In this document: piece by piece, positions 1 through 53,590 of the stretch
Layout of the letters: every line of letters begins with the position of its first letter
Position numbering within the stretch: the first letter of the stretch is position 1
Source: Chthoniobacterales bacterium
GTDB taxonomy: Bacteria; Verrucomicrobiota; Verrucomicrobiia; Chthoniobacterales; JACTMZ01
Direction of reading: 5' to 3'
DNA: 53,590 bases
NCBI GenBank assembly: GCA_014879535.1
Contig: JACSRX010000053.1
Span: 1 to 53,590, forward strand
Translations under genes and position numbers: made by a program
Notes under the pieces: generated by a model
Databases searched by the model: none
What the model was told of the DNA's origin: nothing
The model's input: only the letters and a program-made list of their open reading frames with translations

Positions 1-2
1 GC

Positions 3-833
3 AAGGGGAGCGGGGCCGGCACGGGCACGCGGCAGCGTGAATTCGAATTCGTGGCTTTCATCGCCAAATACAGCGGCGGCGACTGGGATTCGGTCTTCCG
101 CGTGATGGACAAAATCCCCATGGGAGCGCTCCCGAACCTTTTGGAGTTCATGAGCAAGGAGTCACGCGACAAGATCAAGACGAACTACCGACGGGTGGAG
201 CCCATCGAGCTCGACAGCGACAGGATTTTCACGGCCAAGCCACCGTTCATTTTCTTCACGGGTTCGCGCGACTTCGTGCTGACCGACAAGGAGGTGGCCA
301 ACCTGCAGAAGTATGTGCGCCTCGGAGGCGCGATCTGGGGTGACAGCTCGGTGCCGGGCCGTGGGTCGCGGTTCGACATCGCCTTCCGCCGGGAGATGAA
401 GCGGGTGATGCCGGACAAGGACAAGGATTTCGAGGCCTTGGATGCACGCGATCCCATGTTCACCCGTTCGCCGTATTTCACCGGCGTGACCAAGGCCCCC
501 TCGGGCCTGAATTACTACGAGGAACCCGTGTATGTGATGCGCTACTTCGGGGAAATCGCGATCATTTACACGGCCAATGATTACGGCGACATGTGGCAAT
601 TCGGCCTGAAGCAGAACGGTCGCGAATGGGTGATCAACAACGACCGCAACGAAAGGGGGGAGCGCATCGCGCTGGATTGGCCGCTGTATATCAACACCGG
701 GATCTACATCCACAACACCAACCCGAATCCTCCGGCGACGTCGCTCCTGGACAGCTTCAAGTTCGGGACCAACATGGTGATCCACCTGCTGACACGCTGG
801 GAGGACAAGCTCCGCAGCGCGCCGCGGTTGTAG
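3..833 (+). CDS. DUF4159 domain protein, 5' end outside the window
   Basis: The reading frame is open to the first base of the window. Codons before the GTG at 51 read KGSGAGTGTRQREFEF and run straight into the conserved-looking segment, so the true start probably lies upstream and the GTG is an internal codon. The visible part (about 275 residues) resembles DUF4159, a family with a ThuA/glutamine-amidotransferase-like fold and unknown function. Visible marks are a YSGGDWD motif, the PFIFFTGSRDFVLTDKEV stretch, and a glycine-rich VRLGGAIWGDSS strand-turn. In other bacteria DUF4159 proteins often sit beside MoxR ATPase and DUF58 genes; such neighbours would lie upstream and cannot be checked here. 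It converges on upp with only 13 bases between the stops and no clear terminator. Family assignment is fairly secure; function unknown. Confidence 0.8.
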   Translation, partial: KGSGAGTGTRQREFEFVAFIAKYSGGDWDSVFRVMDKIPMGALPNLLEFMSKESRDKIKTNYRRVEPIELDSDRIFTAKPPFIFFTGSRDFVLTDKEVANLQKYVRLGGAIWGDSSVPGRGSRFDIAFRREMKRVMPDKDKDFEALDARDPMFTRSPYFTGVTKAPSGLNYYEEPVYVMRYFGEIAIIYTANDYGDMWQFGLKQNGREWVINNDRNERGERIALDWPLYINTGIYIHNTNPNPPATSLLDSFKFGTNMVIHLLTRWEDKLRSAPRL

Positions 834-846
834 GCGTTTCCGCGGT

Positions 847-1500
847 TCAGGTCCCGAAGATCCGGTCGCCGGCGTCGCCAAGTCCCGGCGTGATGTAGCC
901 GCGGTCGTTGAGTTCCCCGTCCAAGGCGGCGCCGTAGATCGGCATGTCGGGATGTGCGGCCCGCAGGCGCTCCACCCCCTGGCGGGAGGCGATGATGCAC
1001 GCACAGGTCAACTTCGGGATGCCTTCCTTCTTCAGCCGGTCGGCGGCGGCAACCAGACTGTTTCCCGTGGCGAGCATGGGATCGAGAAGCAAGACGTGGG
1101 CGCCTGCGGCGCCGGGGGGCAGGCGGAAGTAATAGCTCACGGGCTCCAACGTTTCCTCGTTGCGGAACATGCCGATGTGTCCGACGGCGGCCGAGGGGAG
1201 GATGCGCAGGATGCCGTCCGCCATCGCCAAGCCCGCCCGCAGGACCGGGACGAGGACGAGAGGGCGCACGGCGCGCGCGCCCGTGGTCGTGGCAAGGGGG
1301 GTCTCGACCTCGACAGGCTCGACGGAAAAGTCCCGCAGCGCCTCGTAGGCGACGAGCTGGGAAAGTTCCTGCAGGAGGCGGCGGAATTCCGGCGCGGGCG
1401 TCGAGCGATCACGCAGGGCGGACACCTTCAACTCCGCCAGGGGATGCCGCACAAGATAAAAGCCGGGAATGGGCTGTTCGGTGGCCATGGCCGGGATCAT
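847..1500 (-). CDS. upp: Uracil phosphoribosyltransferase
   Basis: Converts uracil and PRPP to UMP in the pyrimidine salvage pathway; cytosolic. The 217-residue product has the usual family length (about 208) plus a short N-terminal extension. The PRPP-binding motif LLLDPMLATGNS is intact, as are the LVPVLRAGLAM strand and the C-terminal uracil-binding part (GDAGDRIFGT). An in-frame second Met at 1488 could be the real start, since the first four codons (MIPA) are not family-like and no clear ribosome binding site decides it. It is a single gene facing DUF4159. A cytosine deaminase at 41099-41545 could supply uracil to it, though the two genes are 40 kb apart. Confidence 0.95.
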   Translation of the reverse strand: MIPAMATEQPIPGFYLVRHPLAELKVSALRDRSTPAPEFRRLLQELSQLVAYEALRDFSVEPVEVETPLATTTGARAVRPLVLVPVLRAGLAMADGILRILPSAAVGHIGMFRNEETLEPVSYYFRLPPGAAGAHVLLLDPMLATGNSLVAAADRLKKEGIPKLTCACIIASRQGVERLRAAHPDMPIYGAALDGELNDRGYITPGLGDAGDRIFGT

Positions 1501-1611
1501 TGTTTCAATGGGATCCTGCGGTCAACCCGGCAGGTGATTTCAGCGGATGTTTGCGGTCGCGGGGTTTGCTGTTAACCTCGTGGCTCGCCGCGGCCGTCCC
1601 GCGCCAAACTG

Positions 1612-3444
1612 ATGACCAAGCAGCGCAAGTCGTGGATCCAAAGACTCCGGGAGCATTGGAAGCCCTATGCCGAATTGCTGGCCTACCTGGTCCCATACAA
1701 GCGGCGGTTCTTTTTCGGGGTCGGAATGGGTGTGCTCTATGCGCTGCTCAACGGGGCAATCCCGCTGCTGGTGAAATACGTCGGCGACAGGATTTTTCCC
1801 GGCGGCGCCGATCAGGAGACCATACGCGTCGCCGCTGCGGCGGGCACGGGAGAGAGAATCGACAGCGTGCTGCTCGTGTGTCTGCTGGTGCCGGTGGTGA
1901 TGATGCTCAGGGGCTTTTTCTCGTATCTGAACGCCTATGAAATGACCTGGGTCAGTCTGCGGGTCCTGAATGACATCCGCACGAACCTGTTCGCCAGCAT
2001 TGCGGCCCAGAGCATGGAGTTTTTCGACAAGGCGCGGGCCGGGAAGCTGATGTCCAAGGTGATGAACGACACGAAGGTCGCGCAGAGCAGCCTGTCGCAA
2101 CTCAGTGTGAACATTTTCAAGCAGCCCATCGCCCTCGTCACGGGTGTGGCGGTGCTGATGGCGATTGACTGGAAGTTCAGCCTGACGACGCTCGTCCTGT
2201 TCCCCATCTGCATCATTCCCGTGGCTGTGCACGGCAGGAAGGTGCGCAAGGCCGGGAAGGCCGAGGAGCAACTCGCCGGGGAGATGAACGTGATCCTGCA
2301 GGAGACCTTCTCCGGAATCCGCGTGATCAAGTCGTTTGCGAGGGAAAAGTTCATGCTCAAATCGTTCGAGGAGGCGACGGTCCGGCAATTCAAGAATTCC
2401 CTGAGGGTCAAAAAGAGCACCGAGTTGACCACTCCATTGGTCGAGGTTGTGGCGGCGGTTGGCGTGGGACTGGCGCTTTTCTACGTTTATGCAGCGGAGT
2501 TGAGCGCGGCGAAATTCCTGGCGCTCATGGCGGGCATTTTCCTGCTCTACGAGCCCGTCAAGGCCCTCAGCCGCATCCACCTGCAGCTGCAAAAATGCCT
2601 TGCGGCCACCATCAGCATCTTCGAGCTGATGCGGCGCCCCCCCGCGATCGTCGACACGCCCGGGGCCGTGAAACTGGACTTCTGCCGGGGAGAAATCGTG
2701 TTTGATTCGGTGAGCTTCGCCTACGGGCCGCAGGTGCAGGCATTGCGCGACGCGAGTCTGCACATCGCCCCGGGTCAGCGTGTCGCCCTCGTCGGCCCGA
2801 GCGGCTCCGGCAAGACGACGATGCTCTCGCTCATTCTCCGGTTCTACGACCCGCAGGGGGGGGCGGTGCGTCTCGATGGGCACGATCTGCGCAGCCTCCA
2901 GATGGACTCGCTGCGCGAGCATGTCGGCATCGTCACGCAGGACACGTTTCTTTTCCACGACACCATCCTGAACAACATCCGCTTCGGTTGCCCGGACGCG
3001 ACGCCCGAGCAGGTGGAGGAGGCGGCCAAACGGGCCTACGCCCACGAGTTCATCCTCGCACAGCCGCAGGGCTACGACTCCATCGTGGGTGACAAGGGCT
3101 GCATGCTCTCTGGAGGTCAGCAGCAGCGCTTGGCCATCGCCCGCGCCCTGTTGAAGAATGCACCAGTTCTCCTGTTGGACGAGGCCACGTCCGCCTTGGA
3201 TTCCGAGAGCGAGCGGATGATCCAATCTGCGCTTGAGAAACTTTCCGCCGGGAAGACGGTCGTTGCGATCGCCCACCGACTTTCCACCGTTCTCACGGCG
3301 GATATGATCGCCGTGATGAACCATGGAAGGGTCCTTGCCACGGGCTCGCACGCCGAGCTTTTGGACAAATCGCCGGAGTATCGCACGCTTTACGAAATCC
3401 AGTTCCACCATGCACCCGCCACGAAGGAGGCGGTTCCGGCGTGA
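1612..3444 (+). CDS. ABC exporter, MsbA-like half-transporter (fused membrane and ATPase domains)
   Basis: A 610-residue single-chain half-transporter that would act as a homodimer in the inner membrane. Residues about 25-330 form the six-helix exporter domain; residues about 360-600 form the nucleotide-binding domain. Walker A is GPSGSGKTT (Lys about 401), the signature is [16 protein letters not shown], and Walker B is [11 protein letters not shown], followed by the switch His in AIAHRLST. It resembles lipid A/lipid flippases (MsbA) more than peptide exporters, and the N-terminus lacks a protease domain. The substrate cannot be read from sequence. Its stop codon overlaps the purH start (GTGA), so the two are probably co-transcribed, an unusual pairing. 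No Shine-Dalgarno is evident before the ATG. Confidence 0.92.
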
Positions 3445-4964
3445 GGATTCAACGCGCGTTGTTGTCCGTTTCCGACAAAGCCGGACTGGCGGACTTCGCC
3501 AAGGGATTGGCCGGGTTCGGTGTGGAGCTTCTGTCGACAGGAGGCACGGCGAAGGCGATCCGGGAGGCAGGCCTAGAGGTCAAGGATGTGGCCGAGCATA
3601 CGGGGTTCCCCGAGATGCTCGATGGTCGAGTGAAGACGCTGCATCCGACGGTCCACGGCGGACTGCTTTTCCGCCGGGACAATCCGGACCATGTGAAGCA
3701 GGCGGCCGAGCATGGGATCACGCCGATCGATCTGGTGGTGGTGAACCTTTATCCGTTCGCACAGACGGTCGCCCGGGAGGGGGTGACGCTGGAGGAGGCC
3801 ATCGAGAACATCGACATCGGTGGTCCCTCCATGCTTCGGAGTGCAGCCAAAAATCATGCGTCGGTCACGGTGGTGTGCGATCCGGAGGATTACGCCGAGG
3901 TGCTCCGGGAGATGGAGGAGAATGCGGGAGGCACCACGTTGGGGCTTCGGGAGCGGTTGGCGGGGAAGGTGTTCGACCTGACCGCTCGTTACGACCGCGC
4001 CATCGCACAATATTTGGAGGCCCCGCAGGCGACCCGGGTCTCGTTCACCTGTTCGCAGCCATTGGTGGCCCGTCTGCGCTACGGTGAGAACCCGCACCAG
4101 GAAGCCGAGCTTTACGGCTCGTTCTCCGAGCATTGCGAGCAACTCCAAGGCAAGGAGCTTTCCTTCAACAACATTCTGGACATCACGGCAGCGGTTGACC
4201 TGATCGGCGAGTTTTCTGAACCGACGGTGGCCATCCTCAAGCACACCAATCCTTGCGGGGTGGGCACCGACGGGGACTTGTGCGCCGCGTGGGACAAGGC
4301 GTTCGCCACCGACAGGCAGGCGCCGTTCGGCGGGATCATCATTTGCAACCGTCCGCTGGGTGGCGTGCTCGCCCGCGCCATCGCGGAGATTTTCAGTGAG
4401 GTCATCATCGCGCCGGAGTTCGAGACAGAAGCCCGCGCCGTGCTGCAGAAAAAAAAGAACCTCCGTCTCATGCGTCTGCGCGGTGTTCCACCGTCTGCTC
4501 CGCGTGATATCCGTTCCGTCATCGGTGGCGTGCTGGTCCAGGATCACGATGCGGCGACAGAGGAGCCGGCCGCGGGGCGGATGGTCACCGCGCGGCCACC
4601 CACACGGGCCGAGCTGCGGGCAATGACGTTCGGCTGGAAGGTCGTGAAGCATGTCAAATCCAATGCCATCGTCTTTGCAGGGGAGGACCGGACCCTCGGG
4701 ATCGGCGCGGGGCAGATGTCGCGGATCGATGCCGTGCGCATCGCGGTGTGGAAGGCCGGCGAAGCGGGCCTGTCGTTGACGGGCAGTGCGGTGGCCAGCG
4801 ATGCATTTTTCCCCTTTCCGGACGGCTTGGTCTCCGCCGCTCAGGCTGGAGCCACGGCGGCGATCCAACCGGGCGGTTCGGTGCGCGACGCGGAGGTGAT
4901 CGCCGCGGCGGATGAGCGGAAAATGGCCATGGTTTTCACCGGAAACCGGCATTTCCGTCATTAA
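3441..4964 (+). CDS. purH: Bifunctional AICAR transformylase / IMP cyclohydrolase
   Basis: Performs the last two steps of purine synthesis: formylation of AICAR from 10-formyl-THF, then ring closure to IMP. The 507-residue product has the methylglyoxal-synthase-like IMP cyclohydrolase domain first ([38 protein letters not shown]), then the transformylase domain from about residue 190 ([25 protein letters not shown], the late [11 protein letters not shown] strand) and ends in the family's typical HFRH. The start is a GTG overlapping the stop of the ABC exporter gene by four bases (GTGA), which suggests translational coupling. No other pur gene lies nearby, so the pathway is scattered in this genome. 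Confidence 0.97.
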
Positions 4965-4972
4965 TTCCTCCG

Positions 4973-4989
4973 CATCCGGCCACCGGATG
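4973..4989. repeat. Short perfect hairpin between purH and dnaX
   Basis: CATCCGG and CCGGATG form a perfect 7-bp stem around a 3-base loop (CCA), 16 bases before the dnaX GTG. It is followed by the AT-rich GATTAATTTGA, not a T-run, so it is a poor terminator. It might weaken read-through from purH or cover the dnaX start region. A chance occurrence cannot be excluded in such GC-rich DNA. Confidence 0.3.
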
Positions 4990-5004
4990 GATTAATTTGA
5001 CGCG

Positions 5005-6626
<1,622 letters not shown>

Positions 6627-6630
<4 letters not shown>

Positions 6631-6941
6631 ACATCCAGAAAATGATGAAGGAGGCGCAGAAAATGCAGGAGCGCCTCGCCAAAGCACAAACCGACCTCGC
6701 TCAGGAGACCCTCGAGGTGTCCAGCGGCGGAGGCAAAGTGACTGTCTCGGCCAACGGCTCCGGGGAGATCACGGGAATCAAGATCTCCCCCGAGGTGGTC
6801 GATCCCGAAGATGTCGAGTTGCTCGAGGATCTTGTTCTCTCGGGAGTGCGCGAAGCTCAGGAATCGGCGCGCAAGCTCCAATCCGATCGTATGGGGCAGG
6901 TCACCGGCGGCCTCGGGGGATTGCCCGGCCTTGGATTTTGA
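6627..6941 (+). CDS. YbaB/EbfC family nucleoid-associated protein
   Basis: A small (104-residue) DNA-binding protein of the YbaB/EbfC family, which forms tweezer-like dimers and coats the nucleoid. The start MNIQKMMKEAQKMQERLAKA is the family's N-terminal helix. The core VEVSSGGGKVTV-type strand (here LEVSSGGGKVTVSANG) and the INPEVVDPEDVE-type segment (here ISPEVVDPEDVE) are clear, and the C-terminus is glycine-rich (GGLGGLPGLGF). The ATGA overlap with dnaX indicates co-translation. A recR gene, often third in this operon elsewhere, is absent: a tRNA gene follows instead. Confidence 0.94.
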
Positions 6942-6967
6942 GTTAGCCTGATTCTTCGCCAGAGATT

Positions 6968-7040
6968 GCCGGTATAGCTCAGCTGGTAGAGCACCTGATT
7001 TGTAATCAGGCGGTCGTCGGTTCGAATCCGACTGCCGGCT
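6968..7040 (+). tRNA. tRNA-Thr (anticodon UGU)
   Basis: A full 73-base cloverleaf. The acceptor arms GCCGGTA/TGCCGGC pair with one G-U. The D arm is GCTC...GAGC, the anticodon stem is CCTGA/TCAGG with loop TTTGTAA (anticodon TGT), and the T arm is GTCGG-TTCGAAT-CCGAC. The discriminator base is T and CCA is not encoded. It lies 26 bases after the ybaB-type stop and could be transcribed with dnaX-ybaB or from its own promoter. Confidence 0.97.
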
Positions 7041-7053
7041 TTTCCCTCAAAAA

Positions 7054-7587
7054 TCAGCGTTGGGTCACTCGCCCGTCAGCCTTGAGGACATTGAACCCAA
7101 TCCCGCCTCCGGAGTTGTGCACAGGCTCGTAATCGGTGGCCATGGTGAGACGCCCGATGTTGCTGACTTCGAAGATGCCCCGCCGGCCGTAGATTTTGAC
7201 GCTGACCGGGCTTTCATCCTGGAGCACGGGCGAGAAATGGTAGCTCGTCTTGTGCTTTTCAACATTGCGGGTTGTGACCGCGTCTGTCGGGCAGGTGAGG
7301 GTGGCCATGGTGATGCCATACGGCGAGAGCACCTCGAGGGCGGTCCCGCTGCTCTCCACGTCCGGGGGGAGGGATGGAGGTTCTGTTTCGATGGCGGGGA
7401 AACGGTAGTCGTTGTCGGAGATGTATTGCTGCATGGCGGCTCCGATCTGGCGGAGGTTCCCGACGCACTTCGAGGAACGACCGCGCTCGATGGCTCCGCC
7501 TATGGCCGGAGTCATGAGCGCTGCCAGAATCGCGATGATGGAGATCGCAACCAGCAACTCGATGAGGGTGAAGCCGTTCCGTTTCAC
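7054..7587 (-). CDS. Type II secretion/type IV pilin-like pseudopilin
   Basis: A 177-residue prepilin-like protein. The N-terminus has the class III signal [15 protein letters not shown] with Glu at +5 of the mature form, then a hydrophobic helix (to about residue 30). After PilD-type cleavage and N-methylation it would insert in the inner membrane and assemble into a pseudopilus. The C-terminal domain carries [20 protein letters not shown] and ends with a [18 protein letters not shown] segment, which resembles the H-X9-DG motif common in planctomycete and verrucomicrobial pseudopilins. Those genomes carry many paralogues, so a specific role cannot be given. It overlaps the upstream gene on the minus strand by four bases and is probably translated with it. 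Confidence 0.9.
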
Positions 7588-8630
7588 GGATTGCTTCCCT
7601 GGCGGCCTTTGGCCTCTGTTTTTCGCTCCCAGTAGCGTTTCGAGCGCTGGATGCGCTGTTCGGGGGACATCTTGGCTTCGCGGGCGAGCTGGCGCTGTTC
7701 CATGCGTTCGGCCACCTCGGGGCGGTTGAACACTTCCTGCATCTTGGCACGACGCTGGTCTTCGGGGAGGTCGCGAATCTCCTGCCAGATCTTGCGCATG
7801 GCATCCAGCTCCTCGCGGGCCTTCGCCTGTTCCCCCTTGGGCAGCAGGGCGATTTGTGCCTCGGCACGGGCTGCCATGCTCTCCGGATTGCCGGGGCCGC
7901 GGTCTGATCCATTGCGCGATCCATCACGTTCACGCGAACCGATCCAAGAGCCTCCTCCTCCGCGCCATCCGCCCCGTCCAACATCCTCTTCGCCATCCCG
8001 CATCGGCGAACTGCGGACAAGAAAGACCTCCCGGGAGACACCTCCGGCATTCGAGAAAAGACGCGGCGCCGCTTGGGCGATCGGGCCGGGCTTGGGAGCG
8101 GCAAGATTGGGGTGCCAGTCGGCGGGGGCTGCCAGCAGGACGCCCGTTTTCGAGCCGGCATCATCCATGAGGGCGTGCAACTCGCTTTGGTCCGACGGCT
8201 CCCAACGGATCTTTCGGAGGTCCAAGGCCTGCCCGTTGGAGGGGGTGAACATCGTGAATCCGCCGCGTCCATGGGATGCCCAGCCCGACGTGTCGCCCGA
8301 GGTCCGGAAGGAGCCGAGGACTGCTTCAATGGCTCCGCGGTCGGGCGCACCAAGATAGGCGAGTCTCCACGAGGAGTCGGTGCGCACGGCGACGATATCC
8401 AGCGCTTCCACCGGGGTTACGCGCCTGACATCGAGGCTGACCAGTTTCGTCGGGTCGAGATTGGAAACGATCTCGATGCCTCCTTGTTTGCTGATCGAGG
8501 TGAGAACCTTGGCAACCGGCGCATTTTCCACCTTGATGGTGACCAAGCCCCAACCGGAGTAGATATACCAAGCCACCCAAGCCAGCAGGAGAGCGAACAA
8601 AGGAAGAATGAGGCGAGACCGAGTCATCAA
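7584..8630 (-). CDS. Membrane-anchored protein with secretin-N-like segment and charged LTxxQ-like tail
   Basis: A 348-residue protein that I cannot assign to a named family. Residues about 6-25 form one transmembrane anchor, putting the rest in the periplasm. Residues about 30-105 ([20 protein letters not shown] ... [17 protein letters not shown]) look like the short STN-type domain found at the N-terminus of secretins and TonB receptors. A Gly/Arg/Asp-rich low-complexity linker follows. The last about 90 residues are very charged and helical, with [15 protein letters not shown] and [15 protein letters not shown] repeats resembling the LTxxQ motifs of Spy/CpxP-like periplasmic chaperones. 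It is first of a two-gene unit with the pseudopilin, so a role in pseudopilus assembly or substrate handling is plausible but inferred. Confidence 0.7.
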
Positions 8631-8774
8631 TTGGACATAACCCCGCAGCGCGGCCCCGGTTGCAAGAATTTCCCGGAACCGTGGGAGGGGATGGGGGCGA
8701 ATTTCGATTGGGTTCCAGTCTTTACCTTGCAGCGAACGCCGTGGTGGCTAAATTGACGGGCCACACTTTTCTCC

Positions 8775-10970
8775 ATGACAGCAGACCGCGAAAATCATGC
8801 CATGCAGGAGGCAAAACTGCATTTTCTCGACTACTGGCGGGTTATCCGCCTGCGTCTGCCGATCATCATCCTCGCGTTCCTGCTTGTCGTCGTCACGGCC
8901 GGGGTGACCACCTATTTCCTTCCGAGGCAATACCAGTCGAATGTGTTCATCGAGGTCGAGCAAAACGACCAGAAAATCCGCATTTTCCGGGAAGGCTTCG
9001 AGGGGGGGATGGGCCTGGATCCGAGGTTTGCCACCACCCAGTTCCAAATCATCCAGCGCAAGGAAATGCTGTATCCGGTGATCGAGTCCCTGAACCTGGT
9101 CCAGAAATGGGGGGAAGCCTACGGGATTCGCTCCAAGGAGGAGGCCTATTTCAGGCTGCGCAGGATGATCGACGTGCGCGAGGTGAGGAACACGAATCTC
9201 CTCCAGATCAGCGCGGAAAGCACGGATCCGCAGGAAGCCTCGGACTTGGCCAACTCGATCGCGCAGGAATACCAGCGCAAGCGCATCGACGAGCAGCAAA
9301 AGCTCCTCAACCGTTCGCTCGGAACCCTCGAGGACGAGGTGTCAAAGCAGCGCGCCAAGGTCACCGAGGCAAGCGAGGAAATGAGACGGCTCAGGACCGA
9401 GTTGGGCATCACCGACCTGAACCCCGACAGCATGGAGGACCCCCTTCAAGCGCAGGAGAAGGTGCTGATGGATCGCGAGACCCTCGTCGGCGAAGCCCGG
9501 GTGCGCGCTTCCAACCTCCGCACCAAATATGCCGAGATCGAAAAATTGTCGGGAGACGACCTCATGAGGGCGTTGCCGACGCTCGAGATCCAGGACCAGA
9601 CGATCACCCAAATCCTCCCGCAATATCAGGAGACGGCTTCCGAGTTGGCCCGTGCGCTGCAGTCCGGGCTGGGGCGCCGGCATCCGACCATCACGGCGCT
9701 GGCCGCCAAAAAGGACACCTACGAGAAGCAGTTGTCCGACCAGGTGGCGAGCATCCGGCGCACGCTGGCGGCCAACCTTGAGATCAGCGAGCGATCCCTC
9801 GCCACAATGGAGGAGGAACTCGAGAAGACACGCGGGGACCAGCGTGAATCCAAGACCCGCAGTTCCGAATATGCGCGGGCGAAGAACAATTACATCCAGG
9901 CGAAGAAGGTGCTGGAGGCGGCCGAGTTGAGGCTCTCCACCGAAACCATGCAACGCAGCATGCCGATGAACCCGGCGCGCATATGGGAGCGCGCCGAGCC
10001 CGCGGCGGCGCCCTCCAAACCCAACGTCCTTCTCAACATGGCCTTGGCCGTCGTGGTCGGTCTCATCGTCGGTGTCGGCCTGGCCTTCTTCCTCGAGTAT
10101 CTCGACACCAGCGTGAAGACGATGGAGGACGTTGAAAACTTCCTCCAAGTTCCCGTCCTCGCCGTCGTGCCGAAAAACATCAGCCTGCTGATCAACTCCC
10201 CCGACACCTTTGCGGATGCCGAGGCCTACCGCATCCTGCGGACGAATGTGGAGTTCAACCGGCAGTCGTCCGATGCCAACACGATCACGTTTGTCAGCGG
10301 TGGTGCCGGCGAGGGCAAATCGACCACCTTGGCGAACCTCGCCTACACCTTCGCGCAGGGCGGTTACAACACACTGATCGTCGATGCCGACCTGAGGCGC
10401 CCGACACAGCACCGGATTTTCGGCATCAACGGGGATCGCGGGCTCACCGACTTCCTGACCACCGACGTCGATCTTGAGGATGTGGTGCAGGCGACCACCG
10501 CAGACAACCTGTTCCTGCTGCCCAGCGGCAAGTTGCCATTCGATGCGGTCGGTGTGCTCAATTCGCAGCGGATGATGGATCTCATCGCGCAGGTCAAGAA
10601 CCGCTTCGACATCGTGTTCTTCGACTCCCCGCCGATCCTCGGCGTGAGTGATGCTTCCGTGCTGGTTCGGGCGCTCGACCTGACAGTCGTGGTCGTGCAG
10701 CACCGCCGTTTCCCGCGTGCGATGCTGGCCCGCGTCAAGCAGGCCATCCAGAACGTGGGCGGAAACATCCTCGGTGTGGTGCTCAACAACGTCGACGTGC
10801 GCCACGACCAGTATTACGAATACTACACCAACTACTACAGTTATTACACCCCCCGGCCTCCGGGCGATGGCGAGGGGCCGTCTGCGCCGCCGAAGGATCC
10901 GAAGTCAACTCCTGGGCCTGCCGCCCGCAGCCGCCGCGAGGCCAAAGTGACGCATGAAGACGATTATTAG
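8775..10970 (+). CDS. Wzc-like polysaccharide chain-length regulator and bacterial tyrosine kinase
   Basis: An inner-membrane protein (731 residues) that controls polymerisation and export of an extracellular polysaccharide. Residues about 25-50 form TM1 with the Wzz domain following, residues about 180-390 form a long coiled-coil, and TM2 is near residues 415-440. The cytoplasmic BY-kinase begins about residue 470: Walker A GGAGEGKSTT (Lys about 515), Walker A' LIVDADLRRP, and Walker B VFFDSPPILG. The C-terminus has the tyrosine cluster expected for autophosphorylation, eight Tyr in residues about 680-694 (YYEYY, NYYSYY). A second Met at 8802 could be the start. It overlaps the Wza-like gene by 17 bases. 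No matching low-molecular-weight phosphatase gene lies alongside. Confidence 0.93.
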   Translation: MTADRENHAMQEAKLHFLDYWRVIRLRLPIIILAFLLVVVTAGVTTYFLPRQYQSNVFIEVEQNDQKIRIFREGFEGGMGLDPRFATTQFQIIQRKEMLYPVIESLNLVQKWGEAYGIRSKEEAYFRLRRMIDVREVRNTNLLQISAESTDPQEASDLANSIAQEYQRKRIDEQQKLLNRSLGTLEDEVSKQRAKVTEASEEMRRLRTELGITDLNPDSMEDPLQAQEKVLMDRETLVGEARVRASNLRTKYAEIEKLSGDDLMRALPTLEIQDQTITQILPQYQETASELARALQSGLGRRHPTITALAAKKDTYEKQLSDQVASIRRTLAANLEISERSLATMEEELEKTRGDQRESKTRSSEYARAKNNYIQAKKVLEAAELRLSTETMQRSMPMNPARIWERAEPAAAPSKPNVLLNMALAVVVGLIVGVGLAFFLEYLDTSVKTMEDVENFLQVPVLAVVPKNISLLINSPDTFADAEAYRILRTNVEFNRQSSDANTITFVSGGAGEGKSTTLANLAYTFAQGGYNTLIVDADLRRPTQHRIFGINGDRGLTDFLTTDVDLEDVVQATTADNLFLLPSGKLPFDAVGVLNSQRMMDLIAQVKNRFDIVFFDSPPILGVSDASVLVRALDLTVVVVQHRRFPRAMLARVKQAIQNVGGNILGVVLNNVDVRHDQYYEYYTNYYSYYTPRPPGDGEGPSAPPKDPKSTPGPAARSRREAKVTHEDDY

Positions 10971-11535
10971 GATGAGGCCCTTTCTGGCCGTGCTGTTTGC
11001 CGTGTCGGCTTTGGTGATCGCCGCCGATCCGGCGGGCGCCTCCGATGCGGTGTTCCGCAACGGCGACACGATCGAGTTGCGCATCGGCGGTGTGCCCGCG
11101 GAGGAGACCCAGTTGGTCACGGGTGCCTATACGGTCGATGGCGAAGGGTTTGTGAACCTTCCCCACATCGGAAAGGTGCGAGCCACGGGTCTCAACCAAG
11201 CCGCCCTCCAGCGGGCCATCGAGTCGGCCTACCGCAGCGGTGAAATCTACACCAACCCCACCATCACCATCACGGTCCCGACCACCCTCCGGTTTGTCAA
11301 CGTGAGCGGTGACGTGCGGCAACCCCGCCGCGTGGAATACACCTCCGATCTCACCGTGCTCGGCGCCATCAGCGCCGCGGGAGGGTTCACCGAATACGCC
11401 GACCAGCGGAAGGTCCGGCTCTTGCGTGCCGGTCAGGTCCGCGTCATCGACATCAAGGCCGTGCGTTCGAACCCGTCGTTGGATGTCCAACTCCTCCCAG
11501 GCGACCAGATCGAGGTGCCGCAGAGCTTCTGGTGA
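10954..11535 (+). CDS. Wza-like polysaccharide export protein (short, non-lipoprotein)
   Basis: A 193-residue exported protein of the Poly_export/SLBB type. A signal peptide covers residues about 1-29 (cleavage near PAGAS). The Poly_export domain (NGDTIELRIGGVPAE ... YTVDGEGFVNLPHIGKVRA) is followed by a SLBB domain (VNVSGDVRQPRRVEY ... LLPGDQIEVPQ). It is about half the length of E. coli Wza: the membrane-spanning C-terminal part and the lipobox cysteine are both absent. It could form a periplasmic ring or partner an outer-membrane protein encoded elsewhere. It overlaps the Wzc-like gene, so the kinase and export protein are made together. No glycosyltransferases follow. Confidence 0.9.
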   Translation: MKTIIRMRPFLAVLFAVSALVIAADPAGASDAVFRNGDTIELRIGGVPAEETQLVTGAYTVDGEGFVNLPHIGKVRATGLNQAALQRAIESAYRSGEIYTNPTITITVPTTLRFVNVSGDVRQPRRVEYTSDLTVLGAISAAGGFTEYADQRKVRLLRAGQVRVIDIKAVRSNPSLDVQLLPGDQIEVPQSFW

Positions 11536-11603
11536 GCGGGCGCCCCGCGTGGCGGCGTTCGGCATTTAACCCTTCCAGGATCGTAACTTAGCTTCGGAGG
11601 TTT

Positions 11604-14600
11604 ATGCGCGGATACCCCCTCCACGCCTGCCTCCTGGGCTTTCTGCTTCCCTTGGTTGCCGCGCAGGCCCAGAACTTGCCGCTTGGTGCCGTGGTCAACC
11701 GTTCGGGATCGACGATCACCGGCGTGACGTTCCGCGTCTGGGCCCCGAATGCGACGAGCGTCGCCGTGCGGGGGCAGTTCAACAGCTGGGGCGAGACGGC
11801 CATGCTCAAGGATGAGGCCACGGGTTACTGGACGGCGACCGTCGCGGCCGCCCGGCCGGGCCACGAATACAAATATTTCATCCGGTGGACGGGCAACTCC
11901 GGCGGCACATGGAAGCACGACCCCCGGGTGGTGCAGCTGCGCAACGGAAACTCGGTCGTTTACGATCATGAGGCGTTCGATTGGGGTGATGCACCCCGAC
12001 CCTCGATTCCCGTGGATCGGCAGGTGATGTATGAGATGCATGTCGGATCTTTCCATGATCCCGACACCGGCAACGGGCGCCCGGGCACTTTCGATGACGC
12101 GATTGCGCGACTCGATTACCTGGCGCGCTTGGGGGTCAATGTCATCGCCCTCATGCCGGTGAACGAGTTCGGAAGTGATTACAGTTGGGGCTACAACCCG
12201 GAGCATCTCTTCGCCGTAGAGTCCGCCTACGGCGGTCCGGACGGGCTGAAGCGTTTCGTCCGCGCCGCCCACCAGCTCGGCATCAAGGTTCAGTTGGACG
12301 TGGTTCACAACCACTGGAACGCCCCCGGTGATGGCGTCTGGGAATTCGACGGCCCGGGCAACATCTATTTCTACGCGGATGCGCGCCGCCGCTGGACCCC
12401 GTGGGGCAGCCGCCCCGACTACAGCAAGCCCGAGGTGCGGCGATACATCCAGGACAACATCCGCATGTTCCTCGATGAATTCCGCATCGATGGCTTCCGG
12501 TGGGATTCGCCGCAGAACATTCTCGGCTTCAACTGGGACAGCAACAGCACCAACCCGGACAATGTGCTGTCCGAGGGCAAGTTGCTGATGACCGGGATCA
12601 ACCGGATGATCAATGAGGAGTATCCCGGCTGCTGGAGCATCGCGGAGGACTCCGATCTTCTTTCGGTCGTGCCGAACGGCTACTATTGGTCGGGCTCATT
12701 CTACGACAGTCTGCGCGTCACCTCGCAGGAGGACAGTTTCGACGGGCACTGGCAGACGAGCTTCCACAACGAAGTCACGCCCCAGATCGCCTCCTCGTCG
12801 CCGAACGTGCAGTCGATCCTGAACAAGGTGAATGGCTGGTCCGAGCCGCCCGGCTTCCGTGTCATCTTCACCGACAACCACGACAAGTCCGGCAGCCTCA
12901 ACAACAGCACGCGGCTGGCGAACCGCATGGATGCGGCCGATCCGGGAGGGAGGACCGCCCGCAGGAAGACGCTGCTCAACGCCGTTCTCACCCTCACGGC
13001 ACCCGGCACGCCGATGCTCTTCATGGGGCAGGAATTCCATGCCACCGGGGCATTCAACGACGCGCAGCCGATTGCATGGAATGCAGCACTGGCACAGCAC
13101 CGCGTCTTCCGCGCGCACCGCGATCTCGTCACACTGCGCGAAACGCTCCCGGCCCTGCAGAATGCCGATTTGTCGGAGGCGCCGGGAGGACTCAACGAGA
13201 ACCTGGACGTGATCGTCTATTGGCGGCGGGCCGACAACGTCGCTGCCAATGACGTTGTCATCTGCATGAATTTCTCCGGCGAGACCCGGACCAATTTCAA
13301 CGTCCAGTTTCCCTCTTCGGGAACATGGCATGTCCGCATGAACACGGACTGGACGGTTTACGGGGAGGACTTCGGCAATGCCGGGCCGTCGCAGACGGTC
13401 AACGTCGGCGGGAACAACCAGGCGGGAATCACCATTCCACCGCACAGCGCCATCATCCTCGCGCGCAGTCCGGCCCCGGAGGGGGTAAGTTCCGATGACT
13501 CTGACGGGAACGGACTGCCGGATGGATGGGAGGCCATGACCGGCACGAGCGATCCGGATGGTGATCCGGACGATGACGGTGTTTCCAACCTGGTCGAATA
13601 CCAGATGGGTTTCGATCCGCATGTTCCGAATCCTGCGACGGTCGCGGGAACCTTCAATGGATGGAATGCGGGAGCGGCCCCCCTGAGGGCCACCGGCACC
13701 GTTTCCGGCCAGGTGGAATACATCCGTTCCTCGTTGGAAGGGGGGGCATGGGAGGTCAAATTCATCTTTGCGGGCCAGTGGTATGGGATCAGCGGCCAGC
13801 CAAACCTCGGCGCCGAGGACAACATCGTGTTCAACGTCCCCGCCGGCAACTACGTGAGGCTGGTTTTCAACACGATCTCCAAGACGCACTCGGTTGCCAC
13901 GTTCGGCACATCTTCCGCTCTGATGGTCGATGCGGATGGCGACGGGATGGATGACCGTTGGGAAGGATACCACGGCCTGACATCTCCCTCGGCGAATCCC
14001 GACGGGGATGCGTTCCCCAATCTTCAGGAGTTCCTCCGTGGCAGCGATCCCAACGCATGGAACCGTCAGGTTGTCGCCTTGGCTGGCGCCTACAACAGCT
14101 GGAACGCCGGGGCGAACGCCCTCACGTTTGCAGGCAACACCGCATGGATCATCGATCTGCCTTTCCCCGGCGGAACCAGCGGCTTGTTCAAGTTCACCGA
14201 CGGGACATGGAACAATGCATGGGGCGATCCCGGGAACTCCCCGGATCAGAACATCCTCATCAACTTCAACCAAGGGCCCGGCATTTACCGCTTCACGTTC
14301 GACGAGAGGGATCTGTTCTGGCAGGTCTCGCACGACGCCACCGACGGCGACGGCGACGGCATGCAGGATGAGTGGGAGCGCCATTTCAACGTCGGCGATC
14401 CGGCCGGCGACCCGGACAATGACGCGATCAGGAACCTCGCCGAGTTCCGGCGCGGAAGCAGCCCACACATCACCGACCGCATGTCCTTGGTCGGCAGCAG
14501 CAATCCGCTGTCATGGGATCCGGACGCGCAGGTCTCGCGCATGGCCTGGTCCGATGGCCGCCAAAGATGGGAATGGAGCGGCACGTTCGCCGCGGGTTCC

Positions 14601-15182
14601 CTGGATTTCAAATTTGCATCCGGTCCGGGCTGGACCGGGACGAACTACGGCACCGCTGCGGGTGTGCCGGCGGGTGTTGCGCTGACGACGGGGGGTGACA
14701 ATCTGAGCAGCACCCTCACCGCCGGGCGCCGTCGTTTTTCCTTCAATGAATTCTCGGGCGCCTATGCAATCGAGGCGGTTTCCCAGGCGGATGAATGGCG
14801 GCAGGCGTTCGGGCTGGACGAGGGTGGAGATTGGGCGGATGACTCGGACGGCGACGGGTTCGGTGATGTCGCCGAATACGCACTGGGGGGGGATCCGCGG
14901 GATGCCGCGGACGCCTCGGGGCTGAAACTCTTCACGGTGGTGGACCTGGGTGGCGGCGGGCGTGGCATGGCCATCCGATGGCTCCAGCGCACCGATGATG
15001 CGGCATTGCAGGTCATCCCGTTCGTCAGCGACGCCCTCGGCGACCCTGAGGGCTGGCTCCCGGCCGAATCCTCGGTGGCACCCGACCAGAACGGTGTGCC
15101 TTCGGGATTCCAGCGCCGGCAGGTTGTTTTCCCGCTCAGCGCGGGTGCACGGTTTCTGCGGCTGCAGGTGCAGGGATTGTAG
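11604..15182 (+). CDS. Secreted multimodular GH13 alpha-glucan hydrolase/transferase
   Basis: A 1192-residue secreted enzyme of the alpha-amylase superfamily. A signal peptide (about 1-22) is followed by a CBM48-type N-terminal domain (about 25-125, VRGQFNSWGE) and the GH13 barrel (about 135-540). Catalytic motifs are complete: LDVVHNHW (region I), DGFRWDS with nucleophile Asp about 301, the acid Glu about 348 in IAEDSD, and FTDNHD with Asp about 427. The domain order resembles branching enzymes and trehalohydrolases, so starch/glycogen hydrolysis versus transfer is undecided. From about residue 630 come four Asp/Gly-rich calcium-binding repeats (near 632, 776, 914, 1079) alternating with three beta-sandwich, CBM-like modules. 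An unusually clear ribosome binding site, GGAGG, lies just before the ATG. Confidence 0.88.
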   Translation: MRGYPLHACLLGFLLPLVAAQAQNLPLGAVVNRSGSTITGVTFRVWAPNATSVAVRGQFNSWGETAMLKDEATGYWTATVAAARPGHEYKYFIRWTGNSGGTWKHDPRVVQLRNGNSVVYDHEAFDWGDAPRPSIPVDRQVMYEMHVGSFHDPDTGNGRPGTFDDAIARLDYLARLGVNVIALMPVNEFGSDYSWGYNPEHLFAVESAYGGPDGLKRFVRAAHQLGIKVQLDVVHNHWNAPGDGVWEFDGPGNIYFYADARRRWTPWGSRPDYSKPEVRRYIQDNIRMFLDEFRIDGFRWDSPQNILGFNWDSNSTNPDNVLSEGKLLMTGINRMINEEYPGCWSIAEDSDLLSVVPNGYYWSGSFYDSLRVTSQEDSFDGHWQTSFHNEVTPQIASSSPNVQSILNKVNGWSEPPGFRVIFTDNHDKSGSLNNSTRLANRMDAADPGGRTARRKTLLNAVLTLTAPGTPMLFMGQEFHATGAFNDAQPIAWNAALAQHRVFRAHRDLVTLRETLPALQNADLSEAPGGLNENLDVIVYWRRADNVAANDVVICMNFSGETRTNFNVQFPSSGTWHVRMNTDWTVYGEDFGNAGPSQTVNVGGNNQAGITIPPHSAIILARSPAPEGVSSDDSDGNGLPDGWEAMTGTSDPDGDPDDDGVSNLVEYQMGFDPHVPNPATVAGTFNGWNAGAAPLRATGTVSGQVEYIRSSLEGGAWEVKFIFAGQWYGISGQPNLGAEDNIVFNVPAGNYVRLVFNTISKTHSVATFGTSSALMVDADGDGMDDRWEGYHGLTSPSANPDGDAFPNLQEFLRGSDPNAWNRQVVALAGAYNSWNAGANALTFAGNTAWIIDLPFPGGTSGLFKFTDGTWNNAWGDPGNSPDQNILINFNQGPGIYRFTFDERDLFWQVSHDATDGDGDGMQDEWERHFNVGDPAGDPDNDAIRNLAEFRRGSSPHITDRMSLVGSSNPLSWDPDAQVSRMAWSDGRQRWEWSGTFAAGSLDFKFASGPGWTGTNYGTAAGVPAGVALTTGGDNLSSTLTAGRRRFSFNEFSGAYAIEAVSQADEWRQAFGLDEGGDWADDSDGDGFGDVAEYALGGDPRDAADASGLKLFTVVDLGGGGRGMAIRWLQRTDDAALQVIPFVSDALGDPEGWLPAESSVAPDQNGVPSGFQRRQVVFPLSAGARFLRLQVQGL

Positions 15183-15201
15183 GAGGAGGACGGGGCGGCG
15201 G

Positions 15202-15230
15202 TTGACAGCCGAACCATCCGCCCCCATAGT
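15202..15230 (+). promoter_or_regulatory. Sigma70-type promoter for typA
   Basis: TTGACA (15202-15207, consensus) is followed by a 17-base spacer and CATAGT (15225-15230, four of six matches). The start of transcription would fall near 15237, giving a leader of about 17 bases before the typA ATG at 15254. It sits in the 71-base gap after the GH13 gene. It is the strongest -35 match seen in this window. Confidence 0.5.
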
Positions 15231-15253
15231 CCGCCCTCTTTTTTCGAATCCTT

Positions 15254-17068
15254 ATGGAGAACATCCGCAACGTCGCCATCATCGCCCACGTGGACCACGG
15301 CAAGACCACCTTGGTCGATCAACTCTTGCGCCAGTCCGGCACCTTCCAAGCCCACCAGAAGGTGGAGGAGCGGGTCATGGACTCGATGGACCTCGAAAAG
15401 GAGAAGGGGATCACCATCCGCGCCAAGAATGCCTCGTTCAAGTGGGACAAATACCACATCAACATCGTGGACACGCCGGGCCACGCCGATTTCGGCGGCG
15501 AGGTGGAGCGGATCATGAAGATGGTGGACGGCGTCCTGCTTGTCGTGGACGCCTATGAGGGGCCGCAGGCCCAGACGAAATTCGTGCTCCGCAAGGCGAT
15601 GGAGAACGGTCTGAAGCCGGTCGTGGTGATCAACAAGATCGACCGTGAGAACGCGCGCCCGCACAAGGTTCTCGACATGGTGTTCGAGCTTTTCCTCGAA
15701 CTCAACGCGACCGACGAGCAGCTCGACTTCCCGCACATCTACGCCAGTGCGAAAGCCGGATTCGCCAGGCGTGAGCTTGTCGATCCCAGCGAGACGATGG
15801 TGCCGCTTTACGAGGCGATCGCGTGGCACATCCCGGCACCGAAGAAATCGGAGGATGATCATTTTTCGATGCTCGTCTCGAACCTCGACTACAGTGACTA
15901 CCTCGGCCGCATCGCCTACGGGCGCGTGATCAGCGGCTCGGTCAAGGTCGGCCAGAGCATCGTCTGCATCCATGCCGACGGGCGGAAGGAACGCGCCAAT
16001 GTCACCTCGCTCTTCGGTCACCAGGGACTCGAGAAGGTGCAGATCGAATCCGCTTCCGAGGGCGACATTGTCGGTCTCACGGGATTCGAGGATGTGTTCA
16101 TCGGTGAGACGCTCGTGGACAACGAGGAGCGCGAGGCCCTGCCGTTCGTCGAGATCGATCCGCCGACCATCAGCATGCGGATCTGTGTGAATGATTCCCC
16201 TCTGGCCGGACGCGAAGGGAAACTGCTCACCGCGCGCCAGATCAAGGACCGACTCATCCGCGAGACCCGCACGAACGTTTCCCTGCAGGTCAGCGAGACC
16301 GAGACCGCGGGGCAATTCGAAGTCAAGGCCCGCGGGGAGATGCAGATCGCCGTCCTTGTCGAGCAGATGCGCCGCGAGGGCTTCGAGCTTCTCGTTTCCC
16401 GTCCCGAAGTGATCTTCCACCGGGCGGACGACGGCTCGCTGCTGGAACCGATGGAAACCCTCTACGTGGACATCCCGCCGGACAATCTGGGAGACATCCT
16501 CCAGACGCTGGCTTCGCGCAAGGCCGAGGTGACAAACATGGAGCACCATCCCCACAGCGTCCTCGTGGAGGCGGTGATCCCCACGCGCGGCATCATCGGC
16601 TTCGAGACGGACTTGGTGAACGCAACCAAGGGCCTCGGCATCGCCTCGCACCTTTTCAAGGAATACGGTCCGCACAAGGGTGAAATTCCCAGCCGCGGCA
16701 AGGGCGTGCTTGTTTCCATGGAGGGGGGCACGAGCATGGCGTATGCCCTCGACACCATCCAGGAGCGCGGACGCCTTTTCATCGGGCCGCAGGAGGAGAT
16801 TTACGAGGGCATGATCGTGGGGGAAAACGCGCGGCCCGACGACCTTCCGGTCAACCCGTGCAAGGCGAAAAAATTGACCAACATGCGCAGCCAAGGTGAC
16901 GGCAAGGGGATCCAGCTGGCGCCGCCGGTGGTGATGACCCTCGAGCGCTCGCTCGAATACATCGCCCCCGACGAATACGTCGAGGTCACGCCGAAGAACC
17001 TGCGCCTGCGCAAGAAGATCCTCGACGCGACCGCCCGCAAGCGCTCCGCCGCCAAGACGGCATCCTGA
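15254..17068 (+). CDS. typA: Ribosome-associated GTPase TypA/BipA
   Basis: A translational GTPase (604 residues, normal length) related to EF-G and LepA, needed for ribosome assembly and stress or low-temperature growth. G1 is AHVDHGKTTLVDQLL, G2/switch I contains the family's EKGITI, G3 is VDTPGHADFGGEV, and G4 is NKIDR. Domain II and the EF-G III/V-like domains follow, then the TypA-specific C-terminal domain beginning about residue 490, with SQGDGKG near residue 550. It is transcribed on its own, apparently from the promoter at 15202-15230. The start lacks a clear Shine-Dalgarno: CTTTTTTCGAATCCTT precedes the ATG. Confidence 0.97.
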   Translation: MENIRNVAIIAHVDHGKTTLVDQLLRQSGTFQAHQKVEERVMDSMDLEKEKGITIRAKNASFKWDKYHINIVDTPGHADFGGEVERIMKMVDGVLLVVDAYEGPQAQTKFVLRKAMENGLKPVVVINKIDRENARPHKVLDMVFELFLELNATDEQLDFPHIYASAKAGFARRELVDPSETMVPLYEAIAWHIPAPKKSEDDHFSMLVSNLDYSDYLGRIAYGRVISGSVKVGQSIVCIHADGRKERANVTSLFGHQGLEKVQIESASEGDIVGLTGFEDVFIGETLVDNEEREALPFVEIDPPTISMRICVNDSPLAGREGKLLTARQIKDRLIRETRTNVSLQVSETETAGQFEVKARGEMQIAVLVEQMRREGFELLVSRPEVIFHRADDGSLLEPMETLYVDIPPDNLGDILQTLASRKAEVTNMEHHPHSVLVEAVIPTRGIIGFETDLVNATKGLGIASHLFKEYGPHKGEIPSRGKGVLVSMEGGTSMAYALDTIQERGRLFIGPQEEIYEGMIVGENARPDDLPVNPCKAKKLTNMRSQGDGKGIQLAPPVVMTLERSLEYIAPDEYVEVTPKNLRLRKKILDATARKRSAAKTAS

Positions 17069-17133
17069 CGCACGCTCCAGCAACGCCCGTTCATCGCTTG
17101 CCGCCGTCCGGTGCAGGGGGAACACTTCCGGCC

Positions 17134-18978
17134 ATGCCCGTGCTTGAACCGAAACTGAAGGAGGTTTTCGGCTACGACACCTTCCGTCCGCACCAGCGGG
17201 AGATCGCCGAATCTTTCCTCGCCGGACGCGACACGCTGGCCGTGCTGCCGACCGGGGCCGGGAAGAGTCTCTGCTACCAGCTTCCGGCGGTGGTGCGAGA
17301 CGGACTCACGGTGGTGATCTCGCCGCTCATCGCGCTGATGAAGGATCAGGTGGATCAGATGACCGCCAGCGGCGTTCCGGCGACCTTCCTCAATTCGTCG
17401 CTCGACGGGACGGAGGCGCGGCGTCGCTTCGCCGGGTTGCACCGCGGGGAATACAGGCTCCTCTACCTTGCGCCCGAGCGGCTCATGCTGCCGGAGTTCC
17501 TGCCGCGCCTCGGGGAATGGGGGGTGTCCGCATTGGCCGTCGATGAAGCCCATTGCATCAGCGAGTGGGGGCATGATTTCCGGCCGGAATACCGTCGCCT
17601 GCGCGAGGTGCGCGAGGCGTTCCCCGGGCTTCCGCTGCTCGCCCTCACGGCCACGGCCACGCCGCGGGTGCGTGAGGACATCCTGCAGCAGCTCGAGTTG
17701 CGTGAGCCTGCGGTTTTTGTCGCAAGTTTCAACCGCCCGAACCTGACTTACCGCGTGGTGCCGAAGTCCAAGGCGGCGGACCAGGTGGTCAAGTTTGTGC
17801 GCGAGCGCCCGGATGATGCGGGGATTGTTTACTGCCAGTCGCGCCGCGCAGCCGAGGCCATGGCGGCGGCGTTATCGAAGGATGGCGTGCAGGCGGTGCC
17901 CTACCATGCAGGGTTGGAGGCGGATGAGCGGTCGCGCCACCAGGAGGCCTTCCTGCGGGATGAAGCCCGTGTGGTCTGTGCGACGATCGCCTTCGGCATG
18001 GGCATCAACAAACCGAATGTGCGCTTCGTCATCCACGCCGACCTCCCGAAAAACGTGGAGAGCTACTACCAGGAAACCGGACGTGCCGGGCGCGACGGGC
18101 TGCCGTCCGAATGCCTCCTGCTCTACTCGCGCGGCGACGTGGTGAAATACCTGCGGTTTTTCGAGGACATCGAGGATGTGCAGGCGCGCAACGAGGCGCG
18201 GGCGCAGTTGGAGAAGATGACCCATTTCGCCGAGGACGAACGCTGCCGCCGTGTGGCGTTGCTCGGGTATTTCGGGGAGGAGTGGACCGAGGACAACTGC
18301 GGAGCCTGCGATCAGTGCCTCGCGCCGCGGGAAAAATGGGACGCCACCACCGACGTGCAGAAGCTGCTCAGTTGCGTCCTGCGCCTGCGGCAGAAGAGCG
18401 GCTTCAGCACCGGCCTCAACCACGCCGCGGAGGTCCTGACCGGCGGCAAATCCGAAAAGCTCCTGCGCTGGGGGCACGACACGGTGAGCACCTACGGCTT
18501 GGGGCGCGACCAGCCGCGGACTTACTGGGTGGATCTCGGACGGCAGATCCTCCGCCTCGGCCTGCTCGAGGCGACCGAGGACAAATTCGCCACGGTGAGC
18601 GTGACGGAGCGGGGGATGCAGATATTGCGCGAGCGGTTGCCAGTCCATCTCACGAGACCCATGGCCGCACCCAAGACAGGGGGTGCCGGTCGGAGGCGTC
18701 CTTCCCGCGCCGGCGAGATCGCGTGCGACGAGGGCCTGTTCAATGTGTTGCGCAAGCTCCGCGCCGAACTGGCCAAGGCACGCAATGTTCCGCCCTACGT
18801 GGTTTTTTCGGATGCCACCCTGCGGCACATGGCGCACGACTACCCGGGCGATGAAGCGGCCCTGCTCCAAATCCCCGGTGTGGGTGAGCGCAAGCTGTCC
18901 GATTTCGGCGATGTTTTCCTCGCCGCCATCGGAGGCTGGTTGCAGGCCAATCCTAAGCGCGGCTTCAAGTCTGTGTAA
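17134..18978 (+). CDS. recQ: ATP-dependent DNA helicase RecQ
   Basis: A 3'-5' superfamily 2 helicase for recombination and fork repair; 614 residues from the ATG chosen here. A TTG twelve codons upstream gives a non-conserved extension, so the ATG with a purine-rich GCAGGGGG upstream is preferred. The Q-like segment is FRPHQREI, Walker A is PTGAGKS (Lys about 44), the box is DEAHCISEWGHDFRPEY (Asp about 137), and motif III is LTATAT. Motif VI is QETGRAGRDG, and the RecQ zinc-binding Cys are in CRRVALLGYFGE...CGACDQC. A winged helix and a C-terminal HRDC domain (LPPYVVFSD-type, here VPPYVVFSDATLRHMA) complete it. No operon partner is obvious. Confidence 0.96.
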   Translation: MPVLEPKLKEVFGYDTFRPHQREIAESFLAGRDTLAVLPTGAGKSLCYQLPAVVRDGLTVVISPLIALMKDQVDQMTASGVPATFLNSSLDGTEARRRFAGLHRGEYRLLYLAPERLMLPEFLPRLGEWGVSALAVDEAHCISEWGHDFRPEYRRLREVREAFPGLPLLALTATATPRVREDILQQLELREPAVFVASFNRPNLTYRVVPKSKAADQVVKFVRERPDDAGIVYCQSRRAAEAMAAALSKDGVQAVPYHAGLEADERSRHQEAFLRDEARVVCATIAFGMGINKPNVRFVIHADLPKNVESYYQETGRAGRDGLPSECLLLYSRGDVVKYLRFFEDIEDVQARNEARAQLEKMTHFAEDERCRRVALLGYFGEEWTEDNCGACDQCLAPREKWDATTDVQKLLSCVLRLRQKSGFSTGLNHAAEVLTGGKSEKLLRWGHDTVSTYGLGRDQPRTYWVDLGRQILRLGLLEATEDKFATVSVTERGMQILRERLPVHLTRPMAAPKTGGAGRRRPSRAGEIACDEGLFNVLRKLRAELAKARNVPPYVVFSDATLRHMAHDYPGDEAALLQIPGVGERKLSDFGDVFLAAIGGWLQANPKRGFKSV

Positions 18979-19031
18979 CTTCCGGTGTTTCGCATGGACT
19001 TGGCCGCGGAGTTCTGGTTTTTGAACTGCGC

Positions 19032-20129
19032 ATGACATCTGATGCTGGCCAGTTGCTGTTGGTGGGGATTCCGGGGAAGGAGATCGACGCGGATACGGCG
19101 GCCATGCTCCGGCGGGTGCAGCCGGGCGGGTTCATCCTTTTCGGACGCAACATCGGATCGCCGGAACAGTTGCGGAAACTCATCGATGACCTGCGGGACA
19201 TTTCGTCCGTCGAGCCTGTCATCACGATCGACCAGGAGGGAGGGCGGGTTTCGCGTCTGCGACTCATCGGCGAGGAGCCGCCGAATGCGCAGCAGTTGCG
19301 CGACAAGGGCGATCCGGCGCTTGTGCGGCGGCATGGCGAGCTGACGGCGAAGCTGCTCCGTCTTTTCGGATTCAACCTCGACCTGTGCCCGGTGCTGGAC
19401 ATTTCGTTCGACGACGAGGCGGACAACTCCCTGCGCGGGCGCTGCTACGGGCGCACGGCGGAACAGGTGATCGCATTGGCCGGTGAATTCAACGACGCGC
19501 TGCGGGGCGGGGGAGTCCTCAGCTGCGGGAAGCATTTTCCCGGCTATACGATGGCGGGGGAGGACCCCCACCATGGATTTCCCGTGATTGCGCGGGATCG
19601 GGAGGTGATGGAGGCGAATGAACTGGCCGTGTTCCGGCATTTTGCGTCCTCGGTGGACAGCATGATGATCGGGCACATCCATTATGCGTGCCTCGATGGG
19701 GAAGTGCGTCCCGCCTCGCTCTCGCCAGCCATCATCAACAGCCTGCTGCGTGAGGACATGGGCTTCGACGGCCTGATCATGACCGACGACCTCGACATGG
19801 GCGCGATCCTGAACACCGTGTCGTTCGAGGACATGCTGGCGCTCGGTTTGGCCGCCGGCAACGACCTGCTCATGATCTGCCACCGCGTGGACCTTCTGGC
19901 CGATGCTCGGGCCGTGCTGGAAAAACAGCCTGCGGCGTTGCTGGATGCCGCCTTGGAGCGTGTCGCCTGCTTCAAGCAAAGAATGTCCCCCCCCACGGTG
20001 TTTTCCCCGGCGGAATTCCAGACCATCAACCGCGATATTTGGGATCTTCGGGTGGCCGTGCTTGGCGAAGAGAGGGCATGGGAGAAGAGTGTCGAGGATG
20101 GAAAGCGCTCTCCGGTGGAGCTTTACTGA
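19032..20129 (+). CDS. nagZ: GH3 beta-N-acetylglucosaminidase, NagZ-like
   Basis: Removes N-acetylglucosamine from muropeptides during peptidoglycan recycling, or acts on related beta-hexosaminides. The 365-residue single GH3 domain shows the LFGRNIGSPEQL and ITIDQEGGRVSRL start, the substrate motif KHFPG (Lys167-His168), and the flexible loop with the catalytic Asp-x-His pattern (GEDPHHGFP). The nucleophile lies in MTDDLDMGAI (Asp about 252). No signal peptide is visible, consistent with a cytosolic NagZ. It stands alone between recQ and the ATP synthase operon; no ampD, ampG or anmK lies nearby. A general GH3 beta-glucosidase is unlikely given the short single-domain length and loop motif. 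Confidence 0.9.
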   Translation: MTSDAGQLLLVGIPGKEIDADTAAMLRRVQPGGFILFGRNIGSPEQLRKLIDDLRDISSVEPVITIDQEGGRVSRLRLIGEEPPNAQQLRDKGDPALVRRHGELTAKLLRLFGFNLDLCPVLDISFDDEADNSLRGRCYGRTAEQVIALAGEFNDALRGGGVLSCGKHFPGYTMAGEDPHHGFPVIARDREVMEANELAVFRHFASSVDSMMIGHIHYACLDGEVRPASLSPAIINSLLREDMGFDGLIMTDDLDMGAILNTVSFEDMLALGLAAGNDLLMICHRVDLLADARAVLEKQPAALLDAALERVACFKQRMSPPTVFSPAEFQTINRDIWDLRVAVLGEERAWEKSVEDGKRSPVELY

Positions 20130-20194
20130 CAAATCGTGGGGGTATTGTTCCGGTGGTGCCCTGACGGAAAGTTCGGTTTTTGGCAATTTACGGC

Positions 20195-20224
20195 TTGAGT
20201 CGGAACATTAGGGCAGCTTATAAA
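20195..20224 (+). promoter_or_regulatory. Candidate promoter of the ATP synthase operon
   Basis: TTGAGT (20195-20200), an 18-base spacer and TATAAA (20219-20224, five of six matches) lie just before atpB, in the 121-base gap after nagZ. Transcription would start near 20231. The leader holds a 6-bp inverted repeat, AACTCG (20224-20229) and CGAGTT (20238-20243), around an 8-base loop, which overlaps the end of the -10 box and could be a regulator site or a 5' hairpin. Confidence 0.5.
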
Positions 20225-20250
20225 ACTCGTTCTGCCGCGAGTTCGCGCTT

Positions 20251-21153
20251 GTGGCTTTTTTCTCGTCCATGACCGCCCTGTTTCCTCCCGTTGCCACTGC
20301 GCTCGCCGCGGAAAAGCTCCCTTTCGGGCAGATTGGCGAGGCGGAATGGTTGACGAACTCGATCCTCGTTGCCGCGATCGTCGTGGGAGTTGTGTGGTTT
20401 TTCGCCCGGCGCGCCACCCGCGACATCAAACTCGTGCCGGACGGTCCGCAGAATGCCTTCGAGGCGGTTCTTGAGATGCTTTACGACACGCTGGCCGAGA
20501 TCGTCGGGCCGAAGATGGTCAAAAAGGTTTTCTCCCTCCTTGCCACCCTCTTTCTGTTCATCCTCACGGCCAACTGGTTCGGGCTGCTGCCCGGGGTCGG
20601 TTCCGTCGGTTTCGGCACGAAGACCGGGTTTCTCACGGTTTCCGAAGTGAGTGAGCCGCTCCTGCGCCCGGCGACGGCGGACCTCAACATGACCTTGGCG
20701 ATGGCCCTCGTCTTCATGGTGATGTGGCTTTACTGGTCCCTGCAGGAAATGGGCCTCGGTGGCTTCCTCAAGCACATGTTCGGCGTGAAGGGCGGACTCA
20801 AGGGTGTGATGGCGCTCTCGCTGGCCCCGATTTTCTTTCTCGTCGGGCTCCTTGAGGTCGTTTCCATCGCCTTTCGTCCGGTCTCGCTCTCGCTGCGGCT
20901 CTTCGGCAACGTTTTTGCCGGCGAGGTTCTCCTCACGACCATGCTCACGCTGGGCAAGACCTTGGGGTTTCCCGACTTTGTCGCCTATCTGTCGAGCATC
21001 ATCATCCCGATCCCCTTCTACTTTCTCGAACTGCTTGTCGGCCTGCTTCAAGCTTTCGTCTTCACCCTTCTTTGCGCCGTCTATGTGGCGCTCTCGACTT
21101 CGCACGACGAGGAGGAGCACGACGAGGCGCATGGGGAGCCGCATCACGCATGA
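20251..21153 (+). CDS. atpB: ATP synthase Fo subunit a
   Basis: The proton-channel stator subunit of F1Fo ATP synthase, in the inner membrane; 300 residues from the GTG. An ATG six codons downstream (20269) is an equally good start and neither has a clear ribosome binding site. Five to six hydrophobic helices are visible. The essential arginine is in the conserved VSLSLRLFGNVFAGE, and the late helix PFYFLELLVGLLQAFVFTLL is canonical. The C-terminus is rich in His/Glu/Asp (DEEEHDEAHGEPHHA), which is unusual and may be flexible. First gene of atpBEFHAGDC; no atpI (uncI) precedes it. Confidence 0.96.
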   Translation: MAFFSSMTALFPPVATALAAEKLPFGQIGEAEWLTNSILVAAIVVGVVWFFARRATRDIKLVPDGPQNAFEAVLEMLYDTLAEIVGPKMVKKVFSLLATLFLFILTANWFGLLPGVGSVGFGTKTGFLTVSEVSEPLLRPATADLNMTLAMALVFMVMWLYWSLQEMGLGGFLKHMFGVKGGLKGVMALSLAPIFFLVGLLEVVSIAFRPVSLSLRLFGNVFAGEVLLTTMLTLGKTLGFPDFVAYLSSIIIPIPFYFLELLVGLLQAFVFTLLCAVYVALSTSHDEEEHDEAHGEPHHA

Positions 21154-21222
21154 ACAATTTCCCGCCGGGACCATGCCTTGAGCGTGGGCGGCGCGGAGCA
21201 ACAAAACACACACCATAACACC

Positions 21223-21462
21223 ATGATCATCCCACTCATCGCAGAAGCCGCCGCAACCGCGGGCGGTATCACGGGTAGTTTCACCCTCGGCATGGCCGGC
21301 GCCGGCGCCGGCATCGGCATCGGTCTCATCGGCGGCAAGGCCGTTGAAGCCGTCGGCCGCAATCCGGGCGCCTTCGGCAAGGTGATGACCCTCGGCATCC
21401 TCGGCATGGCCTTGGCGGAAGCCATCGCCATCTACGCCCTGATCCGCGCCTTCATGGAGTAG
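21223..21462 (+). CDS. atpE: ATP synthase Fo subunit c (proton-type)
   Basis: The rotating ring subunit, 79 residues from this ATG. A longer reading from a TTG at 21178 adds a polar non-conserved tail (QQNTHHNT), so the ATG is preferred. The product is a two-helix hairpin: a glycine-rich helix 1 (GAGAGIGIGLIGGKAVEAVGR), the polar loop RNPG, and helix 2 with the ion-binding Glu66 in GMALAEAIAIYAL. Helix 1 lacks the Gln, and Glu66 is followed by Ala instead of Ser/Thr, so the sodium-binding signature is absent and the ring should bind protons. No Shine-Dalgarno is seen although this is normally the most translated atp gene. A strong hairpin with a T-run follows eight bases after the stop. Confidence 0.96.
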   Translation: MIIPLIAEAAATAGGITGSFTLGMAGAGAGIGIGLIGGKAVEAVGRNPGAFGKVMTLGILGMALAEAIAIYALIRAFME

Positions 21463-21469
21463 CCAGTCC

Positions 21470-21504
21470 GGCCGCGGCCGCACCGTCGGCCGCGGCCCCT
21501 TTTT
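21470..21504 (+). terminator. Terminator-like hairpin inside the operon, between atpE and atpF
   Basis: GGCCGCGGCCG (21470-21480) and CGGCCGCGGCC (21487-21497) form a perfect 11-bp, all-GC stem around a 6-base loop (CACCGT), followed by CC and five T (21500-21504). This has the form of an intrinsic terminator, yet atpF-atpC continue downstream on the same strand with no evident new promoter. It may act as an attenuator, or as a 3' stabiliser of an atpBE message, raising subunit c relative to the rest. Confidence 0.6.
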
Positions 21505-21517
21505 CCGACCCCACCTC

Positions 21518-22027
21518 ATGAATGCTTTTTCCGAGCTTTTGGGCAACTTCGGCGTCACTTGGCCGAAGTTCATCGCCCAAGTCATCCTGTTTGGCATCGT
21601 TTACTGGGTCCTCAACCGCTATGCCTTCGGTCCCATCGTGGATGTGCTGGCCGAACGCCGTCGGCGCATCGCCGAGGCGCAGGACAACGCCGAGAAGATC
21701 AAGCAGCAGTTGGCCGAGGCCGAGCAGCGTTACAACGAGGTGCTCGCCAAGGCCGACGCCGAGGCCAAAGCCCTCATCGAGGAGGCCCGCCAGAGCGCTG
21801 AGGCCGTGCGCGAGAAGCGCGTGCAGGAGGCCGCTCTCGAGGCCGAGGGCGTCGTCCGCAAGGCGCACGAATCCATCGAACAGGACCGTCGCAAGATGGA
21901 GGCCGAGGTCAAGGCCGCCATGGTCGGGTTGGTTGCCGCGACCACATCGAAGGTCACCGGCAAGATTTTGACGGCCGACGACCAGAAGCGGCTCAACGAC
22001 GAGACGATCAAGGAGCTTGCTGCATGA
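21518..22027 (+). CDS. atpF: ATP synthase Fo subunit b
   Basis: The peripheral stalk subunit that holds F1 to Fo. The 169-residue protein has one N-terminal membrane helix (about residues 14-32, WPKFIAQVILFGIVYWVL) and then a long, highly charged helix rich in Ala, Glu and Lys that dimerises as a coiled coil (ERRRRIAEAQDNAEKIKQQL). Length and layout are normal for b; no second b' gene is present. Its stop overlaps the atpH start by four bases (ATGA). Confidence 0.94.
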   Translation: MNAFSELLGNFGVTWPKFIAQVILFGIVYWVLNRYAFGPIVDVLAERRRRIAEAQDNAEKIKQQLAEAEQRYNEVLAKADAEAKALIEEARQSAEAVREKRVQEAALEAEGVVRKAHESIEQDRRKMEAEVKAAMVGLVAATTSKVTGKILTADDQKRLNDETIKELAA

Positions 22028-22410
22028 GATCGTCCCGCGAGGCCCGCAAATCCGCACGATCCCTGTTCCGCGCCTGCTTCTCGGGCGGCGTGCTCGATGC
22101 CGCGCGCGTCCGCGCCGTCACCGATGCCATCGCCTCCGAAAAGCCGCGCGGCCATCTCGCCGTCCTGCACACCTTGTCGCGCCTCGTCCGTCTCGAACTG
22201 GACCGGCGGCATGCGGTCATCGAGAGCGCTTCGCCGCTCACGGAGGCCGAGATGAAGGATGTCCGCGCCGATCTTGTCCGCACCCATGGCGCGGACCTCA
22301 CGTTCGAGACCGCGGTGCGCCCCGAGCTGATCGGGGGATTGCGCGTCCGCGTCGGCAGCGACGTGTGGGATGGCAGCGTCCGTTCACGCCTCGCCTCCCT
22401 TCCCGTTTGA
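22024..22410 (+). CDS. atpH: ATP synthase F1 subunit delta, shortened
   Basis: By position and remnant sequence this is subunit delta (OSCP), which joins the b stalk to the top of F1. It is only 128 residues, against about 175-185 for the family. The N-terminal helical part is reduced to about 60 residues (ARSLFRACFSGGVLDAARVRAV), while the C-terminal part retains the family's ending: VIESASPLTEAEMKDVRADL, a FETAVRPELIGGLRVRVGSDVWDGSV stretch, then SRLASLPV. No frameshift or extra upstream coding capacity is visible because atpF abuts it. The overlap ATGA suggests coupling to atpF. Identification rests on synteny plus the ELIGGLRVRVGS motif. Confidence 0.85.
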   Translation: MRSSREARKSARSLFRACFSGGVLDAARVRAVTDAIASEKPRGHLAVLHTLSRLVRLELDRRHAVIESASPLTEAEMKDVRADLVRTHGADLTFETAVRPELIGGLRVRVGSDVWDGSVRSRLASLPV

Positions 22411-22434
22411 GAAAATTCAGAGAGAAATCACGTC

Positions 22435-23967
22435 ATGAGCACACTTGTTGAAGAAATCGAAGCAAAGATCAAAGGCCTCCAGGCCGGAGCCGCCCACACC
22501 AACACGGGAACCGTCCGCGAGGTCGGCGACGGCATCGCCCGCGTCGAGGGATTGAGCAATGTCATGCTCAACGAGATGGTCGAGTTCCCCGGCGGGGTGT
22601 TCGGTCTCGCCCTCAACCTCGAGGAGAACGAAGTCGGCGTCATCCTTCTGGGCGACTACAGCAACATCAAGGAGGGCGACGAGGTCAAGACGACCGGCAA
22701 GCTGCTCTCCATCCCCGTGGGCAAGGGCCTCCTGGGCCGGGTGGTCAACACCCTCGGCGAGCCGATCGACGGCAAGGGGCCCATCGCGGCGACCGCTTCC
22801 TATCCCCTTGAGAAAATCGCCCCCGGCATCATCAAACGCCGCCCGGTGACCCAGCCGGTCCAAACCGGCATCATGGCCGTCGATGCGATGATCCCGATCG
22901 GCCGCGGCCAGCGCGAACTGATCATCGGCGACCGCGCCACGGGCAAGACGACCGTCGCGGTGGATGCGATCATCAGCCAGGCCCGCCTCAACAAGAAGGG
23001 TGAGTCCTCGGGCGACAAGGATTTCCGCCCCCTCTACTCGATCTACGTCGCCGTGGGGCAGAAGAACGCCAACGTGGCGCGTGTGATCGCCACCCTCGAG
23101 AAGGAGGGCGCGCTGCCCTACACGATCGTCGTGGTGGCCTCAGCCTCCGATGACGCCGCCAGCCAATACCTCGCGCCTTTCGCCGGTGCGGCCATCGGCG
23201 AGTGGTTCATGGACAACGGCATGGACGCGCTCATCGTGTTCGACGACCTCTCGAAGCAGGCGGTGGCCTACCGCCAGATTTCCCTGCTCCTCAAGCGCCC
23301 GTCGGGCCGCGAGGCGTATCCCGGCGACGTGTTCTACCTGCATTCCCGCCTGCTCGAGCGCAGCGCACGGCTCAGCGAGGAGGCCGGCGGAGGTTCGCTC
23401 ACCGCACTGCCGATCATCGAGACGCAGGCCGGCGACGTCTCGGCCTACATCCCGACGAACGTGATCTCGATCACCGACGGCCAGATCTATCTGGAAGGCG
23501 ACCTGTTCTACCAGGGCATCCGTCCCGCCATCAACGTTGGCCTTTCGGTCAGCCGCGTGGGTTCGGCCGCGCAGATCAAGGCGATGAAGCAGGTCGCCGG
23601 CAAGATCAAGGGTGAGCTGGCGCAGTTCCGCGAAATGGCGGCCTTCGCGCAGTTCGGTTCCGATCTCGACGACAAGACCAAGGGCCTGCTCGAGCGCGGA
23701 CGCCGCATCGTCGAGCTTTTCAAGCAGCAGCAATACCAGCCGATGCCGGTTGAGATGATGTCGGCCGTCCTTTACGCCATGCAGCAGGGGCTGATGGACA
23801 AGATCGAAGTCGAGAAGATCAAGGACTTCCAAGCCAAGCTGCAGGAGTTTCTCGAGACGCGCAAGGCGGCCCTCCTCGACAAGATCCGCGAGAAGAAGGC
23901 GATCGACGAGGCGCTGGGCGCCGAGTTGAAGACCGCCCTCGACGAATTCGTCCAATTCTACAAATAA
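22435..23967 (+). CDS. atpA: ATP synthase F1 subunit alpha
   Basis: The non-catalytic nucleotide-binding subunit of the F1 hexamer, 510 residues, normal length. The N-terminal beta-barrel includes [16 protein letters not shown] and the Walker A loop is GDRATGKT (Lys about 171). The family's visible marks continue with [12 protein letters not shown] and the [33 protein letters not shown] region (positions about 23274-23380). The C-terminal helical domain follows. It starts 24 bases after atpH, with only a weak AGAGA upstream. Confidence 0.98.
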
Positions 23968-23976
23968 CGTCCGCTC

Positions 23977-26278
<2,302 letters not shown>

Positions 26279-26698
26279 GTGGCCGGCAAAATCCATTTCG
26301 AAATCGTTTCCCCGGCCGGGGTTTCCACCGCGGTGGAGGCGGATCAGGTCGTCCTGCCGACAACCTCCGGCGAGATCGGCGTCATGCCGAACCACGAGCC
26401 GCTCATGACGATGCTCGAGCCCGGTGAGTTGGCCGTCACGGCCGACGGCAAGACGACCTACGCCGCGATCGGCGAGGGGTTCGCCCAGATCACACCCGGA
26501 CGCATTTCCGTCCTCACGGACATGGTCGCCCGCGAGAGCGAGATCGACGAGGATTCGGTGGCCAAGGCCATCGAGCGCGCCCAGACGGCCTTGGCCAATG
26601 CCGCCAACATGAGTGACGAGGAGGCTGCGGCGATGGAAGCCGGCCTCAAGCGCAACCTCGCCATGCTCGGCGTCAAGCGCCGCCGGCGTTCGGCCTGA
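26279..26698 (+). CDS. atpC: ATP synthase F1 subunit epsilon
   Basis: The regulatory rotor subunit at the foot of gamma, 139 residues. The N-terminal beta-sandwich (HFEIVSPAGVSTAVEADQVVLPTTSGEIGVMPNHEPL region) is typical, with the GEIGVMPNHEPL motif clear. The C-terminal two-helix hairpin ends in Lys/Arg residues (KRRRRSA). The start is a GTG set directly against the atpD TAA, implying translational coupling. Last gene of the operon; a convergent gene lies 55 bases beyond. Confidence 0.95.
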   Translation: MAGKIHFEIVSPAGVSTAVEADQVVLPTTSGEIGVMPNHEPLMTMLEPGELAVTADGKTTYAAIGEGFAQITPGRISVLTDMVARESEIDEDSVAKAIERAQTALANAANMSDEEAAAMEAGLKRNLAMLGVKRRRRSA

Positions 26699-26719
26699 GC
26701 TTCAAGGTCGCCTTCTCCG

Positions 26720-26739
26720 AAAAACGCCGCCGTTGCGGC
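26720..26739 (-). terminator. Intrinsic terminator for the minus-strand gene at 26754-27782
   Basis: Read on the minus strand, GCCGC, an AACG loop and GCGGC form a 5-bp GC stem and then G plus five T. It lies 15 bases beyond the stop of the minus-strand gene and within the 55-base gap to atpC. The short stem makes it modest in strength. On the plus strand it has no T-run, so it would not end the atp transcript well. Confidence 0.45.
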
Positions 26740-26753
26740 TGAATCCGCAGGCT

Positions 26754-27782
26754 TCACTCGCGAAGCTGGTCGGCGAGCAGTCGTTCCAGATGGTGGACGA
26801 CAAGGTCGGCCATGGTGGGGAGGCCGGTGAAATCGTCGCAGCCGTGGTAGTCGTTGAGTTCAAGGGCCAGACTTTCCACATGTTCCGGCGGGGCGATCGT
26901 GGTCTTTCTCATGGAGGCCACCAAGCCTTGGTAGCGGCGGCTTTCCGCCTGGATGCGCCGCGCGGTCTGGGAGCGCTCCTCCTGCCGGTATTGGACGATG
27001 GTCGGGACGTTGAGATGGGCGCGGACGAGTTCGTCCACGGGTTTGTTGTCGGGGAAAAGGTGCGGACGGTAAACCTCGAGGCGCTTCTCGTGGCATTGCT
27101 GGTCGAAGTCGATCGGACGCACGCGGTATTGCACCTCCTCGAAGTCGGGGGTGATGTCCACCACGTAGTTCACCGAGCGCATGTCACCGAGCAGGCGCAG
27201 GTAGCAGCGCTCGGCGAATTTGACGAATTCCTTGGCGATGCGGACGCGGTTGAGGTCCTCGCGCCCGAGGTAATCTGCGATGAACATGTTGCCCGGCACA
27301 CCGGCGATGTGCTCCTCGATCAGGGTGTTCGCGCGGACGAGGTAGTTGATGCGGAACGGGGACAGCAGGTGCTCGAGTTCCAGCCCGTAGATGCGGGACG
27401 CGTCGGCGCATTTGACGTAGTAGTGGTCGGCATTGCCATTGAAGAGGTTGACGATGCGGATGCGGAAGGGGCGCGAGTTTCCGAAATCGCCGAAGTCGAT
27501 GCGCTCCACGGCAAGGTGGTCCGTGCGGGAAAGATCCCCGCCGATCTTGAGCATGGCGTAGATTTTCGTCAGGTGCGGCTGGAGTTCCGCATGGACCTCG
27601 GGCGGGTAGGCCACGGTGAGCCAGAGGGTTTCGTCCCCGGCGGGATTCTCGTAGGGCATCGCGGCGGTGAACCGGAGAAGATCGTCGTAGACCAACGGGA
27701 TCTCCGCCCACCTTCCGAAGTGATGCAGGTATTGCACCAAGGACGGACTGAGCGGGTAGATCTCCTTTCGTTTTGAAATCAT
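26754..27782 (-). CDS. Uncharacterised protein with protein-kinase-like (APH-like) motifs
   Basis: I do not recognise a named family. From the preferred ATG the product is 342 residues; longer in-frame readings (to 27935) add a low-complexity tail. It shows a set of motifs in the order of the aminoglycoside-phosphotransferase/protein-kinase fold: a beta-strand Lys in DHYYVKCAD (Lys124), a hinge-like GNMFIADYLGRED (about 164-176), a catalytic-loop-like LLGDMRSVN (Asp200, Asn205), and a metal-site-like RPIDFDQQ (Asp225, Asp227). No signal peptide or membrane helix is seen. The phosphoacceptor, if any, is unknown. It is monocistronic, convergent with atpC and divergent from the metal ATPase, separated from it by 220 bases. 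The fold assignment is inference by eye. Confidence 0.7.
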   Translation of the reverse strand: MISKRKEIYPLSPSLVQYLHHFGRWAEIPLVYDDLLRFTAAMPYENPAGDETLWLTVAYPPEVHAELQPHLTKIYAMLKIGGDLSRTDHLAVERIDFGDFGNSRPFRIRIVNLFNGNADHYYVKCADASRIYGLELEHLLSPFRINYLVRANTLIEEHIAGVPGNMFIADYLGREDLNRVRIAKEFVKFAERCYLRLLGDMRSVNYVVDITPDFEEVQYRVRPIDFDQQCHEKRLEVYRPHLFPDNKPVDELVRAHLNVPTIVQYRQEERSQTARRIQAESRRYQGLVASMRKTTIAPPEHVESLALELNDYHGCDDFTGLPTMADLVVHHLERLLADQLRE

Positions 27783-28002
27783 GGCCAGCGGATCGGACTC
27801 ATCTCTTCGAGCCGCGTGGAGGGTTAGTCTTCGGGGCTGGGTTTGGTGTGTAGTGGGTGCCTCTGGGTTTGTCCACTCCCGGCACGGGAGGACGGGGCCT
27901 TGGTGGGGGCGGGAATAGGTCGAGTTGGGCTGCATAGGATGCTATCCTTCCTTGGATGCGCAAGAAACGCGGTCCTCCGCGCTGTTGCGCACACCCGCGC
28001 CG

Positions 28003-30366
28003 ATGAAAGACAGCAAACCTGCCGGGCACACCATCGCCGACCACGAGGGCATCCTCGACGTCGTCCCCAAGGCCGAGGGCGAGCGGGTGGAGATCGCCTT
28101 CGATCCCTCGAAAATCAGCGAGACCGAACTCCGCGCCATTGCCGCGGAGCATCTTTCCGCGGAACCGCAGAACGCAGGGGGCATCCGGCGCTGGGTCATG
28201 CGGCTCGATGGTCAGGCCTGCGAGGCGGCGGCAGCCAAGCTTGAGAAACGAATCGAGAAGGTGCCCGGCGTGCGCCGCGCGACCGCCACCTACATCGGGC
28301 GCGTGCTCTGCCTGACCTGCGATGCCCCCCCGTCCGAGGATGCCAAGGTTCTGCAGGCGGTGAGGAGTGCGGGTGCGAATGTGCGTCCCTTGGAGCCTTC
28401 TCCGCGGGTGCGTCCGGGGTTCGTGTCCCGTGTGCTCTCCGGCGATCTCAACGAGGAGATCTCGTGCGGTATCGGGCTGGTCACGCTGGTGGCCGGCGGC
28501 ATCGTGGAGCGCACGGTCGGCACCGGTGCCTCGTCGTGGGCTCTTTTTGCACTGTCCTACCTCTTCGGCGGCCAATACGGGGTCCGTTCCGCCATCGCCT
28601 CGCTGAGGGAACGCACGCTCGACATCGATCTCCTCATGGTGCTGGCGGCGTTGGGGGCCGCACTGGTCGGCGCTCCCTTCGAGGGGGCGCTCCTGCTTTT
28701 CCTGTTCAGCTTTTCCAATGTCCTGCAGCGCCACGCCCTCGAGCGCACGCAGCGGGCGATCGAGTCGTTGCTGACACTGCGCCCGGACAAGGCGCTCCGC
28801 AAGACGGCGGCCGGATCGGAATCGGTCCCCATCGAAAGCCTCGCGGTCGGCGACATCGTCATTGTCCGTCCCGGCGAGTTGCTGCCGGTGGACGGTTTTG
28901 TCACGGAGGGGAGCACCCATCTCGACGAGTCGAGCCTCACCGGCGAGTCCCTTCCGGTCGCCAAAGGCGCGGGTGCGGAGGTCTTTGCGGGAACACTCAA
29001 TCAATCCGGGGCGATCGAGGTCCGTGTCGCCAGGATGGCCGGTGACTCGACGCTGGCCAAGATGGTGAAGCTCGTGGCCGAGGCGCAGGCCGAGAAGTCG
29101 GGAACCCAGCGTTTTCTCGAAAAGGCGGAACAGACCTATGCCGCCGGCGTCATCATTTTCACGGTTCTGGTCCTGTGCGTGCCGTGGCTGCTTTGGGGGG
29201 AGACATTCGTGGCGGCATTCTACCGGGCGATGACCGTGATGGTGGTGGCGTCGCCCTGCGCACTCATCATCAGCACCCCGGCGACCGTTCTTTCCGCAAT
29301 CGGCGGCGCGGCGCGGCGCGGTATCCTGATCAAGGGCGGTTCCCACCTCGAAACCGTCGCCCGTGTGGACATCGTCTGCTTCGACAAGACGGGCACCCTC
29401 ACGATGGGCGAGCCGGGCGTGACCGATATCGTGACGTCCTCCGGTTCCGTGGCTCTTTCCCGTGCCGGCTTGCAGGACCTGCAATGGTTGAGGTGTTGTG
29501 CCGCCGTCGAGGCGAAGTCCGAGCATCCGTTGGCCCTGGCTGTCGTTGCGGCCGCGCGCAAGGCCGGTCTTTCCGTGCCCATGGCGACGGATTTCCAATC
29601 GGCTGCGGGCAAAGGTGCCGAGGCCGATGTCGAGGGCGGGAGATTTGTGGTCGGGAGCGACCGCCATTTCACGGAACTCGGAGCGCGGAAGATGGAAGCT
29701 CTCCGGCACCTTGTTGCCACTTTGCAGGCCAAAGGCAAAACCTGCATCTGGCTGGGGAGACGTGAGGGGGATTCCCTCGAGGCGGTTGCGGCTTTCGCCT
29801 TGGCTGACACGCTGCGGCCGGAGGCCCGGACGATCGTCGCCGACCTGCATGCCGCAGGTGTGAAGAAAGTCATCATGCTCACGGGGGACAACGCTGCCGT
29901 TGCCCGGGCGATTGCCGAGGAGGCGGGCATTGACGAATTCCGGGCTCAGCTTCTGCCGGACGACAAAGTGCGTGCGATCCGCCAATTCAAGGAGGAGGGC
30001 ATCGTGATGATGGTCGGGGACGGCGTCAACGATGCGCCCGCGCTGGCCACGGCGAACCTTGGTGTGGCCATGGGCGCGGCCGGCACGGATATTGCCATGG
30101 AAACCGCGGACATCGTCCTCATGGGCGACCGGCTTGACAGCATCACGACGCTGGTCGGCATGGCGCGCCACGCCAAGCGCGTCCTGGTGCAGAACCTCAC
30201 CTTCGCTTCCAGTGTGATTGTCGTCCTCGTGGCGGCCGCGCTCGGATTTTCCCTGCCCCTGCCGGTGGGCGTGGTCGGCCACGAGGGGAGCACCGTGCTC
30301 GTGTGCCTGAACGGCCTGCGTCTGCTGGTTTACAATCCTCGGCCATCCCGCGTCCCCAAGAGTTGA
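28003..30366 (+). CDS. P1B-type heavy-metal-transporting ATPase (P1B-4-like, SPC motif)
   Basis: A 787-residue metal efflux pump from the ATG chosen; an upstream in-frame ATG (27925) adds an unlike tail. The ion-path motif in the membrane is SPC (Ser417-Pro-Cys419) rather than CPC, and the last helix reads GHEGSTVLVCLNGLRLL, close to the HEGGT signature of P1B-4 pumps (cobalt, iron(II) or zinc). The phosphorylation motif is DKTGTLT (Asp about 461), the actuator loop TGES, the SEHPLA histidine motif and GDGVNDAPALA are present. The first about 120 residues contain two HMA-like folds (one with VPGVRRATATYIGRVL) but no CxxC. Metal cannot be decided. No metal-sensing regulator gene is adjacent. 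Confidence 0.92.
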   Translation: MKDSKPAGHTIADHEGILDVVPKAEGERVEIAFDPSKISETELRAIAAEHLSAEPQNAGGIRRWVMRLDGQACEAAAAKLEKRIEKVPGVRRATATYIGRVLCLTCDAPPSEDAKVLQAVRSAGANVRPLEPSPRVRPGFVSRVLSGDLNEEISCGIGLVTLVAGGIVERTVGTGASSWALFALSYLFGGQYGVRSAIASLRERTLDIDLLMVLAALGAALVGAPFEGALLLFLFSFSNVLQRHALERTQRAIESLLTLRPDKALRKTAAGSESVPIESLAVGDIVIVRPGELLPVDGFVTEGSTHLDESSLTGESLPVAKGAGAEVFAGTLNQSGAIEVRVARMAGDSTLAKMVKLVAEAQAEKSGTQRFLEKAEQTYAAGVIIFTVLVLCVPWLLWGETFVAAFYRAMTVMVVASPCALIISTPATVLSAIGGAARRGILIKGGSHLETVARVDIVCFDKTGTLTMGEPGVTDIVTSSGSVALSRAGLQDLQWLRCCAAVEAKSEHPLALAVVAAARKAGLSVPMATDFQSAAGKGAEADVEGGRFVVGSDRHFTELGARKMEALRHLVATLQAKGKTCIWLGRREGDSLEAVAAFALADTLRPEARTIVADLHAAGVKKVIMLTGDNAAVARAIAEEAGIDEFRAQLLPDDKVRAIRQFKEEGIVMMVGDGVNDAPALATANLGVAMGAAGTDIAMETADIVLMGDRLDSITTLVGMARHAKRVLVQNLTFASSVIVVLVAAALGFSLPLPVGVVGHEGSTVLVCLNGLRLLVYNPRPSRVPKS

Positions 30367-30368
30367 CC

Positions 30369-31052
30369 ATGTTTTTCCGATTCCTCGCCTGGGTCTGCCT
30401 CTGTCTCCTCGAGTCTGTCCACGGACAGGGCAACGAGGTGCAAAGGCACGGGCTGAACTTTGAGCATTGGGTGGCCGATGCGTTTTTCGACGGATACCGC
30501 GCGCCGGGACCCACGGAAAAATGGGACATCCCTGCGTCCGCCAACAAGCGTCACGGGAACATCCCCGTCAATCCCAAGGCGACGAAATACGGTGAACCCG
30601 TGGGTCTCGGCGATGCGCTACGTCAATATGACATCGACGAACCCTTCCTGCTGGTCGTCGGCTTCTGGAAACAGGAGGGCGACACCAAGCATTTCGTCCA
30701 ATCGCTGACGGTGCGCATCACGCCGGAAACGTGGCGCGAGCTTTGGGGCGGTGTCACCCGCGCGGATCTCGAGGAACTCGACCGGTTGGTCAAGGACACG
30801 ACGCGACCCGTTGACGAAGTCCGGCGCGCAGCCTTGCTGGTGAAATCGAAGCCGCCATTCTCCGGTGCCGTCATCCAGGTGAATCCGAAGATCGACCGTT
30901 CCCAGAGGCGCCTGCAGTGCAGCATTTCCTACGCGCGTCTGTTTGCAAGCCTCGCACCCGACCGGGACCGTGGTCCCGTCGGAACTCCGGAGATTTTCGG
31001 CCGCAAGATTCCCTCCGTGAAGGGTTCGCCCCGGCGTTCGCCCTCGGGTTAA
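30369..31052 (+). CDS. Exported protein of unknown function, possibly with a PD-(D/E)XK-like fold
   Basis: A 227-residue protein with an N-terminal signal peptide (MFFRFLAWVCLCLLESVHG, cleavage near residue 20). It starts three bases after the stop of the metal ATPase, so the two may be co-transcribed. The core, LNFEHWVADAFF (Glu32), EKWDIPA (Asp53), IPVNPKATKYG (Lys70) and FLLVVGFWKQEGD, has the order and spacing of a restriction-endonuclease-like fold, but Asn68 stands where the acidic residue of the E-x-K motif would be. The C-terminus (from about residue 190) is basic and proline-rich (KIPSVKGSPRRSPSG). I give no function; the nuclease idea is weak inference. Confidence 0.6.
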   Translation: MFFRFLAWVCLCLLESVHGQGNEVQRHGLNFEHWVADAFFDGYRAPGPTEKWDIPASANKRHGNIPVNPKATKYGEPVGLGDALRQYDIDEPFLLVVGFWKQEGDTKHFVQSLTVRITPETWRELWGGVTRADLEELDRLVKDTTRPVDEVRRAALLVKSKPPFSGAVIQVNPKIDRSQRRLQCSISYARLFASLAPDRDRGPVGTPEIFGRKIPSVKGSPRRSPSG

Positions 31053-31053
31053 C

Positions 31054-31101
31054 AATATTCGCGTCGTTTTTTTTGACTCCAGTGCCAGTGGGGCGAATAT
31101 T
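31054..31101. repeat. 9-bp inverted repeat framing the promoter of the PA14/GSDH gene
   Basis: AATATTCGC (31054-31062) and its exact complement GCGAATATT (31093-31101) are separated by 30 bases. The second copy covers the -10 box of the promoter listed next and the first lies upstream of the -35 box, 39 bases between centres. The arrangement suits a repressor or activator binding both copies. The DNA here is markedly AT-richer than its surroundings. Confidence 0.55.
31073..31101 (+). promoter_or_regulatory. Promoter of the PA14/GSDH/cytochrome gene, apparently leaderless
   Basis: TTGACT (31073-31078, five of six matches) follows a run of T, then a 17-base spacer and AATATT (31096-31101, four of six). 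The ATG at 31108 is six bases past the -10 box, so transcription would begin at or next to the start codon and the mRNA would lack a leader. No Shine-Dalgarno is present, which fits. Confidence 0.5.
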
Positions 31102-31107
31102 TGCCGG

Positions 31108-34100
31108 ATGTCCCGTCTCCCCAAGGCCTTGGGCCTGGTCCTTTTTCTGTGTGGCGGTGAGTGGAGCATGGCCCAGCCTTCCACCGGATCCATCGCCCGC
31201 CATGTCTGGACCAATGTGGGCGGGACAGCAGTGGCCAACCTGACCGGCTTGGCGACTTATCCGGGCTCCCCGTCCAGCACCGGCACGCTGGGAAGTTTCC
31301 AGGCTCCGCTCAACGCCGGGGACAACTACGGCGCGAGGGTTTTCGGCTGGGTGCATGCGCCGGTCTCCGGAACCTACACGTTTTACATCCACGGCGATGA
31401 CAACTGCGAACTGTGGCTCAGCACGAACAATTCGCCCGACCACCGGCGTCTTGTGGCCTCGGTTCCGGGGTGGACCGACCAGAACCAATGGACGAAATAT
31501 CCAGAGCAGACCTCTTCCGGCATAGCCTTGGAGGCTGGGAAATATTACTACATCGAAGCCCTGCACAAGGAGGGGACGGGCGGCGACAACCTCGGCGTGG
31601 CATGGTCCTACCCAGGGCAGTCGCGCGTGATCATCCCCGGCAACCGGCTCAGTCCATGGCAGAATCTCGCACCCCAAGCGGTGGCAGATTCCACCACCGT
31701 GGGGGTCGGCGGCATCGTGGGAATCCCCGTGCTTCGGAATGACATCGACCCGAACGGGGCAGCCGACATTTCCTCGGGGACTCTCGAGGTGGTTGCCCCC
31801 CCCACGCGGGGTGTCGCGGTGGTGGACGCGACCAACCGTTTGATCCGCTACACGCATACCGCCGGGAATGCACTTCCGGATTCTTTCACCTACCGTGTGC
31901 ACGATGCCGCGGGCCTTGCTTCCACGGCTGCTGTTTCCGTGAATGTGAGCGGTGACTCGCGCCTGCCGATGCCCCATGCGGCAATGCCCGCCAGTCCGCC
32001 GCCCCAAGCGCTGTCGCTGACAAATGCCTTCCCCGGATTGACTTTCTCGCAGCCGCTGGGGATCGCGTCGGTGCCGGGTGAAACGAACCGCCTTTTCGTC
32101 CTCGAAAGGGCCGGAGACATCAGGCTCATCCCGAACCTGTCCGCGCCTTCCAACAGTTTGTTCCTCGATCTCGATGGTTTGGTGAACAGCCGGACAACTG
32201 CTCCGGCCCAGGTTTTCCAGACGGGTGGCGAGCAGGGCTTGCTGGGTGCCGCATTCCATCCGGGGTTCGGGACAAACCGCAGGTTCTTCGTGTCTTATTC
32301 CCTCACGGTCGGCGGAAGCCGGTTCCAGAGGTTGTCGGAATTTTCCGCATCGACGAACAATCCGCCCACGGCGCTCACGAATTCCGAGCGGGTGATCCTG
32401 CAGCAGGCCAACGATGCGGAGAACCACAACGGGGGGGATCTGCATTTCGGACCCGACGGTTACCTCTACATGGGCTGGGGTGACGAGGGGAGCGCCAACG
32501 ACACGCTCAACAACTCGCAGACCATCACGAAGGATTTCTGGTCGTCCGTCATCCGCATCGACGTGGACTTGGAGCCGCAGGACTACACGGTGAATGATGG
32601 AAGTCCGGGTGATGATGCCAACCTGCGTCCCAACACCCATGCAGCGATCGTGCTCGATGGCAATGGCAACCCCCGTTACGAGGTCCCCGCAGACAACCCC
32701 TGGGTGGGCGCCACGCATTTCCTGGGGTCACCTGTCGCGACAAACAGCGTGCGGACCGAGTTCTGGGCCGTCGGCCTGCGCAACCCCTGGCGGATGTCGT
32801 TCGACCCGGCCACGGGTGCCCTGTGGTGTGCCGATGTCGGCCAGGACGCCCGAGAGGAGATCAATCAGATCGTCCGCGGCGGCAACTACGAATGGGCATT
32901 CCGCGAGGGCATGATTCAAGGGCCAAAATGGTCGAATCGCCCATCCGGCTGGACAGGTTCCCACCCGCCGATCTGGGATTACACGCGCGGCTCGGGGACA
33001 TTCCAGGGCTTTTCGGTCTCCGGGGGCATCGTTTACCGCGGCCAGCGCATCCCGTCACTCTTCGGGCGCTACATCTTCGCGGATTATGTCTCGGGAAACA
33101 TCTGGGCACTGGATGCATCGGGGCCATCGGTTTCCGTCGAGCGCATCGCCGGGGAGGGGGGGATCACGGGTTTCGGCCGGGATCCGTCCAACGGAGACGT
33201 GCTGCTCGCCGACATCGACAACGGGGTGATCAGGCGGCTGGTGTCCGAGTCGGTCACGAGCGGATTCCCTGCCACGCTGGCCGAGACCGGACTTTTTGCC
33301 GACCCTTCCGCCCTCGTGCCGAATCCGGGTCTCGTGGCGTATGATGTCAATCTGCCGTTCTGGTCCGACCATGCAAAAAAGCGTCGCTGGTTCGGTCTTC
33401 CGGGTGGCGCCCCGGCCTTCGGCTTCTCCCGCGAGGGCAGCTGGTCGCTTCCGGACGGTGCGGTTTGGGTGAAACATTTCGACCTGGAGACAACACGGGG
33501 CAACCCGGCGACGTCGCGGCGGCTGGAGACGCGCGTGTTCGTGCGCAATGCCGCCGGAGCCTACGGTGTCTCCTACCGATGGAACACCAACGGCACCCAG
33601 GCGACCCTTGTCGATGCCGGCGGTGAGGAGTTCGACATCAATGTCATCGAAAACGGTGTCCCCGCCGTGCAGCGCTGGCGCATCCCCTCGCAGGCCGAGT
33701 GCATGACGTGCCACTCGCCGCAGGCCGGACATGCCCTTTCATTCCGCACGCGCCAGCTCAACCGGGACGGGGAGATTGCAGGAAACGTGGGGAACCTCAT
33801 CCATCTTCTGGCCGCATGCGGTTACCTGACAGGAGAGGGGGCCACGGCGTCCGACTTGCCGCGCCATGTCGCTCCGCAGGAGGTGGCCTATTCCATGGAA
33901 GCGCGGGCCCGATCGTATCTCGCGGTCAATTGTTCGTATTGCCACAGCAGCGGAGGCTTGGCGCAGGCGGCTTGGGATGTGTCTGCCGACCGGAAACTTT
34001 ACGAGACCGGCATCGTCAACGGTTCTGCAAGCAGTGCGCTCCATCCGGATCACCGCCTGGTCGTTCCCGGGGAGGACGCGGATTCCGTGATCGTCAACCG

Positions 34101-34584
34101 CGCGGCGGCACGCAATGGATACACGCGCATGCCGCCGCTCGCCTCCAGCGTGGTGGACGAGGCCGGAGTCCAGCTCCTCATCGACTGGATACGCCTCGAG
34201 TTGCCGCATCGCCAGAGTTACGCGCAGTGGCGGGTGGCGCATTTCGGTTCCTCCACCTCCCCGCAGGGGGAACCCGGATTCGATGCCGATGGGGACGGAC
34301 GCACGAATCTTGCGGAGTTCCTTGCCGGGTCTTATCCGCAGCGTTCCGACGGTTCGCCGGGCCCAGGAATCACGCGGGGGGCTGACGGCATCGTGACGGT
34401 TTCGCTGCCGTCGTTGCCCGGACGTGGCATCCGGATCGAGACGTCGCCGGACCTGTTGGGGTGGAGTCCATGGGGCGTTGCGGGCAACGACGGCATCTCG
34501 GCCCCTCCCGGCAGCATTCTGGAGGTTGCGGCTCCGATGAATGAACCGTCAGCGTTCTTCCGCGCCGTCTTTACGGAAGAGTAG
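31108..34584 (+). CDS. Secreted PA14 / cadherin-like / sugar dehydrogenase / diheme cytochrome c fusion
   Basis: A 1158-residue secreted protein. After a signal peptide (about 1-23) come a PA14 carbohydrate-binding domain (about 25-190, with FYIHGDDNCELWLSTNN), a cadherin/Ig-like domain (about 195-285), and a beta-propeller of the glucose/sorbosone dehydrogenase type that uses PQQ (about 305-710, HNGGDLHFGPDGYLYMGWGDEG and VGLRNPWRMSFDP). A C-terminal region matches what I know of the HNE_0200/SO2930 family (AYDVNLPFWSDHAKKRRW), with two heme c sites, CMTCH (Cys865) and CSYCH (Cys942), and a final segment with a calcium-type DADGDGRTN repeat. It probably oxidises a sugar in the periplasm or outside and passes electrons to its own hemes. 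The 3' end overlaps the convergent gene by 14 bases. Confidence 0.88.
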   Translation: MSRLPKALGLVLFLCGGEWSMAQPSTGSIARHVWTNVGGTAVANLTGLATYPGSPSSTGTLGSFQAPLNAGDNYGARVFGWVHAPVSGTYTFYIHGDDNCELWLSTNNSPDHRRLVASVPGWTDQNQWTKYPEQTSSGIALEAGKYYYIEALHKEGTGGDNLGVAWSYPGQSRVIIPGNRLSPWQNLAPQAVADSTTVGVGGIVGIPVLRNDIDPNGAADISSGTLEVVAPPTRGVAVVDATNRLIRYTHTAGNALPDSFTYRVHDAAGLASTAAVSVNVSGDSRLPMPHAAMPASPPPQALSLTNAFPGLTFSQPLGIASVPGETNRLFVLERAGDIRLIPNLSAPSNSLFLDLDGLVNSRTTAPAQVFQTGGEQGLLGAAFHPGFGTNRRFFVSYSLTVGGSRFQRLSEFSASTNNPPTALTNSERVILQQANDAENHNGGDLHFGPDGYLYMGWGDEGSANDTLNNSQTITKDFWSSVIRIDVDLEPQDYTVNDGSPGDDANLRPNTHAAIVLDGNGNPRYEVPADNPWVGATHFLGSPVATNSVRTEFWAVGLRNPWRMSFDPATGALWCADVGQDAREEINQIVRGGNYEWAFREGMIQGPKWSNRPSGWTGSHPPIWDYTRGSGTFQGFSVSGGIVYRGQRIPSLFGRYIFADYVSGNIWALDASGPSVSVERIAGEGGITGFGRDPSNGDVLLADIDNGVIRRLVSESVTSGFPATLAETGLFADPSALVPNPGLVAYDVNLPFWSDHAKKRRWFGLPGGAPAFGFSREGSWSLPDGAVWVKHFDLETTRGNPATSRRLETRVFVRNAAGAYGVSYRWNTNGTQATLVDAGGEEFDINVIENGVPAVQRWRIPSQAECMTCHSPQAGHALSFRTRQLNRDGEIAGNVGNLIHLLAACGYLTGEGATASDLPRHVAPQEVAYSMEARARSYLAVNCSYCHSSGGLAQAAWDVSADRKLYETGIVNGSASSALHPDHRLVVPGEDADSVIVNRAAARNGYTRMPPLASSVVDEAGVQLLIDWIRLELPHRQSYAQWRVAHFGSSTSPQGEPGFDADGDGRTNLAEFLAGSYPQRSDGSPGPGITRGADGIVTVSLPSLPGRGIRIETSPDLLGWSPWGVAGNDGISAPPGSILEVAAPMNEPSAFFRAVFTEE

Positions 34585-35164
34585 GCAAAGGGGCTGCGCC
34601 GATCAGGTCGGCAATGGTTTTGATCCGGTCCGCCCTCGGCCCCTGCACCTCGATGACGGGGATCCCGAGGTCGAGGGTTTTGTAGATGGCCTTGAAATGC
34701 GCATCCACCCGTTCGCGGTATCCGTCGTCCGTGGGACGCACGCCGTCATTTTCAAACTCGATGGCGTAGTTCTCGCTCATGGGGATGAAGAGGATCGCCT
34801 CGAGGAACTCGCGGCAGTAGATGCGCCCGATGTCGCGGAGTGCATCGAGGAAACCGTCATCCAGGTCGGTCTGTCCCTCCTCCTTCGCATAGATGCTGTA
34901 GGCCAGCATATCCAAGGGTCCGCGGTCGAAGAACACCCGTTCCCCCTTCCTGTGGCGCAGCAGCTTCCCCATCAAATCCCCTTGAAGGATCCACATGGCG
35001 TGTTTGTCCGCTTCCCGGCCGAGACCGATCTGGAGCAGGGGGTTGAAGCTCCGCAATGAACGGTAGGCCTCCGGCTCGATCAGGAATTCGGGGAAAGCCG
35101 CGGCGCAATCCCCCAAGAGCGTCGTCTTGCCCATCGAGTGGGTTCCGCTGATGGCCAATCTCAT
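34571..35164 (-). CDS. Small P-loop ATPase/kinase-like protein (AAA_28 type)
   Basis: A 197-residue cytosolic protein. The N-terminus is a P-loop, MRLAISGTHSMGKTTLL, as in NadR-type kinases and the AAA_28 group, followed by FFDRGPLDMLAYS, a Walker-B-like Asp-Arg motif of nucleoside/nicotinamide kinase-like proteins. A late RERVDAHFKAIYKTL helix could carry the lid arginines. No DNA-binding domain is fused. It lies nine bases downstream of the hexapeptide-repeat gene in a run of minus-strand genes with cysS and ispF. The reaction cannot be stated. Its last 14 bases overlap the end of the plus-strand PA14/GSDH gene. Confidence 0.75.
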   Translation of the reverse strand: MRLAISGTHSMGKTTLLGDCAAAFPEFLIEPEAYRSLRSFNPLLQIGLGREADKHAMWILQGDLMGKLLRHRKGERVFFDRGPLDMLAYSIYAKEEGQTDLDDGFLDALRDIGRIYCREFLEAILFIPMSENYAIEFENDGVRPTDDGYRERVDAHFKAIYKTLDLGIPVIEVQGPRADRIKTIADLIGAAPLPTLP

Positions 35165-35173
35165 GGGGTGGCC

Positions 35174-35851
35174 TCAGCTGCGCGGAACGATGTCGATCTG
35201 CTGGCGGAGCTTGGCGATGGAGTTGTCCGGAAGGACGCCGCTCCATTGCGTCCCGGGATAGACCAGACAATCGCGCCCGATGACGGAACCGGGGCTGAGG
35301 ACGGCATTGCAGCCGATCTCGGAGCGGTCGCCGATGACGGCGCCGAATTTCGCCAGGCCGGTCGGCGTGGCGCTGTCGGGGCCGCGGACGATGACCTCAC
35401 CCCGGTCGAGCCGCACATTCGAGAGAATCACGCCGGCGCCGAGGTGCGCCTTGTGGCCGAGGATCGAGTCGCCCACGTAGTTGAAATGGGGAACCTCCGC
35501 CTCATCGAACACGATGCAGTTTTTGAATTCGCAGGAATTTCCGAGCACGGCGCCGTTGCCGACGATGACATTCTGCCGGATGTAGCAGCCGGCCCGGATC
35601 TCGCACCGGTCGCCGATCCAAGCCGGTCCCTTGATCATGGCGCCCTGCTCGATCACCGTGCCGTGGCCGATGTAAACCGCGTTGCTGATGAAGGGGCGGC
35701 CGATCTGCTTCCCATGGATGGCGGGTTGGAGCCGGAATTGCAGGTAGGAGGAGATGAGGGCGAGGGCTTCCCAGACGTTGGTCACCTTCTCGAAGAGCGA
35801 GCGGTGGTCGGTATGACGGAGATCGAGGAGCGAAGAGGGGGGGAAATTCAT
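35174..35851 (-). CDS. Left-handed beta-helix (hexapeptide repeat) protein
   Basis: A 225-residue protein with many hexapeptide repeats, for example VYIGHGTVIEQGAMIKGPAW and the IRQNVIVGNGAVLGNSCEFK run, so residues about 55-205 form a left-handed parallel beta-helix. This resembles the acyltransferase half of GlmU and related sugar-nucleotide acyltransferases, but the nucleotidyltransferase half is absent and the first 55 residues are a distinct helical cap. It may be an acyl/acetyltransferase or a non-catalytic relative. Neighbours are cysS upstream and the P-loop protein downstream on the same strand. Confidence 0.8.
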   Translation of the reverse strand: MNFPPSSLLDLRHTDHRSLFEKVTNVWEALALISSYLQFRLQPAIHGKQIGRPFISNAVYIGHGTVIEQGAMIKGPAWIGDRCEIRAGCYIRQNVIVGNGAVLGNSCEFKNCIVFDEAEVPHFNYVGDSILGHKAHLGAGVILSNVRLDRGEVIVRGPDSATPTGLAKFGAVIGDRSEIGCNAVLSPGSVIGRDCLVYPGTQWSGVLPDNSIAKLRQQIDIVPRS

Positions 35852-35890
35852 GGCAGGAAGAGATCAGTGATGGACGGAGGTCGTGCGTGG

Positions 35891-37303
35891 TCAATCGACG
35901 CTGCGGGTGAGTTTTGCGCCGTCCTTGGTGTCCTTCACAATCCATCCGCGGGCAAGCAATTCGTCGCGGAGCATGTCGCTGCGGCCCCAGTCCCGGGCTG
36001 CGCGTGCAGCGGTTCGTTCCCCTACCAATGCCGTGATGTCGCCGGGGATGGTCTCCGATTCCGGTTCAAGGGCGAGGATGGTGTTGATCCTGCCCCAATA
36101 GTCGAGCAGCCCGCGTGCCTGGTCCGGGGAGAGTTCGCCGGCATCCATGGCGCGGTTGGTGTCGCGGACGAGGTCGAAAAGGGCGCCGAGGGCGGCGGAG
36201 ATGTTGAGGTCGTCGTCGAGTGCCCTGCCGAAGGCGTCCTCCTCGATCGCGGGGTGGGGGGTGCCCGATGCGGAGGTGGATGCCAGGTCGGAGAGGCGGC
36301 GTCCCCATTCGTCCAGGCGCTGCAGCGCGCTGCGTGCACCCGCAAGCCCCTCGAATGTGAAGTTGAGCGGCAGGCGGTAGTGCGCGGCGATCAGGACATA
36401 GCGGACTTCGCGGCCGCTCCAGCCCTTGGCGAGAAGATCCCGCAGGGTGTGGAAGTTGCCGGCCGATTTGGCCATCTTCCGTCCGTCCACCATGAGATGG
36501 GCGCAGTGCATCCAGAGATTCACGAATTTGAGGCCGGTGCAGCATTCCGTCTGCGCAATTTCGGCCTCGTGGTGCGGGAAAATGTTGTCCACCCCCCCGC
36601 AATGGATGTCGATCCGGTCGCCGAGCAAAGCGGTGGCCATGGCGCTGCACTCGATGTGCCATCCCGGGCGCCCGCGGCCCCACGGGCTGTCCCAAGCGAC
36701 ATGACCGTCGTGTTCATCGTGGGCCTTCCAGAGTGCGAAATCGCCGATGTTCTCCTTTTCGTATTCGTCGGAGCTGACGCGTCCGGATGGTCTCAGTTCG
36801 TCGAGATTGAGATGGGCCAGCTGCCCGTAGGACGGGAAACTGGCGATGCGGAAGTAAACGGATTTGTCCTCCGCCTCGTAGGCGTGGCCCGCCGCGATCA
36901 GCTTCCCGATCATGTCGATCATCCTGGCGATATGGACGGGATCCGTGGCGCAGGGGAAACTGTCGGCCGGCTTGATGCGGAGCGCGCGCAGATCCTCGAA
37001 GAACGAGTCCTTGAAAGGTTGCGTGAACTCGGCCAGCGGCACCCCCTTTTCGAGGGCTCCCCGGATGGTCTTGTCGTCCACATCGGTGAGGTTCATCACG
37101 CGTTCCACATGGAAGCCCCGGTATTCGAGGTGACGCTGGAGGAGATCCTCGAAGATGTAGGCGCGGAAGTTCCCGATGTGGGCGTGGTTGTAAACCGTCG
37201 GCCCGCAGGTGTAGATCTTGACCGTTTTCCCACCGGGATCGAGGGGGGCGAAAGGCTCGACGGAACGGGTGAGGGTGTTATGGAACTGCAGAGGCATGGT
37301 CAT
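35891..37303 (-). CDS. cysS: Cysteinyl-tRNA synthetase
   Basis: Charges tRNA-Cys; cytosolic class I synthetase, 470 residues (typical). The HIGH motif appears as HAHIGN after the zinc-binding YTCGPTVYN start. Further marks are RVMNLTDVDDKTI, the zinc site with WHIECSAM and GGVDNIFPHHEAE, and the late DALT-type helical domain. The KMSKS signature is KMAKS here (in GRKMAKSAGNF), a Ser-to-Ala change at the third position. The start overlaps the stop of ispF by four bases, so it follows ispF in the same transcript. Confidence 0.96.
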   Translation of the reverse strand: MTMPLQFHNTLTRSVEPFAPLDPGGKTVKIYTCGPTVYNHAHIGNFRAYIFEDLLQRHLEYRGFHVERVMNLTDVDDKTIRGALEKGVPLAEFTQPFKDSFFEDLRALRIKPADSFPCATDPVHIARMIDMIGKLIAAGHAYEAEDKSVYFRIASFPSYGQLAHLNLDELRPSGRVSSDEYEKENIGDFALWKAHDEHDGHVAWDSPWGRGRPGWHIECSAMATALLGDRIDIHCGGVDNIFPHHEAEIAQTECCTGLKFVNLWMHCAHLMVDGRKMAKSAGNFHTLRDLLAKGWSGREVRYVLIAAHYRLPLNFTFEGLAGARSALQRLDEWGRRLSDLASTSASGTPHPAIEEDAFGRALDDDLNISAALGALFDLVRDTNRAMDAGELSPDQARGLLDYWGRINTILALEPESETIPGDITALVGERTAARAARDWGRSDMLRDELLARGWIVKDTKDGAKLTRSVD

Positions 37304-37776
37304 GGAAGTTCCACCGAGGCGATGGCCAGCGCCGCGATGCCTTCGCCGCGGCCGAGGGTCCCCAGTCCCTCGTTCGTGGTTGCCTTGAGTCCCACCCGCT
37401 CGACGGGAAGCCCGAGGGTGGCGGCGAGGGAGGAGCGGATGGCCCCGTGATGCGGGCCGATCTTCGGTTCCTCGGCAATGAGGGTGACGTCGATATTGTT
37501 GATGCGTCCGCCTCGGGATTCCAAGAGTTCGCGCGCGCGCGCGAGGATCTCAAGGCTGTTGATTCCGCGGTTCGCCTCGCTGGTGTCGGGGAAGTGGTGG
37601 CCGATGTCGCGTTCGCCGACCGCCCCGAGCAGCGCGTCCGCGACGGCGTGCGTGAGGACGTCGGCGTCGGAATGGCCCAGCAATCCTCGGTCATGGGGAA
37701 TGCGCACGCCCCCGAGGACGAGGGGACGTCCCTCGGCGAAGCGGTGGATGTCGTAACCGATGCCCGAAGTGTTCAC
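37300..37776 (-). CDS. ispF: 2-C-methyl-D-erythritol 2,4-cyclodiphosphate synthase
   Basis: Catalyses the cyclisation step of the MEP isoprenoid pathway, in the cytosol. From the GTG at 37776 the product is 158 residues, the normal size; longer in-frame readings are not conserved. The metal-binding D-x-H is in GIGYDIHRF, the second His is in LLGHSDADVLTHAVADALLG, and GDIGHHFPDT-type (ERDIGHHFPDT) and the final TNEGLGTLGRGEGIAALA segments are intact. ispD, often fused or adjacent, is not in the window. No good ribosome binding site precedes the GTG. It overlaps cysS by four bases and follows the suhB-like gene after 38 bases. Confidence 0.93.
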   Translation of the reverse strand: MNTSGIGYDIHRFAEGRPLVLGGVRIPHDRGLLGHSDADVLTHAVADALLGAVGERDIGHHFPDTSEANRGINSLEILARARELLESRGGRINNIDVTLIAEEPKIGPHHGAIRSSLAATLGLPVERVGLKATTNEGLGTLGRGEGIAALAIASVELP

Positions 37777-37814
37777 GAGAAAGTTGGAGGCCGAGTGAGG
37801 AGGGTTGAGGAAGG

Positions 37815-38570
37815 TCAGGCCTGCAGGAGGGACGCAAAGTCGGCGTGGCCGCTGGTGGCCGAGATGCGGAATTTCCCGGTGGCGCCGGGATGCGGTTCGA
37901 GGTCCACGACGCCGCCTGCGGCGCGCACGAGAAGAACGCCGGCTGCGATGTCCCAGAGGCCGATTGTGCCTTCGATGTAGGCATCGAGGCGCCCGGTCGC
38001 GACATAGGCGATGTCGAGAGCGGCGCTGCCGAGCATGCGCATCTTTTTCACGCGCCGGATGGAGCGGTTGAAGACGGGCAACGTGCTGTCGATCGTCTCG
38101 ATGGTTTTTGAAACACCCATCGAGACGATGCACTCCTGCAAATCGGTCCGCGTGCTCACGCGGATCGGGTGGCCATTGAGAAGAGCCTGGCCGCCGACCT
38201 CCACCGTCCATGTTTCATCACGCATGGGATCATGGATGACACCGGCAAGGAGTTCCTCGTTGCGGCGCACTGCGATGGTGGTCGCAAAATGAGGCAGACC
38301 ATAGAAGTAGTTCACTGTTCCGTCAAGAGGATCGATAATCCATTCGCAGTCTCCTGTGCCCCCCCGGATGCCTTCCTCCCCGAGAATGGCATGGTCGGGG
38401 TGGCGGGCAAGAATATGGTCCTCGATGACTTTCTGCGTGCGGCGGTCGATTTCGAGCTTGATGTCGTGTGCGTGGATGGCATCGACCTCGAGAGGTTGCT
38501 GGAAATTCTCGCGCAGGATGCGGCCGGCGAGCAATGCGGCATCGACGGCGGTGGTGAGGAACTCGGGCAT
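37815..38570 (-). CDS. Inositol monophosphatase family protein (SuhB-like)
   Basis: A 251-residue lithium-sensitive-type sugar phosphatase. The three metal-binding motifs of the family are present: ILGEEG (Glu), WIIDPLDGTVNYFYGLPHF, and GLWDIAAGVLLVRAAGG. It may act on inositol phosphate, on histidinol phosphate or, as SuhB does in E. coli, also touch ribosome biogenesis; sequence alone does not decide. It is the first gene of a minus-strand run suhB-like, ispF, cysS, hexapeptide protein, P-loop protein. Confidence 0.92.
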   Translation of the reverse strand: MPEFLTTAVDAALLAGRILRENFQQPLEVDAIHAHDIKLEIDRRTQKVIEDHILARHPDHAILGEEGIRGGTGDCEWIIDPLDGTVNYFYGLPHFATTIAVRRNEELLAGVIHDPMRDETWTVEVGGQALLNGHPIRVSTRTDLQECIVSMGVSKTIETIDSTLPVFNRSIRRVKKMRMLGSAALDIAYVATGRLDAYIEGTIGLWDIAAGVLLVRAAGGVVDLEPHPGATGKFRISATSGHADFASLLQA

Positions 38571-38610
38571 GCGTTGTTAGGAATTAGCAGACGCATGATG
38601 CTCCGCGGAC

Positions 38611-38641
38611 AAAAAAATTGGGAGGGGATAAATCCCCTCCC
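38611..38641 (-). terminator. Intrinsic terminator of the H1-like gene
   Basis: GGGAGGGG (38620-38627) and CCCCTCCC (38634-38641) form a perfect 8-bp stem around ATAAAT. Read on the minus strand it is followed by AA and seven T (complement of 38611-38619). It lies 27 bases past the stop of the H1-like gene and 40 bases before the suhB-like start, so it insulates the two. Confidence 0.85.
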
Positions 38642-38668
38642 ATGCAACTGACAAAAAACCGCTCAAGC

Positions 38669-38788
38669 TTAGCGGCGTTTTTTCGCAGCTTTTTTCTTGG
38701 CAGCCTTCTTAGCTGGTTTTTTCTTGGCAGCCTTCTTGGCAGGCTTGCGCTTCGCAGCTTTCTTGGCGGCTTTCTTTTTAACGGCCAT
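38669..38788 (-). CDS. Tiny Lys/Ala-rich histone H1-like protein
   Basis: A 39-residue open reading frame too short for ordinary gene calling. It is made almost only of Lys, Ala, Pro and Arg: MAVKKKAAKKAAKRKPA, then two repeats of KKAAKKKPAKKAA type, ending KKAAKKRR. This is the C-terminal-H1-like composition of bacterial nucleoid proteins such as those of Chlamydia and related PVC bacteria, which bind and compact DNA. Support for expression comes from an AAGGGGGG ribosome binding site 8 bases before the ATG, a candidate promoter (38857-38885) and a strong terminator (38611-38641). It is monocistronic and probably abundant. Confidence 0.85.
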   Translation of the reverse strand: MAVKKKAAKKAAKRKPAKKAAKKKPAKKAAKKKAAKKRR

Positions 38789-38856
38789 CCAAAATCCCCC
38801 CTTTCGAACCGCAGTGGCGGGTTTGGAGATTGCTGTTGATGCAACTCACAAGTGTG

Positions 38857-38885
38857 TTGGTAGGACTCGGGTGCGGAAGCGTCAA
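38857..38885 (-). promoter_or_regulatory. Candidate promoter of the H1-like gene
   Basis: On the minus strand, TTGACG (38885-38880, five of six matches), a 17-base spacer and TACCAA (38862-38857, three of six). Transcription would start near 38850, giving a leader of about 60 bases. The upstream flank (38886-38920) is very A/T-rich with runs of A and T, which could be an UP element. Confidence 0.4.
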
Positions 38886-38963
38886 CGGTTTTTTTGAAGG
38901 AATTTTCAAAAATTTTTCCGCGGATGATGACGCATGGTGCCGTGCATCGCGGCAGAAATTTCC

Positions 38964-39527
38964 TCAAGCGCCGTCGATGCGCCCGCGAAGCATCATTTCA
39001 TCAGCCTTCGCGGCGATGTCTTCAACCGGCCACAATCGTCCTGCGCCCTCGTAACCGCACGCGAGGAGCCCCTCGTCGGGTCCGATAAAAATTGCGCCGC
39101 GCGCGCGGAGCGTCTCCGTGTTGTGCACGGTTGCGGGATGCGACCACATTTTCCCGTTCATCGCGGGAGCGATGACGAGCGGTGCTCGCGTGGCCAGCGC
39201 GATGCACGTGAGCGCATCTTCCGCGAGACCGCAGGCGAGCCGTGCAAGCGTTGCGGCGGATGCCGGTGCGATGAGCAGCAGATTCGCGCGGTCGGCCAGC
39301 TCGATGTGCCCGGGGCACCACCCGGATTGCTCGGCAAAGAGGTCGGTCATCACCGGATTCCTGCTCATGGTCTGCAGGGAAAGCGGGGTGATGAACCTCT
39401 GGGCGGCCTCCGTCATGACGACGAACACATCGTGCCCGCGCTTGACGAGGAGGCTGGCGAGATCCGCGGCCTTGTAGGCGGCGATCGACCCGGTCACCCC
39501 GAGAACGACGGTCTTGGATGCGGCCAT
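38964..39527 (-). CDS. coaC: Phosphopantothenoylcysteine decarboxylase, stand-alone CoaC
   Basis: An FMN-dependent decarboxylase making 4'-phosphopantetheine for coenzyme A. The 187-residue product is the flavoprotein half only: VTGSIAAYKAADLASLL (FMN-binding), the active His in GHIELADRANLLLIAPAS, and the substrate motif APAMNGKMW. The CoaB synthetase half, usually fused C-terminal in bacteria (CoaBC about 400 residues), is missing and is not downstream, where the H1-like gene lies. CoaB must be encoded elsewhere. Its start codon is one base from the gmk stop, indicating a yicC-gmk-coaC operon. Confidence 0.92.
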   Translation of the reverse strand: MAASKTVVLGVTGSIAAYKAADLASLLVKRGHDVFVVMTEAAQRFITPLSLQTMSRNPVMTDLFAEQSGWCPGHIELADRANLLLIAPASAATLARLACGLAEDALTCIALATRAPLVIAPAMNGKMWSHPATVHNTETLRARGAIFIGPDEGLLACGYEGAGRLWPVEDIAAKADEMMLRGRIDGA

Positions 39528-39528
39528 G

Positions 39529-40134
39529 TCAGGTTTCCAGTGAGATGATGCGGCGGCTGAGGTAGCGTTCGGCGCGGGTGATGGCCCGGAATTTCTGGAG
39601 GTCCTCCTCCATGGAGCCGCTGATGATGGTGTATCGGTATTCGCGCCAGCACTTCATCTCCGCGGCGGCTGCGGCGAGGCGGAATTCAATCTGTTCCGCG
39701 GTTTCGGTCCCGCGCTTGATCAGGCGGTGGCGGAGTTCCTCGAGGTTCGGCGGCATGATGAAAATGTCGACGAGGGAGTCGCGGATGAAGGAGTCCGTGC
39801 TCTGGCGTATCGAAGCCGCCCCTTGGATGTCGATGTCCACGAGCACATCGATGCCGTCGCGCAGGTGGTCCACAATGGTCTGCCGGAGCGTGCCGTAGTA
39901 GTGGTTGTGGACGCGGGCGTATTCGAGGAAATCGCCCGCGGCGATGCGTCGCTCGAATTCATCGGGATGCATGAAATGGTAGTCCTCGCCGTCGATCTCT
40001 CCCGCGCGAGGGGCGCGCGTGGTGCAGGAGACGGCATACACGGTGTCGGGAGTCTGGCGCAGGGAGATGCAGATGGTGGATTTGCCGGCGCCGGAAGGGG
40101 CGGAGATGACGAAGAGGATGCCGAGGCGTTTCAT
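39529..40134 (-). CDS. gmk: Guanylate kinase
   Basis: Phosphorylates GMP to GDP with ATP; cytosolic; 201 residues, normal. The P-loop is ISAPSGAGKSTIC, the GMP-binding part is TTRAPRAGEIDGEDYHF, and the lid/LID-like helix includes FIMPPNLEELRHRLIKRGT. It lies three bases after the yicC stop and one base before coaC. rpoZ (RNA polymerase omega), which commonly sits between gmk and coaBC, is not found there. Confidence 0.97.
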   Translation of the reverse strand: MKRLGILFVISAPSGAGKSTICISLRQTPDTVYAVSCTTRAPRAGEIDGEDYHFMHPDEFERRIAAGDFLEYARVHNHYYGTLRQTIVDHLRDGIDVLVDIDIQGAASIRQSTDSFIRDSLVDIFIMPPNLEELRHRLIKRGTETAEQIEFRLAAAAAEMKCWREYRYTIISGSMEEDLQKFRAITRAERYLSRRIISLET

Positions 40135-40137
40135 CGG

Positions 40138-41004
40138 TTATTCCACATTCTGCACCTGCTCCCGCAGGCGCTCCAGTTCCGTTTTGGCGGCGATGACCCT
40201 GCGCGTCACCTGGGCGGCGTTGGCTTTCGAGCCGATGGTGTTGCACTCGCGGAACATTTCCTGGGCGAGGAAGTCCAGGGAACGTCCCGTGGCGCCGGGG
40301 GAGGCGACCGTGGTGCGGAACTGCTTGATGTGGCTCTGGAGGCGGCTGAGTTCCTCGGTGATGTCCGAGCGGTCGGCGAAAAGGGCGAGTTCCCGCGCAA
40401 GCCGCTCGTCATGGGCGGCGAAGGCCGGATCAATGGCGTCCAGACGCGCGCGCAGGGCATCTCGGTGCGCGCCAGCCACTTTCGGCGCCAGCCGGAGAAT
40501 GGCGGAAATTTCCGCGGCAAAACGCCGGAGAAGTCGGTTCAACTCGCCGGCCAGGTGCGCGCCTTCCTTTTCACGCATTGTGTCGAGGGCGCGGACGGCT
40601 TCGCGTGCCGCCTTGGCGATGGCGGCGGCATCGGGGCCGCGGGCGGCGGCACTTTCACGGGCTGATACTGCGTATAAGCGGATGAGGTCGGAGAGGGAGG
40701 GATGCCCGGGAATTTTCAGGTTCCGCTGCAGCTTCCCCAATTCGGAGTGCAGGCGCCGGAAAAGGTCCGGATCAAGGAGGGACTTGGTTCCTCCACCCCC
40801 GGAAACGGCGACGGTCACGGTGGCGCGCCCCCGGGTGACAGCCGGTGCGATCACGTCGCGCAAGATGCTTTCCATGGAGGAGAGTTCGCGGGGAAGGTTG
40901 AAGACCAGTTCGGAGTGCCGGCGGTTGACAGTGCCGATCTCCACGGAGACACGCGTGCCGCGGCTGACATGCTCCCCGCGACCGAAGCCGGTCATGCTTT
41001 TCAT
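40138..41004 (-). CDS. yicC: YicC-family endoribonuclease
   Basis: A 288-residue member of the YicC/YloC family, described as an endoribonuclease involved in small RNA turnover and stress. The N-terminus MKSMTGFGRGEHV and the following VEIGTVNRRHSELVFNLPREL are highly typical. The C-terminal domain ends with the conserved signature GRSLDFLAQEMFRECNTIGSK (residues about 240-260, just the central part quoted here: FLAQEMFRECNT) and a helical tail. It heads the minus-strand yicC-gmk-coaC unit and diverges from the cytosine deaminase gene with 94 bases between. Confidence 0.95.
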   Translation of the reverse strand: MKSMTGFGRGEHVSRGTRVSVEIGTVNRRHSELVFNLPRELSSMESILRDVIAPAVTRGRATVTVAVSGGGGTKSLLDPDLFRRLHSELGKLQRNLKIPGHPSLSDLIRLYAVSARESAAARGPDAAAIAKAAREAVRALDTMREKEGAHLAGELNRLLRRFAAEISAILRLAPKVAGAHRDALRARLDAIDPAFAAHDERLARELALFADRSDITEELSRLQSHIKQFRTTVASPGATGRSLDFLAQEMFRECNTIGSKANAAQVTRRVIAAKTELERLREQVQNVE

Positions 41005-41098
41005 GGGGCGTCATGACAGCGTGCGGCGCGCCGGGTGTCGAGTCTGGGCGATTTCCGGCGTTGCCGCCGCGGTGGCGTCCTCCGTAGGGTGGTGTCCT

Positions 41099-41545
41099 AT
41101 GGCGAACAAAGATCCATTCATGGAGGCGGCGATCGAGGAGGCCCGCAGGGGGCGGGCGGAAGGTGGCATACCCATCGGCTCGGTTCTGGTGCTCGACGGC
41201 AAGATCATCGGGCGCGGGCACAACCGCCGGGTGCAGGAGGGCAGCGTCATCCACCATGCGGAGATGAACTGCCTGGAAAATGCCGGGCGTCTTCCCGCCT
41301 CCGTTTACCGCCGGTGCACCATTTATTCCACTCTGTCGCCATGTCCGATGTGCAGCGGAGCCATCCTGCTCTACGGCATCCCGAAAGTCGTGGTTGGTGA
41401 AAACGAGACCTTCCAAGGACCCGAGGAATACGTGCGGTCCCAAGGGGTTGATGTGGACATCCGGCAGGACGGGGAGTGCATCCACCTGATGAAGGACTTC
41501 ATCGCCTCCGAGCCCGAGTTGTGGAACGAGGACATCGGGGAATAG
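41099..41545 (+). CDS. Yeast-type cytosine deaminase (CDA-fold nucleobase deaminase)
   Basis: A 148-residue zinc deaminase from the ATG at 41099; a longer reading upstream is a shadow of yicC. The zinc site is the CDA type: HAEMN (His and the catalytic Glu) and PCPMCSGAILLYG (two Cys). Around these the sequence is strikingly like yeast cytosine deaminase (Fcy1): RGHNRRVQEGS, ENAGRLPASVY, TLSPCPMCSGAI, GIPKVVVGEN and the exact C-terminal EDIGE after a Trp, which closes over the substrate in the yeast enzyme. It would convert cytosine to uracil, feeding upp. It is unrelated to the usual bacterial CodA, an amidohydrolase. The alkaline phosphatase-like gene follows after four bases. Confidence 0.88.
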   Translation: MANKDPFMEAAIEEARRGRAEGGIPIGSVLVLDGKIIGRGHNRRVQEGSVIHHAEMNCLENAGRLPASVYRRCTIYSTLSPCPMCSGAILLYGIPKVVVGENETFQGPEEYVRSQGVDVDIRQDGECIHLMKDFIASEPELWNEDIGE

Positions 41546-41549
41546 CCCT

Positions 41550-42875
41550 TTGACTCCCCGGGACCTCATCATCATCGCGGCTGCAGCCGCCTGCGGACTG
41601 TCATCCGCCTGCTCGCCCTCCGAGCCGGGGCCGACGAAAGGCAGCGCGATCTTTTTCCACGCGGACGGGACGGGTGTGGCGCATTGGCAGATGGCGAGGA
41701 TGCTGCTGGCCGGCCCGGACGGCGACATCCACTGGGATCGTCTGCCGCACACGGCCATCTACCGCGGGCACGCGGAGGATGTGCTCACGCCGTCATCGAA
41801 TGCGGGTGCGACCATGCACGCCTACGGTGTGAAGGCTCCGCATGAAGCCTTCGGAACCGACTCTTCGGGGCGGCCGCCCCTGGCGCCATCGGGGCACCGT
41901 CGCAGCATTCTCCAAGAAGCCCGGGTCCGAGGGATCGCCACCGGACTGGTCAACAGCGGCCATGCCAACGAGCCGGGGACTGCGGTCTTTGCCGTCAGCG
42001 CCGCATCCCGGGATGACAGTGAGGAGATCGTGGCGGGACTGGTTGCCTCGGGCGTTGATGTGATGCTTGCGGGTGGGGAGGTTGATTTCCTGCCGGAAGG
42101 CATGACGGGGCGGCACGGACAGCCCGGCAGGCGCCGCGACGGGCGCAACCTTGTCGCGGAGGCGGAAGCTGCAGGTTACCGGGTGGTTTTCACCCGCGAT
42201 GAGCTGGCCGCTCTGCCCGATGACGCCGGGAAAGTGCTCGGAATCTTCGCCGCGCACCACACATTCAACGACCGCCCGGAGCAGGATCTCGAGAAGGCCG
42301 GGTTTGCGCCCTACGATCCCGCTGCGCCGACCGTGGCGGAGATGACGGCTGCCGCGCTGCGCTTTCTTGGCGGCCGCCAGTTCCTGCTCATCGTGGAGGA
42401 GGAGGGCACGGACAACTTCAGCAACTGCAACAATGCGGTCGGGATGCTCGAGGCGCTCAGGCGCGCCGACGAGGGGCTCGGCGTGGCGTTCTCTTTTGTT
42501 GAGAAGCACCCGGACACTCTGCTGCTGAGTTGCGCGGACAGCGATGCAGGGATGCCGGATGTGGTGGGACTGCGCGGGGCGGATTACGAGGAAAAGATGC
42601 TGCGCACCGGACGTGACATCAACGGAGCTCCCATCGACGGCGCGGAGTTCACGGCGGAGGGCGGGGTGGCGAAGCCTTTTGTCAGCGCGCCCGATCGTGC
42701 CGGACGGACGCATGAGTTCGTCGTCATCTGGGGCTCGGTGCTGGATGCCGGCGGGGGGATTGCCGCCCGTGCGGCCGGCCTGAATGCCGGCGAGGTGCGG
42801 GGCTCCTTCGACAACACCAGGGTGTATGACCTGCTTTACCGGACGCTTTTCGGCGGCGCGCCGGGGGAGTCATGA
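41550..42875 (+). CDS. Alkaline phosphatase superfamily protein with altered metal ligands
   Basis: A 441-residue exported protein beginning at a TTG. A signal peptide (LIIIAAAAACGLSSAC) suggests export or lipidation, though the lipobox is not canonical. The fold marks of alkaline phosphatase are present: FFHADGTGVAHW (first metal Asp), SNAGATMHAYGVK (serine/nucleophile loop), VNSGHANEPGTAVFAV, IVEEEGTDNFSN (Glu and Asp of the late metal loop) and THEFVVIWG (late His). By eye several PhoA ligands are changed: Asp101 to Ser, His331 to Asn, His370 to Ser and Thr155 to Gly. Activity may therefore be lost or altered. The last four bases overlap the CPXCG gene. Confidence 0.82.
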   Translation: MTPRDLIIIAAAAACGLSSACSPSEPGPTKGSAIFFHADGTGVAHWQMARMLLAGPDGDIHWDRLPHTAIYRGHAEDVLTPSSNAGATMHAYGVKAPHEAFGTDSSGRPPLAPSGHRRSILQEARVRGIATGLVNSGHANEPGTAVFAVSAASRDDSEEIVAGLVASGVDVMLAGGEVDFLPEGMTGRHGQPGRRRDGRNLVAEAEAAGYRVVFTRDELAALPDDAGKVLGIFAAHHTFNDRPEQDLEKAGFAPYDPAAPTVAEMTAAALRFLGGRQFLLIVEEEGTDNFSNCNNAVGMLEALRRADEGLGVAFSFVEKHPDTLLLSCADSDAGMPDVVGLRGADYEEKMLRTGRDINGAPIDGAEFTAEGGVAKPFVSAPDRAGRTHEFVVIWGSVLDAGGGIAARAAGLNAGEVRGSFDNTRVYDLLYRTLFGGAPGES

Positions 42876-43057
42876 CGGATTCGTCCGGGGTGGTCTGCCC
42901 GACATGCTTCGAGCGGTTCGATGTGCCGGCTCCGGATGTTTCCGAGGTCCCCTGCGAGGTGGATTACGACTGCGAGATTTGCTGCGCGCCGATGCGGATT
43001 CTGTTCACGACCGACGGTGGGGCGGTCGGAGCCGAGGCGCGGGGGCTGGCAGAGTGA
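42872..43057 (+). CDS. CPXCG-motif cysteine-rich small protein
   Basis: A 61-residue cytosolic protein of the CPXCG family (zinc-ribbon-like, unknown function). The family motifs are CPTCFERFDV, then VPCEVDYDCEICCAPM with the acidic middle strand, giving a CxxC...CxxC-type metal site. It overlaps the alkaline phosphatase-like gene by four bases (ATGA), so they are co-translated. A strong bidirectional terminator follows 9 bases after the stop. Confidence 0.85.
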   Translation: MTDSSGVVCPTCFERFDVPAPDVSEVPCEVDYDCEICCAPMRILFTTDGGAVGAEARGLAE

Positions 43058-43066
43058 CGTGGGCGC

Positions 43067-43099
43067 AAAAAAACCCGCGGCTTTGCGGCCGCGGGTTTT
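43067..43099. terminator. Bidirectional intrinsic terminator
   Basis: AAAACCCGCGGC (43070-43081) and GCCGCGGGTTTT (43088-43099) form a perfect 12-bp stem around TTTGCG. On the plus strand the stem ends in TTTT, closing the cytosine deaminase-alkaline phosphatase-CPXCG unit. On the minus strand, where the T-run continues (complement of 43067-43073), it closes the glutaredoxin/rpsA unit. Confidence 0.9.
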
Positions 43100-43117
43100 C
43101 ATGAAAAAGATGCCGTC

Positions 43118-43438
43118 TCAGGCGACGTGCTGCTTTTTGTTCTGGCAGGACGAATTGATCGGAACCTCGACGGGGGAGTCGCTGCGCTCGACCAGATCGT
43201 TGGCCACCAGCCAGTTTTCGAGTTCCTCGCCGCTGATGTCCGGAAGCATGTGGCCGTTGACCACGACGCAGGGTGACAGGCGCTGGCCGCTGGCCTGCTC
43301 CATCTCGGTGCGGAACTCCGGGTTCTTGATGATGTCCTTCTCCTCGTGGGGCAGGTTGTATTTGGCAAGGATGGCGCGGACGCCGTTGCTCCAGCCGCAG
43401 GTGGTCTTGAGGTAGGCGGTGATGTTCGGTATTTCCAT
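43118..43438 (-). CDS. Glutaredoxin-like protein with CGWS active site
   Basis: A 106-residue thioredoxin-fold protein. After the first strand (ITAYLKT) comes the active-site motif CGWS, a single-cysteine (monothiol-type) pattern close to the CGFS of iron-sulphur glutaredoxins but with Trp. The cis-Pro region is unusual (LSPCVVVNGHMLPD instead of TVPxIFING), with an extra Cys next to the proline. The tail has a further Cys (INSSCQNKKQHVA). It is downstream of rpsA on the minus strand with a hairpin between. The role is uncertain: disulphide reduction or iron-sulphur cluster handling. Confidence 0.82.
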   Translation of the reverse strand: MEIPNITAYLKTTCGWSNGVRAILAKYNLPHEEKDIIKNPEFRTEMEQASGQRLSPCVVVNGHMLPDISGEELENWLVANDLVERSDSPVEVPINSSCQNKKQHVA

Positions 43439-43453
43439 GATGAGAGGAAGTTG

Positions 43454-43489
43454 CGCGGGCGGCGGGTTTTGTCAACGCCGCCGCCCGCG
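43454..43489. repeat. GC-rich hairpin between rpsA and the glutaredoxin-like gene
   Basis: CGCGGGCGGCG (43454-43464) and CGCCGCCCGCG (43479-43489) form a perfect 11-bp stem with a 14-base loop. On the minus strand no T-run follows, so it is not a simple terminator; it may be an RNA processing or stability element at the rpsA 3' end. The loop and stem also contain TTGACA on the minus strand (43475-43470), a possible -35 box for the glutaredoxin-like gene, but no convincing -10 box follows. Confidence 0.45.
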
Positions 43490-43495
43490 GCAGGG

Positions 43496-45181
43496 TCATT
43501 TCTTTTTGCCTTCGCCCGGGCGGTATTCCTCGAGCTCGGCCTTTTCGAAGGCCTGGGCCAGACCGACCATCTCGTCGCCGGGACGCATGGTGTCCATGGC
43601 TTCGGTCTCGCGGCGCAGGGCCTCGTCGCTGTAGTGCGCGGCCTTGATGCTGAGGCCGATGCGGCGCTCGACTTTGTCCACCTTGATGACGCGGGCCTCG
43701 ACGTCGTCGTCGATCTTGATGACGTCCTTGACCTTGGCCACATGGTCCTCGCTGAGCTGGGAGATGTGGACGAGTCCGTCGATGTCGTGCTCCAGCGCGA
43801 CGAACGCGCCGAAGTTGGCCAGCTTGGTGACCTTGCCCTTGACGAGGTCGCCGATCTTGTAGAGCCGGTCGATTTCCTTCCAGGGATCCTCATCGAGCTG
43901 TTTGACGCCGAGGGCGATGCGCTGGTTGGCCTTGTCGATGTCGATGACCACGGCCTCGACTTCGTCGCCCTTCTTGAGCAGCTCGCTCGGGTGGTTGATC
44001 TTGCGGGTCCAGCTGAGGTCGGAGACGTGCACCATGCCGTCGATGCCTTCCTCGAGTTCGACGAAGGCTCCGTAGGCGGTCATGTTGCGGACGGTGCCCT
44101 TGACCTGTTTGCCGATGATGTAGCGCTGCTCGATCTCGTCCCACGGGTTGGGTTCGAGCTGGCGGACGCCGAGCGAGATCTTCTGCTCGTCCTTGTTGAC
44201 GCCGAGAACGACAGCCTCGACTTCCTGGCCGGCGTTGAGAACGTCCGACGGGCGCGTGATGCGCTTCGTCCAGGACAACTCGGAGACGTGGATGAGACCC
44301 TCGACGCCGGGCTCGATCTCGACGAAGGCGCCGTAGGGCACGAGGTTCGTGATCTTGCCCTTGACCTTGGTTCCGGTCGGGAAGCGCTCCTCGATCTTGT
44401 CCCAAGGATTGTGGGTGGTCTGCTTGAGGCCGAGGGAGACGCGCTCCTTCTCACGGTTGATCTCGAGGACCTGCAGGGTCACCTCCTGGCCGACCTTGAG
44501 CAGTTCGCTCGGGTGGGTGAGACGTCCCCACGTCATGTCGGTGATGTGGAGGAGGCCGTCCATGCCGCCAAGGTCGATGAAGGCGCCGAAGTCGGTGAGG
44601 TTCTTGACCGCGCCGGTGACGAGGGAGCCCACTTCGGTGCTCTCCATGAACTGCTGGCGTTTCTCACTGCGTTCCTGCTCGATGAGCTCGCGGCGGCTGA
44701 GGACGACGTTCTTGCGGTCGTCGTTGAGTTTGACGATCTTGAAATCGTAGGTGTTGCCGACGAACTGGTTGAGGTCCTTCGGCGGGATGATGTCGATCTG
44801 CGAGGACGGGAGGAAGGCCTCGACGCCGATGTTGACGAGCAGGCCGCCCTTGACCACGGCTTTGACGCGGCCCTTGATGATGCCTTCACTCTGGAAGACC
44901 TTGCTGATCTTGTCCCAGTTCTGGCGGTAGGCGGCTTTCTCCTTGGAGAGAATGACCATGCCCTCGTCGTTTTCGAGGCGGACGAGCAGGACTTCGACTT
45001 CATCGCCCACGGCGACCTCCGACGGCTCGTCGAACTCGGCGGCGGGGATGGTTCCCTCGGATTTGTAGCCGATGTCGACGAGAAATTCGCGGGGGCGGAC
45101 TTCCAGAATGCGGCCTTTGACGATGCTGCCTTCGCTGTATTTTTTGGTCGCCTTCGCGATCAATTCTTGCACTTCAGTCAT
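43496..45181 (-). CDS. rpsA: 30S ribosomal protein S1
   Basis: An RNA-binding ribosomal protein that brings mRNA to the 30S subunit. The 561-residue product has six S1 (OB-fold) domains, recognisable by the repeated GxxVxGxV starts: GSIVKGRIL, EGIIKGRVK, GSLVTGAVKNLTDFGAF, GTKVKGKITNLVPYGAF, GKQVKGTVRNMTAYGAF and GDLVKGKVTKLANFGAF. This matches the E. coli number. The tail is acidic and ends with three lysines. It lies downstream of the WaaP-like kinase gene with a 161-base gap that could hold its own promoter. Many genes in this window lack a Shine-Dalgarno sequence, which makes S1 a likely key player here. Confidence 0.97.
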   Translation of the reverse strand: MTEVQELIAKATKKYSEGSIVKGRILEVRPREFLVDIGYKSEGTIPAAEFDEPSEVAVGDEVEVLLVRLENDEGMVILSKEKAAYRQNWDKISKVFQSEGIIKGRVKAVVKGGLLVNIGVEAFLPSSQIDIIPPKDLNQFVGNTYDFKIVKLNDDRKNVVLSRRELIEQERSEKRQQFMESTEVGSLVTGAVKNLTDFGAFIDLGGMDGLLHITDMTWGRLTHPSELLKVGQEVTLQVLEINREKERVSLGLKQTTHNPWDKIEERFPTGTKVKGKITNLVPYGAFVEIEPGVEGLIHVSELSWTKRITRPSDVLNAGQEVEAVVLGVNKDEQKISLGVRQLEPNPWDEIEQRYIIGKQVKGTVRNMTAYGAFVELEEGIDGMVHVSDLSWTRKINHPSELLKKGDEVEAVVIDIDKANQRIALGVKQLDEDPWKEIDRLYKIGDLVKGKVTKLANFGAFVALEHDIDGLVHISQLSEDHVAKVKDVIKIDDDVEARVIKVDKVERRIGLSIKAAHYSDEALRRETEAMDTMRPGDEMVGLAQAFEKAELEEYRPGEGKKK

Positions 45182-45290
45182 GATGAATCCCGCGCGCTGG
45201 CGGGGAATGGACTAACTATGGATACCTCGGTTCCGGTTTCGTTGTGTCGCGCCGGGGTCAGTGGTCCCTGTCGGGGCTGGCCGGAGCGGT

Positions 45291-45305
45291 CTGCCAAAAT
45301 GGCAG
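45291..45305. repeat. Short palindrome in the region upstream of rpsA
   Basis: CTGCCA, AAA, TGGCAG: a perfect 6-bp inverted repeat with a 3-base centre in the 161-base gap between the WaaP-like gene and rpsA. It may be a regulator site or a leader hairpin. No promoter could be assigned with confidence in this gap. Confidence 0.3.
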
Positions 45306-45342
45306 GCTCGCTGTGCCGGTGCAAGCGGTAAAACCGGGGGAA

Positions 45343-46155
45343 TCAGCCGGCGACGTGGTAATTGGGGAGCCCTTGGGAGATTCTCCTGAGGGTTTGGGCC
45401 CTCATGCGGGCGGCTTTGGCGTTTACAGAGTCCAAAAACCGCCTGTGGGGGCGCAGCGAGGTGCCGAAATAGGCGCGGGCGAATCGCACTTTGTCGCGCA
45501 ATGTGACCTCCGGGGGGGCGGATTGCAGCAGGGCGGCCAGATCCTTGATGCGCCAACGGCGCCCGACGTGCCGGCGCAGGTCGGCCCGGTTCAGGTCGGT
45601 CACAAACACCCGGTCGCCGTCACCGACGAGAAGATGCACGAAATAGAAGTCGCGGTGATTGACTCCGCCTTCATGCATGGCACAGGTCAGGCGCCCCAGA
45701 CGGCGGGCGAGTGCGGCGCGCCGGTGGGCACTGACGCTGCCATCGCGCGCCAAGGTTTCGAGGGTCGTGGAGGCGGGGAGCCCGAGAGTGACAAGTGCGG
45801 CGCGGGTGACGCGTTTGCGGCTGGCTTCCTCGAGGCAGGCGGCGGGAACCGGGGCGGGGATGCCCAATTCGCGCAACCGGACGAGCACGGTGAATTCCCG
45901 GGAGGCCGGCGAGGGGAACCGGCGGGCCCCGATCAGATCCCAGAACGGATCCGGGGGAGGGTTCGTGTAGCGCTTGAGATAAAGAAGCGTGCCCTCCGCG
46001 GTCTGCAGTCGGAAGGTTTGGCGCACCTCCAGCAGGGCTTTGACGGTTTCCGTGTCTTCCCGTCGGAAGATTTCCCCGATGTCCAAGAGCCCTTCTTTTT
46101 CGAGAAGTGAGCGGCAGTCCTCGTTGATGAGCTTGGAGACCATGGCTGCAAACAT
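45343..46155 (-). CDS. WaaP/InaA-type lipopolysaccharide kinase-like protein
   Basis: A 270-residue kinase-fold protein; a second Met at 46143 may be the start. Marks are a beta-strand Lys in LLYLKRY, the catalytic loop HEGGVNHRDFYFVHLL (His-Arg-Asp), and the metal-binding VTDLNRADLRR followed by RIKDLAALLQS. These fit the Kdo/WaaP kinases that phosphorylate heptose or Kdo in the lipopolysaccharide core at the inner face of the inner membrane. The N-terminal part carries EGLLDIGEIFRREDTETVK, typical of the InaA/WaaP group. It lies upstream of rpsA on the same strand and diverges from the MECR-like gene. No other core-synthesis genes are near. Confidence 0.82.
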   Translation of the reverse strand: MFAAMVSKLINEDCRSLLEKEGLLDIGEIFRREDTETVKALLEVRQTFRLQTAEGTLLYLKRYTNPPPDPFWDLIGARRFPSPASREFTVLVRLRELGIPAPVPAACLEEASRKRVTRAALVTLGLPASTTLETLARDGSVSAHRRAALARRLGRLTCAMHEGGVNHRDFYFVHLLVGDGDRVFVTDLNRADLRRHVGRRWRIKDLAALLQSAPPEVTLRDKVRFARAYFGTSLRPHRRFLDSVNAKAARMRAQTLRRISQGLPNYHVAG

Positions 46156-46223
46156 TCAACCGCAAAGTCCGGACAACAGCCAAGGCAATCGCGGGGAAGG
46201 CTGGATCGGCGGACACCAGCCCT

Positions 46224-46229
46224 TACAAT
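46224..46229 (+). promoter_or_regulatory. -10 box of the MECR-like gene
   Basis: TACAAT (five of six matches) ends six bases before the ATG at 46236, so the message would be leaderless or nearly so. No convincing -35 box is found at 16-18 bases upstream. An alternative ATG at 46232 overlaps in another frame and is not coding. Confidence 0.35.
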
Positions 46230-46235
46230 GCATGC

Positions 46236-47228
46236 ATGGAAACGGGGACCGTCGTGCGCGCCGCACGCTATCATGCCACGGGCATTCCCGCCGACGTGTT
46301 GCAGGTGGATGAGATCACGCTTCCGCCGCCGGCCCCCGGACAGGTTCGCGTGCGAATGCTTGCGGCACCGATCAATCCTGCGGACTTGAACATGCTGGAG
46401 GGAAAATACGGGGAGTCACGGCCATTGCCTGACGTGCCGGGCAACGAGGGGGTGGGGCGCGTGCTTGCGACGGGAGACGGCGTGCCGTCCGATTGGCTGG
46501 GTCAACAGGTGCTTGTGGATTCCGAGGCGTGGCGTGAGCAGGGGAATTGGGATGTCTCGGGTCTGGTCCGCGTGCCGGACACCATCGCGCCGCGCGATGC
46601 CGCGTTTCTGCGCGTGAATCCGCCCACCGCGTGGCGGCTCCTGCATGATTTTGTCCCCCTGCAGCCCGGCGATTGGATCGTGCAGAACTTGGCCGGTTCC
46701 AGCGTTGGGCGCGCGGTGATCGAGATCGCGCGCCGGCGGGGCTGGAAAACCCTCAACGTGGTGCGGCGTCCGGAGGCTGCGGAAGAATTACGGGCCTTGG
46801 GGGCGGATGCGGTGCTGGTGGATGGCCCCTCGCTGGCCGAGGAGTTCGGAGCGGTTCTCGGCGGGGTGAAGCCCAAGCTGGCGCTCAACGCCGTCGGTGG
46901 TGCCGCGGCGACCCGGCTGGCAGGGCTCTTGGCGACGGGGGGCACGATGGTGACATATGGGGCGATGAGCAAGGAAGCCCTGAAAATTCCGAACGGTTTT
47001 TTGATTTTCCGTGACATCAGCTTCCGCGGTTTCTGGCTCACGCGCTGGTTGCGCGGGGCCGGAGAGGAGGTGCGCAAGGAAATGTTCGACGGCATTTTCA
47101 CACTCGCGGAGGAGGGGCTGTTCCGGCCTCCGGTCACCGCGGAGTTCCCTCTCGGGCAGGTGAGCAAGGCGGTGGCGGCCGCATCGGAGGGGGCACGCGG
47201 GAAAATTCTTCTGCACTTGGGGGACTGA
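46236..47228 (+). CDS. MECR/Etr1-like medium-chain reductase (zinc-independent)
   Basis: A 330-residue NADPH-dependent oxidoreductase of the medium-chain dehydrogenase/reductase superfamily. It is closest in appearance to mitochondrial trans-2-enoyl-CoA/ACP reductases: INPADLNMLEGKYGE, PDVPGNEGVGRV, the cofactor loop NLAGSSVGRAVIEIA, VTYGAMSKE and ISFRGFWLTRWLR. The structural and catalytic zinc ligands of alcohol dehydrogenases are absent. It could reduce an enoyl-thioester or a quinone. It stands alone upstream of gatC with 68 bases between. Confidence 0.85.
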   Translation: METGTVVRAARYHATGIPADVLQVDEITLPPPAPGQVRVRMLAAPINPADLNMLEGKYGESRPLPDVPGNEGVGRVLATGDGVPSDWLGQQVLVDSEAWREQGNWDVSGLVRVPDTIAPRDAAFLRVNPPTAWRLLHDFVPLQPGDWIVQNLAGSSVGRAVIEIARRRGWKTLNVVRRPEAAEELRALGADAVLVDGPSLAEEFGAVLGGVKPKLALNAVGGAAATRLAGLLATGGTMVTYGAMSKEALKIPNGFLIFRDISFRGFWLTRWLRGAGEEVRKEMFDGIFTLAEEGLFRPPVTAEFPLGQVSKAVAAASEGARGKILLHLGD

Positions 47229-47296
47229 CGCCACCACCGTTGTCCGGAGACTGCGGCATCGACACGGCGGGAACGTCGCGATATGCACATGCCCGC

Positions 47297-47590
47297 ATGA
47301 ATGCCCCGCATTTGGATGTCCGCTACGTGGCGGATCTCGTCCGCCTCCGCCTGACCGAGGAGGAAATCGCCGAATTCCAGCCTCAACTGGATCATGTGCT
47401 TTCCTACATCGAGCAACTCAACGAGGTGAACACCGACGGCATCGAACCGACGGCCCATGCCTCCGCCGTTTACAACGTCTTCCGCCCCGATGCGGCGCGT
47501 GACTATTTCACCCAGGAGCAGGCCGTGGCGAACGCTCCGCATTCCGGCAGCGGGCTGTTCCTGGTCCCCAAGGTGGTGGTGGAGGGATGA
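47297..47590 (+). CDS. gatC: Aspartyl/glutamyl-tRNA amidotransferase subunit C
   Basis: The small scaffold subunit of GatCAB, which converts misacylated Glu-tRNA-Gln or Asp-tRNA-Asn to the correct amide form. From the ATG at 47297 the product is 97 residues, the family size. It has the expected VADLVRLRLTEEEIAEFQPQ start, the IEQLNEVNTDGIEPTAH core, and the C-terminal FLVPKVVV. An upstream in-frame ATG (47240) adds an unlike extension. Its stop overlaps the gatA start by four bases. Confidence 0.94.
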   Translation: MNAPHLDVRYVADLVRLRLTEEEIAEFQPQLDHVLSYIEQLNEVNTDGIEPTAHASAVYNVFRPDAARDYFTQEQAVANAPHSGSGLFLVPKVVVEG

Positions 47591-49017
47591 TGGAGATCGG
47601 CGGACTCACCATTGCCGCGGCGCGGCGCATGCTCAAGGCGGGCAGTCTTTCGCCGGTCACTCTGCTGGACGAGGTCAATGGCGCGATCAATCGCGTGGAC
47701 CAAGAAGTCGGCGGATACCTTTCCCGCGACTACCAGCGCGCTCGCGCCGCCGCGGAGCATGCCGACGTCCACCTTCCTCTCGGCGGCATCCCGGTGGCCA
47801 TCAAGGACGCGATCAATGTCGAGGGAGAACCCTGCTCCTGCGCCTCGAAGATATTGGAGGGCTACACCGCGCCGTATGACGCCACGGTGATTTCCAAGCT
47901 GAGGACGGCAGGTGCCATCCCCTTCGGGCGCACGAACATGGACGAGTTCGCGATGGGATCTTCCACCGAAAATTCCTCCATCCAGATCACGCGCAACCCG
48001 CACGATCCCGAGCGGATTCCCGGCGGGTCGAGCGGCGGCTCCGCCGCGGTGGTCGCAGCCGGGGAGGCGCTTGCGGCGCTCGGGTCGGACACGGGCGGAT
48101 CGATCCGCCAGCCGGCCGCGTTGTGCGGGTGCGTCGGATTGAAGCCGAGTTACGGACGCGTCTCCCGATACGGTTTGGTGGCGTTCGCCTCGTCGCTCGA
48201 CCAGATCGGGCCGCTCACCCGAACCGTCGAGGATGCCGCCCTTGTTTTGCAGGCCATCGCCGGCCATGACCCGCTGGATTCCACGTCGCTCGACGTTCCG
48301 GTGCCCGATTATTCGGCGGAACTCGAGGCCGGCGTCAAAGGCATGAAGCTCGGGGTTCCCAAGGAATACTTCGTGGAGGGCATGGATCCGGATGTCGCGG
48401 AGCGCGTGCGCGAAGCCATCGACGTGTATCGCGACCTTGGGGCCGAGATTGTCGATGTTTCGCTTCCACACACCAAATACGCGGTGGCCGACTACTACAT
48501 CATCGCCACGGCGGAAGCCTCTGCCAACTTGGCGCGATTCGACGGTGTGCGCTACGGGCATCGCACGGTGGGTGCCAAGGATCTGGCGGACCACTATGGG
48601 CGCACGCGCGGCGAGGGTTTCGGCCGCGAGGTGAAGCGGCGCATCATCCTCGGCACGTATGTCCTGAGCAGCGGCTACTATGACGCTTATTACCTGCGGG
48701 CGCAGAAAGTGCGCACACTCATCCGCAGGGATTTCGAGGAGGCGTTCAAGCAGGTGGACGGGCTGCTTTCACCAACGTCACCGGTGCCGGCTTTCAAGAT
48801 TGGGGAGAGGATGAAGGATCCGCTCCAGATGTATCTGGCGGACATTTTCACCATCGCGGTGAATCTTGCGGGCATCTGCGGCATCAGCGTCCCGTGCGGG
48901 ACGGTTCAGGCGGAGGAAAGCAATCTTCCCGTGGGGTTGCAGATCATGGCGCCCGCCTTCGAGGAATCGCGGCTGCTGCGGATCGCCCGGGCCTTCGAGG
49001 CGACACGCCTTTTGTGA
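47587..49017 (+). CDS. gatA: Aspartyl/glutamyl-tRNA amidotransferase subunit A
   Basis: The amidase subunit that releases ammonia from glutamine for tRNA transamidation; 476 residues. The amidase signature Ser-cisSer-Lys triad is intact: Lys73 in PVAIKDAINVEG, the cis-Ser and nucleophile in GSDTGGSIRQPA, and PGGSSGGSAAVVA before it. The later DQIGPLTRTVEDAALVLQ region is canonical. It overlaps gatC by four bases. gatB, the third subunit, is not in this window, and the convergent protease gene begins seven bases later, so gatB must be elsewhere. Confidence 0.97.
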   Translation: MMEIGGLTIAAARRMLKAGSLSPVTLLDEVNGAINRVDQEVGGYLSRDYQRARAAAEHADVHLPLGGIPVAIKDAINVEGEPCSCASKILEGYTAPYDATVISKLRTAGAIPFGRTNMDEFAMGSSTENSSIQITRNPHDPERIPGGSSGGSAAVVAAGEALAALGSDTGGSIRQPAALCGCVGLKPSYGRVSRYGLVAFASSLDQIGPLTRTVEDAALVLQAIAGHDPLDSTSLDVPVPDYSAELEAGVKGMKLGVPKEYFVEGMDPDVAERVREAIDVYRDLGAEIVDVSLPHTKYAVADYYIIATAEASANLARFDGVRYGHRTVGAKDLADHYGRTRGEGFGREVKRRIILGTYVLSSGYYDAYYLRAQKVRTLIRRDFEEAFKQVDGLLSPTSPVPAFKIGERMKDPLQMYLADIFTIAVNLAGICGISVPCGTVQAEESNLPVGLQIMAPAFEESRLLRIARAFEATRLL

Positions 49018-49024
49018 GGCGAAA

Positions 49025-51748
49025 TCAGCGCAAGCCGACCCGGTAAAAGCCCCGCTGTGCCCCGGCGCCTGCGATGTTTGTGAAGGACATCTCCCATTGC
49101 ATGGGACCCGCGGTCAAACCGGCGGGAGTGAGATTTGTCCAGTTGGCGGAAGTCGGGTCGCCCGCAGCCCACACATCGTAGGACTTGGCAGGAACCGACG
49201 GCCAGCTCACCACCGGGGCGTTGGCGGTGCCCGGCACAATCAGGCCGGTCTTGAAGGCGCGTTCCGGGGCGAGGACATCATAGATGCCGTTCTGCTTTGC
49301 ATCGGCGATCGACCGGACCGGAATGCGCAGGAATTCCTGCGGATCGATGTTGTTGTCGCCGTTCCCCGCAGGGGCCTGCGCCGTCAGTCTTCCGTTGTTG
49401 GGCGCGGACGGGTGCGAGTTGTCCGTCTGGTAGGCCGCCGCCGCGAGGTAAATTTCCTCCGGCACCGTCCCGAACTCGGTCTCGAGATCGAGCACGCCCT
49501 CCATGATGCCGAAACTGTCCGGTGACTTGAACAGGCTCGTGGGGCCGTTGGTGCCCGTCCATCCGGCAAAGGTGTTGACGCTCTCGCCGGCAAGCTGGGG
49601 CTTGTTGCTTGGGATGGCCAGAAACCCGAGCTTGGCCCACGGGGCGGGGGTGCTCGCTGCGCTGAGAAGTGTGTTGCTGACAAAAATGAAATGGTCGTTC
49701 CCGGGCCCCGCGTTGTTGTTGCCCGGTGACCATGTGGCCACATACAGCTTCGTCCCGCGAAGCGCCGCGTAAATGGTCATGCCGGGATTCGACAGCAGGT
49801 AGCCGCCGAAGTCCGGCGCGCCATCCATGATGAAGGCATGGAATGCCGGGGTGGCTGCGGGAACGGATGCGGAGGAGGGGCTGCTTCCGTATGGGTTGAT
49901 GGCGACAACCGCATAGGAGTAGACGGTCGAGGCTGTCGCTGTGCTGTCGATGAATTCCGTCCCCTCTGCCGTCCCGATCGGAATGCCGTTGCGTTGGATC
50001 TGATAGGAGGTGGCTGCCGGATTGGCCGTCCAAGACACGCGCACGACCGTTGCAGACAGGATTTTGGTCGCGACGCCGACCGGTGTGGAGGGCGCCTGTT
50101 GCTGGTTTCCGAATCCCGTGAGAATATACCGGCCGAGGCTGTCATAGTCCGTATAGCCGCTGGCGGGTGGGGTGGGTTTGCCGATGCCGGTGACCCGCAG
50201 ATACACGGTTTGTTGGGATGTCAGTGTGAACGTGGCGCTGGCATGGAGCTGGCTCACCGGATTGGCGGTGGCGAGGGTGGTGCCGCTGCTGTTCTGGACC
50301 TGGAGTTCCAGATCGATGTTGGCATGGGCCTCGGGTGTCAGTTGGATGGTGTGCGTTCCTGTGCCAAGCACAATGCTGAAAAAGTCAAAATCCGTGCTCT
50401 GTCCGATCATGCCGGCCACTTGGGTTCCTGCGACAGCGACAGCCTGAGTTTGGCTGTTTCCGTGGTCGTCAGGCAGGAGGGGAATCCTCACAGCCATGAT
50501 CGCCAAGTCGTCCTCCGGGTTGTTGGCCCGGGTGTATTCGCCTTTGCTCCATTGCGTGAGGTTCATGTAGTAGCCCACACCCATGATCGGCGCCCATCCG
50601 GTCTCCCCGTCGCCGTGGCCCTCGTAGTATTCTTCGCGGGGCAGGCTGCCCGAGGCGTTGCGACCATCATGGTTGAGGCCCACGGTGTGTCCGATTTCGT
50701 GCGAGGCGATCTCGGCGCAGAATTTCGGGTCAGTGTCGATGAACGACCAGCAGATTTTCTCGCTGTTGTTGTGGCTGGTGAAGGTGCCGATGAACGCGAC
50801 CCCGCCCGAACCCGGTGCCGCCGCGTCATTGCTCGTGATGATGCAGTGAGTCCGGCGGTTGGGCGGCGCGGCATTGTAGGTGGAGCGGGATGTTGTGACG
50901 TTCACGTCGAAGATCTCGTAATCGCGGGCGATGCGCTCCCATGCCTCCATGATTTGCGATGTGCTCATTTGAGCGGCTGGGGCGACAATGGTGGCACCTC
51001 CGGCCCACGCGGTCCCGGAGATCGTTTCTCCGTCAAAATCCAGATAGATCACACCAAGTGCACCCGGACGGCTGCTCAGGTCCGGCGCCGGGGCGGAAAG
51101 TGCGGAAGCGGGCGCATTTGCTGCAGGCGCCGCGTCCGGTGCGGAGATGCCCCGCGCCGAGCCCTCCGGTGCCGGCGTGGCGCACACCACGTCCGTGAGC
51201 AGCCATTCGCGGACGGCATGGCGGCCGTCGTGATCGGCGAGTATTTCGTAGGCAAGGTTTTGCGAGGCGATTTCGACCAGTCCCCGGGCGCCTCCGGGAT
51301 GCCATGACATGAAGAGGCGATCGCCTTCGGGACGATCCTCGATGCGGGCGGCAACACGCGTTCCGTCGGCATCGCCCCAGCGGCCCGTGATGCGGGCTTG
51401 GAGGTGCGTATCGGGGAAGAGGTCCAGTGCCACAAGGTCGCCGATGGAGGCGCTTTGCAGTGCTGCCGCCGCTCCACCCTCGAGGGGAAACTCGCGGAAA
51501 GGCATCGCCTGTCCCAAGTCATTCCGGCGTCGCGGGGCATCCAACATGTATTCCTTCGCAGTTGAGGCGAAAGTGGGACGCGCAGCCATGGTGTCGCCGG
51601 CATGTGACGCTGATCCGGGCTGCGCGGATTCACTTGTTGTCGTTCTTCCTGTCGCAGCTTTGTGCAAGTTCAGTTCACGAAGGAGGAGGGCGCCTCCGGC
51701 AACAAGCAATGTGCCCGCAAGGAGCCACACAGCGGGGAACTTTTTCAT
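49025..51748 (-). CDS. Secreted zinc metalloprotease (metzincin-like) with fibronectin III domain
   Basis: A 907-residue secreted or surface protein. An N-terminal anchor or signal peptide (WLLAGTLLVAGGALLL) is followed by a pro-region. The catalytic domain begins near residue 225 (LGVIYLDFDGETISG) and carries the zinc motif HEIGHTVGLNHD (His350, Glu351, His354, His360) and a Met-turn-like PIMGVGYYMN. A pre-peptidase-type beta domain (GTHTIQLTPEAHANIDLELQV) and a fibronectin III domain (ATSYQIQRNGIPIG ... YSYAVVAINPYGSSP) follow, then a domain of unknown type and an ending (AGAQRGFYRVGLR) resembling those of secreted verrucomicrobial proteins. The substrate is unknown. It is convergent with gatA and monocistronic. 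Confidence 0.87.
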   Translation of the reverse strand: MKKFPAVWLLAGTLLVAGGALLLRELNLHKAATGRTTTSESAQPGSASHAGDTMAARPTFASTAKEYMLDAPRRRNDLGQAMPFREFPLEGGAAAALQSASIGDLVALDLFPDTHLQARITGRWGDADGTRVAARIEDRPEGDRLFMSWHPGGARGLVEIASQNLAYEILADHDGRHAVREWLLTDVVCATPAPEGSARGISAPDAAPAANAPASALSAPAPDLSSRPGALGVIYLDFDGETISGTAWAGGATIVAPAAQMSTSQIMEAWERIARDYEIFDVNVTTSRSTYNAAPPNRRTHCIITSNDAAAPGSGGVAFIGTFTSHNNSEKICWSFIDTDPKFCAEIASHEIGHTVGLNHDGRNASGSLPREEYYEGHGDGETGWAPIMGVGYYMNLTQWSKGEYTRANNPEDDLAIMAVRIPLLPDDHGNSQTQAVAVAGTQVAGMIGQSTDFDFFSIVLGTGTHTIQLTPEAHANIDLELQVQNSSGTTLATANPVSQLHASATFTLTSQQTVYLRVTGIGKPTPPASGYTDYDSLGRYILTGFGNQQQAPSTPVGVATKILSATVVRVSWTANPAATSYQIQRNGIPIGTAEGTEFIDSTATASTVYSYAVVAINPYGSSPSSASVPAATPAFHAFIMDGAPDFGGYLLSNPGMTIYAALRGTKLYVATWSPGNNNAGPGNDHFIFVSNTLLSAASTPAPWAKLGFLAIPSNKPQLAGESVNTFAGWTGTNGPTSLFKSPDSFGIMEGVLDLETEFGTVPEEIYLAAAAYQTDNSHPSAPNNGRLTAQAPAGNGDNNIDPQEFLRIPVRSIADAKQNGIYDVLAPERAFKTGLIVPGTANAPVVSWPSVPAKSYDVWAAGDPTSANWTNLTPAGLTAGPMQWEMSFTNIAGAGAQRGFYRVGLR

Positions 51749-51831
51749 GGCTCAACCCCAAACCTATGCAGTTCGGGGAACTGCACAACCGGTTTCGAGC
51801 CTGAAATTGAGAGTTGATTGATGTCGGAGAA

Positions 51832-52317
51832 TCAGGATCCCCCGACGATGTTCTCGATTTCCTTGAGAACTTGGGTGGGTGGAAGCCATTCGTTGCCGGG
51901 GTTTCCCGTGATGGCTTTCCCGTCCGCATCGATGAGCACGAGATACGGAATGCCGCTCGCAGCGTAGCGCATGAAGGCTTCACCCCGCGCTTTGTCGAAC
52001 GCCACGGCTGGCCATGGCATGCCGGCTTCCTTGATGTAGTTCTGCATGGATTCCGCGTCGCGGTCGGCGCTGACGAAGACCAACTCGAAGTCCGGGTGCT
52101 CGGCTTTGAACTTGCTATACCACTCCACCAACACGGGGGTGAACATGCGGCAGGGCGGGCACCAGTGGGCGGAAAAATACAGGGCGGTGTATCTCGGCGT
52201 CGTCTTGACCTCGGGTCCGGTGAGGTCGCCCTTGATTTCATCGAAGAAGGTGGCGCGTGCTTGGGGCGCACCCAGACAGCAGATTGCGGTGAGGATGGGG
52301 AGGAGAGTGCGTTTCAT
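51832..52317 (-). CDS. Exported thioredoxin/nucleoredoxin-like protein
   Basis: A 161-residue protein from the ATG at 52317; the longer upstream reading is a shadow. The signal peptide (LLPILTAICCLGAPQARA) exports it to the periplasm. The thioredoxin fold has the CPPC active site in YFSAHWCPPCRMFTP, the pattern of nucleoredoxin/tryparedoxin-like proteins, followed by FELVFVSADRD and the cis-Pro region SGIPYLVLID. It should act as a disulphide reductase or thiol peroxidase partner. It diverges from the BamE-like gene with 105 bases between. Confidence 0.9.
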   Translation of the reverse strand: MKRTLLPILTAICCLGAPQARATFFDEIKGDLTGPEVKTTPRYTALYFSAHWCPPCRMFTPVLVEWYSKFKAEHPDFELVFVSADRDAESMQNYIKEAGMPWPAVAFDKARGEAFMRYAASGIPYLVLIDADGKAITGNPGNEWLPPTQVLKEIENIVGGS

Positions 52318-52422
52318 GGCAGAAGGATGGAACCATTCGAGCTGGTTGGCAACTCGGGCATGGGGGTGCGGCGCCGAATCGAGGTTGTTATTTCCGCAAG
52401 CGGACGCATAGTGACCTGAGTC

Positions 52423-53181
52423 ATGAGAATGCTCCTCCCGGCATTTCTTCTCTGCTTGGCGCTGCAGGTCCAAGGCGGCCCGATCGTCCGCGAGCCCGGG
52501 GCGATTTATCTGTCCGACTTCGACCTTCCGCCGATCCGGCTCGCACTGCGCGAGGCGGCGCCGTGCTACTTCGAACTCGGCGCCAAGCGCTACGCAGGGA
52601 CGCTGCGTTTCCCGCAGTCCGTGAAACTCGACGCCGTGGCCCCCGACGGCATGTTGCGCATCCGGGGCAATGCCCGGCAAGGGGGCGTTGCGGCGTGGAT
52701 CGATCCGCAGGTTGTGGATGGCATGCCGCCGGACTTCATTGCCAACCTCCGCAAGGCGGACGAACGCCGGAGACAGGTCGAGGAACTCATCGGGCGCAAT
52801 GAAGTGGCCATCGGCATGACCCTCGACGAAGTGGCCCGCAGCCTCGGCAAGCCGCAGAAGCGCTCCACCCGGACCGGCCGCGATGGTTCCACGCAGGTTT
52901 TCGAATACATCAAATACAAACTCGTCCCGCAGACCGTTTTCACGCCGTCCTATGCCTCCACGATTGCCGGTTACCGGCCCGAGCCGGGCAAGAAACTCGA
53001 GACCGTGGTGATGCGCAGCGGTTACGGCTACGGCGCATCCACCATCTATGTGAAAGTCCCCGTCGGCACCGTGACCGTCAACTTCCTCAACGGCGTGGCC
53101 GAATCCATCGAAGAATCCGAAGGCACCTTGACCGGCGCCAACGCCTCCATTGTGGTGCCCCCGATCAACGTCACGTGGTAA
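52423..53181 (+). CDS. Exported protein with BamE/SmpA-like domain
   Basis: A 252-residue exported protein of unknown function. It has a signal peptide (LLPAFLLCLALQVQGG). The first part (about 20-105) is not recognised. A helical link (EERRRQVEELIGRNEVAIGMT, starting about residue 110) leads to a segment with the SmpA/OmlA pattern: IGMTLDEVARSLGKPQKR, then a VFEYIKYKL strand. The last strands (VTVNFLNGVAESIEESEG) complete a two-layer fold. It lacks a lipobox Cys, unlike real BamE, so a link to outer-membrane assembly is not claimed. It diverges from the thioredoxin-like gene. Confidence 0.72.
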   Translation: MRMLLPAFLLCLALQVQGGPIVREPGAIYLSDFDLPPIRLALREAAPCYFELGAKRYAGTLRFPQSVKLDAVAPDGMLRIRGNARQGGVAAWIDPQVVDGMPPDFIANLRKADERRRQVEELIGRNEVAIGMTLDEVARSLGKPQKRSTRTGRDGSTQVFEYIKYKLVPQTVFTPSYASTIAGYRPEPGKKLETVVMRSGYGYGASTIYVKVPVGTVTVNFLNGVAESIEESEGTLTGANASIVVPPINVTW

Positions 53182-53233
53182 CGCGTGCTTTCCGGGCTTT
53201 ACAAAACCGTCCCGTCGCGGCATCCCAATCGGC

Positions 53234-53470
53234 ATGGAAGAAATGGACGACTTCCTGCATGCGCGCTACGAGGTGAGACGTGCGGACGGGACCACCTTCG
53301 GTCCGGTGAGTGCGTGGACGCTCGCCGAGTGGCGCGAATCCAACCGCGTCTCGGATCAGGACGAAATCCGCCGGGTCAATGGTGACACAGACATCGACTG
53401 GGTCAGCATGCGTGATTCCCATTTCCTGCACACCCTGCCTGACGAGCCGGTGAGTTGGGACGAGGAATAG
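53234..53470 (+). CDS. Small GYF_2 domain-like protein
   Basis: A 78-residue product from the ATG at 53234; a reading starting 84 bases upstream overlaps the BamE-like gene in another frame and is unlikely. The sequence ARYEVRRADGTTFGPVSAWTL, WRESNRVSDQDEIRR and DIDWVSM follows the GYF_2 domain, found in many bacterial membrane and regulatory proteins and thought to bind proline-rich or short peptide ligands. No membrane segment is present. It ends 52 bases before the tRNA-Gly gene. Confidence 0.65.
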   Translation: MEEMDDFLHARYEVRRADGTTFGPVSAWTLAEWRESNRVSDQDEIRRVNGDTDIDWVSMRDSHFLHTLPDEPVSWDEE

Positions 53471-53522
53471 GCACTTTCCCCTTGCCGTCGGCCGACGTCC
53501 GGCGAAGATTGGGCCCGATCCC

Positions 53523-53590
53523 GCGGGTGTAGTTCAATGGTAGAACGGCAGCTTCCCAAGCTGCATACGAGGGTTCGATTCCCTTCACCC
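53523..53590 (+). tRNA. tRNA-Gly (anticodon CCC), 3' end outside the window
   Basis: The first 68 bases of a tRNA: acceptor GCGGGTG, D arm GTTC...GAAC, anticodon stem GCAGC/GCTGC with loop TTCCCAA (anticodon CCC), and T arm GAGGG-TTCGATT-CCCTT. The 3' acceptor strand has CACCC and lacks the last GC and discriminator base because the window ends. CCC decodes only GGG, so other glycine tRNAs must exist elsewhere. Confidence 0.93.

Follow-up and report, generated by a model that had tools for sequence, protein, structure and literature searches.

A candidate free-standing bacterial kinase family with a predicted PI3K/PI4K/PIKK-type fold

The gene described here lies in a window (the whole stretch of DNA analysed) of 53,590 nucleotides from a Chthoniobacterales bacterium, and its product is probably a compact, free-standing ATP-dependent phosphotransferase whose predicted kinase fold is of the PI3K/PI4K/PIKK (PIK) type. 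If the structure models are right, it likely represents a new free-standing bacterial family with such a fold. An earlier note on this DNA had recognised a set of kinase-like motifs in an otherwise unfamiliar protein, had compared them with the aminoglycoside phosphotransferase (APH)/protein-kinase fold, and had proposed an undescribed small-molecule or protein kinase. That proposal is still the best functional statement, while the APH subclass is probably wrong. A function class can be named in this way for a gene that has no annotation in the libraries searched.

The gene and its reading frame

Upstream of the ATG at 27782, where the alignments with homologues begin, the frame stays open to 27935. 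Starts were inspected in 20 homologues: 15 have an ATG or GTG at the position of this ATG and the other five a CTC. Four of these five (L006, L008, L009 and L014) have an in-frame ATG three codons upstream; the fifth, L012, has no in-frame ATG in the stretch examined. Between the window gene and homologue L002 the differences at codon positions 1/2/3 are 44/26/140, indicating purifying selection on this strand and frame, so that the antisense ORF 26613-27776 is not the gene. A fusion partner in the 867-aa open frame of L136 was rejected because this frame looks, as judged by eye, like read-through upstream of a normal start. One genome of the window's genus has a homologue interrupted by an in-frame stop (G052:C33:104547-105572, which is L072; positions 6001-7026 in L016), and this copy looks recently inactivated or mis-assembled. 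The earlier note had given the gene its own terminator; a hairpin followed by a T-run is indeed present downstream of the stop, but three such sites occur in the region against 1.4 (sd 1.2) in shuffles, so the terminator is suggestive only. The features of the gene are collected in Table 1.

Table 1. Features of the candidate kinase gene in the window.
Feature	Position	Strand	Basis
Gene of the predicted kinase family, 342 aa and stop	26754..27782	minus	ORF, codon-position differences, homologues
P105 codon, invariant; place of the Pro before strand 2 in mTOR/ATR/ATM/Vps34	27468..27470	minus	counted from ATG 27782
K124 codon, end of third N-lobe strand (putative ATP lysine, by analogy)	27411..27413	minus	model and invariance
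Codons 127-130, D127 and R130 invariant; counterpart of PIK K-x-x-[DE]-x-x-R	27393..27404	minus	alignment, signature
Codons 199-205, GDMRSVN, catalytic-loop-like (D200, N205)	27168..27188	minus	motif, invariance
Codons 224-227, IDFD, metal-site-like (D225, D227)	27102..27113	minus	motif, invariance
Terminator-like hairpin (5-bp GC) then T-run, downstream of stop	26739-26726	minus	weak evidence

Conservation of the active-site motifs

The motifs lie where they were first noted, with K124 in YYVK, D200 and N205 in GDMRSVN, and D225 and D227 in IDFD. By themselves they are weak evidence, because 20000 shuffles of the protein reproduce a strict kinase pattern in 125 cases and a loose one in 3156, and among the 254 other ORFs of the window the two patterns occur in 1 and 5, respectively. 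The invariance of these five residues in 116/116 distinct homologues is much stronger evidence, and it means that the general active-kinase set (Lys, catalytic Asp, Asn and metal Asp) is present without exception. The 116 rows are distinct sequences covering more than 300 model positions with at most three X, and they derive from 133 matches in 146 loci. Altogether 58 of the 342 positions are invariant, the lowest pairwise identity being 41.5%, and a plain count puts the chance that five chosen positions all lie among them at about 1 in 8000 draws, a rough figure with Asp, Asn and Lys favoured. The invariant residues include K124, D127, R130, E135, E137, G199, D200, M201, R202, N205, D225, F226 and D227.

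Predicted fold

AlphaFold models were made for the window protein (mean pLDDT 86.9, pTM 0.84) and for L137, a homologue from another class that is 47% identical to it (pLDDT 92.3, pTM 0.90). The underlying alignments, A1 and A2, have different first sequences but share rows, so the two models are not wholly independent; A1 consists of P0001, 26 of the 66 loci from an exact-peptide scan and 11 loci from an order-wide search, and L016 was left out of it because of its in-frame stop. Both models have the same order of elements, with strands at 90-98, 106-112 and 118-125, a helix at 128-140, strands at 147-150 and 153-157, and helices at about 164-171 and 179-196, followed by the catalytic loop. 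In both, K124 sits where the third N-lobe strand ends, and the long helix 179-196 precedes the catalytic loop. Together with the residue conservation, the two confident models bear out the kinase-like fold and active-site set that the earlier note had read from the motifs.

In Foldseek, the titles of the 50 matches listed for each model all name kinase-fold proteins, with best E-values of 1.2e-4 and 1.7e-4; ordinary protein kinases hold the top values, their TM-scores being about 0.2 to 0.4. Realignment with VIA-align placed PI3K, PI4K or PIKK proteins in all 50 entries listed for both models. The best entry is 2x6k_A for the window model (Z 12.9, 4.3 A over 274 residues) and 7rsp_B for the L137 model (Z 13.3, 4.3 A over 264 residues), and the matches listed span Z 10.1-12.9 and 11.4-13.3, respectively, with 242-278 residues aligned at 4.0-4.8 A. 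VIA-align compared only the best 1000 chains from Foldseek, a set that may leave APH chains outside, and according to the tool's own warning middling Z values are common and a family missing from the list is not thereby excluded. We find the PIK-type fold persuasive because the list is coherent in two models.

N-lobe spacing and profile comparisons

P105, K124, D127 and R130 match the N-lobe spacing of mTOR, ATR, ATM and Vps34, the distance from Pro to Lys being 19 in the family and 18 in those four enzymes. A signature combining this spacing with the catalytic and metal motifs, P-x(17,18)-K-x2-[DE]-x2-R...D-x4-N...D[FL], is present in 116/116 family rows and in 4/4 PIKs tested, compared with 0/15 HipA, 0/15 APH and 0/616 neighbouring ORFs and 11 of 20000 shuffles; its N-lobe part alone occurs in 7/616 background ORFs and 287 of 20000 shuffles. 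The PIK sequences were taken from PDB rows, and p110-gamma, PI4K-beta and yeast and fly Vps34 were left out because the N-lobe stretch is missing from them. The signature was drawn up after inspecting both sides, and its first version, which covered 84/116 family rows and 3/6 PIK rows, was redrawn, so that the present version supports kinship with PIKs without proving it. The two groups differ in the catalytic motifs themselves: PIKs have a DRH-x2-N loop and DFG, whereas the family has D200-M201-R202 with N205, and D225-F226-D227, in 116/116 rows.

Profile comparisons gave no detectable similarity between the family and PI3K/PI4K/PIKK sequences. The window gene has no match to PF00454 at E 0.01 in a search with this profile that gave weak matches in 4/145 genomes, none above the cut-off. 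With hhalign, the family reached a probability of at most 0.3% against PIK (6, then 8 sequences), HipA (15) and APH (15) alignments; known kinase-fold pairs reached at most 3.6% (HipA against APH, 3.6%), showing that this test is insensitive. The scores of a PIK HMM for the family did not exceed those for shuffled versions of its members (p 0.53), with 82/116 members listed and P0001 not among them; the higher score relative to neighbouring ORFs (p 3e-7) was therefore discarded as evidence of kinship and attributed to composition. Since the profile tests are both negative and insensitive, the PIK claim rests on the fold and the motif spacing. We conclude that the family should not be filed as a member of PF00454, although if the model is right it would work like a PIK.

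The statement in the earlier note that the protein resembles no recognised family agrees with the library searches. The window protein has no match in Pfam or NCBIfam (both at E 10), in PHROGs or PADLOC (E 1), or among PDB sequences (E 10). Pfam scans of the 38 A1 members returned scattered matches common to at most three of them (best E 0.0032), and NCBIfam scans of the 38 A2 members returned matches common to at most two (best E 0.017). ParM, the sole match of a PDB profile search, was taken as chance at E 0.21. Among the matches listed in a search of the viral BFVD, Ser/Thr kinases of giant viruses predominate, alongside some unnamed proteins, and the titles and abstract openings of the publications among the matches listed contain no account of the family.

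Distribution and genomic context

The gene is present as a single copy in the window's genome. The exact scan with short peptides yielded 66 loci with a relative, all with record titles of Verrucomicrobiota groups; its peptides came from one sequence, so it reaches close relatives only, and the profile searches covered Verrucomicrobiota, so that a restriction of the family to this phylum is unproven. Homologues occur in 17/213 genomes of the window's order, in 82/387 genomes sampled across the phylum (one match each), in 5/148 genomes of another class and in 90/100 genomes of the bacterial family f17 (77/81 near-complete ones), where a small single-domain member would provide a simple system for studying the fold and its origin. 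Several gene-bearing genomes of f17 and f15 (G229, G308, G458) are single contigs, so the gene is chromosomal there. Mobile or phage origin was rejected, given the absence of homologues from a phage collection, from viral contigs (78 pattern stretches, none confirmed as a homologue) and from plasmids (one matching piece, E 0.4, judged chance), and so was a role as a defence system, given the absence of a PADLOC match.

Within the window's genus, 6/11 listed genomes carry the gene, including the stop-bearing copy, and 5/11 do not. In a quick tree of the 116 rows, with groups labelled from record titles and family numbers, the genus groups with Verrucomicrobiales-like rows in a 73-row branch with support 100, away from the remaining families of the order to which it belongs. 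The window copy is 69-70% identical to four Roseibacillus-titled loci and 46-51% identical to those of other families of its own order. This placement suggests either horizontal transfer or a taxonomy problem, that is, a misplaced genus.

The earlier note had seen no partner genes, and this holds across the relatives. The commonest neighbour of at least 90 aa is found at 9/60 loci (six short or partial ones of the 66 were left out), and at 20 more distant loci the commonest neighbours recur in three, for the most part the three f47 loci, which are close relatives of one another. For small frames (40-199 aa, at most 600 bp away) the maximum is 9/81 loci. One of them, a small ORF with shared sequence just upstream of the gene and on its strand, occurs at 9/81 loci; all nine belong to the L006-L014 group, and the window's genus showed none within 600 bp. 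The gene travels alone, and for lack of a widely conserved neighbour an operon function was rejected.

Alternative kinase families and reactions

The predicted PIK-type fold has to be weighed against other kinase-fold families. The subclass favoured by the earlier note would make the protein a small-molecule kinase of the APH/choline-kinase group, with the likeness to PIKs reflecting the shared kinase fold only. The APH family has a kinase fold with the G-D-x4-N and DF-type motifs in common with the present family, so that G-D-x4-N and I-D-F-D fit it equally well, and its genes are abundant in these genomes (35/38). However, APH (PF01636) gives no Pfam match at E 10, the N-lobe signature is absent from all 15 APH relatives, the hhalign probability is negligible as given above, and every VIA-align entry listed for either model is a PI3K, PI4K or PIKK. 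Thus, the kinase part of the earlier assignment stands, PI3K/PI4K/PIKK proteins are closest among the matches listed, and we regard the APH reading as unlikely.

HipA offers another comparison, as a well-known native bacterial atypical protein kinase (PMC9758233). A HipA-like protein would be a Ser/Thr protein kinase acting on a tRNA synthetase or a similar housekeeping protein, and HipA_C genes do occur in 13/38 genomes of the order. The window protein differs from this family in giving no HipA_C (PF07804) match in Pfam at E 10, the only such match of its genome lying elsewhere (G000:C73). The 15 HipA relatives lack the N-lobe signature and fare no better in hhalign, HipA proteins, like APH, are not among the 50 VIA-align entries listed for either model (drawn from Foldseek's best 1000 chains), and no neighbour of at least 90 aa is common to more than 9/60 loci and none of 40-199 aa to more than 9/81, in a count of generic neighbours rather than of HipB itself. 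Taken together, these results make a HipA-like kinase decidedly improbable.

The fold does not reveal the reaction, as exemplified by SelO, which has a kinase fold and performs AMPylation. The family could accordingly catalyse another reaction of this sort or serve as a nucleotide-dependent scaffold, and both the departure of DMR and DFD from the PIK consensus and the further invariant polar residues N112, N115, D119, E156, H158, R181, K184 and E185, which are unaccounted for, fit such a role. The full K/D/N/D set, however, is invariant in 116/116 homologues, unlike in a pseudokinase, and we consider this reading very unlikely. A genuine lipid kinase phosphorylating phosphatidylinositol is hardly to be expected at all: the top structural similarity among the matches listed is to Vps34, with PI4K-beta close behind, but Pfam at E 10 gives no lipid-binding domain in the window protein, and inositol-1-phosphate synthase was found neither here nor in 55/61 f17 genomes, although scavenged inositol is possible.

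Proposed function and substrate

For the predicted PIK-type phosphotransferase, analogy with known kinases would assign K124 of the third N-lobe strand to holding the ATP phosphates, with E135 or E137 of the next helix as its probable partner. The catalytic aspartate would be D200, with Mg bound by N205 and D225, and the segment 153-161 may form the hinge. The lack of both a recognised additional domain and a conserved neighbour makes it probable that the predicted kinase works by itself on a common substrate. This substrate is unlikely to be phosphatidylinositol, since inositol-1-phosphate synthase (PF01658) is found in 6/61 f17 genomes (57/61 carry the candidate kinase gene, all six included) and was not found in the window's genome, an assembly that is 95.86% complete. 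A protein (Ser/Thr), a common metabolite or a non-inositol lipid head group is more likely, and by inference we lean slightly towards a protein.

The family is comparable to PI3K/PI4K/PIKK enzymes (Vps34, PI4K-beta, mTOR, ATR, ATM and Tel1) in its predicted fold, over 242-278 residues with Z 10.1-13.3, and in the order of P...K-x2-[DE]-x2-R and D-x4-N...D[FL]. Eukaryotic enzymes of this group carry helical, FAT, C2 or HEAT regions, unlike the bacterial gene product of 342 aa. PIK-fold kinases are central regulators in eukaryotes, and to our knowledge the bacterial ones known so far are mostly injected effectors. The Legionella proteins LepB, AnkK and MavQ are PI-kinase effectors according to PMC9758233, and the family is likened to them by this description only, as bacterial kinase-fold proteins linked to PI kinases; they are injected effectors, whereas the present gene occurs as a single copy in Verrucomicrobiota. 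A more far-reaching version, to which we give a rather low probability, is that the family is a native, housekeeping PIKK/PI3K-type lineage within Verrucomicrobiota, which would have the fold of mTOR, ATR and Vps34 in minimal form, phosphorylate proteins of a core process and possibly stand near the stock of the eukaryotic enzymes.

Surroundings of the gene in the window

The candidate kinase gene lies tail-to-tail with the gene for the ATP synthase epsilon subunit (26279-26698), which closes a series of ATP synthase alpha, gamma, beta and epsilon genes in their usual order on the plus strand (22435-26698). On its other side the neighbour, in head-to-head arrangement, encodes a P-type ATPase; the ORF of this gene spans 27925-30366 and was scanned from the ATG at 28003. 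The ATPase gene, at 28003-30366 on the plus strand, points away from the candidate kinase gene, a pairing kept in at most 9/60 loci. Further along the plus strand, the ORFs at 30303-31052 and 35138-37450 (249 and 770 aa) have no Pfam match at E 1e-4. Between them, a 1158-aa ORF at 31108-34584, also on the plus strand, has PA14, Big_9 and glucose/sorbosone dehydrogenase matches and a sub-cut-off cytochrome-like match, and is perhaps a secreted oxidoreductase.
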